A stretch of DNA of 64,000 nucleotides, taken from Natronobacterium gregoryi SP2 (GTDB lineage: Archaea > Halobacteriota > Halobacteria > Halobacteriales > Natrialbaceae). Below, piece after piece: positions 1 to 64,000 of this stretch. The stretch lies in contig NC_019792.1 of NCBI RefSeq assembly GCF_000230715.2, positions 3,224,001 through 3,288,000 of the forward strand, read 5' to 3'. The position numbers were made by a program, and so were the translations under genes. The notes beneath the pieces are model-generated. The model worked only from the letters and a program-made list of their open reading frames with translations. It was not told where the DNA came from and did not search any database. How positions within the stretch are numbered: the first letter of the stretch is position 1; every line of letters begins with the position of its first letter.

Positions 1-946
1 TACAGATCGAGCCCGGACCGATACCGACCTTGATCCCGTCGGCGAAGTCGACGAGTTCCTGGGCGGCCTCGCGGGTACCGACGTTGCCGACGACGACGTC
101 TGCCTCCACGGTTTCCTTGATCTCGCGTGCACCCTCGATGACGTTTCGATTGTGGGCGTGTGCGGTGTCGATAAAGAGGATATCCGCGCCGGCTTCGTCG
201 GCCGCCTCGGCACGGTCGTCCTCGAAGGGGCTGACCGCGACGCCGAGCCGGAGCCGTCCCTCCTCGTCGCGGACGGCCTCCTTGTACTCACGCCGCTGGA
301 GGATACCCTGCATCGTGACCAGCCCCACGAGGAGGTTCTCGTCGTCGACGACCGGAACGCGCTCGATCTTGTGCTCGTACATCAGATCGAACGCGTCGCG
401 GGGATCGACGCCTTCATCGACCGTGATGACTTCGTCGGTCATCGCCTCGGTGACCGGATCGTCCTCGTTGACCTCGAGGTGCGGGCGGATGTCGGTGCTC
501 GAGATGATGCCGAGTACTTCACCGCGCGTGTTGACGACGGGTGCGCCGCCGACACCTTCGTGAGCCATCAGGTTGTCTACCTCGCGGACGGTCATCTCGG
601 GGTCCGCGGTGACCACATTCTCGGCGGGGATGACGAGCTCGTCGGCGCTTTTGACGCGTTCGATCTCCTCGACCATCTCGTCGACGTTCATGTTCCGGTG
701 GAGGACGCCGAGACCGCCGTGGCGAGCCATCGCGATCGCCATTTCACTTTCCGTGACAGTGTCCATCGCCGCCGAGAGAATCGGGACCGACACCGCGACG
801 TTCGTGGAGACTTGCGAGGTGAGGTCCGCGTCGTCCGGTTCGACCCGGCTCTCTTTGGGTCGCAATAAGACGTCGTCGAACGTTAGCGCTTCCGGTACCT
901 GGAGTTTCGAAGAATAAGGCTCGTGCTCGGGAACGTCGTTCGCCAT
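1..946 (-). CDS. guaB: IMP dehydrogenase, 5' part (runs off left edge)
   Basis: Inosine-5'-monophosphate dehydrogenase oxidises IMP to XMP with NAD+, the first committed step of GMP synthesis in the cytoplasm. The start is ATG at 946 on the minus strand, and about 315 codons are present. The N-terminal barrel part includes the family segment SAAMDTVTES. A pair of CBS regulatory domains follows, and the frame then returns to the barrel. At the very edge (window bases 1-30) the catalytic loop reads VGIGPGSIC, so the active-site cysteine is the last or nearly last residue visible. The rest of the barrel and the flap lie outside the window. The gene is transcribed away from the window, and no partner gene is seen. 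The family call is secure. Confidence 0.95.
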   Translation of the reverse strand, partial: MANDVPEHEPYSSKLQVPEALTFDDVLLRPKESRVEPDDADLTSQVSTNVAVSVPILSAAMDTVTESEMAIAMARHGGLGVLHRNMNVDEMVEEIERVKSADELVIPAENVVTADPEMTVREVDNLMAHEGVGGAPVVNTRGEVLGIISSTDIRPHLEVNEDDPVTEAMTDEVITVDEGVDPRDAFDLMYEHKIERVPVVDDENLLVGLVTMQGILQRREYKEAVRDEEGRLRLGVAVSPFEDDRAEAADEAGADILFIDTAHAHNRNVIEGAREIKETVEADVVVGNVGTREAAQELVDFADGIKVGIGPGSIC

Positions 947-1370
947 GTAAACCGTCCGAACCCGCGAGTCAAAAGCGTTGCGAGATGCGACCCGGCTGTG
1001 AACTGTCGACACGGTTCCCGACGGCGTGCTCGCAGCCCCGCAACACAAATTCGTACATCTGAAACCGTATCTGGCCGCTAGTGTTTGCGGACAAATGTAT
1101 CGTGAAAACTCGTCTCACACAACGTTTATTGACAATCCGATCATTGGTCTTGGTATGTACGCTGTGAGTTCCAGCGGGGCCCGAATCGGTGGTCGGATGA
1201 GTGCCGTCTCCGCCTCCAAATTTACATTCGGGAATATCAAACTCACAGCACGAGGGCGTAATCGGGCGGACTGGTGGAATCTCCTTCAAGCCTGCCACCA
1301 GTTGCAACCTGAACGGGAACGTCCGTCACATCGCCCACCGGCCTCGGGTCATGGCCATCGACCCTAAGCC
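947..1370. other. Intergenic region between divergent guaB and a membrane protein gene
   Basis: About 420 bases between divergently transcribed genes. Overlapping open frames exist on both strands (a plus-strand frame from about 1155 and a minus-strand frame ending near 969), but neither gives a recognisable protein. The stretch should hold the promoters of both flanking genes; I see no strong TATA box close to either start and no repeat. Confidence 0.4.
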
Positions 1371-2291
1371 ATGAGCTCGTCCGAACACCCGGTTGCCCTC
1401 CGCCTCGAGTCGTTAGTCGGTGGTAACGCCCGCCTGCTGGCGCTGGTGATGATGCTACCGTTGATCGACGGCGTCTTCCCGGCGCTGATCCTCGCGGGCG
1501 CGCTCGACGACCCGATCGGGGCCGTCCAGGTCGGTCTGCTGATCTTCGGCGGCAGCGCGACGGTTGCCGTCATTCTGGCGGAGATGACCGGGACGCCCCG
1601 TGAACAGGCCAAGGTCGTCTTACTCGTCGGCATCCCGGTGATACTGCTCTCGGCGGTGCAGGCAGCGCTCGCGCCGGCAATCGAGAGCGTCCTCAATATC
1701 GTCATCTTCGAACGGTTCGCGGCACTCGTGATCCTCGCCATCGCGGCCAAAACTGCAAGCGCGACGATCGGCGAGTATCTCCCCAGCCCAGGAGTCATCA
1801 TCGGCCTCGGACTGGTTGCGAGCCTGGATCTCAACGGCATGGCGTTTATCATGATGGACGATCCTGCGCTGGTCGCAAACTCCATCCTTGCGGCCGTCGT
1901 TGGCGTCGTCTTCGCGCTGGCAGTCGCGCTCGGTGGCCCATACCTCCGGAAGTACATGGACATCGACCGGTTCCGCTTTGGCAGCGCGGTCGCACTCGGC
2001 CTGTTGCCAATCGCGCTGGTTGCAGATACCTTCGGGCAGGCACCACTGGCCGCATTGGTCGTCGCAGCTATCTTTGCGATCGACCCGCCACTCGAGGGTG
2101 ACGAAGACGAAGAGGGCGAAGACGACTCCTTGGCTCCGGCGGTTGGGACGGGACCGCTACCTGATGGCGGCAACTGGGGAGCGTATGGACCAAAGAAAAC
2201 TCAGTCGACCGACAGCCACGAGTCGACTGACCCCGAGGGTTACCCCGGCGACGACACGACGGACTCGGAAGGCCGGGCCCCCTGGTTGTGA
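1371..2291 (+). CDS. DUF5794-like haloarchaeal integral membrane protein
   Basis: A 306-residue protein of unknown function resembling a family of haloarchaeal membrane proteins annotated DUF5794. It has about seven hydrophobic segments from residue 20 to 240 (for example around LIDGVFPALILAGALDD and GIPVILLSAVQAAL). A soluble, acidic, low-complexity tail of about 70 residues, rich in D, E, S and T, follows. The ATG at 1371 directly precedes a short cytoplasmic stretch and the first membrane segment. No catalytic motif is visible. It is followed 48 bases later by tRNA-Trp on the same strand. The DUF assignment is from recall of the family's look, not a search. Confidence 0.7.
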   Translation: MSSSEHPVALRLESLVGGNARLLALVMMLPLIDGVFPALILAGALDDPIGAVQVGLLIFGGSATVAVILAEMTGTPREQAKVVLLVGIPVILLSAVQAALAPAIESVLNIVIFERFAALVILAIAAKTASATIGEYLPSPGVIIGLGLVASLDLNGMAFIMMDDPALVANSILAAVVGVVFALAVALGGPYLRKYMDIDRFRFGSAVALGLLPIALVADTFGQAPLAALVVAAIFAIDPPLEGDEDEEGEDDSLAPAVGTGPLPDGGNWGAYGPKKTQSTDSHESTDPEGYPGDDTTDSEGRAPWL

Positions 2292-2339
2292 TAATCGAAT
2301 CGAAACGGATTTAGGGGGCATCGCCCTACGAAAGACCGC

Positions 2340-2513
2340 GGGGTCGTGGCCAAGCCAGGTATGGCGACTGACTCCAGAGGCATGCGCCCGGGACGACACT
2401 CCAGACTGATATACTGATCGAACGCCTGATCAGCGTTCGTGTGATGACCCTCTGGAGTTCCGAGGCGCACCGGAGATATCAGTCGATCGGGGGTTCAAAT
2501 CCCTCCGACCCCA
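2340..2513 (+). tRNA. trnW: tRNA-Trp (anticodon CCA) with a 100-nt intron
   Basis: Acceptor strands GGGGTCG (2340-2346) and CGACCCC (2506-2512) pair, with discriminator A2513. The D arm is GCC...GGC, the anticodon stem is ACTGA (2367-2371) with TCAGT (2479-2483), and the anticodon CCA is at 2374-2376. The T loop TTCAAAT sits in a five-pair stem. CCA is not encoded. The anticodon loop is interrupted. CTCC (2372-2375) pairs with GGAG (2472-2475), flanked by three-base bulges AGA and ATA, and TGCGCC pairs with GGCGCA inside, forming the archaeal bulge-helix-bulge. Cutting after the second base of each bulge gives exons 2340-2377 and 2478-2513 and a normal seven-base loop. A short T run follows at 2515. 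Confidence 0.96.
2378..2477 (+). ncRNA. tRNA-Trp intron carrying a two-guide box C/D RNA
   Basis: The excised intron contains guide signals for the pre-tRNA in which it sits. ACTGATAT (2405-2412), followed by a D box CTGA at 2414-2417, is complementary to 2476-2483; the fifth base before the D box faces T2479, tRNA position 39. A GTGATGA box (2441-2447) is followed by a ten-base guide (2449-2458) perfectly complementary to 2371-2380. Taking CCGA at 2460 as the degenerate D-type box, its fifth upstream base faces C2374, the wobble base C34. These are the two 2'-O-methylation targets known for the Haloferax volcanii tRNA-Trp intron, so function follows from established knowledge and from the complementarity seen here. 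Confidence 0.88.
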
Positions 2514-3056
2514 CTTTTGCCTTCGTGGATTAGTAATCGACAGACGTGAGCGGGTTCGCCGTCATTCGGATCAAGATTTCACCGAAGGATTTGAACCCCT
2601 CATCGACTGGTCATGCACGGCGTCTGGCGATTACTGAGATTTCACTTCCGGCAATAATAGCTGCAACTCTTCCGGCAACCATTGAGAACTTCTGAATTGC
2701 CCGCTCGAGATCCTCGATGTAACTGTGATCGGTTGCGCCCGAGCAATTCCACTGTGCTATATTAACGCAGACTCTATATAAGAATCTCCTTATAGGAAAG
2801 GCTTAAGCTGTTGTGTAGCGAAGCTATAGGGGAGAAGCGGGACAAACGGATCTCACTAATCAGTTACCGAATTAGTGACAGCGGTTCCGTGTCCCCGATT
2901 GACTACACTCCGACGTCCCTCTTACTGCTCTTCCCTGTTACCTCTCTCTGGTAGCGGAACAAGCAGTAAGAGGAAAACAGAGTATGGGCCGCTTCCGCCA
3001 ACAGAAAGTGCAGTCACTAATCACAACCAGAAAGAGAGACAGTTATTGGTTGTCAC
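2514..3056. other. A/T-richer spacer after tRNA-Trp, no clear gene
   Basis: The sequence becomes visibly A/T-richer just downstream of the tRNA. A minus-strand frame near 2614-2790 reads like a short protein end but has no ATG start. TATA-like sequence (CTATATAAGAATC) lies near 2771. A 12-base piece near 2584 is the inverse complement of the tRNA T arm, but it is too short and in the wrong orientation to call an attachment site. I see no integrase gene. Confidence 0.4.
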
Positions 3057-3221
3057 TCATTCGTCGCGCCCGAGCAGGGTAGCGCATTCGTCTCGTAATT
3101 TGGCTGCGGAAGCCCGGCGAGATCGATGCACCTCCTCGTTCTCGGCCAACTCGCTCATCTCTTCGTAGATCAGTGCGAGCTGCCGAACGTCAACCACCAG
3201 AAGGGCCTTGGATTTCAACAT
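3057..3221 (-). CDS. Small hypothetical protein (54 aa)
   Basis: An ATG at 3221 opens a 54-residue frame ending at TGA 3057-3059. The product is a charged, helix-prone peptide (core IYEEMSELAENEE, then an Arg-rich stretch) without membrane segments or cysteine pairs. A/T-rich sequence with TTTTATGCATTAAAA lies just upstream and could be a promoter. It is divergent from the type IIG enzyme gene that starts at 3361, so it could be a small regulator or controller of that gene. That is only positional inference; no family is recognised. Confidence 0.4.
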   Translation of the reverse strand: MLKSKALLVVDVRQLALIYEEMSELAENEEVHRSRRASAAKLRDECATLLGRDE

Positions 3222-3360
3222 TAGAGAAAATATGCTTTTAATGCATAAAATAGGTGTCGATTATGCACACTGGTTGTAGGTTGGATTGTGATGCTTTCCA
3301 AATACTTATCGGGGATTGCTAAGATGACTTCACCAGTAAGCGAATCTCTCATTCCCTATC

Positions 3361-6300
3361 ATGGCTCCACAATCAGCAGACACGACCTCAATGGAATTTG
3401 TTGAGCAGGCGTTCAATACATCAGTCGATGAAGAGGCCAGAGAAGAGCTTCTGCAAGTCATTGACGATACGATTTCAAATCTGCGTGAGCAGATGAAAGA
3501 CGATACGCTCGAGAGTATGCTCCGAGCGGATTCCGGGTCTTACACACTCCGAGGCAGTATGACTCGGGATGGGCTTCAACCTGAGCCATTCACTCAACAG
3601 GCGGTTATTGAGCCGCTCCTTGATACTCTTGGGTACGAATACGCGACGGAAGCAGGCGGCCTTTCCGGGGGACGGACAATGGTTGCTGACTACACCGTCT
3701 CCCTTCGCGATTATGAGAACGTAGACTCAACCCGATTACTCATCGAGGCCGAGCCAATCAACAAACAGCTCGATTCACGCGAGCATGGTGCAGGCCAAGT
3801 CCGTGACTGGTTGAGCCAACGAGAGTTCGAGTCCGACTTCGGATTTGCTACGGATGGACTTCGTTGGATGTTCATTCGGTACGATCCTGATTCCTATTCG
3901 CACAACACCATCGAAGAGATCGATCTACAGCCTGTTTTCCTCGCTCTATTTCAGAATCAGGTCGGTGAGCGGAAGCCGGTCGAAGAGGCGGTCTTCGATG
4001 CAGATGTAGAACAAGTTGACCGGCTCATTCGGACCTTTGAATTTTCTAACTTCGTCTCTATTGCCGGGGAAGCCCGTCAGGTTATCAGGCAGAAGCAGGA
4101 GGAGATCACTGACGAGTTCTACGACGACTATATTCAGTATGTCTTTGGTATCATCGATGACTCGGAAGAGACGCAACGATCGTTGATACACGATGGGGTT
4201 GTCGCACCATCTGGTGCCACAGGCGATGATACACGATTGTTTTCGGTTGAGTTGATGAACCGACTAATCTTCATCAAGTTCCTCGAAGACAAGCACATCG
4301 TTCGCCCTGATCTCCTTAAGACTGTTCTCGATACCTACGAGGACGGCCTCTATACTGAATCGCTCTACAAGTCTTTTGTTCAACAGCTATTCTATGATGT
4401 GCTAAATAAACGGCCAGACGACCGGCCACCTCAAATTCAGGACATTGAGCTGTTTAATGACATTCCATACCTCAATGGTGGCCTCTTCCGCCCCTCGATA
4501 GAACATGACGGAAGCGGGGACCGGGAGGCGTTTGAAGAGCGAGATTTCGACGTTCGGGATAGTGTCCTAATCTCGATCATCGAATTGCTTGAGAGCTATA
4601 GTTTCTCCGCTGACGGCTCACCTACGGATCTCGATCCGAGTGTTCTCGGGAACGTTTTCGAGAAGACAATCAACTACATTACAGGAGATAACGCGGATCA
4701 GAACAAAGAACTCGGAGCGTACTACACCCCAAAGGAGATTACGCGCTTCAGTGCAGAACAGACCGTTCGACCGGCACTATTTGATCGATTAAAGGACGTT
4801 CTGATCGAAGAGCGAGGGTGGCCGGAAGCAGAACTCGAGAACTACGATACGGTCTACGAACTCATCGAAGCAGTCCCCCCATCACTTGATCTCATTGGAA
4901 CCATGCTTGATGAGGTGAACGACTTCCGTGTCGTTGACCCTGCGTGTGGGAGTGGACACTTCCTGACTTCTGTGCTTGAAGAAATCGTCAGTATCCGTCG
5001 CGCACTTTGGGCACAAAACGAGTCTTATCCCCACGAATACCGCCTGAAGAAAGTAACCGTTCAGAATAATATCTATGGTGTAGATATTGTAGGTCCGGCT
5101 GTCGAGATCGGTAAGCTACGCTGCTGGCTATCGATTATTGCCGAGCTTGAAGAGAAAGACATTGAAGAACTTGACCAAGAAGAGTTAGCACTGCCGAATA
5201 TTGCTTTCAACCTTCGGCAAGGTAACAGCCTAATCGGATATACCGGCTTCCCCGAGACGACAGACGACGGTGATCTCTACACCCTCGAAAGCTTTAACGA
5301 GGATACTGTCAGGACACGGTATCAAAACATCATCGACGAGATCGATGCCTACGAAGAAGCTATTACAGGAGAACAAGCCGAAGAACATCGGCGTGAAGCC
5401 AATCGTCTCCTACAGAACGCTCGCGATGAGCTGATTGATGACGTTCGTGATGATTTCCTCTCAGCAGGTGTCGATGACATTACTACTGAGCAAGTTGAGA
5501 ACTTCGATCCTTTCCATTGGGTTCTCGAGTTCGCAGAAGTGTATGCTGATGGCGGGTTCGACGTTATCGTTGGCAACCCACCGTGGGAGCGATTAAAGCC
5601 ACTCCGTGACGACTTCTTCTCTCGATACGATCCCGCGTTTAGGACCAGACCTCCGAAAGAGAAAGACGAAACTCAGGATGAGCTATTAGAAGACGAACAT
5701 ATAGCTGAAAAATGGGAAGAGTACTTAGATGAAATGGAAATGCGGTCTGAGTACTATAAAAGCAGTAGTCAGTATGACCTACAACGACCGGAGATTGATG
5801 GTCGTGTTAAACCCAATCCGAATGATCTGTCTGCCTTGTTCTTTGAGCGCACCTTCAGTCTCGCAAATGGCGAGTCCTATGTAGCACAGGTCCTTCCCGG
5901 TACAATATTTAACGGGGCTTCCTGTAAGGATCTACGGAGCTACCTATTAGATAGCACTCAAGTAAATTCAATGCCGGTCTTTGAAAACCACGGCATTTTT
6001 GAACAGATTGATAACCGATACAAGTTTGGGATAATCGTCTTCGAGAATTGGGGTTCCACAGACAGCGTTCTTGGAAAATACCAAGAGGGGAACGTTGACG
6101 TTCTGAAAGAATTTGAGGAAGAGGCTATCGAGATGCCTAAAGAAGTTTTGGAAAGGTACTCACCGGAAGCAAGGATTTTCCCCTTCATTGAATCTGAAAG
6201 GAAGCTCGAGGTTCTACAATCGATAATTCAAAATCCACCCCTCGGAGATGAGAGCGCTTCTGAGTCGTATATGGAGCCATATCAAGGTCTTCGTCGGACC

Positions 6301-7245
6301 AGCGACTCTGATCGATTCGTGGATCAATCGGAAGCAGAATACCCCGTTTACGGTGGGAAAAATATCTACCAGTTCACCTACACTCCTGACTTTATTGATG
6401 ATATTGAACCGCCCGAATTTTGGAGTGTCGAAGTAGAGACTGATCCCGAGCGTAGCGCGAAACAGCGTATGCGGGAGAAGACCATTAGGGACCTGAAGAG
6501 TGCTATCTATGAGGAGTTCGATGGTACTGGTTCTCAGAAAGGGTTTGTGAACGACTTATTAGAAGAGCATCGCGACAAACCGCTGTCTGAGGAAGACGTT
6601 CTCTTAGACTGTACTGAATACAGGATCGGATTGCGGCGCATTACTAATTCTACCAACGAGCGAACGTTAATCGCAACGATTCTACCAAAAGGAATCATTT
6701 GTCATAATACCGTTCTGACGATTCGTAATTACCGTATCGAGCCATATGAGGACGGTCTTGAAGAAGATCCGTTACATAACTTCTATCAAAGAGCGTTTAC
6801 AGATCATGAACTCCTCGCAAAAGTAGGACTACTGAACTCGCTACCATTTGACTATTTATTGAGAACTAAAATTGACACGCAGATTGTGACATACAAGTTC
6901 AAAGAATCTCAAATGCCGGATCTAAAAGAAGGAGACGAATACTTCGAGTATATTGCGTTGCGAGCAGCTCGATTGAACTGCTACGGCGAAGAATTTGCTG
7001 AAATGCGTGACCGACTTGGTGGTATCGATCCCGTGGCTGATGAACAAAAACGACGACAGCTACAGGCTGAAATTGATGCTGCGTCTTTCCACGCATATGG
7101 ATTAGATCGTGAAGAAACCAAGTTCGTATTAGACGACTTCCATCGGGTTAACAGTCCTCGAATGATGGACGAACAATACTTCGATCTGGTACTCGAGAAA
7201 TATGATGACCTGAAGAACAAGAAGCTCGAAGAGTCTACTGCGTAA
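3361..7245 (+). CDS. Type IIG (Eco57I-like) restriction endonuclease-methyltransferase
   Basis: A single 1294-residue polypeptide expected to methylate adenine N6 and cut DNA. The N-terminal region resembles a restriction nuclease domain, with D110 and an E129-E131-K135 cluster that could form a PD-(D/E)XK-type site. The methyltransferase core follows: GAYYTP near residue 450, SAM-binding DPACGSGHFL near 525, and catalytic GNPPW near 737. The C-terminal part (about 800-1250) resembles a TaqI-type target-recognition region. BREX PglX has a related core, but no other BREX or DISARM gene is present, so a solitary type IIG enzyme is the better call. Codon use is clearly more A/T-rich than in neighbours. 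Together with the flanking transposases and tRNA-Trp, this indicates acquisition by transfer. Confidence 0.85.
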   Translation: MAPQSADTTSMEFVEQAFNTSVDEEAREELLQVIDDTISNLREQMKDDTLESMLRADSGSYTLRGSMTRDGLQPEPFTQQAVIEPLLDTLGYEYATEAGGLSGGRTMVADYTVSLRDYENVDSTRLLIEAEPINKQLDSREHGAGQVRDWLSQREFESDFGFATDGLRWMFIRYDPDSYSHNTIEEIDLQPVFLALFQNQVGERKPVEEAVFDADVEQVDRLIRTFEFSNFVSIAGEARQVIRQKQEEITDEFYDDYIQYVFGIIDDSEETQRSLIHDGVVAPSGATGDDTRLFSVELMNRLIFIKFLEDKHIVRPDLLKTVLDTYEDGLYTESLYKSFVQQLFYDVLNKRPDDRPPQIQDIELFNDIPYLNGGLFRPSIEHDGSGDREAFEERDFDVRDSVLISIIELLESYSFSADGSPTDLDPSVLGNVFEKTINYITGDNADQNKELGAYYTPKEITRFSAEQTVRPALFDRLKDVLIEERGWPEAELENYDTVYELIEAVPPSLDLIGTMLDEVNDFRVVDPACGSGHFLTSVLEEIVSIRRALWAQNESYPHEYRLKKVTVQNNIYGVDIVGPAVEIGKLRCWLSIIAELEEKDIEELDQEELALPNIAFNLRQGNSLIGYTGFPETTDDGDLYTLESFNEDTVRTRYQNIIDEIDAYEEAITGEQAEEHRREANRLLQNARDELIDDVRDDFLSAGVDDITTEQVENFDPFHWVLEFAEVYADGGFDVIVGNPPWERLKPLRDDFFSRYDPAFRTRPPKEKDETQDELLEDEHIAEKWEEYLDEMEMRSEYYKSSSQYDLQRPEIDGRVKPNPNDLSALFFERTFSLANGESYVAQVLPGTIFNGASCKDLRSYLLDSTQVNSMPVFENHGIFEQIDNRYKFGIIVFENWGSTDSVLGKYQEGNVDVLKEFEEEAIEMPKEVLERYSPEARIFPFIESERKLEVLQSIIQNPPLGDESASESYMEPYQGLRRTSDSDRFVDQSEAEYPVYGGKNIYQFTYTPDFIDDIEPPEFWSVEVETDPERSAKQRMREKTIRDLKSAIYEEFDGTGSQKGFVNDLLEEHRDKPLSEEDVLLDCTEYRIGLRRITNSTNERTLIATILPKGIICHNTVLTIRNYRIEPYEDGLEEDPLHNFYQRAFTDHELLAKVGLLNSLPFDYLLRTKIDTQIVTYKFKESQMPDLKEGDEYFEYIALRAARLNCYGEEFAEMRDRLGGIDPVADEQKRRQLQAEIDAASFHAYGLDREETKFVLDDFHRVNSPRMMDEQYFDLVLEKYDDLKNKKLEESTA

Positions 7246-7322
7246 ATCCCTACGTTTCGTTCGTTCGATACAGGTAACGCACAAGCTGCGTCGCTGCCTC
7301 TTCGCTCAGCGCCTCTTCATAC

Positions 7323-7823
7323 TCAAGGACATAAGTACGTAAAGACATTCGGCGGTTCGATGTCGTCAAGCGCGGTCAGTGCAGCCTCTTGAAGTTCATC
7401 CAGTGTGTTGAACAAGCGGTTGCCGAGTGCTTGATTGAGTCGTCGCCAGCACTCTTCCACGGGGTTCAGCTCTGGTGAACCCCGTGGAAGGTAACACAGT
7501 TCGATCGGAGTTCCTTCGGCGAATGCCTGCACCTTGTTCGCCGTAAAATAGGAGGCATTATCTAAGACAACGCAGATTTTCTCGCCGAACTCGGTTTGGA
7601 GAGCGTCGAGCAACCGGATTGTGGTGTCGCTGTTGAAATTCTCCTCACACGGGAGAAAGAACGTCTCGCCGCTATTGCTGACTGCCCCGAGGAGTTTGAT
7701 GCTGTCCCACGCGCCCGTCACCGGGAGTGACGGGCGCTCCCCTTCTGGAAACCACGCGTAGATCAGCGTCGAGAGAACCTGTCGCGTCTGATCGATGGTC
7801 AGGATCGTGTATTCATCGTCCAA
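7323..7823 (-). CDS. IS630-family transposase, catalytic part (frame B)
   Basis: Carries the DDE catalytic domain of an IS630 transposase. The first Asp is in ILTIDQ, the second in VVLDNAS and the Glu in SPELNPVEECW, so all three acidic residues are present. The listed ATG at 7823 is internal. The frame stays open upstream to the run of seven T (seven A on the coding strand) at 7834-7840, where it meets the N-terminal frame. Reading -1 at that run joins ...EGFKK to RDNLDDEYTILTID without losing residues, so the product is probably made by frameshifting, or the copy suffered a one-base indel. Confidence 0.8.
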   Translation of the reverse strand: MDDEYTILTIDQTRQVLSTLIYAWFPEGERPSLPVTGAWDSIKLLGAVSNSGETFFLPCEENFNSDTTIRLLDALQTEFGEKICVVLDNASYFTANKVQAFAEGTPIELCYLPRGSPELNPVEECWRRLNQALGNRLFNTLDELQEAALTALDDIEPPNVFTYLCP

Positions 7824-8344
7824 GTTGTCGCGCTTTTTTTGAACCCTTCTTCCCAGGCCTCTTGGGCTCGTTCGTCGGACTTGTGGAACTCCGGCCGGGC
7901 TGTCTTCCAGGACAGCCCGGCCTCGGACATCAGTCGTCGGACGTGACGTTCGCAGTACTCAACACCGAATTCTTCGGAGAGATAGTGACGCGCTAGTGAA
8001 ACAGACCACGCGGGCGCGTCGTATCCAACGTCTTCGGGAGACTCGTGAAGTACCTCAACAAACTGCTCGTGCTCGTCGTCAGAGAGTTCGGATGGTCTGC
8101 CCTCTCGTGGTTTGTCGTAGACGACCTCCTCGAACGGCTCGTCGGCGAGCCGTTCGAGTCGATTGAACCATTTCGAGGCCCAACTGCTGGAAAATCCATA
8201 GAGTGCGGCGGCTTCTGCTTGCGTTAGATCTTCTATCTCTTTGTAGGTGATCGCGGCCATGAGCCGCTTTGTTGCATCGGCATCATCGACCTCCGCCAAG
8301 ATCTGGCGGAGGTCTTCGACAGAGACGTTCTCAAACGTCGCCAT
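7799..8344 (-). CDS. IS630-family transposase, N-terminal part (frame A)
   Basis: The N-terminal helix-turn-helix part of the transposase starts at ATG 8344. An HTH lies around TQAEAAALYGFSSSWASKW, followed by a linker with GRPSELSD and a second winged-helix segment (HYLSEEFGVEYCERHVRRLM). This arrangement is typical of IS630. The frame runs past the A7 stretch into about ten unrelated residues and stops at 7799, overlapping frame B. On its own it would be a DNA-binding protein without catalytic residues. Confidence 0.75.
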   Translation of the reverse strand: MATFENVSVEDLRQILAEVDDADATKRLMAAITYKEIEDLTQAEAAALYGFSSSWASKWFNRLERLADEPFEEVVYDKPREGRPSELSDDEHEQFVEVLHESPEDVGYDAPAWSVSLARHYLSEEFGVEYCERHVRRLMSEAGLSWKTARPEFHKSDERAQEAWEEGFKKSATTWTMNTRS

Positions 8345-8433
8345 ACTATTCCCCCGCATCTAGAGATACATGAAGTTTTAGCCATCAGTATGAACGGATC
8401 GATGTAACGAATGAAAAAACGCATGATAGCACG

Positions 8434-9216
8434 TTGTTCAAGACGGGATCGTGGCTGCAAGGACGGCTAGTTTTGCTTGATCTGGCGTACTTCAAGTACC
8501 GCCGCTTCGCGTTGATCGATGAGAACGACGGGTACTTCGTGAGTCGGCTGAAGCAGAACGCAAACCCGGTGATAACGGAGGAATTGCGGGAATGGCGCGG
8601 CCGCGCCATTCCCTTGGAGGGCAAGCAGATTCACGATGTGATCGATGATCTGCACCGCCAGTACATTGATGTAGAAGTCGAGGTAGCGTTCAAGCGAGGG
8701 CCGTACGAGGGGACACGGTCACGAGATACGAAGCGATTTCGCGTCGTCGGCGTCCGCAACGAGGACGCCGACGACTACCATCTGTACGTGACGAATTTGC
8801 CGCGAGAGGAGTTCTTGCCGGAGGATCTAGCCACGCTGTATCGGTGTCGGTGGGAGGTGGAGTTGCTGTTTCGTGAGTTGAAGACGCAGTACGAACTGGA
8901 CGAGTTCGACACGAGCAACCCGGTCGTGGTAGAGATCTTGCTGTATGCAGCGTTGTTGTCACTGCTGGTGAGCCGCGATCTGTTGGATCTAGTCACTGAG
9001 CAGGCGGATGATGAACTCGTATTTCCGCCGGAACGCTGGGCGGCGACCTTCCGGTCGCACGCCCAGCTCATCCTCCACGAACTCGGTGAGTTCCTCGGGT
9101 ACTCGCCACCACCGTTGCTGGAACGGCTGATCGAAGACGCACAGAAGATCCACAAGCAACGACCGATCTTACAAGAGACGCTCGCTACCGCCACGCAACC
9201 GAGGTGTGAGGCTTAG
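8434..9216 (+). pseudogene. ISH8-like (IS4-family) transposase, C-terminal remnant
   Basis: About 260 residues match the C-terminal two thirds of ISH8-type IS4 transposases. KTGSWLQGRLVLLDLAYFK carries the middle Asp of the DDE triad. The Y-(2)-R-(3)-E-(6)-K signature appears as YRCRWEVELLFRELK, which supplies the Glu. The natural C-terminus is present. The N-terminal region with the first catalytic Asp is missing: the frame stays readable only back to about 8405 and closes at 8371. The adjoining IS630-type element probably caused the loss. It should be non-functional. Confidence 0.85.
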
Positions 9217-9237
9217 CTAAAGACGAATGCCCGTTTC

Positions 9238-9291
9238 TCTTAGCCCACGCCCAAAACTTCTGTCACTCATTAAGATTTCCGTGGCTGAGAC
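9238..9291 (+). repeat. 54-bp ends-only derivative of the IS1595-type element
   Basis: The left 34 bases (9239-9272) equal the outer end of the IS1595-type element at 58.8 kb, and the right part (from 9274) equals its other end at 57.75 kb. The transposase gene is absent. The termini read CTTAGCCCACG and, inverted, CTCAGCCACGG. This is a miniature element made by internal deletion, mobilisable in principle by the full copy elsewhere in the window. Confidence 0.75.
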
Positions 9292-9367
9292 GGTTTGCTG
9301 TCAGTCAGTTCTGGCGCGACCGCACACTCCTGCGGTCGCGCCGGGACATCGGGACAGCAGTCCGTAT
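9288..9367 (+). repeat. 80-bp palindromic repeat, family R, copy 1
   Basis: Ends ACGGTTTGCTGTC and GACAGCAGTCCGTAT are inverted repeats of each other. Inside, GGCGCGACCGCA pairs with TGCGGTCGCGCC to form a strong GC hairpin. A second copy lies at 13495-13577, and one terminus is found at 57739-57753 beside the IS1595-type element. No protein is encoded. Confidence 0.75.
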
Positions 9368-9579
9368 GAGCGGAGCAAAACTCCGCGATGTCTGCGGAAA
9401 TTCTGGTTTCGCTTGATGACGAGAGTGAAATGTATATTCTATGACATATTGCCCGACGGCGTCCGACTGATCAGCGAGCCACTGACAACTGACAGCGGGA
9501 CGAAAAGTTGCTTCCTCCGGAGCCCCGAAGACAACTCTGATCGAACTGCTCGAGCGCTGACGGGACTGGCTGTCGGCCT

Positions 9580-9667
9580 CTAGTGGCGGGCCAAGCCTGC
9601 ACTGCGGGGTCGAATCTGGCGGTGTGGCTCGATTCGACCCGTCAGTCGACGGTTGGCACAGTATTGG
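9580..9667 (+). repeat. 88-bp palindromic element, family A, solo copy
   Basis: Starts CTAGTGGCGGGCCAAGCCTG and ends with a decayed version (GTATTGG) of the usual GTACTAG. The internal stem GGTCGAATC...GATTCGACC is intact. It is highly similar to copies at 20686-20773 and, reversed, at 35929-36016, and has the same length as the 20.7 kb copy. It lies upstream of the aldehyde ferredoxin oxidoreductase gene. Confidence 0.8.
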
Positions 9668-9792
9668 CCTTCCGTTCGTCGAGTCGTCGCGAAGTGAGTA
9701 CGTGGACGGCCTTTGACGGCCTCGGTGCTGGTGGGAGACGGATCGCATCGCACCAACTACTGTTAAGGGACCACACGTTCCATCGGTCCAGT

Positions 9793-11466
9793 ATGCTTCA
9801 CGCCACCGGGCCGTTGCTCACCGTCGACATCGGCGAGCGGACGGCGACCAAAACCGAAATCGACGACCTGCTCGAGAGCTACGTCGGCGGGCGCGCCCTC
9901 GCGACGGCGCTCGCCCACGAGCGCATCCCGTTCGACGCCGATCCCTTCGGTCCCGAGAACCGCGCCTATCTCTCGACAGGACCACTCCAGCAGTCTCAGA
10001 TGTCGTTTACTGGCCGAATGAACATGACTAGCCTCTCACCGTTGACCGACGGGTTGGCCTCGACGAACGCCGGCGGTTTCCTCTCGAGAAACTTCGCCGA
10101 TGCAGGGATCAGCGTCTTCGAGGTCGTCGGAGAGAGCGACGAACTGCTTGCCATCCACGTCACCGACGACGGGGTCGAATTCGAGGAGGTGCCCGAACTC
10201 GAGGAAGCGACGGTTCCAGCGGTCTCCGACCACATGGAAGACGAGCACGGCCTCGGCCCCGAGAACTGCATCGCGATCGGTCCTGCAGGGGAGAACCTCG
10301 TTCGCTTTGCGTCCGTGATGACGTTCGACTCGCGGGCGTTCGGTCGCGGTGGCCTCGGCGCGGTCCTGGGCGCAAAGAACGTCAAGTGTGTCACGTTCGA
10401 GGGCGACGCCGCGCCGGAACTCGAGGTCGAGATTCCGGACCCGCCGGAGTCCGAAATTCACAGGGAGGCGGCTACCGCGGACGACCGAATGCGCCGCCAG
10501 GGGACCACCGGCGGCACGGAGTTCATCAACGACAACTTCTCTCTGCCGACGCGGTACTTCCGAGAGTACGAGTTCGAGCATGCGGAGAACATCGGCGGCG
10601 ACGCTGTCGAAGCGAAAAAGTACGAGAAAGGCACTTGCTCGACTTGCGCCTACGCGTGTAAGCTTCCGACTCGAGACGAGGAGACTGGCCTCGAGACCGA
10701 AGGCCCCGAGTTCGAGACCGTCTACTCCTTCGGCTCGATGCAGGGGATGGACGACATCGTCGACGTGATGAAAGGCAACGACCGCTGTGACACCCTCGGG
10801 ATGGACACCATCTCCGCGGGCGTTACCGTCGCGGCCTACCTCGAGAGCAAAGACGAGTTCGGCAACGCCGACCTCGCCCACGAGATCACCGAGAAGATCG
10901 CCTACCGCGAGGGAGTCGGCGACCTTCTCGCCGAGGGCGTCGACCGCTGCCACGACGAACTCGGCGTCGACAACTTGACCGTCAAAGGCATGGAGTTTGC
11001 CGCCCACGACGGCCGCGTCCTCCACGGACAGGGCCTGTCCTACGCCGTCGCTAACCGCGGTGCAGACCACATGTACGGCGGGATGCTCTCCCTCGAGTAC
11101 AGCGGCGAACTCGACCCCGAGGGGACACTCGGCAAGGCTGAACAACTCGTCACAGAGGAAAACTACAATGCCTTCCGCGACACCGGCGTCGTCTGTGCCT
11201 TCGGCGGCGATTACGTCACCGAAGAGCGCCTCGAGACCCTGTTCGACGCCGACTACGCCGACCTGCTCGCAGTTGGCGCGAAGACGGTCGAACTCGAGCG
11301 ACACTTCAACAACCAGCGCGGCTTCGACGAAGAGGAGGACCGGCTTCCGTACGAGATTCCCGATCTCGAAGAGGCCGTCGCGGAGTACTACGAGGCTCGC
11401 GGCTGGCGCGAAGATGGGACCGTGACGGAGTCGCCGGTGCTCGAGGGTGTTCCGGCGGACGACTGA
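9793..11466 (+). CDS. Aldehyde ferredoxin oxidoreductase family protein
   Basis: A 557-residue tungsten/molybdenum pterin enzyme that oxidises aldehydes to acids with ferredoxin as acceptor; the substrate is not predictable. The AOR N-domain is present with YVGGRALA near residue 31 and GRGGLGAVLGAKNVK near 180. Cluster-binding CSTCAYAC lies near 281 and the distal Cys in CDTLGMD near 332, so the four [4Fe-4S] ligands are there. The ATG at 9793 was chosen because the protein then begins with the family-typical LLTVDIG strand; the 70 upstream codons in frame derive from the repeat. No cofactor-synthesis or ferredoxin gene is adjacent; a thioredoxin gene follows 316 bases on. Confidence 0.92.
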   Translation: MLHATGPLLTVDIGERTATKTEIDDLLESYVGGRALATALAHERIPFDADPFGPENRAYLSTGPLQQSQMSFTGRMNMTSLSPLTDGLASTNAGGFLSRNFADAGISVFEVVGESDELLAIHVTDDGVEFEEVPELEEATVPAVSDHMEDEHGLGPENCIAIGPAGENLVRFASVMTFDSRAFGRGGLGAVLGAKNVKCVTFEGDAAPELEVEIPDPPESEIHREAATADDRMRRQGTTGGTEFINDNFSLPTRYFREYEFEHAENIGGDAVEAKKYEKGTCSTCAYACKLPTRDEETGLETEGPEFETVYSFGSMQGMDDIVDVMKGNDRCDTLGMDTISAGVTVAAYLESKDEFGNADLAHEITEKIAYREGVGDLLAEGVDRCHDELGVDNLTVKGMEFAAHDGRVLHGQGLSYAVANRGADHMYGGMLSLEYSGELDPEGTLGKAEQLVTEENYNAFRDTGVVCAFGGDYVTEERLETLFDADYADLLAVGAKTVELERHFNNQRGFDEEEDRLPYEIPDLEEAVAEYYEARGWREDGTVTESPVLEGVPADD

Positions 11467-11514
11467 TCGGTCGGAGTGATGACTCGAGGTTTCGATACCG
11501 GACAACCCACACTC

Positions 11515-11615
11515 ATAGGGATTATCGTAGGAGTTCATAGTTTTCCCGTGGCGAACCACGACACAGCGTCGAAGGACGGGCTTCGAAACCTCCGGTTGGC
11601 TACGATAATCCCTAT
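11515..11615. repeat. 101-bp element with 16-bp perfect terminal inverted repeats
   Basis: ATAGGGATTATCGTAG at 11515-11530 is exactly inverted at 11600-11615, 69 bases apart, and nothing inside resembles a gene. It starts 49 bases after the stop of the aldehyde oxidoreductase gene. It could be a miniature transposable element or a long-loop 3' hairpin; no second copy is seen in the window. Confidence 0.65.
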
Positions 11616-11782
11616 CAGTTGCCCGAGATAAGGCGGTTGGGCGTGGTGCTCACGTCTTTTGGATGGTGCACGTGCGTTCTACCGGCGACTGTGTGGCGGT
11701 CTATTCCAAGACCGCTCCACTCCAACATCGACTTGCCGTCACTGTCCGTCAGCCGTATCCGCACCGGACACGTAGCTCGGCT

Positions 11783-12130
11783 ATGAGCCCGAAACCCGTC
11801 CGACTCCAGGACGACGACGCTCTCGAGCGGTTCGTCACGGATCACGAGGTGGCGCTCGTGGAGTTGTACACGAGCGGTTGTCCGAAGTGTCAGGCCATGG
11901 AGCCGGTGCTCGGGAACGTCGGTCGGTCGACGACGATTCCCGTGGGGTTGGCGAAACTCGGCGACGACCCCGTGCTGCTCGAGCGGTTCGACGTACAGTC
12001 GGTCCCGACGCTCGTCCTGTTCCGAGAGGGTGAGCAAGTTGCCAGGGTCTCCGAGGGATTTCTCGGCGGCGACGAGGTCGTCGACTTCGTCGAGGACCAC
12101 GCCCCTGGGGCCGTCCCCGAAGACGCGTGA
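11783..12130 (+). CDS. Thioredoxin-family protein
   Basis: A 115-residue single-domain thioredoxin fold with the redox motif CPKC near residue 33 (in ELYTSGCPKCQAM) and the cis-proline region SVPTLVLF. It should act in cytoplasmic disulfide exchange. The dipeptide PK in the active site differs from the usual GP and may shift the redox potential. The ATG at 11783 gives a normal-length domain. It stands alone on the plus strand downstream of the aldehyde oxidoreductase, with no reductase gene next to it. Confidence 0.92.
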   Translation: MSPKPVRLQDDDALERFVTDHEVALVELYTSGCPKCQAMEPVLGNVGRSTTIPVGLAKLGDDPVLLERFDVQSVPTLVLFREGEQVARVSEGFLGGDEVVDFVEDHAPGAVPEDA

Positions 12131-12427
12131 CGAAGCCCGACTCACTCACGGACATGTACCATCGCGCGGCCGAATCGCACTCCTATGACGGCCAGCCGCG
12201 GTGGGACCCCGCTCGCTGTCCGGTGTGAACCGCTGGCCGAGCGAAGCGATCGGGCGCTCGAGGACTGATCGACGACTGCGACTGTGGCCGCGACGAGGGC
12301 TGTCCGGCCTCGCGGTGACGGGCGTGATCGACGCGTTGCTCGGGGAGGAAGAACTCGAAGAGCGGGTGGCAACTGCAACGGGCGAGTCCGAGAAGCGATG
12401 GCCGCCAGCGTCGATTTCCTGCCCGAG
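12131..12427. other. Intergenic stretch, no convincing gene
   Basis: About 300 bases with several short plus-strand frames, one of which contains CDCGRDEGC and another VIDALLGEEELEERV. They are interrupted by stops and shifts relative to each other. This may be a decayed small zinc-finger gene; as it stands no intact gene is supported. Confidence 0.35.
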
Positions 12428-12766
12428 TTACCTCGTCTCGTCGCCGTCTTCTGGCAGGTCACTGGGTTCGATCTCGCCGTCGAGCAACTGTTCGCCGCGG
12501 TCGGTGACATCGTACATGCCCGTCGCGAGTTTCTTCAGGAGACCGTGTGCTGCGAGTTCACGACAGCGGAAGGCGGCGTCTCGACCGCGACAGACGCCCG
12601 CTTCGTCGACGTGGCGCGGAGCGAAGTTGTAGTCCTCCCGCAGCACCGCGAGGATCTCTTCGTCGCCGTCCTCGAACCAGTTGGGGCCGGGTTCGAACGT
12701 CTCGAAGCCCATCGGTGAGGCCTGCTCGTTCTCGTCGTCGTCCGTGTCGGAGTCGGCCGGGCTCAT
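12428..12766 (-). CDS. Small winged-helix DNA-binding protein, haloarchaeal type
   Basis: A 112-residue protein starting at ATG 12766; longer upstream frames have atypical composition and are not used. After an acidic lead of about 20 residues comes a winged-helix-like region: ILAVLREDYNFAPRHVDEA, CRELAAHGLLKKLA, then the wing-like MYDVTDRGEQLLDGE. This is the pattern of haloarchaeal PhiH1-repressor-like or PadR/MarR-like small regulators. A target cannot be predicted. The gene is followed on the same strand by no partner; the zinc-ribbon gene upstream is separated by 58 bases and may be co-transcribed. Confidence 0.75.
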   Translation of the reverse strand: MSPADSDTDDDENEQASPMGFETFEPGPNWFEDGDEEILAVLREDYNFAPRHVDEAGVCRGRDAAFRCRELAAHGLLKKLATGMYDVTDRGEQLLDGEIEPSDLPEDGDETR

Positions 12767-12824
12767 ACGTGCCCGTACTCGATACGCAGTCAAGAAGGGA
12801 CTGGATCGTGACGACTCGAGGTCG

Positions 12825-12989
12825 TCAGGAGGGGTGTTGGTGGCTGATCTTCTCGGCGACCGTGCCGGGAATCTGCGTGCCACAGTCTTTACAGCGCCAG
12901 GTCGGCGAAACCGAACCCGGCTGTTTCTCCATGTCCTGCTTGAATCGGAGGACGGCACCGCAGACGCAGGTATGCGTTGCCTGTGCCAT
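12825..12989 (-). CDS. Small zinc-ribbon protein (54 aa)
   Basis: Starts at ATG 12989 and ends at TGA 12825-12827. Two cysteine pairs, CVC at residues 8-10 and CKDC about 25 residues later, form a likely zinc ribbon. The C-terminus is short and His-containing. Haloarchaea encode many such tiny zinc-finger proteins; several affect biofilm, motility or stress responses in Haloferax, but the role here is unknown. Same strand as the downstream winged-helix gene. The frame is too short for most gene finders, but composition and the metal-ligand pattern support it. Confidence 0.7.
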   Translation of the reverse strand: MAQATHTCVCGAVLRFKQDMEKQPGSVSPTWRCKDCGTQIPGTVAEKISHQHPS

Positions 12990-13080
12990 AGACGATAGCT
13001 ATCGTCCCGAGGCGATAAAGAATGCGCCGACTGCTCGCTTGCAAGCACACACCTGTCTTCGCCCGCGGACGACGTAGCGT

Positions 13081-13296
13081 ATGGCTCCGAAACGGCCGGA
13101 CGTCCGCGTCGACGACGAACCAGAAAAGCGGGCATCGTCACCAGCCGTAACGAAAGCGGCCGGGAACGGGGGGACGACCACGCCAGCGGGAGTCGTCCCA
13201 GCGACCGGGAGCGACGAGACGCTGGCCGAACCGTCAGGCGACTGTGAACAGAACGGCCCCCTCGTCGCGAGACTCCGATCACTGGCTGGGCGGTAA
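13081..13296 (+). CDS. Hypothetical protein (71 aa), doubtful
   Basis: An ATG-started frame with a disordered, Pro/Ala/Thr/Glu-rich product and a single cysteine. No domain or membrane segment is seen. It is divergent from the zinc-ribbon gene, and the composition does not exclude non-coding GC-rich DNA. Kept as a low-confidence gene because start, length and direction fit the free space. Confidence 0.3.
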   Translation: MAPKRPDVRVDDEPEKRASSPAVTKAAGNGGTTTPAGVVPATGSDETLAEPSGDCEQNGPLVARLRSLAGR

Positions 13297-13494
13297 CGAC
13301 AGTCGCAACTGAACGTCGATGCACATCCGATCACCGAGGGCACTGCAGTTCTCGCTCACGCCGTTCACTCGAGTCACGGACAGCGAACAACGCGGCAGCA
13401 GCGATCCCGCGAACCGTGTGAACGAGCACGAGTGCCCGAAGCAGACGGCGAGGGCCGGCCCGTGAACTGTGCGGTCGGTGTGCGAGCAGTTTCA

Positions 13495-13577
13495 TACGGT
13501 TTACTGTCGATCAGTTCCGGCGCGACCGCGAGTCCGCCTGCGGTCGCGGCCGGTACACCGGGACAGCATTCCGTATC
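13495..13577 (+). repeat. 83-bp palindromic repeat, family R, copy 2
   Basis: Termini ATACGGTTTACTGTC and GACAGCATTCCGTAT are inverted repeats. A GC-rich hairpin (GGCGCGACCGC...GCGGTCGCGGCC) fills the middle. It matches the copy at 9288-9367. Its right end touches the stop codon (13576-13578) of the small minus-strand gene that follows. Confidence 0.75.
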
Positions 13578-13809
13578 AGTTGGGGTGATCTTCGTCCTCG
13601 AACAGTCCGAGGTCGGTCGCGATCAGGTCCGCGAGGCTGTCGGCGACGTCGGGATCGACTTCGGCGACTTCGTCACCGTCGTGGAGTTGTTCGTTGTGTC
13701 GGTCGATCGAATCCGCGAGGTCGGAGAGCGGAACGCGCGAGGTCGTCTCACAGTCGGGACAGACGACCGGAACGCGCGGTTCGTCCCCCGCTGAATCGCT
13801 GGGTGGCAT
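13576..13809 (-). CDS. Small CPxC-containing protein (77 aa)
   Basis: A 77-residue acidic protein with a single CPDC pair near residue 17, a charged helical middle (DSIDRHNEQLHDGDEV) and an acidic tail ending in EDEDHPN. It could be half of a zinc site completed in a dimer. It resembles short haloarchaeal proteins of unknown role. The ATG at 13809 gives a start with MPPSDSAG. Its TGA stop overlaps the end of a family R palindromic repeat by two bases, so the repeat forms the immediate 3' flank. Confidence 0.65.
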   Translation of the reverse strand: MPPSDSAGDEPRVPVVCPDCETTSRVPLSDLADSIDRHNEQLHDGDEVAEVDPDVADSLADLIATDLGLFEDEDHPN

Positions 13810-13882
13810 CTGTAGACACTCTCGCGGCGATCGTCAAAATCTAATTGGTTCTGTAGTCGCGCAGTCGGTCCTGTTCTGGTCG

Positions 13883-14863
13883 TCACGCCCTCCGGGACGC
13901 CAGAAGCGTCGCCGCCAGCGCGACGAGGACGGCGATCGAACCGAAACCGGGCGTTTCGTCCGCGCTGTCGTCTCCGCCGTCGTTGTCGGAGGCCGAGTCG
14001 CCATCGTCGGTACTCGAGTCGTCGCCGTCGTCGCTATCGTCGACGTCCACGTCACGGTCGCCGTCTAGCTGGAGGACGACGACGGCCTGTCCATGCGAGC
14101 CGTCCTCGTGGTAGGTCCAGCCGCCAGTGTCCTCGTACGGTTCGGCGGCTTCGATCGGATCGCCGTCACTATCCCAACTGTCGTGGGCCTGCTGGACGTA
14201 CCCGACGACATCGACGTCATCGGCGTCCTCGCCCTCGATTTCGACCTCGCCGTACTCGAGGGTCTCGTCTTCGGTGAGGCCGTGCCACTCGAGACAGTGA
14301 GAGTCGAGGTAGCCGTCGCCCTGCGGGAGGTCGTCGGTCGTGCCGAACTGGTCGGCGTCGAGCGGCCGCTCGTAGCTCTCGGTCAGCGGATACTCGACGA
14401 CGAACGGGTCGGCGTTGGTGTGCCACTCGAGTTCCTCGCCGGTCGGCACGGTGACGGTCGTGTCGGGAACGCTTTCACCGACGACGGGATCACCGTTTTC
14501 GTTCAGCAAAGCGACACAGAGTTTCCCCGAGGCGTCGCCGAGATAGGGGGTCCGGTACTCGTCGCGCGGATTGACGTAGCTAATCCAGCTTCCGTCGCCC
14601 GCTTCGGTTTCGAAGTACGGATCGCCTTCTTCGGGCACTGGCTCGACGAACTCCGTTTCGCTGACACCGGTTTGTGTCGCTGCTACTGGTCCGACTCCCG
14701 TCGGATCGTCGCTCGAGTCGACCGTGATTGGTGTCGGATCGGCGTCGTCGCCCGCCGACACCGAAACTGCACCGATCGAGACCAGGCCGACTGCAAGAGC
14801 GGCCGTGAGGGCGACGAGGAGCAAGCCAGTAAAACGTACCGGGATGCGTGGCGAGACACTCAC
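13883..14863 (-). CDS. PGF-CTERM surface protein
   Basis: A 326-residue exported protein. It has an N-terminal signal peptide with hydrophobic core LLLVALTAALAVGLVSIGAV and a beta-rich ectodomain of about 220 residues with two cysteines. A long Asp/Ser/Gly/Thr linker (residues 265-300) follows, then the tripartite tail TPGF, a hydrophobic segment and ASRR. This is the PGF-CTERM signal that archaeosortase A removes and replaces with a lipid anchor. The ectodomain has no enzyme motif; a binding or cell-envelope role is inferred only. Stands alone on the minus strand. Confidence 0.88.
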   Translation of the reverse strand: MSVSPRIPVRFTGLLLVALTAALAVGLVSIGAVSVSAGDDADPTPITVDSSDDPTGVGPVAATQTGVSETEFVEPVPEEGDPYFETEAGDGSWISYVNPRDEYRTPYLGDASGKLCVALLNENGDPVVGESVPDTTVTVPTGEELEWHTNADPFVVEYPLTESYERPLDADQFGTTDDLPQGDGYLDSHCLEWHGLTEDETLEYGEVEIEGEDADDVDVVGYVQQAHDSWDSDGDPIEAAEPYEDTGGWTYHEDGSHGQAVVVLQLDGDRDVDVDDSDDGDDSSTDDGDSASDNDGGDDSADETPGFGSIAVLVALAATLLASRRA

Positions 14864-15093
14864 GCGTTGCCACCTCCGGTCGCGGTCCGACTGGCGGCAG
14901 TCGTTGGTCTGTGTCGTGGTCGACCGTTCGTAACCCGTGACAGTCGTCGTTCGCTAGCTGTCATGGAGCTGACTGTCTATCAGTCTAACTGTATATATGA
15001 GTCACCTACCCGCCAGTAAGGGAACCGTACTGCCGTCCCGTTGCTTGCGCTGGCACCCAAACCGACTTCCCCCTCGAAGGTGTACGAACCTCG

Positions 15094-15567
15094 ATGCACG
15101 TTCGATCGCCCAGTCGAGAGACGGAGTCGACCGACCAAGCCGACTCGAGTTCGGGGTCGAGAATCGGCCGAAAACTGTTCGTTCTCGCCGTCGGCGTCGT
15201 CGCAGTCGCGTACCTCGTCTCGCGGTATCGTAGTGAGCGTCTGCCGTCGTCGGTCGCCGAGTTGCGAGAGCGAGCGCCGGCGACGCAACGACTGCGAGAA
15301 GAGGCGACCGACGCCGTCTCGAACGAGTTCCAGCCGATTCCGATCGGCGATAGCGAGGAGACGGAAACGGACGAGGCGGAAACGGACGACACTACCGACG
15401 TGGTCGACGACGTGGAGACGACCAGCGACGTGACCGACGAGGAGCGATCGCCAGCGGAAATCGCAGAACGGGCGGCCGAAGACGGTCCGGAGCCTGGCGA
15501 GATGGCCGTCGACGAGGCGGTCGAAGACGAACTCGCCGGTGAGGAGTCGGCAGAAGACGAGGAGTAA
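15094..15567 (+). CDS. Membrane-anchored acidic protein, unknown function
   Basis: A 157-residue protein with one membrane segment (KLFVLAVGVVAVAYLVSRY, about residues 27-45) preceded by a polar 26-residue N-terminus. It is followed by an extremely acidic tail (D/E/T repeats) to the end. No domain is recognised. A TATA-like TGTATATATGAG lies about 100 bases upstream near 14990. It is followed by the Lhr-type helicase gene 93 bases downstream on the same strand. Function unknown. Confidence 0.6.
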   Translation: MHVRSPSRETESTDQADSSSGSRIGRKLFVLAVGVVAVAYLVSRYRSERLPSSVAELRERAPATQRLREEATDAVSNEFQPIPIGDSEETETDEAETDDTTDVVDDVETTSDVTDEERSPAEIAERAAEDGPEPGEMAVDEAVEDELAGEESAEDEE

Positions 15568-15660
15568 TCGGTCGTGGCTCTTCTCGAGTTCGTCACGGTC
15601 GCGAACCGAACGGTTCGGAGAACGTGGCTCTTATGCGCCGTTCGCCCCTAGGCCGGGCCG

Positions 15661-18501
15661 ATGACCGACGGAGACGTCGCAGCGTTCACACACCTCGGGC
15701 CGACGGTTCGCGGTGCACTCTCCGAACGCGGCTTCTCGAGGCCGACTGCGCCACAGCGGCTGGCGATTCCGCCGCTTGCCGCCGGGCAGAACACGCTCGT
15801 GATCGCGCCAACGGGGAGTGGCAAGACCGAGACTGCGATGTTGCCCGTCCTCGACGATCTCGTGGCCGGAGAGGGGCCGCCGAACGGGTTCGGCGCGCTC
15901 TATATCACTCCGCTTCGAGCGCTCAATCGCGACATGCGCGAACGTCTCGAGTGGTGGGGCGAGTATCTCGACCTCGCGGTCGACGTCCGCCACGGTGACA
16001 CGACCGACTACCAGCGTAGCAAGCAGGCGACAGACCCGCCGGACGTGCTCGTGACGACGCCGGAGACGTTGCAGGCGATGTTGACTGGCGAGCGGTTGCG
16101 GGACGCTTTGCAAGACGTCTCCCACGTCGTGATCGACGAGGTCCACGAACTCGCGGCCTCGAAACGCGGCGCACAGCTTTCGATCGCCCTCGAGCGACTG
16201 CGTGATCTCGGGGGTTCGTTCCAGCGGATCGGACTGTCAGCGACCGTCGGCGACCCGGAAGAGGTCGGTAACTTTCTCACCGGCAGTCGTCCCTGTGAGA
16301 TACGGGAGATCGACGTCGGAAGTAACGTCGACGTGACGGTTCGGGAACCCGAAATCACCGAAGAAGACGAGGAACTTGCGGGGAGACTGCTGACCGAATC
16401 CGACACTGCGAGTCACGTTCGGCTCATCCGTGACCTCGTCGCGGAACACGAGTCGACGTTGATCTTCGTCAATACGCGCCAGACCGCCGAAGCCCTCGGC
16501 TCGCGGTTCAAAGAACTCGACCTCCCGATCGGCGTCCACCACGGCTCGCTCTCGAAGGAAGCGCGGATCGATGTCGAGGACCGATTCAAAGCGGGAGAAC
16601 TGGACGGCCTGCTCTGTACGTCCTCGATGGAACTGGGGATCGACGTCGGCAGCGTCGACCACGTGATCCAGTACCAGAGTCCGCGACAGGTCACGCGTCT
16701 CCTCCAGCGGATCGGCCGTGCGGGCCACCGCCAGGACGAAGTCTCGAACGGAACGATCGTGACGACCAGGCCCGACGACACGTTCGAGGCCGTCGCCATC
16801 GCGCGTCGCGCTCGCGCCGGCGAAGTCGAACCCGCGGCGATCCACGAGGGAAGTCTGGACGTCGTCGCCAACCAGATTCCAGGGATCGTCCAGAGCCGCG
16901 GGGACACCCGTCTCCGGGAGGCCTACGAGACCGTCTCGCGGGCGTACCCATTCCGTGATCTGTGCGAGGAGACGTTCCGCGAGGTCGTCTCGGAACTCGA
17001 CCGAAACCGGATCGTCTGGTTCGACGAGAGCGAAGCCCAACTCGAGACGACCGGCGGCACCTGGCAGTACGTCTACTCGAATCTCTCGATGATTCCCGAC
17101 GAGGAGACCTACGAGGTCCACGACATCGCCTCGAGTGGCCAGATCGGGACCCTCGACGAACGGTTCGTCGTCAACTTCGCCGAACCCGGTGAGATCTTCG
17201 TCCAGCGCGGCGAGATGTGGCGGATCAGCGAAATCGACGACGAGGAGGCCCGTGTGAAGGTTAGCCCGATCGAGAATCCTGGCGGCGAAGTGCCGTCCTG
17301 GATCGGTCAGGAGATACCGGTTCCCACGGCAGTCGCCCAGGAAGTCGGCGAGATCCGTGCCGTCGCACAGCCACAGCTACAGACGGGCGCGGACGCCACC
17401 GCCGTCGGCCGCGAGCTCGCGAGTCGGTACCCGGCAGACAAGTACACGCTCGCGGAGGCCTGCGAACAACTCGAGCGCCAGATCGAGAGCGAGTCGCCGA
17501 TGCCGACGGCCGACCGGATCGTCCTCGAACGACAGGGACGAACGATCGTCGTCAACGCCCCCTACGGCCACACAGCAAACGAAACGCTCGGGCGCAGTCT
17601 CTCGGCACTGCTGGGACAACGGGCCGGATCGTCGGTCGGCCTCGAGACGGACCCCTACCGGATCGAACTCGAGGTGCCGACCTCGATCGCGACCAGCGAC
17701 GTTCTGGCGGTGCTAGAGGAGACCGAGCCCAACCACGTCGAGACGATCGTCGAACTCGGACTCAAGAACTCCGACGCGCTGGCGTTTCGACTCGCACAGG
17801 TCTCGGCGAAGTTCGGCGCGCTCAAACGCTGGCAGGGCGGAAGTGCTGGCCGGCTCTCGAACGAACGGCTGCTGGCGGCACTCGAGGGGACACCGATGTA
17901 CGAGGAAGCGATCCGCGAGGTGTTCCACGAGGACTTGGACATCGAACGGGCGAGTGCGGTGCTCGAGGGAATCCAGTCCGGCGAGATCGAACTTCTGACT
18001 CACCGCGGGCGGACGCCGGTCGGGCAGGGTGGCCGCGGCTCTGGCGGCAAGGAACTGCTCGCGCCCGAGAACGCCGATGCGAGCGTCATCGAGACGGTTC
18101 GGGAACGGATTCAGAACGACCGCGTCATTTTGCTGTGTACTCACTGTAACGACTGGAAGGTCACGACGAAGGTGAAACGAGTCCGCGACCAGCCCGAGTG
18201 TCCCGACTGTGGCTCGACCCGGATCGCGTCGCTGAACCCGTGGGCGGACGAAGTCGTCCAGGCGGTTCGAGCAGCAGAGAAAGACGACGAACAGGAAAAG
18301 ATGACCGAACGCGCCTACCGGGCCGCGAGTCTCGTCCAGAGCCACGGCAAGCAGGCGGTGATCGCAATGGCGGCCCGCGGCGTCGGCCCGCACAATGCTG
18401 CCCAGATCATCAACAAACTCCGGGAAGACGAGTCGGAGTTCTACCGGGACATCCTCTCGAAGGAACGCGAGTACGCACGCACCCAGTCGTTCTGGGATTG
18501 A
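15661..18501 (+). CDS. lhr: Lhr-type ATP-dependent DNA helicase
   Basis: A 946-residue superfamily-2 helicase expected to translocate 3'-5' on single-stranded DNA and unwind RNA-DNA hybrids or forks in repair and recombination. Walker A APTGSGKTET lies near residue 49, the DEVH box in VIDEVHELAASKRGAQL near 158, motif III SATVGD near 193, and motif VI QRIGRAGHR near 350. The RGAQL stretch after DEVH is typical of Lhr. The Lhr-core winged helix and C-terminal domain follow. Near 826-850 two pairs, CTHC and CPDC, suggest a zinc finger before the C-terminal helical part. The ATG start places the Q-like motif (RPTAPQRLAIP) at a normal distance. Confidence 0.92.
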   Translation: MTDGDVAAFTHLGPTVRGALSERGFSRPTAPQRLAIPPLAAGQNTLVIAPTGSGKTETAMLPVLDDLVAGEGPPNGFGALYITPLRALNRDMRERLEWWGEYLDLAVDVRHGDTTDYQRSKQATDPPDVLVTTPETLQAMLTGERLRDALQDVSHVVIDEVHELAASKRGAQLSIALERLRDLGGSFQRIGLSATVGDPEEVGNFLTGSRPCEIREIDVGSNVDVTVREPEITEEDEELAGRLLTESDTASHVRLIRDLVAEHESTLIFVNTRQTAEALGSRFKELDLPIGVHHGSLSKEARIDVEDRFKAGELDGLLCTSSMELGIDVGSVDHVIQYQSPRQVTRLLQRIGRAGHRQDEVSNGTIVTTRPDDTFEAVAIARRARAGEVEPAAIHEGSLDVVANQIPGIVQSRGDTRLREAYETVSRAYPFRDLCEETFREVVSELDRNRIVWFDESEAQLETTGGTWQYVYSNLSMIPDEETYEVHDIASSGQIGTLDERFVVNFAEPGEIFVQRGEMWRISEIDDEEARVKVSPIENPGGEVPSWIGQEIPVPTAVAQEVGEIRAVAQPQLQTGADATAVGRELASRYPADKYTLAEACEQLERQIESESPMPTADRIVLERQGRTIVVNAPYGHTANETLGRSLSALLGQRAGSSVGLETDPYRIELEVPTSIATSDVLAVLEETEPNHVETIVELGLKNSDALAFRLAQVSAKFGALKRWQGGSAGRLSNERLLAALEGTPMYEEAIREVFHEDLDIERASAVLEGIQSGEIELLTHRGRTPVGQGGRGSGGKELLAPENADASVIETVRERIQNDRVILLCTHCNDWKVTTKVKRVRDQPECPDCGSTRIASLNPWADEVVQAVRAAEKDDEQEKMTERAYRAASLVQSHGKQAVIAMAARGVGPHNAAQIINKLREDESEFYRDILSKEREYARTQSFWD

Positions 18502-18615
18502 GACGGATTGTTGTACCGCTGCCCCGGTACGACTGCGCTCTGTCTTCCAGTTGCACCGCCTGTCGTTACCAGTTCTCGGTAACTCGCTTATTTTAGTGAA
18601 CTACCCCCTACTCGC

Positions 18616-18891
18616 TCACCGGTGACGCGGTTCGCTCTTTGAAGGTAGCGTGAGAGCTCCCGTCTCACGGACCATGCGAACGGACGCTTCGCGCCCGTGA
18701 GCAGCGGGCCTTCCTGTTTCTCCGACGCGCTTTGCAGACACCGAGGTGTCCACAGGGAGCGCAGTCTCCACAGGCGTTCGAAAATCAGTCAGTGAGTTTT
18801 CTAGCCCATCAGAACCGACTAGCTCTGAGGACGTTGATTCGCAGGTGACATCGACCCGAAGCTGTTTTCGGTGACGATACGAGTCGGACAA
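18616..18891 (-). pseudogene. Probable C-terminal remnant of a TnpB (IS1341-type) protein
   Basis: The frame contains TPVETALPVDTSVSAKRV and then VRETGALTLPSKSEP, stretches that recur at the C-terminal ends of haloarchaeal TnpB/IS1341 proteins. The RuvC nuclease core and the zinc-binding CPxC motif are absent, so only the tail survives. The surrounding 500 bases between the helicase and receiver genes hold no other gene. Assignment rests on remembered sequence similarity, not on a search. Confidence 0.5.
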
Positions 18892-18973
18892 ATCCGATGC
18901 TGGCGGAGACGAGCGTCGAGACTCCTGCCTGCGCCGACGGCCGTCCGAAACCTGACATACACATTGCCATACG

Positions 18974-18981
18974 ATTTATAG
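18974..18981 (+). promoter_or_regulatory. TATA box of the receiver-domain gene
   Basis: TTTATAGG centred about 28 bases before ATG 19006, the spacing expected for a leaderless haloarchaeal transcript. Confidence 0.6.
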
Positions 18982-19005
18982 GAAACCAGACGAGTTGTCT
19001 TTCCA

Positions 19006-19392
19006 ATGTCATCATATACCGTTCTTTTCGTCGACGATAGCGACTTTATGACCCAACACGTCAGTGAGACGTTAGAGTCGGAACACGGATATGAAGTCGA
19101 AGCAGTGACGACAGCATCCGGGGCACGTTCTGCGTTCGAATCGACAGGATTCGACTGCGTCATCGCCAGCTACGAGCTACTCGACGAGAACGGTATCGAA
19201 CTCGCGGCCTCTCTGCAAGACATCGCGGACGACATCCCGTTCGTTCTCTTTACCGGAAACCCGCTCGAGCCGCTGGTCGAAGAAGCACGTGAGGCAGGCG
19301 TCACGGCCTTCGTCAGCAAAAGCGACCACGCGACCGGCGACATGAACGTCTTTGCAAACCGGATTCGACTCTCGATCGAAGCCGTGAACTGA
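19006..19392 (+). CDS. Receiver-domain protein lacking the phosphoacceptor Asp
   Basis: A 128-residue stand-alone receiver fold. The acidic pair is present in LFVDDSDF, and the conserved Lys in FVSKSD. The phosphorylation site reads CVIASYELLDENG, with Ser where Asp is expected (compare VLLDLGLP in the receiver at 62.6 kb). It is therefore probably an unphosphorylatable pseudo-receiver acting by protein interaction. No kinase or output domain is linked. A TATA box sits at leaderless distance. The decarboxylase gene follows after 59 bases. Confidence 0.85.
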   Translation: MSSYTVLFVDDSDFMTQHVSETLESEHGYEVEAVTTASGARSAFESTGFDCVIASYELLDENGIELAASLQDIADDIPFVLFTGNPLEPLVEEAREAGVTAFVSKSDHATGDMNVFANRIRLSIEAVN

Positions 19393-19451
19393 CCGACTTG
19401 GTCTCTTCTCCGTCCGTAACGACCATACGACTTGCTCCCGTCCGCTCGAGT

Positions 19452-20150
19452 ATGAACATCGCGCCGGGGGGCTGGAAGTACGCTTTCGTTTTCCTGCTCG
19501 CTGCCCCCTTCGCTTTCCTGTTTAGCATCGGCGCGAGTCTCCTGTTGCTCGCGCTCGGTGCCGGAGCACTCGCGTTTTTCCGTGATCCCGAGCGGACGCC
19601 ACCACCAACCGGCGTCGTCTCGCCGGCCGACGGAACCGTCTCGGTTCTCCGGGAAGACGGGGGCCACGTACGCCTTGGCGTCTTCATGAACGTCTGGCAC
19701 GTCCACGTCGTCCGCGCACCTTTCGCCGGCGCCGTCACCGATCTAGAGCACGTCTCCGGCGCGAACAGGCCCGCCTTCTCGAAAGAGTCCGACCGGAACG
19801 AACGCGTCCACGTCGAACTCGAGACCAACTCGCCCGAGTTACCGTCGGTCGACCTCGAGTCGAATCCGATCGAGGACGGAAGCGACACGGCCGGTCCGAA
19901 AACCGACGGCGAGGCTTCCGACGCCACGGTTACCCTCATCGCCGGCGCGTTCGCCCGCCGAATTTTCCCCTACGTCGAACCAGGCGACGACCTCGAGCGA
20001 GGCGATCGGCTCGGCCACATCGCCTTCGGGAGTCGGGTCGATCTGGTCTTCCCGCCGTCGGTCGATCCCGACGACCTCGCGGTCGAACCCGGCGATTCGG
20101 TGACCGCCGGCGAGACGGTAGTTTTCGACTCGCATTCGGTCGGTGACTGA
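19452..20150 (+). CDS. asd: Phosphatidylserine (archaetidylserine) decarboxylase
   Basis: A 232-residue membrane-associated pyruvoyl enzyme that should convert archaetidylserine to archaetidylethanolamine. Two hydrophobic N-terminal helices come first, then FFRDPER and VSPADGTV, both family motifs, and MNVWHVHVVR with the conserved histidines. The self-cleavage site lies in IAFGSRVDL, where the Gly-Ser bond generates the pyruvoyl group. There is an acidic insert of about 45 residues between ELETNSPEL and TVTLIAGAFA, unusual for the short-form family and perhaps a halophilic loop. ATG 19452 gives the usual start just before the first membrane helix. Confidence 0.88.
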   Translation: MNIAPGGWKYAFVFLLAAPFAFLFSIGASLLLLALGAGALAFFRDPERTPPPTGVVSPADGTVSVLREDGGHVRLGVFMNVWHVHVVRAPFAGAVTDLEHVSGANRPAFSKESDRNERVHVELETNSPELPSVDLESNPIEDGSDTAGPKTDGEASDATVTLIAGAFARRIFPYVEPGDDLERGDRLGHIAFGSRVDLVFPPSVDPDDLAVEPGDSVTAGETVVFDSHSVGD

Positions 20151-20244
20151 TCGGACTCGAGCGAAGCGGTTCCGAGCGGTCAGCCAGGCCGATTCGGCGG
20201 CCGACCGGCCAAGTCGACTGGACCGTTCACGAGCGACAAGTCAG

Positions 20245-20256
20245 TATAAAAATATT
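20245..20256 (+). promoter_or_regulatory. TATA box of the small membrane protein gene
   Basis: TATAAAAATATT, centred about 31 bases before ATG 20282. Confidence 0.6.
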
Positions 20257-20281
20257 TGTTCCAGGTGTCCGGGATACTCGT

Positions 20282-20644
20282 ATGGGATCGTCCCCGACTG
20301 CGAATCCTCCACGACAAACCGGCAAACAGGCACCCCTCGGCGTCAAGATCATCTGCGTGCTCGGCGTTCTCGCGTCGATACTCACCTTGTTCGTCTCGCT
20401 TCAGATCATGACTTCCGGGGGGCAGTTCGCGGGCCTCGGACTGCTATTCCTGGCCCTGACAGGTGCCTACCTGGTCGTGATCTACGGCCTGTGGACCGTC
20501 CAACCGTGGGGCTGGACGTGGGGCATGATCGTGTTCGTTTTCGGCGCAGTCATGGATCTCTTCCAGGGGGAGGTCCTCAGTTTGCTCATCAGTCTCGTGA
20601 TCATCGCGTACCTCTACAGTAAACGAGACTACTACCGGGACTAG
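20282..20644 (+). CDS. Small integral membrane protein (120 aa)
   Basis: A 120-residue protein with a polar 20-residue N-terminus and about four hydrophobic segments (for example IICVLGVLASILTLFVSL and GLGLLFLALTGAYLVVIYGLW). A WxxxWGWTWGM-type aromatic turn is followed by a last helix and a Lys/Arg/Tyr-rich end. This is a haloarchaeal membrane protein type of unknown function. A clear TATA box precedes it. It ends 42 bases before the tandem palindromic pair. Confidence 0.7.
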   Translation: MGSSPTANPPRQTGKQAPLGVKIICVLGVLASILTLFVSLQIMTSGGQFAGLGLLFLALTGAYLVVIYGLWTVQPWGWTWGMIVFVFGAVMDLFQGEVLSLLISLVIIAYLYSKRDYYRD

Positions 20645-20685
20645 CCCGAGCGGGAACAGAGACGGATCGACGCTCGAAAGGCGAC

Positions 20686-20773
20686 CTAGTGGCGGGCCAA
20701 GCCTGAACTGATGGGTCGAATCTGGCGGCGTGGCTCGATTCGACCCGTCAGTCGACGGTTGGGACGGTACTAG
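20686..20773 (+). repeat. 88-bp palindromic element, family A, in tandem with family B
   Basis: Bounded by CTAG at 20686-20689 and 20770-20773. Inside are CAAGCCTGAACTG near the left end, a GGGTCGAAT...ATTCGACCC stem, and GACGGTTGGGACGGTACTAG at the right end. It shares the CTAG at 20770 with the next element. Same length as the copy at 9580-9667. Confidence 0.85.
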
Positions 20774-20857
20774 TGCTTTGGCAAGCCTGAACGGATGAGT
20801 GAAACCGAATGCGGTCGTCTGGGTTCACTCATCGGTCGACGCTTGGCGGAGTACTAG
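20770..20857 (+). repeat. 88-bp palindromic element, family B, ending in the cdc48 stop codon
   Basis: Starts CTAGTGCTTTGGCAAGCCTG, has the stem GATGAGTGAAACC...GGGTTCACTCATC, and ends GCTTGGCGGAGTACTAG. The last CTAG (20854-20857) contains the TAG stop of the minus-strand Cdc48 gene. Related in length and end sequences to family A; the inverse pair is at 35929-36100. Confidence 0.85.
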
Positions 20858-23070
20858 AGGTCGACAGCCTCCCGTGCTTCCTCGAGATGCCGGCGCTCGA
20901 TGACGACCTCGTCGGCCCGTTCGTTGGCCTCGTCCGGATCGTACTCCGCTGCGACCTCGCGGATCGCTTTCATCGAGGCGTCCCTGACCAGCGCTTCGAG
21001 GTCCGCGCCGGTGTAGCCCTCGAGTTCAGCGGCGAGTTCGCGGAGATTGATGTCTTCTCCCAGCGGCTTCCCGCGCGTGTGGACCTCGAGGATTTTCTCG
21101 CGAGCTTCGCGGTCGGGGTCGCCGACGAGGACGTGCGTGTCGAGCCGACCCGGTCGCAAGAGCGCGGGGTCGATCTGGTCCTTGCGGTTGGTCGCGGCCA
21201 ACACGACGAGGTTCGGGTTCTCCCGCATTCCGTCTAGCTCCGTCAGCAGTTGCGACACGACGCGTTCGGTGACCTCGTGGCCCTCGCCACGGGCGGCCGT
21301 GATGGCGTCGATTTCGTCGAAGAAGACGATCGACGGCGCGGATTGGCGAGCCCGCTCGAACACCTCTCGAATGGCTTTCTCGCTCTCGCCGACGTAGCGA
21401 TCGACGATTTCCGGGCCGTCCACCCTGACGAAGTTGACGTCGGTCTCGCCGGCAAGTGCGCGAGCGAGCAACGTCTTCCCGGTTCCCGGCGGGCCGTACA
21501 ACAGGACGCCCGACGGGGGCTGGGTGTTTGTCTCCTCGAAGAGGCGATCGTAGGTCAGCGGCCACTCGACCGACTCCCGCAAGGTCGCTTTCGCGTTCTC
21601 GAGGCCGCCGACGTCCGAAAAGTCCGTCTCGGGGGATTCGGCGACGTACTCCCGCATCGCGGACGGTTCGACCGACGCCAGCGCCTCGTCGAAGTGACGC
21701 TTATCGACGGCCGGATCGCGGTTCCACTCCTCCCGATCTCCGGTATCGGTCGGCCGATCGCGGATCGCCGCCATCGCCGCCTCGCTCGCGACGGCATCTA
21801 AGTCGGCACCGACGAAGCCGTGAGTCCGCCGAGCGATCCCGTCGATATCGACGTCCTCGGACAACGGCATGCCGCGGGTGTGCACCTCGAGGATCTCTTT
21901 TCGTCCTTTCTCGTCGGGGACGCCGATCTGGATCTCGCGGTCGAAGCGACCGCCACGCCGGAGTGCCGGATCGATCGTGTCGACGCGGTTCGTCGCCCCG
22001 ATGACGATCACTTCACCGCGGGCGTCGAGGCCGTCCATCAGCGTCAGGAGTTGACCGACGACCCGGTTCTCGGCGTCGCCCTCGTCGTCGCGCTGGCCGG
22101 CGATCGAGTCGATCTCGTCGAAGAAGATTATCGTCGGAGCGTTCTTCTCGGCGCGTTCGAACACCTCGCGGAGCCGTTCTTCGGATTCACCCTTGTACTT
22201 GGACATGATCTCCGGACCGGAAATCGTCTCGAAGTTGGCGTCGACCTCGTTGGCGACCGCACGGGCGATCAGCGTCTTGCCGGTGCCCGGCGGCCCGTAC
22301 AGGAGGACGCCGGAAGGCGGTTCGACGCCCAGTCGCTGGAAGAGTTCGGGCTCCGACAGCGGCAGTTCGATCATCTCCCGGACGAGCTCGAGTTCCTCGT
22401 CCAAGCCGCCGATGTCCTCGTAGGTGACGCCTCCTTGCTCCAGTTCACCCTCGGTGTCCGACGGCCTCGAGGTGTCTGTGCCGTCTCGAGCGGTCTCCGG
22501 GCTTCCGGCTGATTCCGGCGTCGTAGCCGAGCCACCGTCGTCCCTGCCTCTGGTGACGATCCGAACGGTCGTCTCGGTCGAGATGCCGACATCGCCGCCG
22601 GGGTTGGTGTCGACGACCTTGAACGGGGCCTGGCTGACGCCCTCGATCCGTATCTGCTCGCCCGAACGAACTGGTCTGTTCCGGAGTTTCTCGGTCGCCT
22701 TGCGCTTTGCCACCCGGAGTTCGCTCTCGGAGAGCGACGGCGGTGCCAGGAGTGTCACCCGGTCGGCGTTCCTGATCGCCGACTTGTCCGTCGTCCGGAC
22801 GGTGACGGTGTCGCCGACGTGAACACCGGCGTTGGCCCGGGTGTCGGCGTCAATCTGGACGACACTCTCCGAAACCGACGGATCGGCCGGCCACATCTTC
22901 GCGACCGTTCGCTCTTCACCGTCGACGACGACCGTGTCGCCACTCAGGACACCCAGCTGTCGTCGTGCGAGTTCGGGAATCCGTGCGACGCCGCGGCCGG
23001 CGTCGCGTTTCTCTGCGGCCTGGACCGTCAACGACACGCCGTCGCCCGAGTCCGCATCCGATCCACTCAT
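20854..23070 (-). CDS. cdc48: Cdc48/VAT-type AAA+ ATPase
   Basis: A 738-residue double-ATPase unfoldase of the p97/VAT family, working as a hexamer to extract or unfold proteins, probably feeding the proteasome. The N-domain (1-190) shows the double-psi barrel [20 protein letters not shown]1 has Walker [12 protein letters not shown] near 260 and DEID near 320. D2 has [11 protein letters not shown] near 527 and DEIDAI near 587. A Ser/Thr/Asp-rich linker sits between N and D1. The C-terminus EAREAVDL has no HbYX proteasome motif. ATG 23070 is chosen because the upstream frame is atypical. Its TAG stop lies in the terminal CTAG of a family B repeat. Confidence 0.95.
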
Positions 23071-23137
23071 GCCGAGTAGTTCCAGCCCACCAGCCTTGAG
23101 GGTTGTCCCGCGTATTCGGACGCGGAAAACGCTCCGT

Positions 23138-24376
23138 TCAGTCGACGAACTGGTCCAACGTCGTCTCGAGACCGTCCCCGTTCCGGACCTCACTCACCAG
23201 TGCTCCGTCGATGTCCAGACCGAGTACCTCCGCGGCGGCCTGGCCGACCCGGTCTCGCAGCCGCTCCGGCGAGTAGACGCCGAGTCGCCACTGGGAGTAC
23301 TGGGCCGCCCGCAACGCCTCGACGAGCGGCGACTGTTGCTCGAGTCGCCGAATCTCGCCGCTGACCATCACGCGAGAGGTCGACTCGGTCATCGACGGCC
23401 GACCTGGAACGTCGAGAATGACGTCCTCGTCGTCGACGCCGGCGCGGTCGGCAATTTCGCGCTCGAACGACCGAATTTTCTCGTGATCGGCCTCGATGAC
23501 GCCGCCGGGGACGGCGTCGATTTCGGCCCAGACGGCTCGCTTGAACAGGGTTCGCTCGTCGAGTCGTCGGGAGAGATCCGCCGTGGCCTCGCAGGACCGC
23601 AGGGCGACGAGTAGGTCCGCGTCGTCCATCCGCTGGAGGGTGACGGCGTCGACATCTGCCTCGGGCGCGTCGAGCAATCGCTCGGCTGCCCGGCGCAACA
23701 TCGCCTTGCTGATGCGGGCGACGCTGTGGCTGTAGACGGCCGGGTTCATCAGCGCACGCGCGACCAGCAGACTCTCGGCGGTCTGGACGTTCCCCGCCTC
23801 GAGGACGAGTTCACCCTCGACGAACGCCAGCTCCCGGAGGAGTCGGCCGGGATCGATCGTCCCGTACGGAACGCCCGTGTGGTGGGCATCCCGAACCAAG
23901 TAGTCCATACGGTCGACGTCGAGTTCGCCGGAGACGAGCTGGCCGAACCGACCCTCACCCGCGACCAGGTCCGCGATCGCCTCGGGCTCGAGGTCGTGCT
24001 CACGCAGTACTTCGCCGACCTCTCCCGCTGCCAGCAAGGCGTAGACGTCGTCGTGGTAGCGTCCAGTCCGACGGTAGGTCAGCGACTCGAGGTTGTGGCT
24101 GAACGGTCCGTGACCGACGTCGTGGAGCAGCGCCGCAGCCTCGACGCGTTTGGCACGCTTGCCCTCGACCTCGAGGTGTTCCAGGGCCTGGCAGGCGAGG
24201 TGATAGACGCCGAGGCTGTGTTCGAAACGCGTGTGGTTGGCAGAAGGGTAGACGAAGGCGACGGTCCCGAGTTGTTTGATTCGTCGCAGTCGCTGGAGAG
24301 CGGGCGTATCGAGGAGGTCCCGTGCGACGCCGTCCACGTGGATGTGGTCGTGGACGCTGTCTTTGATGACCTTCAT
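23138..24376 (-). CDS. HD-domain phosphohydrolase (SAMHD1/dGTPase-like)
   Basis: A 412-residue metal-dependent phosphohydrolase. The N-terminal segment IKDSVHDHIHVDG is typical of the YdhJ/SAMHD1-like group. Metal-binding residues appear in HTRFEHSLGVYHLA (about residue 48) and ALLHDVGHGPFSH (about 83), with a later Asp in SGELDVDRMDYLVRDA. Such proteins hydrolyse dNTPs or other nucleotides; the substrate here is unknown. Start ATG 24376 precedes the conserved segment by only two residues. It is transcribed towards cdc48, 67 bases apart, so the two may form one unit. Confidence 0.9.
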   Translation of the reverse strand: MKVIKDSVHDHIHVDGVARDLLDTPALQRLRRIKQLGTVAFVYPSANHTRFEHSLGVYHLACQALEHLEVEGKRAKRVEAAALLHDVGHGPFSHNLESLTYRRTGRYHDDVYALLAAGEVGEVLREHDLEPEAIADLVAGEGRFGQLVSGELDVDRMDYLVRDAHHTGVPYGTIDPGRLLRELAFVEGELVLEAGNVQTAESLLVARALMNPAVYSHSVARISKAMLRRAAERLLDAPEADVDAVTLQRMDDADLLVALRSCEATADLSRRLDERTLFKRAVWAEIDAVPGGVIEADHEKIRSFEREIADRAGVDDEDVILDVPGRPSMTESTSRVMVSGEIRRLEQQSPLVEALRAAQYSQWRLGVYSPERLRDRVGQAAAEVLGLDIDGALVSEVRNGDGLETTLDQFVD

Positions 24377-24551
24377 GCCGGCTCTTTGGCGGGTTCGTAC
24401 AAAAAACGTCGCATTCGGCAGTAGAATGGTCGCCGAAAGTCGGGATATCGACTGTATCGTGGTCGGTTCGTCGTCCGGGACCGGAATACTGTCCCGTCGC
24501 GTCTCCGGAACCTACGGTTTTACGGGTTCTTTTCCCAGTCGTACTAATAAT

Positions 24552-25886
24552 ATGGCACAGCAACGAGCCGAAGTGGCCGGCCCTCTCGATACGTTTCGGC
24601 AGTTTTTCTCCCTGCAGCGAGACGTCTTGGCGCTCTCGCTTGCGATGTTCGCGTTCAGTCTTGGCTTTCAAATGACCAACCGGTTTCTCCCCGAGTACCT
24701 CTTCTACCTCGGGGCGGGCGGCTTCGTCGTGGGGCTGTTCGCCACTCTCGGGAACGTCATCGGCGCTGTCTACCCCTACTACGGCGGCGTCGTCTCCGAC
24801 CGCGTCGGCTCCCGATATGCCCTGACAGTCTTCGGCTTCGTCTCTGCGTTCGGCTTCGTGATCTGGCTGGCCGCCGACTTCCTGCCCGCGGTCGATCTCG
24901 GCGTAGTCGTCCTCGAGCCGTGGGTCTGGGTGTTCGCCGGCCTGTTGCTGGCTCAGTGCTGGAAGTCGCTCGGTATCGGCGGCCATTACGCCATCGTCAA
25001 GCAGGCGACCGAACCGGACCGGCTGGCTCGCGGGTTCGCCAGTACGGAGACGTTTCGGCGGACTGCCTTCCTGCTCGCGCCGCTGATCGTCGCCGTCCTC
25101 GTGGCCGACGAGCTGATCCCCGGTTTCCTCTGGGTGCTCGTTCTGGCAATCGTCTTCGCGGTTCTCGGGACGATCGCCCAGCACTGGCTGTACGAGGCCG
25201 ACGAGGACACCGTCGGCAAGGAGTTCGAGGGCGTCAGCCAGATCGTCGACGACCTCCGGGCGTTGCCCGACGCCCTGCGCCCGCTGCTGGTGGCCGACAC
25301 CTTCGTCCGGTTCGCCAACGGGATGGTGTACGCGTTCTTCATCCTTGTCGTCACCCAGCTCATGCAGGTCGGGTTGACGGCGACGGTTCCCGTCTATGGA
25401 ACCGTCTCACTCTCTCCTGCCGCGTTCTTCGGGGTGCTGTTGAGCATCGAGATGCTGGTCGCACTGCTGACGATGGCACCAGCCGCCAAAATTGCGGAAC
25501 GCGTCGGCCTCAAGCCGGTCGTCGGCCTCGGCTTCTTCGTCTACGCGATCTTCCCGGTGTTGCTGATCTTCGGTCCGGGAGTCGTCACGGGAGTCGACGA
25601 CACCTGGCTGCTCGTCGCCCTCTTTGCCTTCTCCGGGCTGCGTTTCGCGGGACTACCAGCACACAAGGCCCTGATCGTCGGCCCTGCAGAACGGGGCGCA
25701 GGCGGACGAGTCACCGGCTCGTACTACTTCGTTCGCGGCGCAATCGTGATCCCGAGCGGCGTGCTCGGCGGCTTCCTCTGGGAGTTCGTCAGTCCGGAAC
25801 TGTCCTTTACGATCGCGACGGCCGTCGGACTGATCGGCGTCGCCTACTTCGTGCTCTTCGGTGAGGAGTTCGAAGCCTACGCGTAG
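24552..25886 (+). CDS. Major facilitator superfamily transporter
   Basis: A 444-residue permease with twelve hydrophobic segments. The loop between helices 2 and 3 reads YYGGVVSDRVGSRYALT, the MFS GxxSDRxGRR-type motif. A cytoplasmic loop of about 40 residues (EADEDTVGKEFEGVSQIVDDL) joins the two halves. Substrate unknown; the Gly-rich loop AERGAGGRVTGSYYFVRG is typical of drug/sugar exporters of archaea. ATG 24552 follows TACTAATAAT; the longer upstream frame is GC-poor in coding character and not used. The lipoprotein gene follows 24 bases after the stop and could be co-transcribed. Confidence 0.88.
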   Translation: MAQQRAEVAGPLDTFRQFFSLQRDVLALSLAMFAFSLGFQMTNRFLPEYLFYLGAGGFVVGLFATLGNVIGAVYPYYGGVVSDRVGSRYALTVFGFVSAFGFVIWLAADFLPAVDLGVVVLEPWVWVFAGLLLAQCWKSLGIGGHYAIVKQATEPDRLARGFASTETFRRTAFLLAPLIVAVLVADELIPGFLWVLVLAIVFAVLGTIAQHWLYEADEDTVGKEFEGVSQIVDDLRALPDALRPLLVADTFVRFANGMVYAFFILVVTQLMQVGLTATVPVYGTVSLSPAAFFGVLLSIEMLVALLTMAPAAKIAERVGLKPVVGLGFFVYAIFPVLLIFGPGVVTGVDDTWLLVALFAFSGLRFAGLPAHKALIVGPAERGAGGRVTGSYYFVRGAIVIPSGVLGGFLWEFVSPELSFTIATAVGLIGVAYFVLFGEEFEAYA

Positions 25887-25910
25887 TCGATCGATCTCGA
25901 GTTCCCCGCC

Positions 25911-27095
25911 GTGCCAGAACAGTCTTCTCGCGAGCGCGACAACGACCAGTACGTGAGACGAGTCCTTCTAGTTCTCTTGGTCGCGAGTATGCTGGTTCTC
26001 GCGGGGTGTGTCGGTGGACCTGGCAATGGCGATAACGCCACCGCCGAGCCAGACCTCCCCGAAGAGGACGTCGACGAACCCGTGGGTGACGACGTCGACA
26101 AAGAAAGCACTCACGACGAGACCGATGCCGTTACTGAGGGCGAAGAAACCGACGAGACGGACGAGAAACCACCCGACACAACGGACGTCGACGGCGACCT
26201 CGAGTTCCACCACGTAGATGTCGGCCAGGCCGACGCGACGTTGGTGGTCACGCCGAGTGACGAAACGATCCTCGTCGACACCGGCGACTGGCGACAGGAC
26301 GGCAGCGAGGTGATCGACTACCTCGAGTCCGAGGGCGTCGACCGGATCGATCACCTGGTCGCAACACACGCCCACGCCGACCACATCGGCGGTCACGCCG
26401 CGGTGATCGAGCACGTCGAGACCGACGGCGACGGGATCGGGGCCGCCTACGACTCCGGCGTGCCCCACACCTCCCAGACGTACGAGAACTACCTCGACGC
26501 CGTCGAGGAGCACGACATCGAACTACTGGTCGTCGAGGAAGGCGACGAACTCCCGATAGACGACGAATCGGTCTCGGCGCTCGTGACCAACCCGCCCGAA
26601 GGCGACTCCGGAGACGACCTCCACTACAACAGCGTCTCGCTCGTCCTCGAGTTCGGCGAGTTCCGGTACGTGACGACCGGCGACGCCGAAGCGGACGCCG
26701 AAGATCGGATAGTCGAGGAGTGGGGCGACGACCTCGAGGGCGACGTTTACCAGGCCGGCCACCACGGCTCGTCGACCTCCTCGACGGCACCGTTCGTGGA
26801 CGCCGTCGCGCCCGAAATCGCAGTCGTCTCGAGCGACCACGACTCGCAGTACGGCCACCCACACGACGAGGTGCTCGAGGCGTTCGCGGACCGCGGGGTC
26901 GAGACCTACTGGACCGCCGTCCACGGCGACGTCGTCGTCACGACCGACGGCAACGAGGTCGCCGTCGAGACGGAGGCGATCGTCTCGACCGACGGCGAGG
27001 ACCTCCGCGAGGCAAAACACGCCGCGGACGACCCTCACTCGAGCCTGTCGAGAACAATTAATACACCCCTCGGTCTTACGTCTCTACCAGGATGA
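25911..27095 (+). CDS. ComEC/Rec2-like metallo-beta-lactamase lipoprotein
   Basis: A 394-residue protein with GTG start, a hydrophobic segment and lipobox LVLAGC (Cys33), then an acidic linker to about residue 95. The rest is a metallo-beta-lactamase fold related to the soluble domain of the DNA-uptake protein ComEC. FHHVDVGQADATLV begins the fold. Metal ligands are in THAHADHIGGH, the next acidic ligand in TTGDAEADAEDRI, and the last in GHHGSSTSS. It lacks the ComEC membrane channel, so it is a lipid-anchored external hydrolase or nuclease; the substrate is unknown. Its stop overlaps the start of the DUF3006 gene by four bases (ATGA). Confidence 0.88.
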   Translation: MPEQSSRERDNDQYVRRVLLVLLVASMLVLAGCVGGPGNGDNATAEPDLPEEDVDEPVGDDVDKESTHDETDAVTEGEETDETDEKPPDTTDVDGDLEFHHVDVGQADATLVVTPSDETILVDTGDWRQDGSEVIDYLESEGVDRIDHLVATHAHADHIGGHAAVIEHVETDGDGIGAAYDSGVPHTSQTYENYLDAVEEHDIELLVVEEGDELPIDDESVSALVTNPPEGDSGDDLHYNSVSLVLEFGEFRYVTTGDAEADAEDRIVEEWGDDLEGDVYQAGHHGSSTSSTAPFVDAVAPEIAVVSSDHDSQYGHPHDEVLEAFADRGVETYWTAVHGDVVVTTDGNEVAVETEAIVSTDGEDLREAKHAADDPHSSLSRTINTPLGLTSLPG

Positions 27096-27364
27096 CCGAG
27101 AGCTTCACTGGCGTCGTCGACCGCGTCGTCGACGGCGAGACGGCCGTGATTCTGCTTGAGGAAGACGGCGAGACGGTCGATCAGTTGGACGTTCCCCTCG
27201 GTCGACTCCCGGAGCCAGCGCGAGACGAGGGCGCGATTCTGTCGATCACCGTCTCCGCTGGCGAACTCGTCGACGCGGAGTCCCGGCCCGAAGAGACGAG
27301 TGATCGACGCGAGTCCGCTCGAGAGCGACTGAAACGGCTCTCGGATCGGCTCTCGGAGCGGTAG
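27092..27364 (+). CDS. DUF3006-domain protein
   Basis: A 90-residue small beta-barrel-like protein beginning FTGVVDRVVDGETAVILLEEDG, the DUF3006 signature, followed by a charged helical tail. DUF3006 genes are often found beside ComEC-like metallo-beta-lactamase genes in bacteria too. Here the ATG overlaps the stop of such a gene (ATGA, 27092-27095), which indicates translational coupling. A role as partner or regulator of the hydrolase is inferred. No signal peptide, so if it works with the exported partner it must do so before export. Confidence 0.85.
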   Translation: MTESFTGVVDRVVDGETAVILLEEDGETVDQLDVPLGRLPEPARDEGAILSITVSAGELVDAESRPEETSDRRESARERLKRLSDRLSER

Positions 27365-27547
27365 ACGCGTCACTCGTTTGCGACGCTGTCGACGATACGA
27401 CGCTACGATACCCGCCGATACCGACCGGAGAGGGAGACGAGCGAGACGGTGTATCCCGTTCCAGTGATGCGGACAGCTGCTGTCAGACGTACCGGTGTAA
27501 CCGCCTCGAGTCGCGGTTTCACTGGTACCGACCGACGGGAAACCGTC

Positions 27548-28021
27548 TCACGCTGACTCGTTTTCCGCTGCCTGGATCGCTTCGATACCGAACTGCACGA
27601 CATCCGGCGAGAGGTCACTGTTCCGAAGTTCGGCTGTCGTATACCACTGCCACGATTCCGCGCTTTCTTCACCGTCTGCCGGTGAGATATCACGGCTCGG
27701 GACAGTGGCGTAGTAGATGTGGTCGATATGCTGGTGGCCAACAGTTCCGTCGTAAACGTTGATATCGTAGAGCATCTGATGGCGTGGTTGCGGAAGGGCT
27801 CTCCCAGCAGGTGCAGAAACGTCTCGTGTCTCATCGAGAAGGTCTGGCTCGAGCCCCATCTCTTCCCGGACTTCTCGGAGGGCAGCCTCGTGTGGGAGTT
27901 CGTCCCGATCAACGTGCCCACCCGGTGGGATCGTGATTCCCAGATGCTTGTGATCGTGCAATGCAGTTGCTCCGCGATTGACCACGTAAATCGTTCCAGT
28001 AAAATGACGAGTTGTCTCCAT
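27548..28021 (-). CDS. Nudix hydrolase
   Basis: A 157-residue pyrophosphohydrolase of nucleoside-diphosphate-linked substrates. The Nudix box is complete: GGHVDRDE, then HEAALREVREEMG, matching G-x5-E-x7-REVxEExG. ATG 28021 (METTRHFTG) is preferred over a start 15 codons upstream, because the fold begins at FTGTIYVVNRG. The C-terminus ESWQWYTTAEL is typical. Substrate cannot be told from the sequence. It is alone on the minus strand; the next 840 bases upstream contain no clear gene. Confidence 0.9.
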   Translation of the reverse strand: METTRHFTGTIYVVNRGATALHDHKHLGITIPPGGHVDRDELPHEAALREVREEMGLEPDLLDETRDVSAPAGRALPQPRHQMLYDINVYDGTVGHQHIDHIYYATVPSRDISPADGEESAESWQWYTTAELRNSDLSPDVVQFGIEAIQAAENESA

Positions 28022-28206
28022 ACCTCTCGTCTCTGAACACGCCCACATATCTATACCGACATCCACTCGTATATTGGTTCAATCCCCCTGATCGGCCACG
28101 AGACGCTGTCTATACCAGTCGTAGACGGTGGCCGCACGATGAGCACAGAACTCCCCTGTCACGGAGACGACCTCTAAACGAAAAGCAGCGCGAGTTCCCC
28201 GCCCTT

Positions 28207-28489
28207 CCGAAAACCTGCGGTTTTCGGCTTTCGCAAATCTTCGATTTGTGTCAACACCGTGGGCGGGTGTGAAGCGTGTACGCTCGGCTGCGTCCCCGTT
28301 TTTACGTATTGGGACGCCCTACTACAGTTTGGAACCCACGTTATCGGCCTCGCAAAACCCGCGCACCTACTTCGGGATAAGACGCGGTGTCGTCCGAAAG
28401 ACGAAGTCTTTCGTGATCAAGCGAAACCTTCGGTTTCGCGGACCTCGCGAAGCTCCGCTTCGCTCAGTCACGAAAATTAGAGATTTTCG
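28207..28489. repeat. Cluster of six short hairpins
   Basis: Six near-perfect inverted repeats with tiny loops lie at 28207-28227, 28234-28248, 28395-28413, 28421-28439, 28447-28463 and 28471-28489. Examples are GCGAAACCTTCGGTTTCGC and CGAAAGACGAAGTCTTTCG. They are different in sequence but alike in design (six- to nine-base arms, loops of about three to five bases, CGAA or GCGAA start). Confidence 0.75.
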
Positions 28490-28547
28490 AACGACGCCGG
28501 GCCTGTGTCGCGCCTTCGTGAAGGGGCGGACGCCCACGGACACACCC

Positions 28548-28583
28548 GCCACGGCTGCAACAGATGACCTCTGTTGCGGTGGC
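28548..28583. other. Long stem-loop
   Basis: GCCAC and GCAACAGA on the left arm pair with TCTGTTGC and GTGGC on the right arm around a short loop (bases 28548-28583). It follows the hairpin cluster and could belong to a structured transcript; no gene overlaps it convincingly. Confidence 0.5.
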
Positions 28584-28858
28584 ACTTCCGGTGTGTTCGG
28601 GTGTTACTGGTTCCCCGCGAGCCCCCGCAGGGACGAGCGCGGGCGGAATTACATTCGCTACCGGTCGTTTCGCTGGCTCCACGCCAGAGACCACGACGAA
28701 GCCACGGGCCACCGCGCCCATGGTACTTCACTTCGGCTCGTCTCCGTCGTCGTTGCCCTCCTATTTCCATGCGGTGTTGTCAGTCGGCTACTAGCGACTC
28801 GCAGGCAAAAACCCACCCGCTGGCGACTCCGGCTCGGTTGCTCACGAGCAGCGGTCGA

Positions 28859-29872
28859 TTACGACCCGTCGGGGAGACGGCCAGTCAGTGCCTCGCTCGC
28901 CGGTGCGAACGAAATCGTCGAACCGAGGTCCTGCTCCCGGGCGCGCTCGTACAGCATGTGGGCCGCGGCGACCGTCTCGATTCCCGTCCCGCCGCTGTCG
29001 AACACCGTGATCTCGTCGTCGCTCGTCCGTCCCGGCGCGTGTCCGGCGACGACCTCGCCCAGTTCGGCGTGGACGTGGTCCTCCGTGATGGCTCCCTCCT
29101 CGAGCGCCGCGAGGAACGCGCCGGCGTCGAACGTCGCCCGCTCGCGCAGGTCTGGGACGTACGTGGCCCGTTCGACGGTCCGAACGTCGATCTCGTGGCT
29201 TTCCTCCTCGTACTGGCCCATCGCCGTCACGTGCGTGCCGGGCTCGAGGTCGTCGCCGCCGAACACTGGCTCCGTGGACTTCGTCGCAGTGACGACCACG
29301 TCCGCGCCGTCGATTGCATCGGCGCTCGAGTCGGTGGCGGTGACGGTCGCCTCGAGTCGCTGGTCGAAATCGTCGGCGAAGGCCTCGCGGTTCTGGCGGG
29401 TCGGCGAGTAGACTCGGACCGCCTCGAACGCCCGGACGGTCGCGGTGGTGTGGAGCTGACCGCGGGCTTGCGAGCCGCTGCCGATAACGGCGAGGGTCGT
29501 CGCGTCGTCGCGGGCGAGTTCGTCGACGGCGACTGCGCCCGCGGCACCGGTCTTGAACGGGTTCATGCTCGCACCGTCGAGGAGAGCCAGCGGTTCGCCG
29601 TTCTCGGCGTCGAACAGTGGCGTCACGAACCAGGCGTCTCCCGCGCCGAACCCGGCACCGTACATGTAACCGCCCATCGCTCCGGTTTCGGGGAGTACGG
29701 CCGCGTAGCTGGTGAACATGCCGTCGGGTTCGGTCCGGTGGAACTTCTGGCGAGGGTGTGCTGGCGCGCCGTCGCCGACCTGCTGGTAGCCGTCCCTGAC
29801 TGCCTCGACGTACTCCGCGGGTGTCGCGAGTCCATCGATCTCGTCGCTGGTGAGAAACAGAGCGTCGGTCAT
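28859..29872 (-). CDS. Ornithine cyclodeaminase / alanine dehydrogenase family protein
   Basis: A 337-residue NAD(P)-dependent enzyme of the mu-crystallin superfamily, which includes ornithine cyclodeaminase and archaeal alanine dehydrogenase. The substrate-binding region has RQKFHRTEPDG with the conserved Lys. The Rossmann motif is VIGSGSQARGQL near residue 127. The NAD-binding helix is followed by VVVTATKSTEPVF and an Asp-rich end typical of the family. ATG 29872 begins MTDALFLTSDEI; the longer upstream frame is not conserved-looking. Assignment to one substrate is not possible from sequence alone; alanine dehydrogenase is a fair alternative. Stands alone on the minus strand. Confidence 0.9.
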   Translation of the reverse strand: MTDALFLTSDEIDGLATPAEYVEAVRDGYQQVGDGAPAHPRQKFHRTEPDGMFTSYAAVLPETGAMGGYMYGAGFGAGDAWFVTPLFDAENGEPLALLDGASMNPFKTGAAGAVAVDELARDDATTLAVIGSGSQARGQLHTTATVRAFEAVRVYSPTRQNREAFADDFDQRLEATVTATDSSADAIDGADVVVTATKSTEPVFGGDDLEPGTHVTAMGQYEEESHEIDVRTVERATYVPDLRERATFDAGAFLAALEEGAITEDHVHAELGEVVAGHAPGRTSDDEITVFDSGGTGIETVAAAHMLYERAREQDLGSTISFAPASEALTGRLPDGS

Positions 29873-30271
29873 GGGCTGTACTATCGAGTACAGGTGGAAA
29901 AAGGCACGTGGCCGGGCCAGCGCCGCGTCGGAACCGAGAAGGGACGAGCGGTTCGTCTTCCAACACCGTCGCCAGGGAGCGCCAGTCACCCCCTCGAGTG
30001 GTCGATCGAAATTCGTCGGAGCCGTCGACCACACACTCGACGAGACCGGTCTCGCCACGGATCGCGAAGAAGCCTGTCCACTCCGTGTTTCGAGTGTGAC
30101 GCCCGGATACGCCAGTCGTGGGTGGCTATCGAGTCCGCGACGCGGACAGCGAAACGGTCGTCGCTCGCTGTCCGACGCCCACGCCATCCGACGCCGGTCG
30201 CGAGCTCACTTACGCGAATCGGGGGATCGACATGCGTGTGAATCGCCGTACGCCCCTGTAACACCACACAT
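29873..30271. other. Intergenic region, nothing clear
   Basis: About 400 bases between divergently transcribed genes. Frames on both strands have Arg/Ser-rich, gene-unlike products. No TATA box stands out and no repeat was recognised. Confidence 0.35.
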
Positions 30272-30679
30272 ATGGGATTAAAGAACGAAGACCAAGCAGG
30301 TGACCGACTAACGATGAGGAATCGACGGCTCGAACTCGATTCGCTGACCGGAATCCACTGGCTTGCTATCCTCGCGGCGATCGTGAGCGGGCTCGTTCAT
30401 CTGGTGTTGGGGGTCGGATTCCTCCCACACTGGATGGGCGCGCTCTTCTTGCTCGCGGCAGTCGGCTTCGCGGCCGGCATCGGCCTCGTCCTGATCGACT
30501 ATCGACGACGGCTGGTGTACCTGGTGGGGATTCCGTTCGTCGGAGGGCAGGTCGTTCTCTGGTACGCACTGAACCAGCCGTCGAGCATCGGTGATCTGGG
30601 CGTGGCTGAAGTCGTCGACAAACTCGCCCAGGCCGTCCTGATCGTAGCACTCTCCGTCCTCTATCGCTGGGAGCCGTGA
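30272..30679 (+). CDS. Small membrane protein heading a tight operon
   Basis: A 135-residue haloarchaeal membrane protein of unknown function (resembling DUF7475-type proteins). Four hydrophobic segments follow a polar start: IHWLAILAAIVSGLVHLVLG, MGALFLLAAVGFAAGIGLVL, LVYLVGIPFVGGQVVLWYAL and AQAVLIVALSVLYRW. ATG 30272 or the internal ATG 30314 are both possible; the second places the first helix closer to the N-terminus. Its TGA overlaps the GTG of the next gene (GTGA), so translation is coupled. Confidence 0.72.
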   Translation: MGLKNEDQAGDRLTMRNRRLELDSLTGIHWLAILAAIVSGLVHLVLGVGFLPHWMGALFLLAAVGFAAGIGLVLIDYRRRLVYLVGIPFVGGQVVLWYALNQPSSIGDLGVAEVVDKLAQAVLIVALSVLYRWEP

Positions 30680-31485
30680 CCGACCCCGAGCTACGGATCG
30701 GTTCCTGGAAGCGGATCAGCGGCCAACTGGACGTCCAGTTTCGACAGACAGTCACGGCCCGGCTCGAGGCCACCGTTCCGGTCGAACTGGTGCGGCGTGG
30801 ACACCGTCTCCGGCGGTCACTGCTTCCCAGCCGGTACACCGACGCCGACCCGCTGTGTGTCGTCGAAGTGGACCCTCACCGAATCGAACGGAGCATTCTC
30901 GAGACCGCCCCAACCTACCCGCAGTGGGGGCGCGTCGAGGGCGGCGACTGGGACCGTCGATGGGAGCCGTTCGACGACCGGCTCGTCCCCCAGGCGATGA
31001 GACAGCGGTTCGTCGACGGGCAACCCTGGCGGGAGACGCTGTTGCTTGAGGCCTACCGCGAACAGCTCGAACGGTTCGGGAACGCCTGGGAGCATACCTC
31101 GATCGATGGGTTCGACCGTCGGTGTCGAGCGATCGAACGACTCTATACGTCGATCCGTACGGACGGCTACAAACGACAGACGGAGCTGCGCCAGTGGAGC
31201 GGCAGGGAACCGATCGCGACCCGCGTCGACGAGATCAACGTCGACATCGCCCGCGACGGGACGCTGTACTGGCGTGGCTACGGGCAACATCGGCTCGCGA
31301 TCGCCAAACTGCTCGATCTCGAGTCAGTACCGGTCCTGTTGCACCGTCGTCACGCCGGGTGGCAGACGCGCCGGGAGCAAATCAGGGAGTGGCTGGTGGA
31401 CTCGGGCGACGCGGGCGACGAGTTGGCCGTCGATCATCCCGATCTGACCGATCTCGTCGGCGCGAACAGGGGGGAGTCGTCGTGA
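30676..31485 (+). CDS. ParB/sulfiredoxin-like domain protein, unknown function
   Basis: A 269-residue soluble protein with GTG start overlapping the preceding stop and a TGA overlapping the next start, so it is the middle gene of a coupled trio. The C-terminal half contains EINVDIARDGTLYWRG, then GQHRLAIAKLLDL and VPVLLHRRHAGW. This is the pattern of ParB/Srx-like folds, in which a G-x-HR motif binds a nucleotide or phosphate. The N-terminal half is rich in Arg and aromatic residues (YPQWGRVEGGDWDRRWEPF). Family members of this type are often found next to sugar or lipid-head-group genes; the function here is unknown. Confidence 0.65.
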   Translation: MTDPELRIGSWKRISGQLDVQFRQTVTARLEATVPVELVRRGHRLRRSLLPSRYTDADPLCVVEVDPHRIERSILETAPTYPQWGRVEGGDWDRRWEPFDDRLVPQAMRQRFVDGQPWRETLLLEAYREQLERFGNAWEHTSIDGFDRRCRAIERLYTSIRTDGYKRQTELRQWSGREPIATRVDEINVDIARDGTLYWRGYGQHRLAIAKLLDLESVPVLLHRRHAGWQTRREQIREWLVDSGDAGDELAVDHPDLTDLVGANRGESS

Positions 31486-32246
31486 CGGATCGACCGTTCC
31501 GTGCGCCGGCCGCGAGTGTGACTCGCCAGTGGATGATCCTCGCAAGTGCCGTCGCCGTTCTCGCGCTGGTGGCTGGTTCGCCCGTCTACGCGTGGTCTTC
31601 CGGCGCAGGTGGACCGTTCGTCGTCGGGGCCGTCCTCGGATTCGTCGCGGTCGTCGTCGCGTCCTGGCGATCGATCACGCTGGCCCGGCAACGCGTGGGC
31701 GTCGAACCGATCACCCCGGCAACCTGGCTCACCGCCAGCCGGGGTGGAACGCTCGTGATACTCGCCGGGTTTCTTCTGATTGCCCGGCCTCCCGATGCGT
31801 TCGCGTGGGTGCCCGCGACACTGTTCGCGGTCGCCGCCGGTCTGGATGCCGTCGACGGGACACTGGCTCGAGCGACCGACGATGTCTCGGAACTCGGCAG
31901 CCGACTCGACGTCGAAATCGACTCACTGACAGTGCTCGTCGGCACGCTGCTTGCCATCCAGTACGACGTCGTCCCTGTCGCATTTCTCGTCGTCGGGCTC
32001 TCGCGGTACGCGTTCGTCGCCGGAATACGCTACCGGCGATGGGCCGGCCGGCCAGTGTACGACCTCGACCCGAGCACGCCACGGCGCGTTCTCGGGGCGC
32101 TCGCGATGGTGACCATCTGGCTCGCACTCTCGCCGATCCCTGGCCCAGCGCCCACTCGAGTCCTCGCGGTCGTCGTTTTGTTCCCGTTCGTGGCGAACTT
32201 CGCCCGGGACTGGCTGGTCGTCTCCGGTCGGCGTCGCCACACGTAA
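31482..32246 (+). CDS. CDP-alcohol phosphatidyltransferase family protein
   Basis: A 254-residue membrane enzyme that should join a CDP-activated lipid (CDP-archaeol) or CDP-alcohol to an alcohol acceptor. It has about six to seven hydrophobic segments. The catalytic motif D-G-x2-A-R-x8-G-x3-D-x3-D is present as DAVDGTLAR, then ELGSRLDVEID near residues 120-145. The N-terminus (about 60 residues with two helices) is longer than in minimal PgsA-like proteins. GTG 31482 overlaps the previous TGA. The acceptor (glycerol-phosphate, inositol-phosphate, serine or another) cannot be read from the sequence; the linked GT4 and PTPS-like genes give no simple answer. Confidence 0.85.
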   Translation: MTDRPFRAPAASVTRQWMILASAVAVLALVAGSPVYAWSSGAGGPFVVGAVLGFVAVVVASWRSITLARQRVGVEPITPATWLTASRGGTLVILAGFLLIARPPDAFAWVPATLFAVAAGLDAVDGTLARATDDVSELGSRLDVEIDSLTVLVGTLLAIQYDVVPVAFLVVGLSRYAFVAGIRYRRWAGRPVYDLDPSTPRRVLGALAMVTIWLALSPIPGPAPTRVLAVVVLFPFVANFARDWLVVSGRRRHT

Positions 32247-32293
32247 ACTGCCCGTAGCCCACCGTTAAGTGCTCGCGCCCGAAAGGTATCCAC

Positions 32294-32671
32294 ATGTACT
32301 CCGTTTCGGTTTCTCGGTCGTTCGTCGCCCAGCACTACCTGACGGTGCCGAATCCAGGCCCCGAAGGGGAGCTACACTCTCACCAGTTCACCGCCGAAGT
32401 AACGTTCGAGGGGCCCGAACTCGGCGAGTACGGCTACCTCGTCGACATCGACGCGGTCGTCGAAGCGCTCGAAACCGTCGTCGAGACGGTTCGAGATCGG
32501 ACGCTCAACGACCTTCCCGCCTTCGAGAGGAAGAACCCGAGTGCCGAGCGTCTTGCCAAAGTCGTCGGCGATCGGCTGCTCGAGGAACTCGAACCGGAGA
32601 CAGCCACGCGACTCGCGGTGACTGTCCAGGAAGATGACATCGCGTCGGTCACTCACGACCGTTCGCTGTGA
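32294..32671 (+). CDS. 6-pyruvoyltetrahydropterin synthase / QueD-like protein
   Basis: A 125-residue T-fold enzyme acting on dihydroneopterin triphosphate. Zinc ligands are His14 (in SFVAQHYL), His28 and His30 (in LHSH). The catalytic Cys expected four residues before the HxH pair is replaced by Glu24, as in the PTPS-III group, which makes 6-hydroxymethyl-dihydropterin instead of the usual products. The His-Asp/Glu part at the C-terminus is recognisable (VTVQEDD). This favours a role in folate or methanopterin-like cofactor synthesis over queuosine or archaeosine synthesis, but that is inference from one residue. It follows the CDP-alcohol transferase by 47 bases and precedes the GT4 gene by four. 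Confidence 0.82.
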   Translation: MYSVSVSRSFVAQHYLTVPNPGPEGELHSHQFTAEVTFEGPELGEYGYLVDIDAVVEALETVVETVRDRTLNDLPAFERKNPSAERLAKVVGDRLLEELEPETATRLAVTVQEDDIASVTHDRSL

Positions 32672-32675
32672 GTGT

Positions 32676-33749
32676 ATGCACGTCGGCCTGGTCGTCTACG
32701 GCGACCTCGAGGAAACCTCTGGCGGGTTCCGGTATGACAGACGGCTGGTCGAGTCGTTGCGGGCGCGGGGCGACACCGTCGAAGTCGTCTCGCTGCCGTG
32801 GCGCTCGCTCGCACGGGGCGTGTTCGACGGCTGGTCGCGCTCGATCCGGTCACGGCTCGACCGACCGGTGGACGTCTTGCTCCAGGACGAACTCTGTCAC
32901 CCGTCACTGTGGTACCATAACCGCCGGCTCGAGCGACCCGAGGCCGTCGTCGCTTTGATCCACCACCTCCAGTCGGACGATCCCACGACGCGTCGCAACC
33001 GGCTCCACCGGCCGTTCGAGCGACGATATCTCGAGTCGGTCGACGCGACGATCGCCACCAGCGAGTTCACCCGGCAGCGAGCGGCGAAGATCGTCCCGTC
33101 GCTGGCCGACCGGCCGGGGCTGGTCGCATCCCCAGCCGGCCGTGCCGGCGGCGGGGCGGTAACGAAGGGCGACGTCGTCGACCGCGCCCACGACGGTCCG
33201 CTGCGGGTGACGTTCGTGGGCAACGTCGTCCCCAGGAAAGATCCACTGACACTCGTCTCGGCGTTCGCTTCCGAACGGGCCACCGACGACTGGCAGTTGA
33301 CGATCGTCGGTAGCCACGACGACCGCGGCTACGTGAAGCGCGTCCGCGACCGAGTCGCGTCGCTCGGCCTGACCGACCAGGTCACGCTCACGGGGGAGGT
33401 CCCGACGCCGCGACTCGAGTCGATTCTCGAGGGCAGCCACTGTCTCTGCGTTCCCTCGCGGTACGAAGCCTTCGGGATGGTGTATCTCGAGGCGATGGAG
33501 TACGGCGTCGTCCCGATCGCGACCGAAAACGGCGGTCCACGAGAGTTCGTCGACCACGGCACGAGCGGTGTTCTCGTCGATCCCGGCGACAGTCGGGCGA
33601 TCGCAACCGCGCTCGAGCGCCTCGACACCGACCGTGACCGACTTGCCACGCTGGGCGTCAGCGCACTCGAGGGCGCACGCGAGCACCCGACCTGGGACGA
33701 GACGATGCGGTCCGTCAGGTCGTTTCTCCAGCGCGTCGCGACCCCGTAG
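32676..33749 (+). CDS. GT4-family glycosyltransferase
   Basis: A 357-residue GT-B glycosyltransferase using a nucleotide sugar. It starts at ATG 32676, four bases after the PTPS-like gene. The N-domain opens HVGLVVYGDLEETSGGF. The C-domain starts at RVTFVGNVVPRKDPLTLVSA, and the E-x7-E motif lies in EAFGMVYLEAM, followed by GGPREFVDHGTSGVLV. No membrane segment, so it is cytoplasmic. The acceptor could be a lipid made by the nearby CDP-alcohol transferase or a small cofactor such as a pterin; neither is proven. The methyltransferase gene on the other strand begins its last codon right at 33750, leaving no spacer. Confidence 0.88.
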   Translation: MHVGLVVYGDLEETSGGFRYDRRLVESLRARGDTVEVVSLPWRSLARGVFDGWSRSIRSRLDRPVDVLLQDELCHPSLWYHNRRLERPEAVVALIHHLQSDDPTTRRNRLHRPFERRYLESVDATIATSEFTRQRAAKIVPSLADRPGLVASPAGRAGGGAVTKGDVVDRAHDGPLRVTFVGNVVPRKDPLTLVSAFASERATDDWQLTIVGSHDDRGYVKRVRDRVASLGLTDQVTLTGEVPTPRLESILEGSHCLCVPSRYEAFGMVYLEAMEYGVVPIATENGGPREFVDHGTSGVLVDPGDSRAIATALERLDTDRDRLATLGVSALEGAREHPTWDETMRSVRSFLQRVATP

Positions 33750-34664
33750 CTACCCGTCGACACCGAGCAACACGTCCAGTCCGTGGGCAACGTAGACGAG
33801 TTCGCCCGACTCGACCTGTTCTCGCCGGCGAGCGATCCACGACTCGAGGGCGTCGCCGTCGACGGCCGGATCGTCCTCGAGGGCGGTGTGAACGGTCTCG
33901 AGGACGTGCTGGAGGAAGTACGCCTCGTCGGCAGGATACGACCCGTCGTCGGCGGTGACGATCCAGTCGGAGGCTCCCGCCGCGTGGCAGACGTGCTCGT
34001 TGGCGGCGCACTCGAGGAGGCGGCGGCCGGCGTGGGGATCGCCAGGGTTCGCCCGTCGACGCATGTCTTCGTGATAACGGTCGGAGACGTACTCGTCGAA
34101 GCCGGGCACCGCCGTGGGCTGGAAGATCGTCTCGCCGTCGAACGTGATGGGGAAGTAACAGAGACAGCCCGATGGGAGACACGCGAGCAGCGTTTCGACC
34201 TCGACAGGCCGGAAGAGGTCGACGAAGGCCGAGCCGACGACCGCGTCCGGCGCTTCGTCGTCGAGAGCGACGGCCGGTTTTTCGTGGTCGAAGGCAACGG
34301 TCGCATCGGATACCGTACTACGGACCGTGACAGCCCGCTTGTCCCGAGAGAGCGTGAACTCGCCCGTACTGTCGCCCGGTTCGACGTGGTAGTCACGCTC
34401 CTCGGCCCAGGCAGGCAGTCGTTCCCTGGCTGTTGCGATCGCGTCTCCGTCGACGTCGACGAGCGTGTAGGTCACCGTCTCCGGCAACCGCTCCCACTCG
34501 AGTAGTCGCTGGAGCATCGTTCCGATGCCCGCACCGACCTCGACGACGTGATCACCGGCCTCGAGTCGCCGCTCGAACGCTTTGAGGACGGTTCGATCGA
34601 GCGCACGGTCGTCGACGGTGCGTTTCGCGGCGAGGTAGCGTTCCTTCGAGTACGTCCTGGGCAT
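33750..34664 (-). CDS. Class I SAM-dependent methyltransferase
   Basis: A 304-residue methyltransferase. Motif I is VVEVGAGIGTML near residue 40, the acidic loop YTLVDVDGDAIATAR follows, and a charged insert lies before VVGSAFVDLFRP. The substrate is unknown. Homologues often sit beside PTPS-like and GT4 genes in haloarchaea, as far as I recall, which suggests a shared pathway. It is convergent with the GT4 gene, with stops adjacent and no intergenic base, so the pair may influence each other by antisense readthrough. Start ATG 34664 begins MPRTYSKERYLAAKRTV. Confidence 0.82.
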   Translation of the reverse strand: MPRTYSKERYLAAKRTVDDRALDRTVLKAFERRLEAGDHVVEVGAGIGTMLQRLLEWERLPETVTYTLVDVDGDAIATARERLPAWAEERDYHVEPGDSTGEFTLSRDKRAVTVRSTVSDATVAFDHEKPAVALDDEAPDAVVGSAFVDLFRPVEVETLLACLPSGCLCYFPITFDGETIFQPTAVPGFDEYVSDRYHEDMRRRANPGDPHAGRRLLECAANEHVCHAAGASDWIVTADDGSYPADEAYFLQHVLETVHTALEDDPAVDGDALESWIARRREQVESGELVYVAHGLDVLLGVDG

Positions 34665-34786
34665 TTGCGAGTCCGACTGGACTAACGGTCCCCTCGGTGT
34701 AAACGTTTCAGACGGACCTCGGGAGTCGCGAGTGCGCCGGCACTGACTGACGGGTTGGGCGAGACATCCCGGACGACGTGATGCCG

Positions 34787-35371
34787 TCAGTTGCCGCCCG
34801 CGGTGGCCTCTACGTCGTCGGTACGATCGGCCGTGAACTCGAGAAAGCGGCGGGCACAGTCGTCACACCGGATCGTCAACACGCCGCGGCTGCCACAGCA
34901 CGATTCGACGGACGTATCGGAGACGTCTAGCTGTCCGCCACAGAAGAAACACGCTCCCTGGAACGACCGTACCGACTGAGCGATCCGGTACCGCTGTCTG
35001 GGTGTGACCTCGCTCCACCGATCCGTCGTCTCACGTAAGGCAGTGTCGACTGCGACGTCGAACTTGAGTGCGGCGTCGGACGGCCAGTTCCGAACGGTGT
35101 CGTGGATCTCGTACGCGGTATACGGCCGGCTCGGAACGTCAACGGCTGCTCTCTCGACGCCGAAGAGTCGTGCAACGTCCGCCGCGTCGACCCCCGTTTC
35201 ACGGATCGTCTCGAGACGATCACGGACGAGCGACTCGAACGCTGGAGTAAAACCGAGTTGCTCCGTTCCGTCGGCCGCCTGGATCGCACCGACCGTCTCG
35301 AGAAACGTCTCCGGGTCGACGTCGTTCTCTCGACGACGCTGAATCCGGTCTCTGGCCGATTTGTCACCCAT
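34787..35371 (-). CDS. Haloarchaeal zinc-finger-containing protein, unknown function
   Basis: A 194-residue soluble protein starting at ATG 35371. The N-terminal 110 residues are helical and polar. The C-terminal part carries cysteine pairs CFFC and, after ESCC, CDDC, forming a probable zinc ribbon (residues about 140-175). No enzyme motif. It might bind nucleic acid. Divergent from nothing close; the methyltransferase gene lies 122 bases downstream on the same strand. Confidence 0.68.
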   Translation of the reverse strand: MGDKSARDRIQRRRENDVDPETFLETVGAIQAADGTEQLGFTPAFESLVRDRLETIRETGVDAADVARLFGVERAAVDVPSRPYTAYEIHDTVRNWPSDAALKFDVAVDTALRETTDRWSEVTPRQRYRIAQSVRSFQGACFFCGGQLDVSDTSVESCCGSRGVLTIRCDDCARRFLEFTADRTDDVEATAGGN

Positions 35372-35928
35372 ACTGTCTGCACGTTGTGGTTACAGCATAA
35401 TACTGTCGTCCACCGGCCCCCACCTCCTCGTCGGCACCGCCGAATCGACGAATCCGCAATAGTTATCGCTTTGGTATACTGCTTTCTTTCTTTATGAGTT
35501 GTGTCACTCGAGGTCTTCTGTTCGTCGACAACCGGGACGAAAGTCGAACCGCAGGCGAGCGCGGACAACCGTTTAGCTCACGCTCCCTCTCGAAACCACG
35601 ATCTAACGCACCTCCAAGGCTGTTTTCTCCCGTTCCAATCGGCCGCTCCAGATTAGTTTGGCCTCTTCAAATGAACCGCCCGGCAAAACGACAGCAGGGC
35701 GAACCTCGAGCAGGAAGTGTCGGTATAGTTGTAAGCTGTCGAATAGTCTAGCTCGGGAACCAGTCCGACACAACGACTGCTCGAGAAACGACCGTGAGCA
35801 GCAGGAACTACCAGTGGCGAACCACACCCACACTGCTGAGCTGGATTGCTGTAACTAGTTACCGCCGCTTGTCGGAACGGAGTCGGCGATCGGCAGTAAT
35901 TGACTACAGGAAACCGTATGAGTCGAAC
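35372..35928. other. Intergenic region, no clear gene
   Basis: About 560 bases. One plus-strand frame of 85 codons at 35494-35751 is open, but its Ser/Arg/Pro-rich product is unconvincing. A/T-rich patches near 35450-35490 could hold a promoter. The region ends at a tandem palindromic pair. Confidence 0.35.
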
Positions 35929-36016
35929 CCGGTCGCGTCTGCCGGGTCGACTGACAGGTCGAATCGAGCCACACCGCCAGAGTCGGCCCCGCAGTGCAGG
36001 CTTGGCCCGCCACTAG
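35929..36016 (-). repeat. Palindromic element, family A, reversed copy with a decayed outer end
   Basis: Read on the minus strand it starts CTAGTGGCGGGCCAAGCCTG (36016 downwards), contains the GTCGAATC-type stem, then GTCGACTGAC, and loses similarity near 35940. The outer limit is set by assuming the family length of 88. Shares a CTAG (36013-36016) with the family B copy next to it. Confidence 0.75.
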
Positions 36017-36100
36017 TACTCCACCAAGCGTCGACTGATAAGTGAAACCAGACGACTGCATTCGGTTTCACTCATCCGTTCAGGCTTGCCAAAGCACTAG
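36013..36100 (-). repeat. 88-bp palindromic element, family B, ending in the hcp stop codon
   Basis: Exactly 88 bp between CTAG at 36013 and CTAG at 36097. The stem GATGAGTGAAACC...GGTTTCACTTATC is kept with one mismatch. The outer CTAG contains the TAG stop of the hcp gene (36097-36099). Same A-B tandem order, relative to the neighbouring gene's stop, as at 20686-20857. Confidence 0.85.
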
Positions 36101-37800
36101 TCGCCGACTGCCGTCTGTTCGCCAAACACCGCTTCCCGCCCTCGGTCGATCTCCGAGAGCAGTGCCTCCGTATCGTCCTCGACGGAGCCGATCGGCTTGA
36201 TGTCGAACTCCTCGACCAGCAACTCCGCGACGTTTTCTGAGAGGAACGCCGGAAGGGTCGGACCGAGTCTGATGCCTTCGACGTCCTGGCTCAGGAGGGC
36301 AAGCAGGACGGTGACGGCCTTCTGCTCGTACCAGGCGATATCGTACGCGATCGGGAGATCGTTGACATCCTTGAGGTCCAGTGCGTCCTGAAGCGCCTGG
36401 GCGACGCGCAGCAGCGAGTAGGAGTCGTTACACTGCCCGGCGTCGAGCACGCGCGGAATACCACCGATGTCACCGAGATCGAGCTTGTTGTACCGATACT
36501 TCGCACAACCGGCAGTGAGGATGATGACGTCGTCGGGCAACTGTTTTGCCATCTCGGTGTAGTACTTCCGTTCCGAGTGGCGACCGTCACACCCGGCCAT
36601 GACGACGAATCCGCGTATGTCTCCGTTCTCGATACCGTCGATAATCGCGTCGGCGTGATCCAGAACGGTGTTGCGGGCGAATCCGCCGGAGATCGTTCCC
36701 GATTCGAGTTCTTCCGGCGACTCGAGTTTCGTCGCGTGCTCGATGAGCGGTGAGAAGTCTTTGGGCGCTCCGTTCTCTCGATCCGAGACGTGGTCGACGT
36801 CGGGATAGCGGACGACACCGGTCGTGTAGACCCGCTCGAGGTAGCTATCTTTCGGCGGAACGAGACAGTTCGTCGTCAGTAGTACGGGACCGTTGAACGC
36901 CTCGAACTCCTTGTGTTGTTCCCACCAGGCGTTACCGTAGTTGCCGACGAAGTGATCGTACTCCTTGAGTTCCGGATAGGAGTGTGCCGGCAGCATCTCG
37001 CCGTGCGTGTAGACGTCGACCCCTTCACCGTCGGTTTGCTCGAGGAGTTCTTCCAAGTCTCGCAGGTCGTGACCACTGACGAGAATACCCGGCCGGTTCC
37101 GGACGCCAACATCGACTGCGGTCGGCTCGGGGTGGCCGTAGGTGCTGGTGTTTCCTCTATCTAACAGCTCCATGACCTCGACGCCGACTTCGCCGGCTTC
37201 GTGGACCAGTGCAGTGAGGTCGTCGACGTCCATCTCGTCGTCGAGGGTCGCCGCCAGTCCGCGCTGGACGAACGCGAAGACCTCGTCACGTTTCTCACCT
37301 AATGCGTACGCGTGATCGGCGTAGGCAGCGATTCCTTTCAGTGCGTAGGTCAACAGCTCGCGAAGCGAGCGAACGTCTTCGTCCTCGGTCTCGAGAACAC
37401 CGACGTTGGTGGCGGTTTGCTGGATCGAGTCCGCCTCGGTCGTCGTCCACGTCGCTGCCTCGGGCCAGTCGCTGTCGTCGACGGGGCCGCTTGTGGACTC
37501 GAGGGTTGTTCGAAGCGTTTCCCGTCGTTCGACTGCCGCTTCGATGCGTGTCTCGATGTCGTCGGGATCGAAGTTGACGTTCGAGAGCGTCGTAAAGAGA
37601 TTTTCTGCGATGAATACGGCTGTGTCCTCGTCGAGGCTGTCGGCTTTGCGGACACGCTCGGCGACGAACGCGAGTCCTTTGAGTTGCCGGATCAGCAAGT
37701 CCTGTCGGTTGGCTACGTTCGGCTTTTTGCCACAGGCTCCGACGGTGGTACATCCTTCGTTACCTTTCGCTTCCTGACATTGATAACAGAACATGTCCAT
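36097..37800 (-). CDS. hcp: Hybrid cluster protein (hydroxylamine reductase-type)
   Basis: A 567-residue redox enzyme with a proximal [4Fe-4S] and a hybrid Fe-S-O cluster; family members reduce NO or hydroxylamine and protect against nitrosative stress. N-terminal ligands are Cys5, Cys8, Cys17 and Cys23 (MFCYQCQEA, then CTTVGACGK). Hybrid-cluster ligands are recognisable in NCLVPP, GCDGRHSE, AGCAKYRYN and GQCNDSYS, with the His-Glu helper residues. Translation should use a perfect GGAGGTGA ribosome site six bases before ATG 37800, unusual for haloarchaea. Upstream lie a 38-codon leader frame and a palindromic operator. The gene diverges from the molybdopterin oxidoreductase operon. Its stop codon is in a repeat. 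Confidence 0.95.
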   Translation of the reverse strand: MDMFCYQCQEAKGNEGCTTVGACGKKPNVANRQDLLIRQLKGLAFVAERVRKADSLDEDTAVFIAENLFTTLSNVNFDPDDIETRIEAAVERRETLRTTLESTSGPVDDSDWPEAATWTTTEADSIQQTATNVGVLETEDEDVRSLRELLTYALKGIAAYADHAYALGEKRDEVFAFVQRGLAATLDDEMDVDDLTALVHEAGEVGVEVMELLDRGNTSTYGHPEPTAVDVGVRNRPGILVSGHDLRDLEELLEQTDGEGVDVYTHGEMLPAHSYPELKEYDHFVGNYGNAWWEQHKEFEAFNGPVLLTTNCLVPPKDSYLERVYTTGVVRYPDVDHVSDRENGAPKDFSPLIEHATKLESPEELESGTISGGFARNTVLDHADAIIDGIENGDIRGFVVMAGCDGRHSERKYYTEMAKQLPDDVIILTAGCAKYRYNKLDLGDIGGIPRVLDAGQCNDSYSLLRVAQALQDALDLKDVNDLPIAYDIAWYEQKAVTVLLALLSQDVEGIRLGPTLPAFLSENVAELLVEEFDIKPIGSVEDDTEALLSEIDRGREAVFGEQTAVGD

Positions 37801-37802
37801 GA

Positions 37803-37919
37803 TTAGTCACCTCCTCGAGCGCATCGGCCGGCGGATACTGGCGCGGCGAGACGGCTTGCACTCGTCCGGGTCGTCTCGGGTCCGTTCGTTACCGACCACC
37901 ATTTCGTGCCCGCGGTCAT
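37803..37919 (-). CDS. Leader ORF (38 aa) upstream of hcp
   Basis: ATG 37919 to TAA 37803-37805. It is preceded by a GGAG-like sequence and ends two bases before the hcp start codon, with the hcp ribosome site inside its last codons (RGGD). The peptide starts MTAGTKWWSV and is Thr/Ala/Arg-rich. Tight coupling of its end to the hcp start suggests a regulatory leader; it may also be chance. Confidence 0.4.
   Translation of the reverse strand: MTAGTKWWSVTNGPETTRTSASRLAAPVSAGRCARGGD
37807..37814 (-). promoter_or_regulatory. Shine-Dalgarno sequence of hcp
   Basis: On the minus strand GGAGGTGA, fully complementary to the 3' end of 16S rRNA, six bases before ATG 37800. Shows that the hcp message has a leader. 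Confidence 0.75.
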
Positions 37920-37972
37920 GGGTTCTCCTCATACGGTTTCGAGTAGCGACCTCGTTCGAAAAAGCGTTTTAC

Positions 37973-37998
37973 CGAACATGTTCGTATTACCCATGGGT
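37973..37998. promoter_or_regulatory. Two adjacent palindromes, probable operator of hcp
   Basis: CGAACATGTTCG (37973-37984) is a perfect 12-base palindrome, and ACCCATGGGT (37989-37998) a perfect 10-base one, four bases apart. On the minus strand the first is followed by GTAAAACG, a possible TATA element. The CGAAC/GTTCG half-sites match those reported for NarO/DmsR-type anaerobic regulators of Haloferax, though there the half-sites are separated by four bases and here by two. Confidence 0.6.
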
Positions 37999-38000
37999 TA

Positions 38001-38503
38001 TACTGTAGCGGCGTGGAATGGTGAGCAATCTCACTCCACCCGCCCGATTTACACCCGTATTGGTGTAATTCCCTAAACACCAGTTGGATATACTATATGT
38101 TAGCCATATTATGTACTCGTCGACCTCGGACAGCCCCATAGCGAAAACGATCGGTATCGATCACCGTAACTGAAATCAGAGTGTTTGGTAGTGTGATAAT
38201 TTTACTGCTTTCGTAGTGTGATTCTCTAAACCAGTCTGCGTATAGTACTGCCGGATAGAACGACGTGACGATTGGTCGCTCTGCTGGGGCCGTCACCGGT
38301 GGAGACAGCTGCAAATCCGCGATCGACTTCGTATTGACTTCTGTCCGACAGCATAACTCCCGATCGGGCGAACGAACGCGCCTCCAACCGGGAACTGCTT
38401 AAACGACTGGAGTAAGCAGTATCTGACGAGGAACCTTACTTAAAAGCCTTGATAGTAAACTCTTAAATACTCGGTGCTTCGGTTAGTAGCCTCGAGTGGA
38501 AGC
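38001..38503. other. A/T-rich regulatory region between hcp and the oxidoreductase operon
   Basis: About 500 bases without a convincing gene. It contains the repeated word TAGTGTGAT (near 38192 and 38213), A/T-rich patches around 38090-38220 and CTTACTTAAAAGCC near 38435 and CTTAAATACT near 38462. The last two look like TATA elements for transcription toward the operon. Confidence 0.45.
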
Positions 38504-38608
38504 ATGGGGACTAGAAACGATGATTCGACACTCTCGGGTGAGTCAAAGATCGAACAGGTTGGTCGTGACTACGGACGCGGTCACTATCGACCCCAGAATC
38601 GTCCGTGA
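38504..38608 (+). CDS. Small ORF (34 aa) upstream of psrC
   Basis: ATG 38504 to TGA 38606-38608, ending 24 bases before the NrfD-like gene. The product is hydrophilic (starts MGTRNDDSTLSGESKIEQ) with no cysteine and no membrane segment. A TATA-like CTTAAATAC lies about 35-40 bases before it. A small protein co-transcribed with the operon is plausible but not proven. Confidence 0.4.
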   Translation: MGTRNDDSTLSGESKIEQVGRDYGRGHYRPQNRP

Positions 38609-38632
38609 CCAATTTACCACAAAATCAAAACA

Positions 38633-39886
38633 ATGAGCCAATCCACTCAAAGTAGCGCCGGGCCTGCCGGTGGCGAACACAGCAGTCGATTCTACGCGTG
38701 GCTTGCAGCGATCGCTGTCGGTCTCGTCGTCGGACTGTACGGCGTCGTCACGCTCCTTCTCGAGGGGACCGCCGCTCTCGGCATCGACAGTCAACTACCG
38801 CTGGGGATCTTGCTTTCCACGTACGAGTTCTTCCTGATGATGAGCGCCGGGATAATGATCGGCGTCATCGCGGTCGCAGCTATCTTCGGTATCTCGAAGT
38901 ACGAACTCGTACTCAAGCGGGGGATAGTCCTGTCGCTGGCGACGCTCGCTGCGGGTCTGTTTACGATCGTGATCGGTCTCGGTCGGCCGGAACGGCCCGC
39001 AATTCAGGTATTCCTCTCGCCGAATCTGTCTTCGCCGATCTGGTGGATGATCATGGCCGCTGGACTCTTCGGGATTACGCTTCTCGCGCTCCTGTATCTT
39101 CTCCAGTGGAGTGACGTCGATTCGCGTCGCCCAGTCACTATCGTTGGCGTGATCGGACTGCTGGCGGGCATCAGTGTGGTCGTCTTCGCGGGCATGATCT
39201 TCGGCCTCGCGGAAACGCGACCGTACTACGGGGGGCCGCTCGCACCGATCTACTTCCTGATAACAGGAGTCATGTCGGGGATCGCTGCGATGGGACTCGT
39301 CACCGTCGCCGAATACAAGGCAACCGGAACGGAACTGGGTTCGGAACTGGGGGAGTTCGTGACGAAATACGTCGGGGGATCGCTCGCGGCCATGCTTGGT
39401 CTGACGATATTCGCCGTCGCCGTGAAAGTCATCTACGGCCTGACTGCGACGAGCACCTCGGTCGCGATGGCCTACGAACACATGCTACTGAACTCTTCGT
39501 TCGCACCGATTTACTGGCTCGTCGGCATCGTCGTCGGCCTGATCGTGCCGCTTGCCTTGCTGCTTTATCCCGGAACGCGAACGCCGAACGGTGTGCTGGC
39601 CGCGTCCGCGATGGCACTCGTCGGATTGTTCGTCACCAGATACGAATTCGTCGTCGGCGGTCAGGTCGTGTCGCTGACGAACGATCCGTCGCTGCAGTAT
39701 CCGCTGGTGAGCTACGTGCCTTCGGGCGTCGAACTCGCGATCGTGGTGTTTGCGTTCGCGCTCGCCGCACTAGTGTATACGGTCGGACAGTTACTCATCG
39801 ATCTGGACGAACTACCGGCGTCTCTCGGTGACGCGGAACCCGCCACTGCGACGCCGGCTTCGGCGGGAGGTGATGACGATGACTGA
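38633..39886 (+). CDS. NrfD/PsrC-family membrane subunit
   Basis: A 417-residue quinol-oxidising membrane anchor of a molybdopterin oxidoreductase. About ten hydrophobic segments run from residue 24 to 385; the loops LGRPERP and YYGGPLAPIYFLITG are typical of the NrfD family. A short Gly/Asp tail ends the protein. ATG 38633 follows an A-rich stretch. The stop overlaps the start of the ferredoxin subunit gene by eight bases. It is first in the order anchor - Fe-S - catalytic subunit. Confidence 0.92.
   Translation: MSQSTQSSAGPAGGEHSSRFYAWLAAIAVGLVVGLYGVVTLLLEGTAALGIDSQLPLGILLSTYEFFLMMSAGIMIGVIAVAAIFGISKYELVLKRGIVLSLATLAAGLFTIVIGLGRPERPAIQVFLSPNLSSPIWWMIMAAGLFGITLLALLYLLQWSDVDSRRPVTIVGVIGLLAGISVVVFAGMIFGLAETRPYYGGPLAPIYFLITGVMSGIAAMGLVTVAEYKATGTELGSELGEFVTKYVGGSLAAMLGLTIFAVAVKVIYGLTATSTSVAMAYEHMLLNSSFAPIYWLVGIVVGLIVPLALLLYPGTRTPNGVLAASAMALVGLFVTRYEFVVGGQVVSLTNDPSLQYPLVSYVPSGVELAIVVFAFALAALVYTVGQLLIDLDELPASLGDAEPATATPASAGGDDDD
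39866..39874 (+). promoter_or_regulatory. Ribosome-binding site deciding the start of the Fe-S subunit
   Basis: GGAGGTGAT lies inside the end of the NrfD-like gene, four bases before ATG 39879. An alternative ATG at 39873 overlaps it and is therefore less likely. Confidence 0.75.
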
Positions 39887-40706
39887 ACAACACTCACTCG
39901 ACGACGAAATGCGTACGGAGGTCGAGCAGCTACAGTTGGACGAGAACGGTGACGACGACGTCGACCTGAACATGGTCATCGACCTTCAGCGGTGTACCGG
40001 CTGTGCCGCCTGTAACGTCGGGTGTGCACAGGAACACAACCTCCAGGAGGGCGTCGCCTGGTCGAGTCGGATCATCGAGACCGAAGGCAAATTCCCCAAC
40101 GTCAGCTACGAATACAAGCCGACGCTGTGCAACCAGTGTGAGGACGCCCCGTGTGCTACTGGTTGTCCCACATCGGCCCTGTACGAAGGGGAAGGGGGAA
40201 TCACGATGCACGACCCCGACAAGTGCATCGGCTGCAAGTACTGCATGGTCAACTGCCCGTACGACGAGATCAACCTCCACAAGCAAGACCCACATCCGCG
40301 ATGGGACGACGACGAGGCCGTGATCGAAGAAGGAACGGCGACGCCGAGCGAGGTCAAAGCAGAGGTCGGCGTCGACGAGGACGCTCCGCCGTACTACAAC
40401 CCGAACCGAGAAGTCGGAGAACACGAACACCCGACGCGGTACAAAGGCGTCGTCGAGAAGTGTACCTTCTGTGTCCACCGCCTCAACGAGGGCGAGTTGC
40501 CACGATGTGTCGAAGAGTGCCCGTGTGACGCACGAATCTTCGGCGACAGCAACGACCCGGACAGCAAGGTCAGCGAAGTACTCGGGCGGTACACCCCCGA
40601 CGTGCTCAAGGAAGAACAGGGAACGGAGCCGAAAGTGAAGTACGTCCGCGATTACAACGGCGGCCGCTACGAACCCGGAAAAGGAGAGCCAGCACTGGGG
40701 GACTAA
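39879..40706 (+). CDS. Four-cluster ferredoxin subunit (PsrB/NrfC/DmsB type)
   Basis: A 275-residue electron-transfer subunit. Four cysteine groups are visible in order: CTGCAACNVGC, CNQCEDAPCATGC, CIGCKYCMVNCPY, and CTFC with CVEECPCDARIFG, enough for four [4Fe-4S] clusters. A spacer of about 55 acidic residues lies between the third and fourth groups. No signal peptide, so it is likely exported in complex with the Tat-signal catalytic subunit that follows four bases later. It should pass electrons from the NrfD-like anchor to the Mo site. Confidence 0.93.
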   Translation: MTEQHSLDDEMRTEVEQLQLDENGDDDVDLNMVIDLQRCTGCAACNVGCAQEHNLQEGVAWSSRIIETEGKFPNVSYEYKPTLCNQCEDAPCATGCPTSALYEGEGGITMHDPDKCIGCKYCMVNCPYDEINLHKQDPHPRWDDDEAVIEEGTATPSEVKAEVGVDEDAPPYYNPNREVGEHEHPTRYKGVVEKCTFCVHRLNEGELPRCVEECPCDARIFGDSNDPDSKVSEVLGRYTPDVLKEEQGTEPKVKYVRDYNGGRYEPGKGEPALGD

Positions 40707-40710
40707 GACC

Positions 40711-43494
40711 ATGAGCAAGAACGAAGCCACGAACGATACGACGGACACGACGGACAGTTCCGGTCTCGCGCTGGACCGCAGAGGATTCATGAAAACCGGT
40801 GCGGCGGGAGCCGCCGCTGCCGGTCTCGGACTCGGATTTGGCCTCAGCTCGCTCGTCGAGGCCGACGACTACCGAGACGCCCTGGTCGAGCACACCGGCG
40901 AATGGCGTGCGAGCTGTTGTGCCGGCTGTACGTCCTGGTGTGCCGCACAGGTCCTGGTCGACGACGAGACGGGCCGTGCCATCAGAACTCGAGGAAACGA
41001 ACACTCCGACGTTCACGGCACGAACGACTGTGTGCGTCAGGATCTGGCTATCCAGCAACTGTACGACCCCGACCGGCTCAAACAGCCGATGCGCCGGACC
41101 AACCCGGAGAAGGGCAAAGACGCCGACCCCGAGTTCGAGCCGATCTCCTGGGAGGAGGCAATCGAAGAAATTGCCGACAAGATCATAGAACTGCGGGACA
41201 ACGAAGAGACTCACAAGTCGATGGTCACGCGCGGCCGGTATACGTACCTCCGGCCGATCCTCTACAGTCACTTCCCGCAGATCATCGGTACTCCGAACAA
41301 CATCTCCCACAGCTCGATCTGTGCGGAAGCCGAGAAGGCAGGACCGATGTTCACCGAAGGCGAGTGGGCCTACCGCCAGTACGATGTCACCGAAACGCGG
41401 TACGTTATCTGCTGGGGTGCCGATCCCATCTCGACGAACCGACAGGTCTCCCACTACAACAACAAGTGGGGCGACGTCCTCGATCAGGCAGAGGTCGCAG
41501 TCGTCGAGCCACGACTCTCGGCGACGGCCACGAAAGCCGACGAGTGGCTCCCCGTCGAACCAGGCTACGACGGTGCCATCGCCACCGCGATGGCCCACGT
41601 GATCCTCACCGAGGGGCTGTGGAACCGCGAGTTCGTCGGCGAGTTCGAGGACGGCACGAACCGGTTCGTCGAGGGTGAGGAAGTCGACCTCGACACGTTC
41701 GACGAATCGGAGAACAGCTACGGTGTCGTCCAGTGGTGGAACCGCGAACTCAAAGACAGAACGCCCGAGTGGGCCGAAGCGGAGTCCGGCGTCTCCGCCG
41801 ACCAGATCGCGCGGGTCGCCCGACGGTTCGCCCAGGCTGGTCCGAACGCCATCTCTTGGCTCGGCGGCGGCCCAGCGATGCAGGTCCGTGGGACCTACAC
41901 CGCCATGGCAGTCCACGCGCTCAACGGCCTCGTCGGTTCCGTCGGCAACGAAGGCGGCACCCTGTACGCGCCCGACGACGGAACGGCGAGCCTTCCCGGA
42001 GCCGACGAGTTCACCGACGAAATCGCCGAGCAGGGACTGGCCTATCCCGAAGAGCACGGTACCGGCGACAAGATCGACCAGCGCGGATCGCTCGAGCTCC
42101 CGGCACTCAAAGGTGGCCAGTCCGGTGGCGGCGTCGTCACGAACAACGCCGCCGACGGCATCCTCGAGGAAGACCCCATGGAGATCGAACTGCTGATCTC
42201 TTACTGGAACAACTACGCCTTCTCGAACCCCGAGAACCAGCGCTGGCTCGAGGCCCTCGAGAAGATCCCGTTCCACGTCACGATCGAAACCCACCCGAGC
42301 GAAACTGCCTGGTTCGCCGATATCGTGTTGCCGGCGACCCACCACCAGTTCGAACGCTGGGGCCAGCTTCGCAGCACTGCGAACGGTCGACGGTCGATCA
42401 ACCTGCACCAGCCGGTGCTGGCGGACGACCCCGACGACCCTGAAGACGTGCTAGACAACGGCCGGCTGTGGGACGTCAAGACCGACGAGACCGAGATCGT
42501 CTACCTGATCGCCGAGGAACTGGCCGATCGCGGGTTCGACAACCTGCTCGAGTACTGCGAGCAGTACGAAGATCCCGAGACCGGCCTGTCACCGAGTGAA
42601 GAGTACGGCGGCGACAGCTTCAGGGACCGCGAGATCCGCGCACAGGCGTTCTCGCGGAACGCGATCAAACTCCGGATGCAGCCGATGTGGGACCCCGATG
42701 TCGAGGCACCACCGGGCGACGAGTTCAGTAGCTGGGAGGAGTTCCGCGAAGTCGGCGTCTGGAACTCCGACCACTGGGACTACAGGCACCGCTGGCCGTC
42801 CGAGGGCGGCGAGTTCCCGACCGCGACGGGCAGGTTCGAGTTCTTCTCGGAGACGCTCCGGGTCGGACCCGACACCGACGTCGATCCTGACGACGACATC
42901 GAACCCGAGTTCGACGTCGGTGATCCCGCCGGTCTCGAGGGTCACGCCGACCGACACGGGACGGACGTCGACGATGTCCTCGAGACGTGTAAGTATCTCG
43001 CCAGAACCGACGGCGAGCCCCACGCCTACGTCCCTCACTACGAGGAGCCCTACGACGTCGGTGGCGAAGGCGACTATCCGTTCAAGTTGGTCGACTACAA
43101 GGATCGACTCAACCGCGAGGGGCGGTCGGCGAACACGACCTGGCTGCACGAGTTCAAGGACGCCAACCCCGGCGACGAACCGGGAGAAGACGTCGCCAAG
43201 ATCAACCCACGCGACGCTGCGGAGTTGGGCATCGAAGACGGCGACGAGATCGTGGTGTCCTCTCCGGTCGGGGAGATCGAGGTTACAGCGAAACTCTGGG
43301 AAGGTGCCAAGCCTGGAACGATCGCGAAGACCTACGGCCAAGGTCACTGGGCGTACGGCCGTGTCGCTTCCGAAGAGTTCGGTGAAAAAGAACGCGGTGG
43401 GAACAACAACAACCTCATTCCCGCCGAATACGATCGGTTGAGCGGGAGTACGGTGTTCTACGGCGACGTGCGAGTCGACGTAGAAAAGCGCTAA
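40711..43494 (+). CDS. Tat-exported molybdopterin oxidoreductase, polysulfide/thiosulfate reductase-like
   Basis: A 927-residue catalytic subunit of the DMSO-reductase superfamily. The Tat signal is LDRRGFMKT (Arg23-Arg24) followed by a hydrophobic Ala/Gly stretch. A [4Fe-4S] site is formed by Cys70, Cys73, Cys77 and Cys107. Near residue 205, SHSSICAEAEK offers a Cys as Mo ligand, which separates it from Ser-ligated DMSO reductases. WGADPISTNRQVSH and the C-terminal molybdopterin-binding domain are family features. With an NrfD anchor and a four-cluster subunit it fits an outward-facing terminal reductase for polysulfide, thiosulfate or another oxyanion; the substrate is not decided by sequence, and tetrathionate or arsenate remain possible. 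Confidence 0.9.
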   Translation: MSKNEATNDTTDTTDSSGLALDRRGFMKTGAAGAAAAGLGLGFGLSSLVEADDYRDALVEHTGEWRASCCAGCTSWCAAQVLVDDETGRAIRTRGNEHSDVHGTNDCVRQDLAIQQLYDPDRLKQPMRRTNPEKGKDADPEFEPISWEEAIEEIADKIIELRDNEETHKSMVTRGRYTYLRPILYSHFPQIIGTPNNISHSSICAEAEKAGPMFTEGEWAYRQYDVTETRYVICWGADPISTNRQVSHYNNKWGDVLDQAEVAVVEPRLSATATKADEWLPVEPGYDGAIATAMAHVILTEGLWNREFVGEFEDGTNRFVEGEEVDLDTFDESENSYGVVQWWNRELKDRTPEWAEAESGVSADQIARVARRFAQAGPNAISWLGGGPAMQVRGTYTAMAVHALNGLVGSVGNEGGTLYAPDDGTASLPGADEFTDEIAEQGLAYPEEHGTGDKIDQRGSLELPALKGGQSGGGVVTNNAADGILEEDPMEIELLISYWNNYAFSNPENQRWLEALEKIPFHVTIETHPSETAWFADIVLPATHHQFERWGQLRSTANGRRSINLHQPVLADDPDDPEDVLDNGRLWDVKTDETEIVYLIAEELADRGFDNLLEYCEQYEDPETGLSPSEEYGGDSFRDREIRAQAFSRNAIKLRMQPMWDPDVEAPPGDEFSSWEEFREVGVWNSDHWDYRHRWPSEGGEFPTATGRFEFFSETLRVGPDTDVDPDDDIEPEFDVGDPAGLEGHADRHGTDVDDVLETCKYLARTDGEPHAYVPHYEEPYDVGGEGDYPFKLVDYKDRLNREGRSANTTWLHEFKDANPGDEPGEDVAKINPRDAAELGIEDGDEIVVSSPVGEIEVTAKLWEGAKPGTIAKTYGQGHWAYGRVASEEFGEKERGGNNNNLIPAEYDRLSGSTVFYGDVRVDVEKR

Positions 43495-43609
43495 CTCCCG
43501 TTCTTCTGACTTGTTCCGTTTCGTTTTTGAGTGACGGCGACCTCGATTCGAAGTGAAGACGCGGGAGAGTGAACGGTAATCGAACCAATAGCGTATTTCA
43601 AAAAAGACA

Positions 43610-44332
43610 ATGACAGAACTACGTGAGAACGACGACGTGCTGGCTCCAGAGCGACGCCGGGTGAACACGTACAAACTCCTGGCCGAATGCTTCCACGAGC
43701 CCGACGACGAACTAGTGTCGGTACTCGACGCGATGGCAGGCGAAGACCTCCACGTGGCCGCCGACGAACTACGCGAGCCGATGCCGGACCTCGAGTCACT
43801 CCGGGTCGACTACGCGGCTCTGTTCGTGGGCCCGTTCGAGGTCCCCGCACCGCCGTACGAGTCGACCTACGTCGACGACCCGGATCGCGTCATGACTGAA
43901 TCGACTGTCCAAGTGATGAACGAGTACCGCCGCGGGAACGTCGACGTCGACCTCGAGGAGCCAGCCGATCACGTGACTGCCGAACTCGAGTTCGCGTATC
44001 TGCTGGGGCTGAACGGGGCCGACGCGCTCTTCCGGGGCGAATACGGGGCGGTGGTCGACTATCAGGAACGGCAGTACGAGTTCCTGTCAGACCATCTGGC
44101 CCAATGGATCGGCGAGTTCACAGACGACGTCCGTGAGTACGCCGACACCGAGTTCTACCGGACGCTGGCGGACGAGGCGAGCGAGTTCGTCGAAGACGAT
44201 CGACTGCGACTCGAGCGACGGCTCGAGCGATTCGACGAGGCCGACGTGCCGGCAGACGGATCAGACGCGAAGACGACCGTCGAGACCGACACCGTCCACG
44301 ACATCCTCCAGGGGGACGACGATGCAACGTGA
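43610..44332 (+). CDS. TorD/DmsD-family maturation chaperone
   Basis: A 240-residue helical chaperone that binds the Tat signal of a molybdoenzyme and holds it for cofactor insertion. YAALFVGPFEVPAPPYESTY is the family's conserved loop region, and DHVTAELEFAYLL the signature D-H-x2-x-E-L helix. It lies 115 bases after the catalytic subunit, possibly with its own promoter, and overlaps the next gene (mrp) by 11 bases. Its partner is evidently the preceding oxidoreductase. A long acidic C-terminal tail is a halophilic addition. Confidence 0.92.
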   Translation: MTELRENDDVLAPERRRVNTYKLLAECFHEPDDELVSVLDAMAGEDLHVAADELREPMPDLESLRVDYAALFVGPFEVPAPPYESTYVDDPDRVMTESTVQVMNEYRRGNVDVDLEEPADHVTAELEFAYLLGLNGADALFRGEYGAVVDYQERQYEFLSDHLAQWIGEFTDDVREYADTEFYRTLADEASEFVEDDRLRLERRLERFDEADVPADGSDAKTTVETDTVHDILQGDDDAT

Positions 44333-45416
44333 CGACGAACCGGCGACGGAGGTCCGCGACCGACTCCGTTCGGTCGAGGACCCCGTCCTCGAGTCGGACG
44401 TCGTCGAACTCGGACTGGTCGACGAGATCGACGTCGACGACGGGACCGCGGAGATCTCGGTCGCGCTCGATGCGCCCTACGCTCCCGACGAACGAACGAT
44501 CGCAGATCGAATCCGCGAGGAAGTCGAAACGCTCGGGATCGAGCCTTCGCTTTCGGTGGTCGAACCGGACGCTAAATCGGAGAGTCCCGTTCCAGGAGTC
44601 AAGAACGTCGTCCCGATCGCGTCCGGCAAGGGAGGAGTCGGCAAGACCACGGTCGCGACGAATCTCGCGGCCGCACTCGCAGAAACCGGCGCTCGCGTCG
44701 GTCTCCTGGACGCCGATGTCTACGGGCCGAACGTGCCGAGTATGATCGGGATCGAGGCCCGACCAGGAATGAGTCCCGACGGCGACATCGTTCCGCCCGA
44801 AGCCGATGGGATCACGCTGATGAGCACTGCGTTTCTCCTCGAGGAGGAAACCGATCCAGCGATGTTGCGAGGTCCGATGGTCGACAAGTTGCTCGGGCAA
44901 CTCATCCAAGAGACCGACTGGGGAGAACTCGATTACCTGCTGGTCGATCTGCCGCCCGGAACCGGCGACGAACAGCTCACGTTGATGCAACACGTGCCAG
45001 TGACGGGTGCCGTCGTCGTCACGACGCCCGAAGACGTCGCACTTGCAGACGTCCGGAAAGGAATCAGAATGTTCGTCGATCAAGACGTTCCGGTCCTCGG
45101 TATCGTCGAGAACATGACGGCGTATCTCTGTCCAGACTGTGGCGGGGAGCACGAACTCTACGGAAGCGGCGGCGGTGAGCAGATCGCCGGCGAGTTCGAC
45201 GTGCCCCTGCTCGCCGAGATTCCGATGGACCCGGAAATCCGCTCGAGCGGCGACGCGGACAAGCCCGTGACGGTGTTACAGGACACGCAAGCAGCAACAC
45301 AGTTCCGCGAGTTACGTGATCGAGTGACCAATCGCGTCGGTGCGATCAACCGGGTTGTCACGGCAGGGCGACCCCTGTCGGATGTCGGCGATGCCGAAAC
45401 AGACGCTTGGCAGTAA
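44322..45416 (+). CDS. mrp: Mrp/ApbC-family Fe-S carrier ATPase
   Basis: A 364-residue P-loop protein that assembles or transfers [4Fe-4S] clusters. The N-terminal 90 residues form a MIP18/DUF59-like domain. The deviant Walker A motif is SGKGGVGKTT (about residue 103), followed by DADVYGPN and DLPPGTGDEQL. The cluster-binding pair is CPDCGG at about 270. ATG 44322 overlaps the TorD gene, so co-translation is likely, and it points to Fe-S supply for the oxidoreductase subunits. Haloarchaea usually have several Mrp paralogues; this may be a dedicated one. Confidence 0.92.
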   Translation: MQRDDEPATEVRDRLRSVEDPVLESDVVELGLVDEIDVDDGTAEISVALDAPYAPDERTIADRIREEVETLGIEPSLSVVEPDAKSESPVPGVKNVVPIASGKGGVGKTTVATNLAAALAETGARVGLLDADVYGPNVPSMIGIEARPGMSPDGDIVPPEADGITLMSTAFLLEEETDPAMLRGPMVDKLLGQLIQETDWGELDYLLVDLPPGTGDEQLTLMQHVPVTGAVVVTTPEDVALADVRKGIRMFVDQDVPVLGIVENMTAYLCPDCGGEHELYGSGGGEQIAGEFDVPLLAEIPMDPEIRSSGDADKPVTVLQDTQAATQFRELRDRVTNRVGAINRVVTAGRPLSDVGDAETDAWQ

Positions 45417-45484
45417 GGGGAAAGCGAGCCCAAATCGGGCGGGATCGATCCTTTCGGATCTGGTCGCCGACGCTGGGTGTCCAC

Positions 45485-46012
45485 CTATCCGGACCAGTCG
45501 ATTAACTCGACGTCTTCGGCGTCAACCGTCGGGGGAAACTCAGCGAACCGTTCACTCGTTTCTTCGACGAGAGTTACGGCAACAGCATATTTCGTCAACT
45601 GCGGATCGGACGAGACCGGGGAGTTGGGCAACTGGTCTGAAGCGACGTTCCGTAGCCGCTTCCAGTCCCCGTCGACGTCGACGAGGATGTAGTAAGAGAC
45701 GGCGGTATCGACGGTCGTGGCTGCTCGATCGAACGACGTCACGCGCGGTGGCTCCTCCTCGAGTGCCCTCACGACAGTCGATACTCGTTCCTCGCTCACC
45801 TCCGCTTCGGTCTCGTGGACGAACGGAACGAGCGTTGCACCGACGCTGTTGAACGCCGTGTAAAGAGCTGTCTCGTGGCCATCGTCGAACGCATCCGCAT
45901 CGATACACTCGAGAAACGTCGGCTGGTCGTCGACGAGTGCGACGCCGTAGACGAGTCGCGCAGCCTCGAGCGTGGACTCGAGTGACGAGTGTCGACTGCT
46001 ATCTTCGGTCAT
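45485..46012 (-). CDS. Hypothetical protein (175 aa)
   Basis: A soluble acidic protein starting at ATG 46012, convergent with mrp. No domain recognised; it contains a possible beta-alpha pattern (VSYYILVDVDGDWKRL, TKYAVAVTLVEE) and a single cysteine. Composition and length look like a genuine haloarchaeal gene. Its location at the end of the anaerobic cluster gives no functional clue. Confidence 0.6.
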   Translation of the reverse strand: MTEDSSRHSSLESTLEAARLVYGVALVDDQPTFLECIDADAFDDGHETALYTAFNSVGATLVPFVHETEAEVSEERVSTVVRALEEEPPRVTSFDRAATTVDTAVSYYILVDVDGDWKRLRNVASDQLPNSPVSSDPQLTKYAVAVTLVEETSERFAEFPPTVDAEDVELIDWSG

Positions 46013-46755
46013 CGAGTTGTCGTTCGCCTCTTGGGAGTGTAGTACTCTCTTTTGCTTTCACGAGTGGGGAATTAGAGTTATTACTAAACCGGGGCACCGA
46101 CGGCAGAAGGGTCTTCGGAGTAGTTGGTTGCAACAGGACGTCTACGTCAGGGATCACGTTTCAGCAGTTCCTGGGCGGTGGTTCTACGTACATTGAATTC
46201 GAAAAGTACTTTATCCTCCCTATTCTTTTACTATTCGACGTATTTCTGTCGTACACTTTTATGCTGAGAAGTTCCTGCACTGTTGGCACTCAGAGAGACG
46301 TTTTAGGTACTATCTCTTTCGGGATCGATATGCGTTCTAGCTTCGTCAGTGTGTCGTACTCGAGTCCCTTCAACAGGCGATTCAAGTCGTCTTTCCACGT
46401 TCTGACGCGAATAACCGACAATATTTGTTCTAGTTGATATATTGAGAATAATAGTATTATTAGAGTTCTATTATTCTGGGGAACCCGAGAGCAAATCAGC
46501 CCGAGCGAAGTTCTACCGCGCCACGACAGACAGCCGACCGTCACCGTTTCCGTTCTCCATCCGGTGTTCGTGGTAACCGCGACCGAACCCGATACGATGG
46601 CCCGTCAGAAGTCGTCGAACGCTGTCTGGGGATAACTACCGAGCAATCGACAGCGGAGGTAGTAGCCACTGCAAGCCGAGACACATCCGATCGCACGACA
46701 GTCGTGCGACCAATGTGTAACTAGTTGCGATGTTCCTGTAGTCACACAAACCGTC
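46013..46755. other. A/T-rich region with possible gene remnants
   Basis: About 740 bases. A minus-strand frame at 46290-46544 ends with WKDDLNRLLKGLEYDTLTKL, which reads like a real protein fragment, but its first half does not. A/T-rich sequence from 46190 to 46480 differs from the neighbours and suggests decayed acquired DNA. No intact gene or repeat was found. Confidence 0.35.
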
Positions 46756-47112
46756 TCAAACGAGCGTTCCGAACGTCGATTTCACCAGCTTTCGTTCAGT
46801 GGCATTCAGACGCTCGGAGGCGGCTGTTTTCCCGATTTCGAGATCGTCTGCAAGCTCGGTCAGATCCGTCTCTCGTGGTCGATCGTAGTAGCCCTCCTCG
46901 AGGGCGACTGTGACTGCTTCTTTTTGTTTTTCAGTGAACGAATCCAGGTCGACGAGAGCAACCCCGTCTTGGCTGGTGTCGTTGACCGATTCGACGCTCA
47001 CTTCCGCACCGGTTTCGGCCAGCGCATGCAGTAGTTTGACGATTCCGTCCGAATTCGCACATCGGAGATAAATATACGCTCCCGTAGATGTAGTTCCGGA
47101 GTGAGTGCCCAT
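46756..47112 (-). CDS. Small bat-type HTH regulator
   Basis: A 118-residue protein with the C-terminal HTH_10 (bacterio-opsin-activator) domain: FTEKQKEAVTVALEEGYYD, then TDLTELADDLEIGKTAASERL and a recognition-helix end KLVKS. The N-terminal 55 residues resemble a truncated sensor-like beta domain. ATG 47112 is chosen over an upstream TTG because a TATA box lies 24 bases before it, as in leaderless genes. NarO and DmsR, which control anaerobic respiration genes, belong to the same family, so a role near the hcp/oxidoreductase block is plausible. It is shorter than typical members (about 200 residues). Confidence 0.85.
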   Translation of the reverse strand: MGTHSGTTSTGAYIYLRCANSDGIVKLLHALAETGAEVSVESVNDTSQDGVALVDLDSFTEKQKEAVTVALEEGYYDRPRETDLTELADDLEIGKTAASERLNATERKLVKSTFGTLV

Positions 47113-47130
47113 GGGAGACCAATCCTCAAT

Positions 47131-47141
47131 TATTTTTATAA
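47131..47141 (-). promoter_or_regulatory. TATA box of the bat-type regulator
   Basis: Minus-strand TTATAAAAATA about 24 bases before ATG 47112. It decides the start codon. Confidence 0.75.
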
Positions 47142-47294
47142 TAGTTCCCCTTCTATATGAAGCCAACGTAACTTATCACCAGTAGTGACTGTCTGGCGTC
47201 GACTGCTTACAGATCACACCACTGAACCGACTGGAAACTGACCGGAGCGGTTCGAGCCTGTCGCGGCCACCGGCAACAGCTATCGAACCCAGTC

Positions 47295-47612
47295 TTGCAC
47301 CCGACAACGGACAAGTTGACTCGAGCGGTGCGTCGACGCGGTCGCGTCGACCGGCCCGATCGATCTCGAGACCAGGCGACCGACCGGCGACTGACACGCC
47401 GTCCAGCCCACGAGAATAAAGCTATTAAACACACGGACCTCTACCAACGAGCGTGCGAAGAAACGATTCGCTGGCTGGACTCGCCGTTCGAGACTACCGT
47501 CGAGCTACCGGCTGTTGGCCGTCGAGTTCTGGCCAGGACGACCTCGGCTCCCGTCTCCAACCTACGACTTACTGTCCCGGAAGTCGAGTTCGAACGCGAG
47601 CGAGCGGAGTAG
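47295..47612 (+). CDS. Hypothetical protein, doubtful start
   Basis: The frame ends in about 60 residues that look like real protein (DLYQRACEETIRWLDSPFE, then VGRRVLARTT), whereas the first 40 residues are Arg-rich and unconvincing. A TATA-like AATAAAGCTATTAAA at 47413-47427 lies inside the frame, so any real gene would start after about 47440, where no in-frame ATG is available. Possibly a remnant. Confidence 0.25.
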   Translation: MHPTTDKLTRAVRRRGRVDRPDRSRDQATDRRLTRRPAHENKAIKHTDLYQRACEETIRWLDSPFETTVELPAVGRRVLARTTSAPVSNLRLTVPEVEFERERAE

Positions 47613-47680
47613 ACGATGCGGGCTCGTTCAGTCGTCTCTCTCACTCGTGAATATCCCTGGCATCGACGCTGTCGCGCGGT

Positions 47681-48634
47681 ATGGGTAACCGTATGTTGCG
47701 TACGCTCGTGAGAGAGGCGGGTTCGCTGACGATCGTCATGGCCGGCGTCTCGCTAATCACATACGGGCTGATCTTTCTCACTCCAGGCGATCCGGCGTAT
47801 ACGATTCTTCACGAACGACACGGGAGCCCGCCTTCTGCGGCAGAAGTTGCTGCCTTCCGTGCCGAACACGGGCTCGACGAACCGTTCGTCGTTCAGTACT
47901 GGACGTGGCTCGGCGACGTGCTTCGAGGTGATCTCGGAACGTCCTACGTCCGCTCGGAACCAGTCACCTCGCTTCTAGTCCAGCATCTCCCCAACACGGT
48001 CGCACTCGCACTCGCGGCGATGGCAGTCTCACTCACGCTTGCGATCCCTATCGGGGTGGTAAGTGCCGTTCATCGAGACACCTGGATCGACCGAACGAGC
48101 CAGTTCGTCGCGTTGCTCGGTGTCTCGATGCCGAACTTCTGGCTCGGCTATCTGTTGATCCTCGCCGTTGCACTGTCTCTCGGACTGACACCAACCTCCG
48201 GCGCGGGAACACTCGCCCACCTGGTGCTTCCAGCGATTACCCTCGGGAGCGGCCTGGCCGCGATCGTCACGCGACTCGTCCGCACCTCGATGCTCGAGGT
48301 GCTCGAAGCGGAGTACGTCGACGCTGCCCGTTCGAAAGGCGTCCACGAACGCCTCGTCGTGTACAAACACGCGCTGCGAAACGCCTTGATTCCGGTCGTG
48401 ACGATCGTCGGTCTCCAGTTCGGCTTCGTCTTGAGCGGTGCGGTGATCGTCGAGGTCGTCTTTCAGCGACCAGGGCTCGGAACCATGCTCGTCGACGCAG
48501 TCTTCGCCCGGGACTATCCGGTCGTCCAGGGTGTCGTCCTCGTGATAGCGGTCACGTTCGTGCTTTCGAACCGGCTGGTCGACCTCGCGTACGTCGCACT
48601 CGACCCACGGATCGAGCGAGGTGAGCGGACGTGA
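47681..48634 (+). CDS. ABC importer permease, DppB/NikB type
   Basis: A 317-residue inner permease of a peptide/nickel-type ABC importer. The N-terminal helix is followed by the long external segment with HGLDEPFVVQYWTWL typical of DppB/NikB. Five further helices follow, and the cytoplasmic EAA loop reads EYVDAARSKGVHE. ATG 47681 or the internal ATG 47693 are possible. The stop overlaps the GTG of the second permease (GTGA). It is first of a four-gene transporter operon. Confidence 0.93.
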   Translation: MGNRMLRTLVREAGSLTIVMAGVSLITYGLIFLTPGDPAYTILHERHGSPPSAAEVAAFRAEHGLDEPFVVQYWTWLGDVLRGDLGTSYVRSEPVTSLLVQHLPNTVALALAAMAVSLTLAIPIGVVSAVHRDTWIDRTSQFVALLGVSMPNFWLGYLLILAVALSLGLTPTSGAGTLAHLVLPAITLGSGLAAIVTRLVRTSMLEVLEAEYVDAARSKGVHERLVVYKHALRNALIPVVTIVGLQFGFVLSGAVIVEVVFQRPGLGTMLVDAVFARDYPVVQGVVLVIAVTFVLSNRLVDLAYVALDPRIERGERT

Positions 48635-49560
48635 GCGAACGCCACTCCCGGCCCGAGTCGGACCAGTGGCTATCGACCCGTCTGCTCGAGTGGGTCCGGG
48701 ACCGCACTCACTCGCAACTCGCGTGGTCGCTTCGAGAGAACACAAGCGTTCGCCTCGGCGGTGGAGTGCTCTGTCTGCTCGCGGTCGTCGCCGTCCTCGG
48801 ACCGGTGCTCACGCCGTACGATCCGACGGCACAGGCACTCGAAAGCCGCCTTCAGTCTCCCTCGCTCGCCCACCCGCTCGGAACCGACGCACTCGGCCGT
48901 GACGTGGCGACGCGGATCGCATACGGTGCACGCGTTTCGCTCGGTCTCGCCGTCGTCGCGACGGCCGTCCGGGTGAGTATTGGAACGACGATCGGCCTCC
49001 TCGCCGGCTATCTCGGCGGGCTCGTCGACGCCGCGTTGATGCGCCTGGTCGACATCCAACTTGCGTTCCCCGGGCTCGTGCTCGCACTCGTAATCGCGGG
49101 CGTTCTCGGACCGAGCCTTCGGAACGTACTGATCGCTCTGTCAGTCGTCGGCTGGGCCTCCTACGCCCGCGTCGTGCGAGGGAACGTGCTCGAAATAAAA
49201 GACCGGCCGTTCGTCGAGGTGGCTCGTCTCTACGGGACGCCACGAAGACGGATTGCCCGTCGACACCTGCTGCCGAACGTCGTCAGCCCCGTGGTCGTGC
49301 TGGCGACGATGAACCTCGGAACGATCGTGCTCACGGCTGCTGGGCTCTCCTTTCTTGGCCTCGGTGCACAGCCGCCCACGCCCGAGTGGGGGACGATGAT
49401 CGCCGGCGGACGGGAGTATCTCCGGTCGGCCCCGTGGCTCATCACTGCGCCGGGCGTCGCCATCATGCTCACCGTCATCGGCTTCAACGTCCTCGGGGAC
49501 GGCCTGCGAGACGTCCTCGATCCCGACCACCTCGAGGAAAGCGACCGGAGGAGGGTCTGA
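48631..49560 (+). CDS. ABC importer permease, DppC/NikC type
   Basis: A 309-residue second permease with GTG start at 48631. PFVEVARLYGTPRRRIARRH contains the EAA loop. The N-terminal part shows the OppC_N-type helix (LLAVVAVLGPVLTPYDP) followed by HPLGTDALGRDVATRI, a DppC signature. The stop is directly followed by the ATPase gene without a spacer. Forms a heterodimer with the preceding permease. Confidence 0.93.
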   Translation: MSERHSRPESDQWLSTRLLEWVRDRTHSQLAWSLRENTSVRLGGGVLCLLAVVAVLGPVLTPYDPTAQALESRLQSPSLAHPLGTDALGRDVATRIAYGARVSLGLAVVATAVRVSIGTTIGLLAGYLGGLVDAALMRLVDIQLAFPGLVLALVIAGVLGPSLRNVLIALSVVGWASYARVVRGNVLEIKDRPFVEVARLYGTPRRRIARRHLLPNVVSPVVVLATMNLGTIVLTAAGLSFLGLGAQPPTPEWGTMIAGGREYLRSAPWLITAPGVAIMLTVIGFNVLGDGLRDVLDPDHLEESDRRRV

Positions 49561-51726
49561 ATGCGTCTGAACGTCTCCGATCTCCACGTTCGGTTTCGAA
49601 CCCGCTCCGGGCCGGTCCACGCCGTCAACGGCGCGTCGTTTACCGTCGACGCGGGCGAAATCGTCGGGCTGGTCGGCGAGAGCGGCTGTGGCAAGTCCAC
49701 GACTGCCCGTTCGATCACCCGGCTTGAAGGCCCCGGAGAGATCGTCCGTGGCAGTCTCGAGTTCGGCGGAACGGATCTGACAGTCGCAGACGAGCACACG
49801 CTCCGGCGACTACGCGGACGCGAACTCGCGATGGTTTTCCAGAACCCGGAGACGACGCTCAACCCGACGTACACGGTCGGCGAGCAGATCGCCGAGGCAC
49901 TTCGCGTCCACCGTGACCCCGACGACCAGCCGTTTTTCAGGGAGCTGTTCGCCGGTGTAACGTCTCGAATCGGCTCGAATCGCACGCGAAACCGCGTTCT
50001 CGAACTGATGGACGAGGTCGGCATTCCCTCTCCAGACGCACGGATCGACGACTATCCACATCAGTTCAGTGGCGGGCTGTGCCAGCGAGCGATGCTCGCT
50101 ATCGCCCTCGCCCGCCGTCCTTCACTGCTGGTCGCCGACGAGCCGACGACGGCGCTGGATACGACGACCCAGGCGGCGATCCTCGAACGGCTCTCGACGC
50201 TCAACGACGAGTACGGGATGGGCATCCTGCTGATTAGTCACGACCTCGGGATCGTCTCACAGTTGTGTGACCGGACGATCGTGATGTACGACGGCGTCGT
50301 CGTCGAGTCGGGACCGACAGAACAGTTACTCTCGAATCCCGCCCATCCATACACTAAGGCGCTGCTGGACTGTCGACCCAGTCGATCGGAACCCGGCGAG
50401 ACGCTGCCGACGGTCGGAGGAAGTCCGCCCGGCGACTCGCCGCCGGCTGGCTGTCGGTTCGTCGAACGCTGTCCGTTCGCTCGCGATAGCTGTCGAGACG
50501 ACGGGCAGAACGCAGTGTCTCTCCCGTCCGGACGAGTCGTTCGCTGTGACGTTCCGGCGGCCAGAGACGCCGACCTCGAGTCGGTCGGCACTGCGACCGA
50601 GTACGACTGCCCGGAACCGACCGTCGAGGACGACCCCTCGACGACGGCCAACGGGATGGCGACCGATTCGTCGACCGGCCCCGACACGCCACGGAGACGA
50701 CCGTCAACGTCGGCCACCGACGACGAGACGGACCGCGTGGAACCCGTGCTCGAACTCGAGTCTGTCACTAAATCCTTCCGGACTGCCGACGGCGTCCTCG
50801 ACCGCGTCCTCGGCACTGACGAACAGCTGCCAGCCGTCTCGGACGTCTCACTCGAACTGCGTCGTGGCGAAACGCTCGGACTCGTCGGCGAAAGTGGGTG
50901 TGGCAAATCGACGCTCGCTCGTGTGATCGCCGGTCTCGAGTCGCCGACGGACGGAACCGTCTCGCTTCACGGCGAACCCGTCGGTGACGTCGACTCGCGG
51001 CGTACAGACCAGCTCTCGGAAGTCGGCGTCGTCTTCCAGAACCCGGGCACGAGCTTCGATCCGCGCCTGACGGTCGGCGAATCACTCGCCGAACCGCTAC
51101 TCGAGGCTGGCTGGGAAGCGACACGACGGAAAAGACGGATCGAGGAACTTCTCTCGCTCGTCGAGTTGCCACTCGAGTATGCCGACCGGTATCCGGGCCA
51201 GCTCTCGAAGGGACAACTCCAGCGGGTTGGGATTGCCCGGGCACTGGCCCTAGAGCCCGCGATACTGCTTCTGGACGAGCCGACCGGTGCACTCGACGTG
51301 TCGGTTCAGGCGACTGTCCTCAACGTGCTTGCACGACTCCAAGCGGACCTCGACCTGACGTACCTGTTTGTCTCCCACGACCTCGAGGTCGTCCGTCACG
51401 TCGCCGATCGGGTCGCGACGATGTATCTGGGACAACTCCTCGAAATCGGCCCGGCAAGCAGGATACTCTCGCAGCCGGCCCATCCCTACACGGCTGCGTT
51501 GCTCGCGGCGATCCCGGACAGCGCTCCGGCAGCCGGAACGGAGGAACTGGCAGGCGAACCGCCCAGCCCGACCGACCCGCCAACGGGCTGTACGTTCCAC
51601 CCTCGGTGTCCGCTGGCCACCGAAGAGTGCAAGCGCCACACACCAGCCCGGGAACCCGTCGGAAACGGTTACTCGCGGTGTCACCTGGCGGACAAACTCG
51701 CCGACGGATGCAGCGAGAACGACTAA
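49561..51726 (+). CDS. Fused double ATPase of the ABC importer (DppD-DppF type)
   Basis: A 721-residue fusion of the two nucleotide-binding subunits that are usually separate. The first half has Walker A GESGCGKSTTAR near 40, signature FSGGL near 168 and Walker B LLVADEPT near 190. It ends with the OppD-type region CRFVERCPFARDSC, which in family members can hold an Fe-S cluster. A Ser/Thr/Asp linker of about 70 residues follows. The second half has Walker A near 444, signature LSKGQ near 547, Walker B LLLDEPT near 569, and a second Cys-containing tail (CTFHPRCPLATEEC). Both sites look active. Confidence 0.92.
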   Translation: MRLNVSDLHVRFRTRSGPVHAVNGASFTVDAGEIVGLVGESGCGKSTTARSITRLEGPGEIVRGSLEFGGTDLTVADEHTLRRLRGRELAMVFQNPETTLNPTYTVGEQIAEALRVHRDPDDQPFFRELFAGVTSRIGSNRTRNRVLELMDEVGIPSPDARIDDYPHQFSGGLCQRAMLAIALARRPSLLVADEPTTALDTTTQAAILERLSTLNDEYGMGILLISHDLGIVSQLCDRTIVMYDGVVVESGPTEQLLSNPAHPYTKALLDCRPSRSEPGETLPTVGGSPPGDSPPAGCRFVERCPFARDSCRDDGQNAVSLPSGRVVRCDVPAARDADLESVGTATEYDCPEPTVEDDPSTTANGMATDSSTGPDTPRRRPSTSATDDETDRVEPVLELESVTKSFRTADGVLDRVLGTDEQLPAVSDVSLELRRGETLGLVGESGCGKSTLARVIAGLESPTDGTVSLHGEPVGDVDSRRTDQLSEVGVVFQNPGTSFDPRLTVGESLAEPLLEAGWEATRRKRRIEELLSLVELPLEYADRYPGQLSKGQLQRVGIARALALEPAILLLDEPTGALDVSVQATVLNVLARLQADLDLTYLFVSHDLEVVRHVADRVATMYLGQLLEIGPASRILSQPAHPYTAALLAAIPDSAPAAGTEELAGEPPSPTDPPTGCTFHPRCPLATEECKRHTPAREPVGNGYSRCHLADKLADGCSEND

Positions 51727-51766
51727 GAGACCGACTCCGAGTAAAGAGAACATCGACGGATCGACC

Positions 51767-53305
51767 ATGACTGAGCAAACGAACGTCACGATGGATCGAC
51801 GCACCGCATTGAAGACTACCCTCGGCGCAGGCACGCTCGCGTTCGCAGGTTGTCTCGCCGATAGCAACGAGGACGTGTTCCGCGTCGGCTCGCCGTGGGA
51901 GGTCGACCGGGACCCCCTCGACGGCGGGTCCGCGCTCAGACGGGTCGGGATCACCGAGGCGCTCGTGACCGTCGACTACGACGCAACTCCTGGACCAGGG
52001 CTGGCGGTCGACTGGGAGCGCGTCGCCGACACTCGCTGGGAATTTTCTCTCCGGGAAGGCGTTACCTTCCACGACGGCGAGACACTCACCGCAGAGACCG
52101 CTGTCGCCTCCCTCGAACGCACCGTCGAGTCGCCAGCCTTCGCCAGCGTTCCCATCACAGCAGTCGAAGCCGTCGACGAATCGACCGTCACCCTCGAGAC
52201 CGACTCACCGTTTGCCCCACTTCCGGCACACCTCTCCCGTCACGAGGCGGTCATCCTTGGCTCTGGCTCGTTCGCGGACGGACAGCTCACGAAACCCGTC
52301 GGAACCGGCCCGTTTGCCGTCGAATCGATCCAGCCCGGCACCGAACTCCTGGCGATCCGGAACAACGAGTACTACGGCGAGGTGGCGACGATCGAGTCAG
52401 TCCGCTACGAGGTCGTCGAGGACGACCAGATTCGCCGGATGAAACTCGAAAACGACGAACTCGAGATGGCCCGCATTCTCCCACAAGAGACGGTCGACGA
52501 TCTCGAGAGTACTGACGGTGTCGACGTCTACACGCCCGAAATACCTCGCATTCGGTTTTTGACGTTCGACACGACCACCGAACCGTTCGACGACCGGCAG
52601 GTACGGCAGGCGATGAACCACGCCGTCGACAGACGAGAACTCACCGAATCGGTCCTCGAGGGCGTCGACGAACCCGCGGTCGGCCCCATCTCTCCCGCAC
52701 TCTCCGACTGGGCGAATCCGGATCTCGAGGAACCACTGTACGATCCCGACCGGGCACGTGACCTGCTCGACGACGCCGGATGGACGGGAGACGGCGGTGG
52801 TGACGAACGAACCCGGGGCGGCGAACCACTCTCGGTCGAGGTCGTCACCTACGACGCCCGAAGTCTCCCGCTGATCGCCGAGGTGATCCAGGGGCAACTC
52901 GCCGATGTCGGGATCGATCTCTCTATCGAACTCGTCGAGTACGGCACGATGCTCGATCGAGTCTCGAGAGAGTCCTTCGACGCCTATCTCACCTCTTGGA
53001 GCACGCTGTGGTATCCAGACCCCGATAGGCTCGCCGACATGTTTCACTCCGATAGCGATCTTCACCACGGGTACGAGAACGAAGACGTCGACGACTTACT
53101 CGAGAACGCCCGCGAACTCGAGGATCGGGAAGAACGACGAGACCGGTACTACGAGGTACAGTCGACGGTCCGTGAGGATGCCCCGATCGCCGTCTTGACG
53201 AACTATACGAACGTCATCGCGGTCTCTTCGGCCGTCGGCGGTTACGATCCTCATCCGACAGAAACCACGTACGGACTCGAGCGGGTCGACCGCGAGTCCG
53301 GGTAA
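51767..53305 (+). CDS. Tat-lipoprotein substrate-binding protein, family 5
   Basis: A 512-residue solute-binding protein of the peptide/nickel family. Arg11-Arg12 in MDRRTALKT is followed by a hydrophobic stretch and lipobox FAGC (Cys29), so it is exported folded by Tat and lipid-anchored. GVTFHDGETLTAETA and GTGPFAVESI are typical SBP_bac_5 features. The substrate may be oligopeptides or nickel: length and the compact N-terminus resemble NikA, but no ligand histidines were verified. It is the last gene of the transporter operon, 40 bases after the ATPase fusion. Confidence 0.9.
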   Translation: MTEQTNVTMDRRTALKTTLGAGTLAFAGCLADSNEDVFRVGSPWEVDRDPLDGGSALRRVGITEALVTVDYDATPGPGLAVDWERVADTRWEFSLREGVTFHDGETLTAETAVASLERTVESPAFASVPITAVEAVDESTVTLETDSPFAPLPAHLSRHEAVILGSGSFADGQLTKPVGTGPFAVESIQPGTELLAIRNNEYYGEVATIESVRYEVVEDDQIRRMKLENDELEMARILPQETVDDLESTDGVDVYTPEIPRIRFLTFDTTTEPFDDRQVRQAMNHAVDRRELTESVLEGVDEPAVGPISPALSDWANPDLEEPLYDPDRARDLLDDAGWTGDGGGDERTRGGEPLSVEVVTYDARSLPLIAEVIQGQLADVGIDLSIELVEYGTMLDRVSRESFDAYLTSWSTLWYPDPDRLADMFHSDSDLHHGYENEDVDDLLENARELEDREERRDRYYEVQSTVREDAPIAVLTNYTNVIAVSSAVGGYDPHPTETTYGLERVDRESG

Positions 53306-53373
53306 CTGAACGGATGAACGCCGCCGATCCCGAGTGCAATCAGGACGAGGCCGACGGCGACCACGAACACGGG

Positions 53374-54561
53374 TTACAGGCCGATTTCACGGCCGATGAC
53401 GAGGTGTTGGATCTCGCTGGTCCCTTCGCCAATCTCCATCAGTTTGGCGTCGCAGTAGAACCGCTGTGGAGCGAAATCCGTCGTGTAACCGTAGCCGCCC
53501 AGCACCTGGACGGCGTCTTCGGCGACCTCCCGGGCGGCCTCGCTGGCGTCGAGTTTCGCAAGCGCCGACTCGCGGGTGACGGGGTCGCCCTCGTCGTAAG
53601 TCGTCGCAGCCTTGTAAGTCAACAGGCGTGCGCGTTCGACTTTCCGATGCATGTCGACGACTTTGTCCCTGATCGCGTCGAACTCCGAGATTGGCTGGCC
53701 GAACTGCTCGCGCTCTTGGCTGTAGGCCTTCGCGTGCTCGTAAGCACCCTGGGCGAGCCCCGTCGAAAGTGCCGCAATCGAGATCCGCCCACCGTCTAAG
53801 GTCTTTTTCGTCTGCTTCCAGCCGTCGCCTTCCTCACCGAGTAGGCGATCTTCTGGAACCCGGACGTTCTCGAGTTGTATCTCACAGGTTGGTGAGGCGT
53901 TCAGTCCCATCTTGTCCCAGACCGTTGTCACCTCGAAGCCGTCGTCCTCCTCGGGGTCGACGATGAACGTCGAGATGCCGTCGTAGCCGGCTCCGGGTTC
54001 CGTGACCGCCTTGACGAGGACGGAGCCGGCGACGCTTGCGTTCGTGATGAACTGCTTTGTGCCGTCGATGATCCACTCGTCGCCGTCTTTCTCCGCGGTT
54101 ACGCTGCTCCGTTCCGAGCCGTTCACCTCGCGTTTCTCTGCAGTGGTGTCCATGTCGGAGGCGTCGGAGCCGCTTCCCGGCTCGGTCAGCGCCCAGCCGC
54201 CGAGATACTCGCCGTCCACGAGCGGGCGCAGCCACCGTTCTTTCTGCTCTTCGGTGCCAAACAGTTCGATCGGCTTCGACGCGAGTGACGTGTGGGCGAC
54301 GTACGACAGGCCGATCGCTCCGGAGACGCGACCGAGTTCTTCGGCGACCAGCGAGTACATCAGCGTGTCGCCTCCGAGCCCACCGTACTCCTCGGAGATG
54401 GGGACGCCCATCATATCTAGCTCCGCGAGCTGGTCGAAGATCTCCTCGGGGAACCGATGTTCTTCCTCGATCTCCTGTGCGATCGGCTCGATCTCGTTTT
54501 CACAGAAGTCCCTGACAGTTTCCCGGATCATCCGGTGTTCGTCGGGTACGTCGAACTCCAT
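53374..54561 (-). CDS. Acyl-CoA dehydrogenase
   Basis: A 395-residue FAD enzyme introducing a double bond into acyl-CoA esters. ALTEPGSGSDAS and KQFITNASVA are the two family signatures. The active-site Glu is expected in CDAKLMEIGEGTSEIQ. VLGGYGYTTDFAPQRFYCDA is the C-terminal helix region. ATG 54561 (MEFDVPDEH) is preferred to an upstream ATG three codons earlier. Stands alone; electrons would go to an electron-transfer flavoprotein encoded elsewhere. Chain-length preference is unknown. Confidence 0.93.
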   Translation of the reverse strand: MEFDVPDEHRMIRETVRDFCENEIEPIAQEIEEEHRFPEEIFDQLAELDMMGVPISEEYGGLGGDTLMYSLVAEELGRVSGAIGLSYVAHTSLASKPIELFGTEEQKERWLRPLVDGEYLGGWALTEPGSGSDASDMDTTAEKREVNGSERSSVTAEKDGDEWIIDGTKQFITNASVAGSVLVKAVTEPGAGYDGISTFIVDPEEDDGFEVTTVWDKMGLNASPTCEIQLENVRVPEDRLLGEEGDGWKQTKKTLDGGRISIAALSTGLAQGAYEHAKAYSQEREQFGQPISEFDAIRDKVVDMHRKVERARLLTYKAATTYDEGDPVTRESALAKLDASEAAREVAEDAVQVLGGYGYTTDFAPQRFYCDAKLMEIGEGTSEIQHLVIGREIGL

Positions 54562-54641
54562 ACACAACACTCACCGAGCGAACGAATAAACGCACCGCCA
54601 CGTGTCGACACGGTCCGCGGTGTCACCCGTCTCGTCGACTG

Positions 54642-55850
54642 TTACCAGCCCCGGTCGTCGTCTGTGGCGTCTTCACTGTCGTCACCGTCTTCGCCGTCTC
54701 GCTCCGTGGCTTCGTCCCACAGCGAGGACTCGTCTGGCTCCGCATCGTCGCGGTCGTCACGTCCCCAGCGGCCGTCGGGTGCAGACGAGTCAGCCTCTCG
54801 ATCGACCGACTCGGCAGGTTCGTCGGCACTGTCGCGGGCAGCCTCCCGCTGTTCGGGGATCAGGTCCAGATCGGTGTTCGTGTCCCCAAGCAACAGCAAG
54901 GCGTAGTACTGGAAGTAACTCCGGAACGGCATCTGGACGAACGCCCCAAGCAACAAGAACGCGAGCACGCCGAGAGCGACGACCGGTATCGCGAGCAACA
55001 CACCGACCTCCCCCAGAACGACGAGCAAAACGAGGAGGATCACGAACGGAATCGCAACGACCAGTCCGAGAATCGCCAGCAGGAAAGTGATAGCGATACT
55101 GACGACGATCTGGAGAATCCAAACGAGAACCAGGTAGACGGCGTACTCACCCAGGTTCGATGTGAGAGTCCCCCAGAAACGCTTCCAGCCCGAGAAGATG
55201 CCACGCTCCTCGAGCAGCATAACCGGTGCGACGAACTCGGAGGTAAAACGCATCACGATAGCGTAGGGTGCATAGAGAGCGACCCCCGCTACAACGAGGA
55301 GGAAAGCCGCTATCCCTGGTGAGAGGTCACCGACGATTCCGAGGCCGACCGTCGCGAACAACGCGGCCCCGATCCCAACAGCGACGAGACCGACGACGAA
55401 CCTGAACAGGAACAACTGGAGGCCACGACCGAGATTCTCTCGGCCAAACCGCAGGATACGCACCTCCTTCGATCGCAGGGATTCGACGAAGACGAACTCC
55501 ATGATCGCACCGATCACTGCAAAGAGTAGCCAGAGTAACAAGAGAGCAACGAGTACGACAGCCGCGACGACGAGCGCCTCTTCGGGCAGTTCACCGATCA
55601 GGTCGCCAACACTCTCGGGTGGCTCCTCGAGAGCGGGGTCGTCGACTGCCGGATCGTCGACTGGGTCGACGTCGAACTCGGGGTCCTCGAGCAGTGGTCC
55701 AACGTCGGCCGTCGGAACGCCACCGCCCAAGCCCACACCAGCGACGAACAAGACGACGATCGCGAGTTTGATCCACAGTCCGAACTGTACGGGCCACAGG
55801 AGATCGCGCGTGACGTCGATTGCGTCCCCCAGGTCGTCTACTGCATCCAT
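54642..55850 (-). CDS. Large haloarchaeal membrane protein (DUF7544-like)
   Basis: A 402-residue integral membrane protein. After LWIKLAIVVLFVAGVGLGGG comes an acidic external segment (residues about 50-85) rich in D, P and E, then about seven further helices. Then come VQMPFRSYFQYYALLLLGD and an acidic, charged C-terminal tail of about 70 residues. ATG 55850 (MDAVDDLGDAIDVTRDLL) is clearly the start; the much longer upstream frame is shadow of the kinase gene on the other strand. Function unknown. It ends 80 bases before the acyl-CoA dehydrogenase gene. Confidence 0.78.
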   Translation of the reverse strand: MDAVDDLGDAIDVTRDLLWPVQFGLWIKLAIVVLFVAGVGLGGGVPTADVGPLLEDPEFDVDPVDDPAVDDPALEEPPESVGDLIGELPEEALVVAAVVLVALLLLWLLFAVIGAIMEFVFVESLRSKEVRILRFGRENLGRGLQLFLFRFVVGLVAVGIGAALFATVGLGIVGDLSPGIAAFLLVVAGVALYAPYAIVMRFTSEFVAPVMLLEERGIFSGWKRFWGTLTSNLGEYAVYLVLVWILQIVVSIAITFLLAILGLVVAIPFVILLVLLVVLGEVGVLLAIPVVALGVLAFLLLGAFVQMPFRSYFQYYALLLLGDTNTDLDLIPEQREAARDSADEPAESVDREADSSAPDGRWGRDDRDDAEPDESSLWDEATERDGEDGDDSEDATDDDRGW

Positions 55851-56009
55851 TTGCTCGCCAGTAGCGCCCCTGCAGTGAAAATAATACTGCTCTGGTGTTC
55901 TCGTTCGCCTCGAGCGCCGACGGCCGGGAGGCCGTTTTGGGCGGACGTCGACCGTCCAGCCGGCGAGACTTCGGGACGCATTTAACGTGGCAGCGCCTGT
56001 GTCTCCCGT

Positions 56010-56819
56010 ATGGATCTCCGCCAGCTCGTCCGCGGCAGCGTCGAGTGGGACCGCATCGAGCGCGTGGTCCACACGCTGGCGGACCGACACGACCGCGAAG
56101 TCGTTCGCGTCGAGTTCCTCGAGGCCGACAACTGGCTGTCGACGCCCTGCGTCATCGACGACGAGTGGTTCGTAAAAATCGTTTCGCGCCAGAACGCGCT
56201 CGTCCACGCAGTACTCACCACCGGACGAAACGTCGGAGCCGTCTCCGCGGGCACCGGCGGCTTCTTCGACCGGTTCGACACGCCCCGCGAGATGGTCGAA
56301 CACGAGTACGAGGCGACCCAGCGGATGCGAGAGATCGGCGTCAACGCGCCACAGCCGATCGAAGCCTTCGAGGTCAACGGACTGGGCGTGCTCGTACTCG
56401 AGTACCTGCCCGACTTCGAATCGCTGGGGACGGTGGCGGACGAAATCGTCGCAGATCGCGCGTCGGAACTGTTCGAGATGCTCGCGACACTGCACGACCA
56501 CGGACTCGCCCACGGCGACCTGCGAGGCGAAAACATCCTCGTCGCCGACGGCAACCTCTACTTCATCGACGCCACGAGCGTCCACGAAGATCGCGTCGCG
56601 GAGACGACCGCCTACGACCTGGCCTGTGCACTCGCCGTCCTCGAACCCCGGATCGGTGCGCGACGATCGGTCGAGGCGGCCGCGAGCGTCTACGGCGCTT
56701 CCGACCTACTCGCTGCCCGCAGGTTCCTGGATTTCGTTCGGCTCCGTCCCGACCACGAGTTCGACTCGACACAACTGCGCAGCGAACTCGAGAAAGCAGC
56801 GGAACTGGACCAGGGCTGA
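56010..56819 (+). CDS. RIO/Bud32-like atypical protein kinase
   Basis: A 269-residue kinase-like protein. VIDDEWFVKIV supplies the ATP-binding Lys (about residue 54). The catalytic loop reads LAHGDLRGENIL near 167 (H-G-D-x4-N as in RIO and Bud32 kinases) and the metal-binding loop is YFIDATS, with IDA instead of DFG. An N-terminal region of about 45 residues precedes. RIO1 and RIO2 of archaea act in ribosome maturation, but this protein lacks their typical N-terminal domains, so the substrate is unknown. An A/T-rich stretch at 55983-56000 may be its promoter. Confidence 0.82.
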   Translation: MDLRQLVRGSVEWDRIERVVHTLADRHDREVVRVEFLEADNWLSTPCVIDDEWFVKIVSRQNALVHAVLTTGRNVGAVSAGTGGFFDRFDTPREMVEHEYEATQRMREIGVNAPQPIEAFEVNGLGVLVLEYLPDFESLGTVADEIVADRASELFEMLATLHDHGLAHGDLRGENILVADGNLYFIDATSVHEDRVAETTAYDLACALAVLEPRIGARRSVEAAASVYGASDLLAARRFLDFVRLRPDHEFDSTQLRSELEKAAELDQG

Positions 56820-56912
56820 CCGTCGAAATCGAAACGCGAGACGTGACGCCGCCGAACGGTCTTTGGACGATGCACGTGGTGACGAGCAACGGATCACGTT
56901 CCGGAAACACAA

Positions 56913-56920
56913 TATAAAAA
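56913..56920 (+). promoter_or_regulatory. TATA box of the HTH regulator at 56945
   Basis: TATAAAAA centred about 28 bases before ATG 56945; it excludes the TTG start nine bases upstream. Confidence 0.75.
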
Positions 56921-56944
56921 CCGTCGTTTGACGTATTGTTGCAC

Positions 56945-57664
56945 ATGAGTTTGGAGGGAGAATTATCGAGCGTTCGGTTGACCCTCGACCTATGGCACCC
57001 GAACTGTTGGGCGGTCGAGTCGACCGATCGAACGGGGGGTGGCGTGCTCGCACACGCGGTTTACAACTCGCCGACGACCGACGGGAGTCCGGAGACGGTA
57101 CGCGGGCTGTTTACCTCGTTCGGCGACACGTCGGCGGAGGTCGAGCAACTCCTGGACGCGATCCGTGACTCCGACCACTCGGGCGAAGTGTTCGAACTCC
57201 AGGAACGGTTCGGCCGCGCTCGCAACGCCCCAGGTAACGTCGTCCGCGAGTTCTTCCTCGAGTACGACCCGAGCGAGATGGTCTGCCCGACACTGCTCGA
57301 ACACGGGTTCGTCCACAGCGCGCCGGTCCGCATCGAGGACGGCAGCGAGGAGTGGAATCTCTGTTTCGCCGGCGACCGATCGGCGATCGACGACTCGCTG
57401 GACGACGTCCGCGAACAGACCGGTGCCGAGGTGACGGTGACCTCGATCACGACCTCGGAGGAACCCGAGCGCTCGACCCGCAACGAACGGCTCGACACGC
57501 TGACGATTGCCCAGCGCGAGGTGTTCGACCACGCCCGCGAGACCGGCTACTACGAGTGGCCTCGCGAGACTACGACCCGCGAACTGGCCGACGACATGGA
57601 TCTCGCGAAGTCGACGCTGCTCGAGCATCTGCGGAGGGCCGAATCGAAACTGCTTGATCCCTGA
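56945..57664 (+). CDS. bat-type HTH transcription regulator
   Basis: A 239-residue regulator of the bacterio-opsin-activator-like family. The N-terminal about 170 residues form the usual variable sensor-like region (starts SVRLTLDLWHPNCWAV) without an obvious cofactor site. The HTH_10 domain occupies the end: LTIAQREVFDHARETGYYEW, TTTRELADDMDLAKSTLLEHL and RRAESKLLD. Leaderless promoter visible. Target unknown; it lies downstream of the kinase gene and upstream of two insertion sequences. Confidence 0.9.
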   Translation: MSLEGELSSVRLTLDLWHPNCWAVESTDRTGGGVLAHAVYNSPTTDGSPETVRGLFTSFGDTSAEVEQLLDAIRDSDHSGEVFELQERFGRARNAPGNVVREFFLEYDPSEMVCPTLLEHGFVHSAPVRIEDGSEEWNLCFAGDRSAIDDSLDDVREQTGAEVTVTSITTSEEPERSTRNERLDTLTIAQREVFDHARETGYYEWPRETTTRELADDMDLAKSTLLEHLRRAESKLLDP

Positions 57665-57738
57665 TTGGTCCTGAGTCCGTGTGCACAGACAGCGTGCCTC
57701 GGGTTGGTACTTGTTCGACGAAGCGCCTGACTCACTCA

Positions 57739-57753
57739 GACAGCAAACCGTCT
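57739..57753 (+). repeat. Single terminus of a family R palindromic repeat
   Basis: GACAGCAAACCGTCT matches the ends of the family R repeats at 9288 and 13563. Bases 57739-57767, including the adjoining end of the IS1595-type element, equal 9274-9302 inverted. The rest of the repeat is missing here. Confidence 0.65.
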
Positions 57754-58818
57754 CAGCCACGGAAATCAATGATTTCTGATGGGCTGCACGAGAACGCCGT
57801 TCTCGTGAACGCCATCGGTCCGTCATGCCGACGAGTCGTAAACCAGCAACGCTCTTGTGGCGGAGATTGTTGGTGACTCATAGCGCAGTTTTGAGGATGG
57901 TTTTCAGCGCTTCTTTTCCCGGTTTTCGATACACGCGGCGACGGAGCTGGAAGGCTCGGAGATACGGCGTGAGCTTGTCCTTGGAGACGCCTCGATGGGG
58001 CGAGAGCCAGGATCGCGCCAGCGATCCGTGGCTCTCGCAGGTATTGACGTGAACGTCTCCATCGGCGTATTCGCCGTCGCCGTGGACGACGTATTCGCGG
58101 TCGAATGCGTCGTCCTCATCAAGCGGTTCGTACGCTCGAAAGCCGTCGGCATAGACCGTGAGCCACTCCTCTTTACGGTCAGCAAGGAGGAGTCGAATCG
58201 TCGATTCATCAGCGGCTTTCGCTGGGATCACGTAGCGGTCGCCAGTGCCGCGATCAGCCAGAATGAACACGGGTAGCTTGTCCTGTTCGTACGATCCTCT
58301 TCCGCGCGTGGATAGGCCACGCGAGCGCGACGGACGGTCGCGCTCGCGGCCTTTGAGTCCGGCTTTCACGTACAGTTCGTCAATCTCGACTGGTCCTTCG
58401 AGTTGTGGCTGAGGCGCGTCCAGCGCTCGCAGGAAGCGCTGGACGCGCCGGTACACTGTTTTGTAGGAGACATCAATCTCTACGTCTAACTGCCGAAGAC
58501 TGGTGTTGAAGCGGATGTAGGTGTAGACGGCGAGAAACCACTTCCTGAGTTCGACCGCTGAGTGTTCAAAGACGGTGCCGGTCTGATCGGTGAACGTGCG
58601 GTCGCAATTCTTACAGCGATATCGCTGAAACACCCGATAGCTGCCGTACCGAATCGCGGATTCGGCACGGCAGCGTGGGCAATAGACGCCGTCACGCCAG
58701 CGAACCTGTCGGAGCAGGTTCGCGGCGCGACGCTCCGAGACGAACGTCTTGAGTGGAATCATGCTTTCGTCGGGTGGCGCGATAATGAGTGACAGAAGTT
58801 TTGGGCGTGGGCTAAGAC
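57750..58818 (-). mobile_element. IS1595-family insertion sequence
   Basis: Terminal inverted repeats GTCTCAGCCACGG (57750-57762) and, inverted, GTCTTAGCCCACG (58806-58818) bound a single transposase gene. One end abuts a family R terminus, the other lies 11 bases before an IS630-type transposase gene. A deleted derivative with only the ends is at 9238-9291. Confidence 0.8.
57878..58762 (-). CDS. IS1595-family transposase
   Basis: A 294-residue transposase starting at ATG 58762. The N-terminal zinc ribbon is CPRC then CKNCDRTF (residues about 25-50), followed by a helical DNA-binding part (VELRKWFLAVYTYIRF). The DDE-type catalytic core begins at GPVEIDELYVKAG (first Asp), with LTVYADGFRAYEPL (second Asp) and an ISXO2-like HVNTCESHGSLARSW, where Asn and the nearby His/Glu replace the classical Glu region. 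Intact and probably active. Confidence 0.87.
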   Translation of the reverse strand: MIPLKTFVSERRAANLLRQVRWRDGVYCPRCRAESAIRYGSYRVFQRYRCKNCDRTFTDQTGTVFEHSAVELRKWFLAVYTYIRFNTSLRQLDVEIDVSYKTVYRRVQRFLRALDAPQPQLEGPVEIDELYVKAGLKGRERDRPSRSRGLSTRGRGSYEQDKLPVFILADRGTGDRYVIPAKAADESTIRLLLADRKEEWLTVYADGFRAYEPLDEDDAFDREYVVHGDGEYADGDVHVNTCESHGSLARSWLSPHRGVSKDKLTPYLRAFQLRRRVYRKPGKEALKTILKTAL

Positions 58819-58828
58819 GAACGGGGTA

Positions 58829-59932
58829 ATGGGAGGAGACCGGCGGGGCGAGCTCGTTCGTCATCTGAGCGAGGAGGAGTTGGATCGTCTGCTGGACGAA
58901 GCAGACGATCCAAAGGTCGTCAAGCGGCTCACCTTTGTCAAACGTCTCTACAAGGGTGCAACGTACGAAGAAGCAGCCGACGACGTTGGGAAATCTGCGT
59001 CGACTGGAAGTCGCTGGGCACGTCGATGGAACGATGGCGGGCTGGGTCAGTTGACACCGAACTTCGGGGGCGGAAGGCCCCCGAAGCTCGGTGACGAGGA
59101 ACAAGAGTGTCTTCTAGAACTTCTCCGGGAGGGACAGCCCTGGAAAGCACAGGAAGTTCACCAGCTCTTGGACGAAGAGTTCGATGTTGAGTACCATCCG
59201 GATTATCTCGGTCGATTCCTCCGGAATCTCGGACTGTCTTACGCTAAACCACGTCCAAAACGTCCCTCACGGCCAGAAAATGCAGATGAAATCCTCGAAG
59301 AACGCGTCGCAGACGCGTTCGACGAGGAAACAGAGACAGCACATAACAAGCGTCCCGAGGATGAGGACGAAGGCTGGGTTCTCGACGACGATATCTGTAC
59401 AGATGGAGGAACTATCGTCGGTTTTTGTGACGCTTCTCATCCGCAACCATACGACAATTCGCATCGACTGTGGTACGTCGATGATCCGACACTCGAACGA
59501 CCGCTGGTGAAGCTTGACGAACCAGCGGTCGGGTGCTATACGCTCAACGGCGAAAGTGTCCTGACCTTTCCTGAAGATCAATCGAAAGAGAACATCTGTG
59601 CCCTATTGGAGGAGGTCCGCGAGCAGAATCCGGGAACGCGGATTCTGCTCGTCTTGGACAACTTCTCGTCTCACATCTGTGAGCACACGCGCAAGCGCGC
59701 ACATCAACTCGGTATCGATCTCGTCTTTCTTCCGGTCGGTTCACCGCATCTCAATCCAATCGAGCAGGTCTGGAAAGTGCTCAAACGGAATGCTTCACCA
59801 ATCGTCGTGGCGAGCGAGAGCGCGTTCCGCACTCTCGCTCGCCGCCTCTTCAACACCCTCACCGATCGACTTGGATTCGCCAAGTCTTGGATCGACCAGT
59901 TCCTCAGTCCATATTTGCAAAAGTTATCTTGA
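58829..59932 (+). CDS. IS630-family transposase, intact
   Basis: A 367-residue single-frame transposase. The N-terminal HTH region includes YEEAADDVGKSASTGSRW, and a second winged helix is around VHQLLDEEFDVEYHPDYL. The DDE domain has IVGFCDAS (Asp), LLVLDNFSSH (Asp) and SPHLNPIEQVW (Glu). It differs from the two-frame element at 7.3-8.4 kb, so it is another IS630 subgroup. The upstream end lies only 11 bases from the end of the IS1595-type element, so its own left terminal repeat is either very close to the gene or disrupted. The true start may be slightly downstream of ATG 58829. Confidence 0.88.
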   Translation: MGGDRRGELVRHLSEEELDRLLDEADDPKVVKRLTFVKRLYKGATYEEAADDVGKSASTGSRWARRWNDGGLGQLTPNFGGGRPPKLGDEEQECLLELLREGQPWKAQEVHQLLDEEFDVEYHPDYLGRFLRNLGLSYAKPRPKRPSRPENADEILEERVADAFDEETETAHNKRPEDEDEGWVLDDDICTDGGTIVGFCDASHPQPYDNSHRLWYVDDPTLERPLVKLDEPAVGCYTLNGESVLTFPEDQSKENICALLEEVREQNPGTRILLVLDNFSSHICEHTRKRAHQLGIDLVFLPVGSPHLNPIEQVWKVLKRNASPIVVASESAFRTLARRLFNTLTDRLGFAKSWIDQFLSPYLQKLS

Positions 59933-60020
59933 TCATTAACGCGCCACCCTTGCCCGCCACGACTTTCAGCTACTGCTGCGGGCTGACCAACAATCCTCTA
60001 CCCATGAGCGATACGGATAT

Positions 60021-61193
60021 TTACGTTCTGCTCGAGAGACAGCCGACGGAGGGCGCGATCTCCTCCAGCGATTCCGACGCCAGCGGACTCGAGAGTTCGT
60101 AGTTCAGCCCACCACAGTCCCAGAACAGGCTCTCGATGCGCCCGTCCCGGTGGTACACCGTGTTCCCCTCGAACTCGAGGTTGGTTTCCTCGAGCACTGC
60201 GGGTTCGAATCGCTGGACCTCTCGAACCGCGAGGAACAGTTCCCGTTCGGGCAGGGCGGGATCGACGTACCACTGCGTCGTGGTGGTGCCGAACCCCTCG
60301 CCCTTCTCGACGATCGTGATCCGATCGAGGACGTACGGTTCGGGGAGCTCGGGCTCCGGAAGCTCGTAGGGAGCTCGTTTCTCCGCAGCCGCTCGAGTCT
60401 CGAAGATTCCCTCCGGTTCGGTACCGATCTCCACGACCTCGGCGTCAGCCGGTGGCTCGTAGCTGAAGGGTCCCCGCTCGAGCCCCGAATCGAGCGCGAG
60501 GTCTTCGTAGGTGACGGTCACGCGATGGAGTATCTCGCCGTCCGCGTCTCGAACGACGTTGCGTTCCTTGACGGGGTACCGATACTCGTCGTCGATCCAG
60601 ATCGATCGCGAAACCGTCGCCTCTTCTGGGTTGTCGACCGGCGTCTCCTCGAGCGGAATCCGATAGGTCGTCTCGCCGACGAGCAGATCGATCGAGCGGT
60701 CTATTTCGACCGAGTTGGGATCGGCCTCGATCCGGTGGGCCGTCCGCCCGTTGACGGTGTCGTGGCCCTCGTAGTCCAGGTCGTATCTCTCGAGCAACTC
60801 CTCGAGAACGAGTCGCGTCCGGTCGGCGACGACGCGATTCGGGTGGTGGCGCTCGGTTACCACGTCGTCCTCCGGATAGGATTCCCAGGTGACCGCCCGA
60901 CTCCTGACCGAGACGGTCCCTGGTGGCGTGTCCGGGTCGTCTGACTCGAGCACTTCGAGTCGCTGTTCGCCGGGCGGTCGCTGGACGATCCGGTCCGTTC
61001 GTTCGACGGTCGACATCGCCGTCGTCATCGTCATCGTTCGCCGGGCCTCGAGCGCGGTTAGCCTGGTACGGGTCTCGAGTGCCTCCCGAAGTAAGTCGTC
61101 GCTCGAGGGCGGCCCGCCAGGATCGACTGCAGGAACTGCGAGACAGCCCGCGAGTCCGAGCGCGCTCGTCGCGAGAAACTGACGGCGGCGCAT
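60021..61193 (-). CDS. LolA-like lipoprotein
   Basis: A 390-residue lipoprotein. MRRRQFLAT with Arg2-Arg4 and the lipobox LAGC (Cys17) suggest Tat export and lipid anchoring. The rest is a beta-rich fold like LolA/outer-membrane lipoprotein-sorting proteins, in two similar halves (about 30-230 and 230-390), the pattern of haloarchaeal LolA-domain proteins. Haloarchaea have no outer membrane; homologues have been connected with lipoprotein maturation or lipid handling at the cell surface, but the role of this one is not known. The stop lies just after the IS630-type element region. Confidence 0.82.
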   Translation of the reverse strand: MRRRQFLATSALGLAGCLAVPAVDPGGPPSSDDLLREALETRTRLTALEARRTMTMTTAMSTVERTDRIVQRPPGEQRLEVLESDDPDTPPGTVSVRSRAVTWESYPEDDVVTERHHPNRVVADRTRLVLEELLERYDLDYEGHDTVNGRTAHRIEADPNSVEIDRSIDLLVGETTYRIPLEETPVDNPEEATVSRSIWIDDEYRYPVKERNVVRDADGEILHRVTVTYEDLALDSGLERGPFSYEPPADAEVVEIGTEPEGIFETRAAAEKRAPYELPEPELPEPYVLDRITIVEKGEGFGTTTTQWYVDPALPERELFLAVREVQRFEPAVLEETNLEFEGNTVYHRDGRIESLFWDCGGLNYELSSPLASESLEEIAPSVGCLSSRT

Positions 61194-61300
61194 ATCGGTT
61201 CGGTTACATCGATTGTTGATAAGTGTACGGGTTCACTAGTCGATTCTGGCATCGTTCTCGAAACCACGAACCTATGTTCTATCCGCCCGGAGTGATTCGT

Positions 61301-62494
61301 ATGTTAGACGTCGATACCGACCTTGCGCCGCTTCGATGCCATCTCGACGCCGCTGGCGTCGACGGTTACTTGATCGACGACGACGCCTCGGACGCAGACC
61401 AGCGGTACGTCTCTGGTTTTACCGCGCCCGATCCGTACCAGACGCTCGTGACTGACGACGGCGTCCACCTGCTCGTCTCCGGACTCGAGTACGGCCGCGC
61501 GAAATCGGACGCCGACGCAGACACCATCACACGTCTCTCTGCCTACGACTATCGGGAACTCGTCGCGAAATACGGCGCTGCCGAGGGGAAGATCCACGCA
61601 CTCGCTGCGTTTCTCGAGGATCATGGCGTCGACTCGGTTTCGGTCCCACGGAACTTCCCGACGGGAACAGCCGACGGGCTCCGTGATCATGGAATCGAAA
61701 TCGACCTCGAGTCCGAGGGGGTCGTCGAGGAGATTCGCGCGATCAAGACCGAACCGGAACTCGAGGCGATCCGGGAGAGCCAGCGCGCTAACGAGGCCGC
61801 GATGGCTCGTGCAGAAGCATTGATCGCCAGTGCAGACGTGGCCGGCGACGGAACGCTGCTCACCACGGACGGCGACCCCCTGACGAGCGAACGCGTCACG
61901 GAGGAGATCGAAGTCACGTTGCTCCGACACGGCTGTGGCCTCGACGACACCATCGTCGCTTGCGGGGTCGACGGTGCAGACCCACACGACCGCGGGAGCG
62001 GCCCACTCGAGGCCGACGAACTGATCGTGATCGACATCTTCCCGCGGAGCAAGGAGACGGGCTACCACGCGGACATGACCCGGACGTTTGCTCGCGGCGA
62101 CCCCGGCGTGGAAGCCCGGCGACGGTACGAAGTCACCCGCGACGCCTACGAGACTGCACTCGAGGCCGTCGAGGCCGGCGTTACGGGTGCGGATGTCCAC
62201 GACGCTGCCTGTGACGTGATCGAAGCGGCCGGCTACGACACCCTGCGCAGCGATCCCGACACCGAGACGGGCTTTATCCACAGCACGGGCCACGGCGTCG
62301 GACTGGACGTCCACGAACAGCCAAGCGTCTCTCCTTCGGGCGGCGAACTCGAGGACGGACACGTGATCTCGATCGAACCCGGTCTTTACGACCCTGGCGT
62401 CGGCGGCGTCCGCATCGAGGACCTCGTGGTCGTCACGGAAGACGGCTACGAGAACCTGACCGACTACCGGGTGGGACTCGAGCCGACGAGTTGA
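61301..62494 (+). CDS. M24-family Xaa-Pro peptidase
   Basis: A 397-residue aminopeptidase P/prolidase-type enzyme cleaving N-terminal residues before proline. The creatinase N-domain (1-130) is followed by the pita-bread fold with metal ligands in IVIDIFPRSKETGYHADMTRT (both Asp), HSTGHGVGLDVHE (His), ISIEPGLYDPG (Glu) and GGVRIEDLV (Glu). ATG 61301 is preferred over ATG 61274, because the first beta strand (LDVDTDLAPL) starts directly; the upstream one would add nine residues. Single gene on the plus strand. Confidence 0.92.
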   Translation: MLDVDTDLAPLRCHLDAAGVDGYLIDDDASDADQRYVSGFTAPDPYQTLVTDDGVHLLVSGLEYGRAKSDADADTITRLSAYDYRELVAKYGAAEGKIHALAAFLEDHGVDSVSVPRNFPTGTADGLRDHGIEIDLESEGVVEEIRAIKTEPELEAIRESQRANEAAMARAEALIASADVAGDGTLLTTDGDPLTSERVTEEIEVTLLRHGCGLDDTIVACGVDGADPHDRGSGPLEADELIVIDIFPRSKETGYHADMTRTFARGDPGVEARRRYEVTRDAYETALEAVEAGVTGADVHDAACDVIEAAGYDTLRSDPDTETGFIHSTGHGVGLDVHEQPSVSPSGGELEDGHVISIEPGLYDPGVGGVRIEDLVVVTEDGYENLTDYRVGLEPTS

Positions 62495-62573
62495 TCGGCC
62501 ACAACTGCCGTCACCCGCTCTCTGTTGTCGTTTCCACTGAACAAGCTATATTCGTCCTCGTCAAAGGAGTGGT

Positions 62574-63032
62574 ATGGGAACGATCGACGTGAACGGGAGC
62601 AACGTGGCCGTCATTCTGGTCGTCGACCAGAGTGCGGGCGACGTTCGGTTGCTCGAGGAAGCGTTCGCCGACGGCAGCGTCGCAAACGCCGTGTACGCCG
62701 TCTCCGACAGTCCGGAGGCGCTCGCGTTTTTGCGGCAGGAAGGCGACTACGAGGACGCGCCGTCGCCGGACCTCGTGCTTCTCGATCTTGGGCTTCCCAG
62801 CCGGGACGGTGGAGGGCTGCTAGCAGAACTCAAGACAGATCCGGAGCTTCGACCGACTCCCGTGATCGTCCTCACCGGTTCGGACGCCGAGGAGGACATC
62901 CTCCGGTCGTACGACCTGAACGCGAACGCCTACATTCGGAAGCCGGTCGAACCCGAAGACTTCCTCACGATCGCTCGAGCCATCGAGGACTTCTGGCTGG
63001 CGCTGGTCGAACTGCCGCCAGACGGGGAGTGA
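62574..63032 (+). CDS. Response regulator (receiver domain only)
   Basis: A 152-residue receiver of the Rcp1-like group. Phospho-Asp is present in LVLLDLGLPSRDG, Thr in VIVLTGSD and Lys in YIRKPVEP. The acidic pocket at the N-terminus reads VVDQSAGD, so the second acidic residue is Gln. That might lower Mg2+ binding or phosphorylation. No output domain; it would act through protein contact with a histidine kinase or other partner encoded elsewhere. It follows the peptidase gene by 79 bases. Confidence 0.9.
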   Translation: MGTIDVNGSNVAVILVVDQSAGDVRLLEEAFADGSVANAVYAVSDSPEALAFLRQEGDYEDAPSPDLVLLDLGLPSRDGGGLLAELKTDPELRPTPVIVLTGSDAEEDILRSYDLNANAYIRKPVEPEDFLTIARAIEDFWLALVELPPDGE

Positions 63033-63082
63033 CGAGACACCAGCGACCGGAGTCGTCGCTGCGACGGCACCGACACAGCCCG

Positions 63083-64000
63083 CTATCGGGCCGACTCGAG
63101 TGCGATCCGCTCGCCGACCTCGAGTCCGCTCCGCAACGCGGCGTGGACTCGTGCTTCGCCAGCGATCCAATCGCCGAGACAGTACAGCCCCTCGCTCTCG
63201 GCGCTTCGAAGCGGGCCGCTGGCCGCGCCATCGTCGGCCAGCGCGTACCGCCAGCCCTGGTGGTCTGTCCAGTCGGGGTCGGTGAGACGGTCGTCCTCGA
63301 GTAACTCGGCCGTGATCGCCGCCAGTTCCGAGAGTGCCTCTTCGGGAGCGGCGTCGTAGTGCTCGGTCGACCACTCGGGACTTGCCTGGACGACCAGCAC
63401 CGACTCGCCGTCCGGGACGTGGCCGGGTTTACACTCTTCGCGTGCGATCCAGCCGATCTCGTGGCCCTCGTCGGTGTTGATTAGCGCGTAGTACGGCACG
63501 TCGCGTTCGAACGGATAGTGGAAAACGCCGGTCCAGATCGTCCGGTAAGGGACGGCGTCGACGGCGTCGACCAGTGTCTCGCGGAGTTCGGCAGCCCACT
63601 CCGCTGTGCGGAGGAGGGCAGCGGTCTGGGGTGCAGGCGGATTCAGCAAGACGATATCGAACGGCCCCCACGCCTCCCCGCTGTCGTCCTCGAGTCGCCA
63701 GACGCCGTCGTCCCGGCGCAATCGCTCGACGCGGATGCGCCGATAGACGTCCGCGTCGGTCCGGTCGAACAGCCGTTTCGCGATCTGGGTCAGTCCCTGC
63801 CGGTAGGTCCACCTGTGCTCGTCGCTCTCCCGGCCCGGCGATATCTCGCCGTCGCGATCGAACGTCCAGATGGGTTCGTCGATCTCGACCAGCCCGTCCG
63901 TCTCGAGCGTCCCAGTGAGCAGTTCAGTAACTCGTTCGTCCGCGGATTTGACGTAGTTGGCCCCGTAGTCGTAGACGACGCCGTCGCGACGCCGCGTCGC
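63083..64000 (-). CDS. FAD-dependent oxidoreductase, renalase-like (runs off right edge)
   Basis: The C-terminal 306 codons of an NAD(P)/FAD-dependent oxidoreductase similar to renalase. VVYDYGANYVK near the right edge is the first conserved substrate-binding motif, and the FAD-binding tail is LYCLGDWIAGEARVHAALRSGLEVGERI. The N-terminal dinucleotide-binding domain lies outside the window. Substrate could be a dihydronicotinamide or an amine; unknown. Convergent with the response regulator gene, 50 bases apart. Confidence 0.85.
   Translation of the reverse strand, partial: ATRRRDGVVYDYGANYVKSADERVTELLTGTLETDGLVEIDEPIWTFDRDGEISPGRESDEHRWTYRQGLTQIAKRLFDRTDADVYRRIRVERLRRDDGVWRLEDDSGEAWGPFDIVLLNPPAPQTAALLRTAEWAAELRETLVDAVDAVPYRTIWTGVFHYPFERDVPYYALINTDEGHEIGWIAREECKPGHVPDGESVLVVQASPEWSTEHYDAAPEEALSELAAITAELLEDDRLTDPDWTDHQGWRYALADDGAASGPLRSAESEGLYCLGDWIAGEARVHAALRSGLEVGERIALESAR

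Follow-up and report, generated by a model that had tools for sequence, protein, structure and literature searches.

The window, a 64,000-nucleotide stretch of the Natronobacterium gregoryi SP2 genome, carries most of a conserved biosynthetic cluster, the core of which is composed of an MDR dehydrogenase, a PTPS-fold (T-fold) enzyme, and a GT4 glycosyltransferase. A methyltransferase is usually, and a CDP-alcohol transferase often, added to this core, and the core itself is common to haloarchaea and many actinobacteria. The existence of a biosynthetic branch served by these enzymes is well supported by genomics, and we infer that its product is pterin-like: the cluster probably represents a cross-domain branch that leads from an early riboflavin precursor to a glycosylated, methylated, and possibly lipid-linked pterin-like compound. 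This proposal is based on the linkage and co-occurrence of the genes, on core orthology, on an altered active site, and on linkage to enzymes of early riboflavin biosynthesis. Six genes of the run lie in the window:

30272..30679, + strand, DUF7475 small membrane protein that heads the run (PF24287, E 3.5e-14)
30676..31485, + strand, 269-residue protein, labeled ParB-like in the earlier note, with a 4-base overlap with each neighbor
31482..32246, + strand, membrane enzyme of the CDP-alcohol phosphatidyltransferase family, CDP-OH_P_transf (PF01066, E 4e-12)
32294..32671, + strand, PTPS-fold (T-fold) protein with Glu24, HSH, RD-LN, and Glu113 (PF01242, E 3.1e-24)
32676..33749, + strand, GT4 glycosyltransferase (PF00534, E 1.1e-34)
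33750..34664, − strand, convergent class I SAM-dependent methyltransferase, assigned from its predicted structure and a weak Pfam match

The sequence bears out the gene order and gene calls of the earlier note, including the two 4-base GTGA overlaps that join the DUF7475, 269-residue protein, and CDP-alcohol transferase genes and the convergent methyltransferase gene, the stop codon of which abuts that of the GT4 gene with zero spacer. The lead gene requires correction and is assigned here to DUF7475. The CDP-alcohol transferase and PTPS genes are separated by 47 bases, and the PTPS and GT4 genes by 4 bases. Four of the six assignments are supported by Pfam (DUF7475, CDP-OH_P_transf, PTPS, and GT4). 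The CDP-alcohol transferase scores 47.2 bits against PF01066 (cut-off 22), as expected of a family member, and its motif, DAVDGTLAR..G..D..D, is intact, with DAVDGTLARATDDVSELGSRLDVEID in 31482-32246 matching the pattern DxxDGxxARx8GxxxDxxxD. The predicted structure of the methyltransferase (pLDDT 90) matches class I methyltransferases in the PDB with E ~2e-11. The 269-residue protein has no Pfam match at E ≤ 0.1 and no match to a ParB profile even at E ≤ 5, a search of the PDB gave no relative, and its AlphaFold model (pLDDT 50) is too poor for use. The ParB-like label is supported by neither profiles nor the PDB and is rejected.

Conservation of the neighborhood was assessed in 60 PTPS loci from 10 families of haloarchaea, with partners scored within 8 kb of the PTPS gene. 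The MDR dehydrogenase is found near PTPS in 55 of the 60 loci, and in 44 its gene ends just upstream of PTPS. The GT4 gene is present in 45 loci, in 44 of which it lies on the same strand and directly downstream; its absence beside PTPS in roughly a quarter of the loci suggests that glycosylation may not be universal. A methyltransferase is found in 46 loci and is mostly co-directional in relatives, downstream of PTPS/GT4. The CDP-alcohol transferase is seen in 32 loci, a DUF7475 homologue in 28 (7 of the 10 families), and GTP cyclohydrolase III (PF05165, E 1.5e-86) in 22 (8 families). The 269-residue protein is rare in this setting, with a homologue in four loci. The same genes are found, for example, on Haloarcula sinaiiensis pHsi388, Natronorubrum bangense plasmid unnamed1, and Haloarcula marismortui pNG700. 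The genes are not scattered among relatives, and the cluster is a real, non-chance gene set.

The most frequent partner of PTPS, the MDR dehydrogenase, lies outside the window in this genome, at G000:C1:252535-253551, ~785 kb from the cluster when the chromosome is taken as circular. Across a survey of 146 genomes of the order, a PTPS orthologue is present in 82 and an MDR orthologue in 79, all of which are PTPS-positive; 3 genomes have PTPS without MDR, and both genes are absent from 64 (Fisher P 2e-38, with the genomes treated as independent and phylogeny ignored). In 66 of the 79 genomes, the two genes are no more than 3 kb apart. In a tree of MDR proteins, the genome's own MDR groups with same-family relatives that have MDR inside the cluster, supporting a relocation of the gene in this genome; some outgroup rows fall among actinobacterial rows on long branches, and no conclusion is drawn from the deep branching. 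The closest NCBIfam model to this dehydrogenase is the BchC-type TIGR01202 (E 3e-21), but the score of 75.7 bits is far under the cut-off of 291, ruling out a true BchC.

The PTPS-fold protein matches PF01242 over its whole length with 85.7 bits (cut-off 22.4), consistent with the superfamily fold, and its closest solved relative is SCO6650 from Streptomyces coelicolor (PDB 3d7j). To compare active sites, 61 haloarchaeal cluster members were aligned with QueD proteins and with relatives from Streptomyces and other actinobacteria. As the earlier note observed, a Glu (E24) occupies the position of the catalytic Cys, and this Glu is found in 60 of the 61 haloarchaeal homologues; the residue is Ala in the Streptomyces proteins and in 20 of 21 other actinobacterial PTPS proteins. 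The metal-site His motif is conserved; nearly all haloarchaeal sequences have HSH, and the actinobacterial ones HGH or HGA. In the cluster proteins, RD or HY/NY stands where the LDH element would be; the protein here has RD-LN in place of LDH-LN, and the Asp-His catalytic partners are missing. The Glu that anchors the pterin, Glu113 in this protein, is invariant in the cluster proteins.

These features separate the enzyme from the characterized classes. QueD (PTPS-I) has a common fold and Pfam family with the cluster protein, which is without the Cys and the LDH pair, and NCBI pipelines label the cluster gene "QueD" in haloarchaeal plasmids. A QueD identity is nonetheless ruled out: CxxxHGH and the LDH partners are absent, the TIGR03367 score is 40.7 bits against a cut-off of 89, and another gene of the genome (G000:C1:612163-612513) is QueD-like, with Cys and HGHNY intact. 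PTPS-III, the folate class, is defined by the signature ExxHGH (PMC5041015). The window protein has EGELHSH, in which the Glu lies four residues ahead of the His, one too far for this signature; together with the HSH motif and the lost Asp-His partners, this difference excludes the PTPS-III type assigned in the earlier note and speaks against the folate-like role drawn from the Glu at the Cys position.

A search with SCO6650 identified 80 Streptomyces loci in which PTPS is surrounded by a CDP-alcohol transferase, MDR, GT4, a methyltransferase, LPG_synthase_TM, a creatininase, and GTP cyclohydrolase II. Among 296 actinobacterial species, the order MDR-PTPS-GT4 is observed in 26 of the best 30 loci. 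In ~17 of 21 further actinobacterial loci, a RibD_C reductase gene is immediately upstream of MDR. In some actinobacteria, FolB is encoded divergently from the cluster, and an acyltransferase is found nearby in actinobacteria outside Streptomyces. When used as a query, the Streptomyces MDR retrieves the cluster-type MDR as best match in seven of seven haloarchaea, any other match appearing only at 7e-4. With the Streptomyces GT4 as query, the cluster GT4 ranks first in four of five tested genomes having one, and in this genome the top match is the window GT4 (32676..33749). The methyltransferase and the CDP-alcohol transferase are homologous between Streptomyces and haloarchaea. The SCO6650-SCO6655 type cluster of Streptomyces resembles the haloarchaeal one in five homologous components, and has a Met-type cyclohydrolase and a creatininase beside them; its PTPS differs in having Ala where the Cys would stand and HGA where the haloarchaeal proteins have HSH.

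The cyclohydrolases also differ, being GTP cyclohydrolase III in haloarchaea and GTP cyclohydrolase II in Streptomyces. By automatic reading, 68 of 73 Streptomyces copies have Met where the E. coli enzyme has Tyr105. SCO6655, with Met at this position, reportedly makes FAPy, a formylated pyrimidine, and the Met-type enzymes of the Streptomyces clusters are presumably of this type. Archaeal GTP cyclohydrolase III also makes FAPy, which is deformylated by the archaeal creatininase-family enzyme ArfB. Two loci from Halobacteriota outside the order have a further variant. On a 1.69 Mb contig (G460), a methyltransferase, GTP cyclohydrolase II, MDR, PTPS, and GT4 are encoded one after another, close to a creatininase, and on a short contig (G490), a natural GTP cyclohydrolase II-MDR fusion is followed by PTPS and GT4; the latter genome is fragmentary, and its contig could therefore be a contaminant. 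Both cyclohydrolases keep the Tyr and, judged by this residue, are expected to make APy, 2,5-diamino-6-(5-phosphoribosylamino)pyrimidin-4(3H)-one, directly.

The occurrence of various cyclohydrolases and companion enzymes beside one core points, through linkage, to FAPy or APy as the entry substrate, and the MDR, GTP cyclohydrolase III/II, creatininase, and RibD_C neighbors, together with the Streptomyces cluster, suggest a branch at an early riboflavin pyrimidine. The earlier note had proposed a glycosylated, perhaps methylated pterin; this product family is still the best candidate, and the early riboflavin pyrimidine is favored over dihydroneopterin triphosphate as the start. In the proposed pathway, APy of the early riboflavin pathway would be the branch point, reached in haloarchaea through GTP cyclohydrolase III and the ArfB deformylase, in Streptomyces through Met-type GTP cyclohydrolase II and a deformylase of the creatininase type, and in other archaea through an ordinary GTP cyclohydrolase II. 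The conserved Glu of the PTPS-fold enzyme would bind the 2-amino-4-oxo-pyrimidine of APy or its first product, and the enzyme would close or reshape the second ring to give a pterin-like core by an Amadori rearrangement and ring closure of the GTP cyclohydrolase I type. GTP cyclohydrolase I, a T-fold enzyme, closes the rings of such pyrimidines, making a pterin the most likely core; since the PTPS catalytic triad is lost, the chemistry proposed for the cluster enzyme is a guess. MDR would then oxidize a side-chain alcohol, GT4 would add a sugar, the methyltransferase would methylate, and the CDP-alcohol transferase would join the conjugate to a (phospho)lipid or polar head group. Two observations run counter to parts of this scheme: the sole GTP cyclohydrolase III of this genome (C1:3381872-3382618) is 125 kb from the cluster, and the CDP-alcohol transferase, assigned here to the lipid-linking step, is linked in about half of the loci. 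GTP cyclohydrolase III also belongs to the riboflavin route and could therefore be tied to the cluster more loosely than a member of the pathway would be.

Other readings of the cluster were weighed against this pathway. The Arf and Rib enzymes, including GTP cyclohydrolase II/III, creatininase, and RibD_C, fix the pyrimidine stage only and leave the final ring system unfixed, and RibD_C beside MDR suggests, for some actinobacteria, an intermediate of the ribitylamino type. The product could accordingly be another glycosylated and methylated compound derived from a diaminopyrimidine or ribityl precursor, nucleoside-like or deazaflavin-like, which we regard as a minority possibility given the pterin-type chemistry known for the PTPS/T-fold family and the invariance of the pterin-anchoring Glu. 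It is unlikely that the CDP-alcohol transferase, GT4, DUF7475, and methyltransferase constitute a new glycolipid pathway, with the PTPS-fold protein serving some unrelated purpose. The recurrence of the CDP-alcohol transferase and membrane proteins in haloarchaea and Streptomyces, in the latter with LPG_synthase_TM, and the actinobacterial acyltransferase would fit such a pathway, but PTPS is most consistently accompanied by MDR and, when lineages are compared, by enzymes of early riboflavin synthesis, and the lipid genes are linked in just half or so of the haloarchaeal loci. The pterin and glycolipid ideas of the earlier note may describe one lipid-linked product.

A role in the synthesis of cofactor F420 is slightly less probable still. 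GTP cyclohydrolase III, to which the cluster is linked, feeds both riboflavin and F420, and for Haloferax arfA (HVO_1284), PMC8305020 cites the COG0720 paper. The cluster protein is a candidate member of the COG0720 PTPS-IV subgroup, which it resembles in being archaeal, in belonging to none of PTPS-I, II, or III by motif, and in its apparent linkage to arfA; an unpublished remark ties this subgroup to F420 (PMC5041015). In contrast, cofG, the FO synthase gene, is present in all of 122 good-quality genomes of the order and the cluster PTPS in 69 of the 122. Synthesis of the F420 core therefore cannot require this PTPS, although the distribution is compatible with a cluster that decorates F420. 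A PTPS-III type enzyme of folate or methanopterin-like pterin synthesis, as read in the earlier note, is highly improbable: the Glu at the position of the QueD Cys and the actinobacterial FolB would fit it, but the motif is wrong, the residue is Ala in actinobacterial orthologues, and the haloarchaeal partner genes are not folate genes.

In the literature on SCO6650/SCO6655, halopterins, and haloarchaeal PTPS-glycosyltransferase clusters, we found neither a description of the cluster nor an account of the equivalence between haloarchaea and Streptomyces, a weak result given that subscription papers were mostly beyond reach. Unexplained subgroups of COG0720 are already published (PMC5041015); what appears to be new, with no description found, is the proposed T-fold pathway off the riboflavin trunk, the cluster as a whole, and the haloarchaea-Streptomyces equivalence. 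The set is carried by about half of the sampled haloarchaeal species and by many actinobacteria, and its PTPS-fold gene stands in public records as "QueD", an assignment excluded by motif. The presence of several non-homologous routes to APy beside the same dehydrogenase, T-fold enzyme, and GT4 makes the entry point of the pathway testable. More tentatively, a repurposed T-fold enzyme might direct APy, in an archaeal-bacterial pathway, to a glycosylated, methylated, and lipid-anchored pterin, which would be a redox or light-absorbing cofactor of a new, membrane-bound class. Halophilic archaea contain the pterins phosphohalopterin and sulfohalopterin, and the cluster provides candidate genes for the unexplained pterins of these organisms. 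In addition, it offers a way to approach the function of SCO6650, which has a solved structure but no assigned role.

Of the 60 haloarchaeal loci, 16 encode, close to MDR/PTPS, a member of a conserved protein family of about 200–230 residues with a DGNHR motif. No Pfam match was obtained for this family, and BLAST did not detect similarity to the 269-residue window protein (30676-31485); the DGNHR-motif family is a second conserved family without a Pfam match. In 14 of the 60 loci, a fusion of a Gfo/Idh/MocA oxidoreductase to an aldo/keto reductase (about 670 residues) is encoded close to the cluster, often accompanied by the CDP-alcohol transferase and DUF7475. In the window, a hybrid-cluster protein gene a short distance downstream is probably unrelated to the cluster.

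L066:5002-5697, DGNHR-motif family member (and 15 other haloarchaeal loci)
L075:3739-5742, Gfo/Idh/MocA oxidoreductase-aldo/keto reductase fusion (and 13 other haloarchaeal loci)
Window 36097-37800, minus strand, hybrid-cluster protein / hydroxylamine reductase (PRK05290, 797.7 bits)

On a short contig of a fragmentary Halobacteriota genome (G490:C114), a full GTP cyclohydrolase II and the cluster MDR dehydrogenase are joined in a single open frame (L248:1990-3723), followed by PTPS and then GT4. An orphan PTPS with 64% identity to the window PTPS (G134:C1:2721104; loci L034 / L178) has no cluster genes around it, and its genome has no MDR orthologue.

On pNG700 of Haloarcula marismortui, an unannotated PTPS (L197:6001-6324) sits between the MDR and GT4 genes. 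Its match covers only query residues 18-125, whereas the Haloarcula sinaiiensis PTPS is full length; the pNG700 gene may be broken or merely unannotated.

In the PTPS orthologues of Streptomyces (L093-L172) and of loci L195 and L229, HGA replaces HGH, and the third metal-binding His is thereby lost. This substitution in the sequences suggests that their metal site is different or absent.
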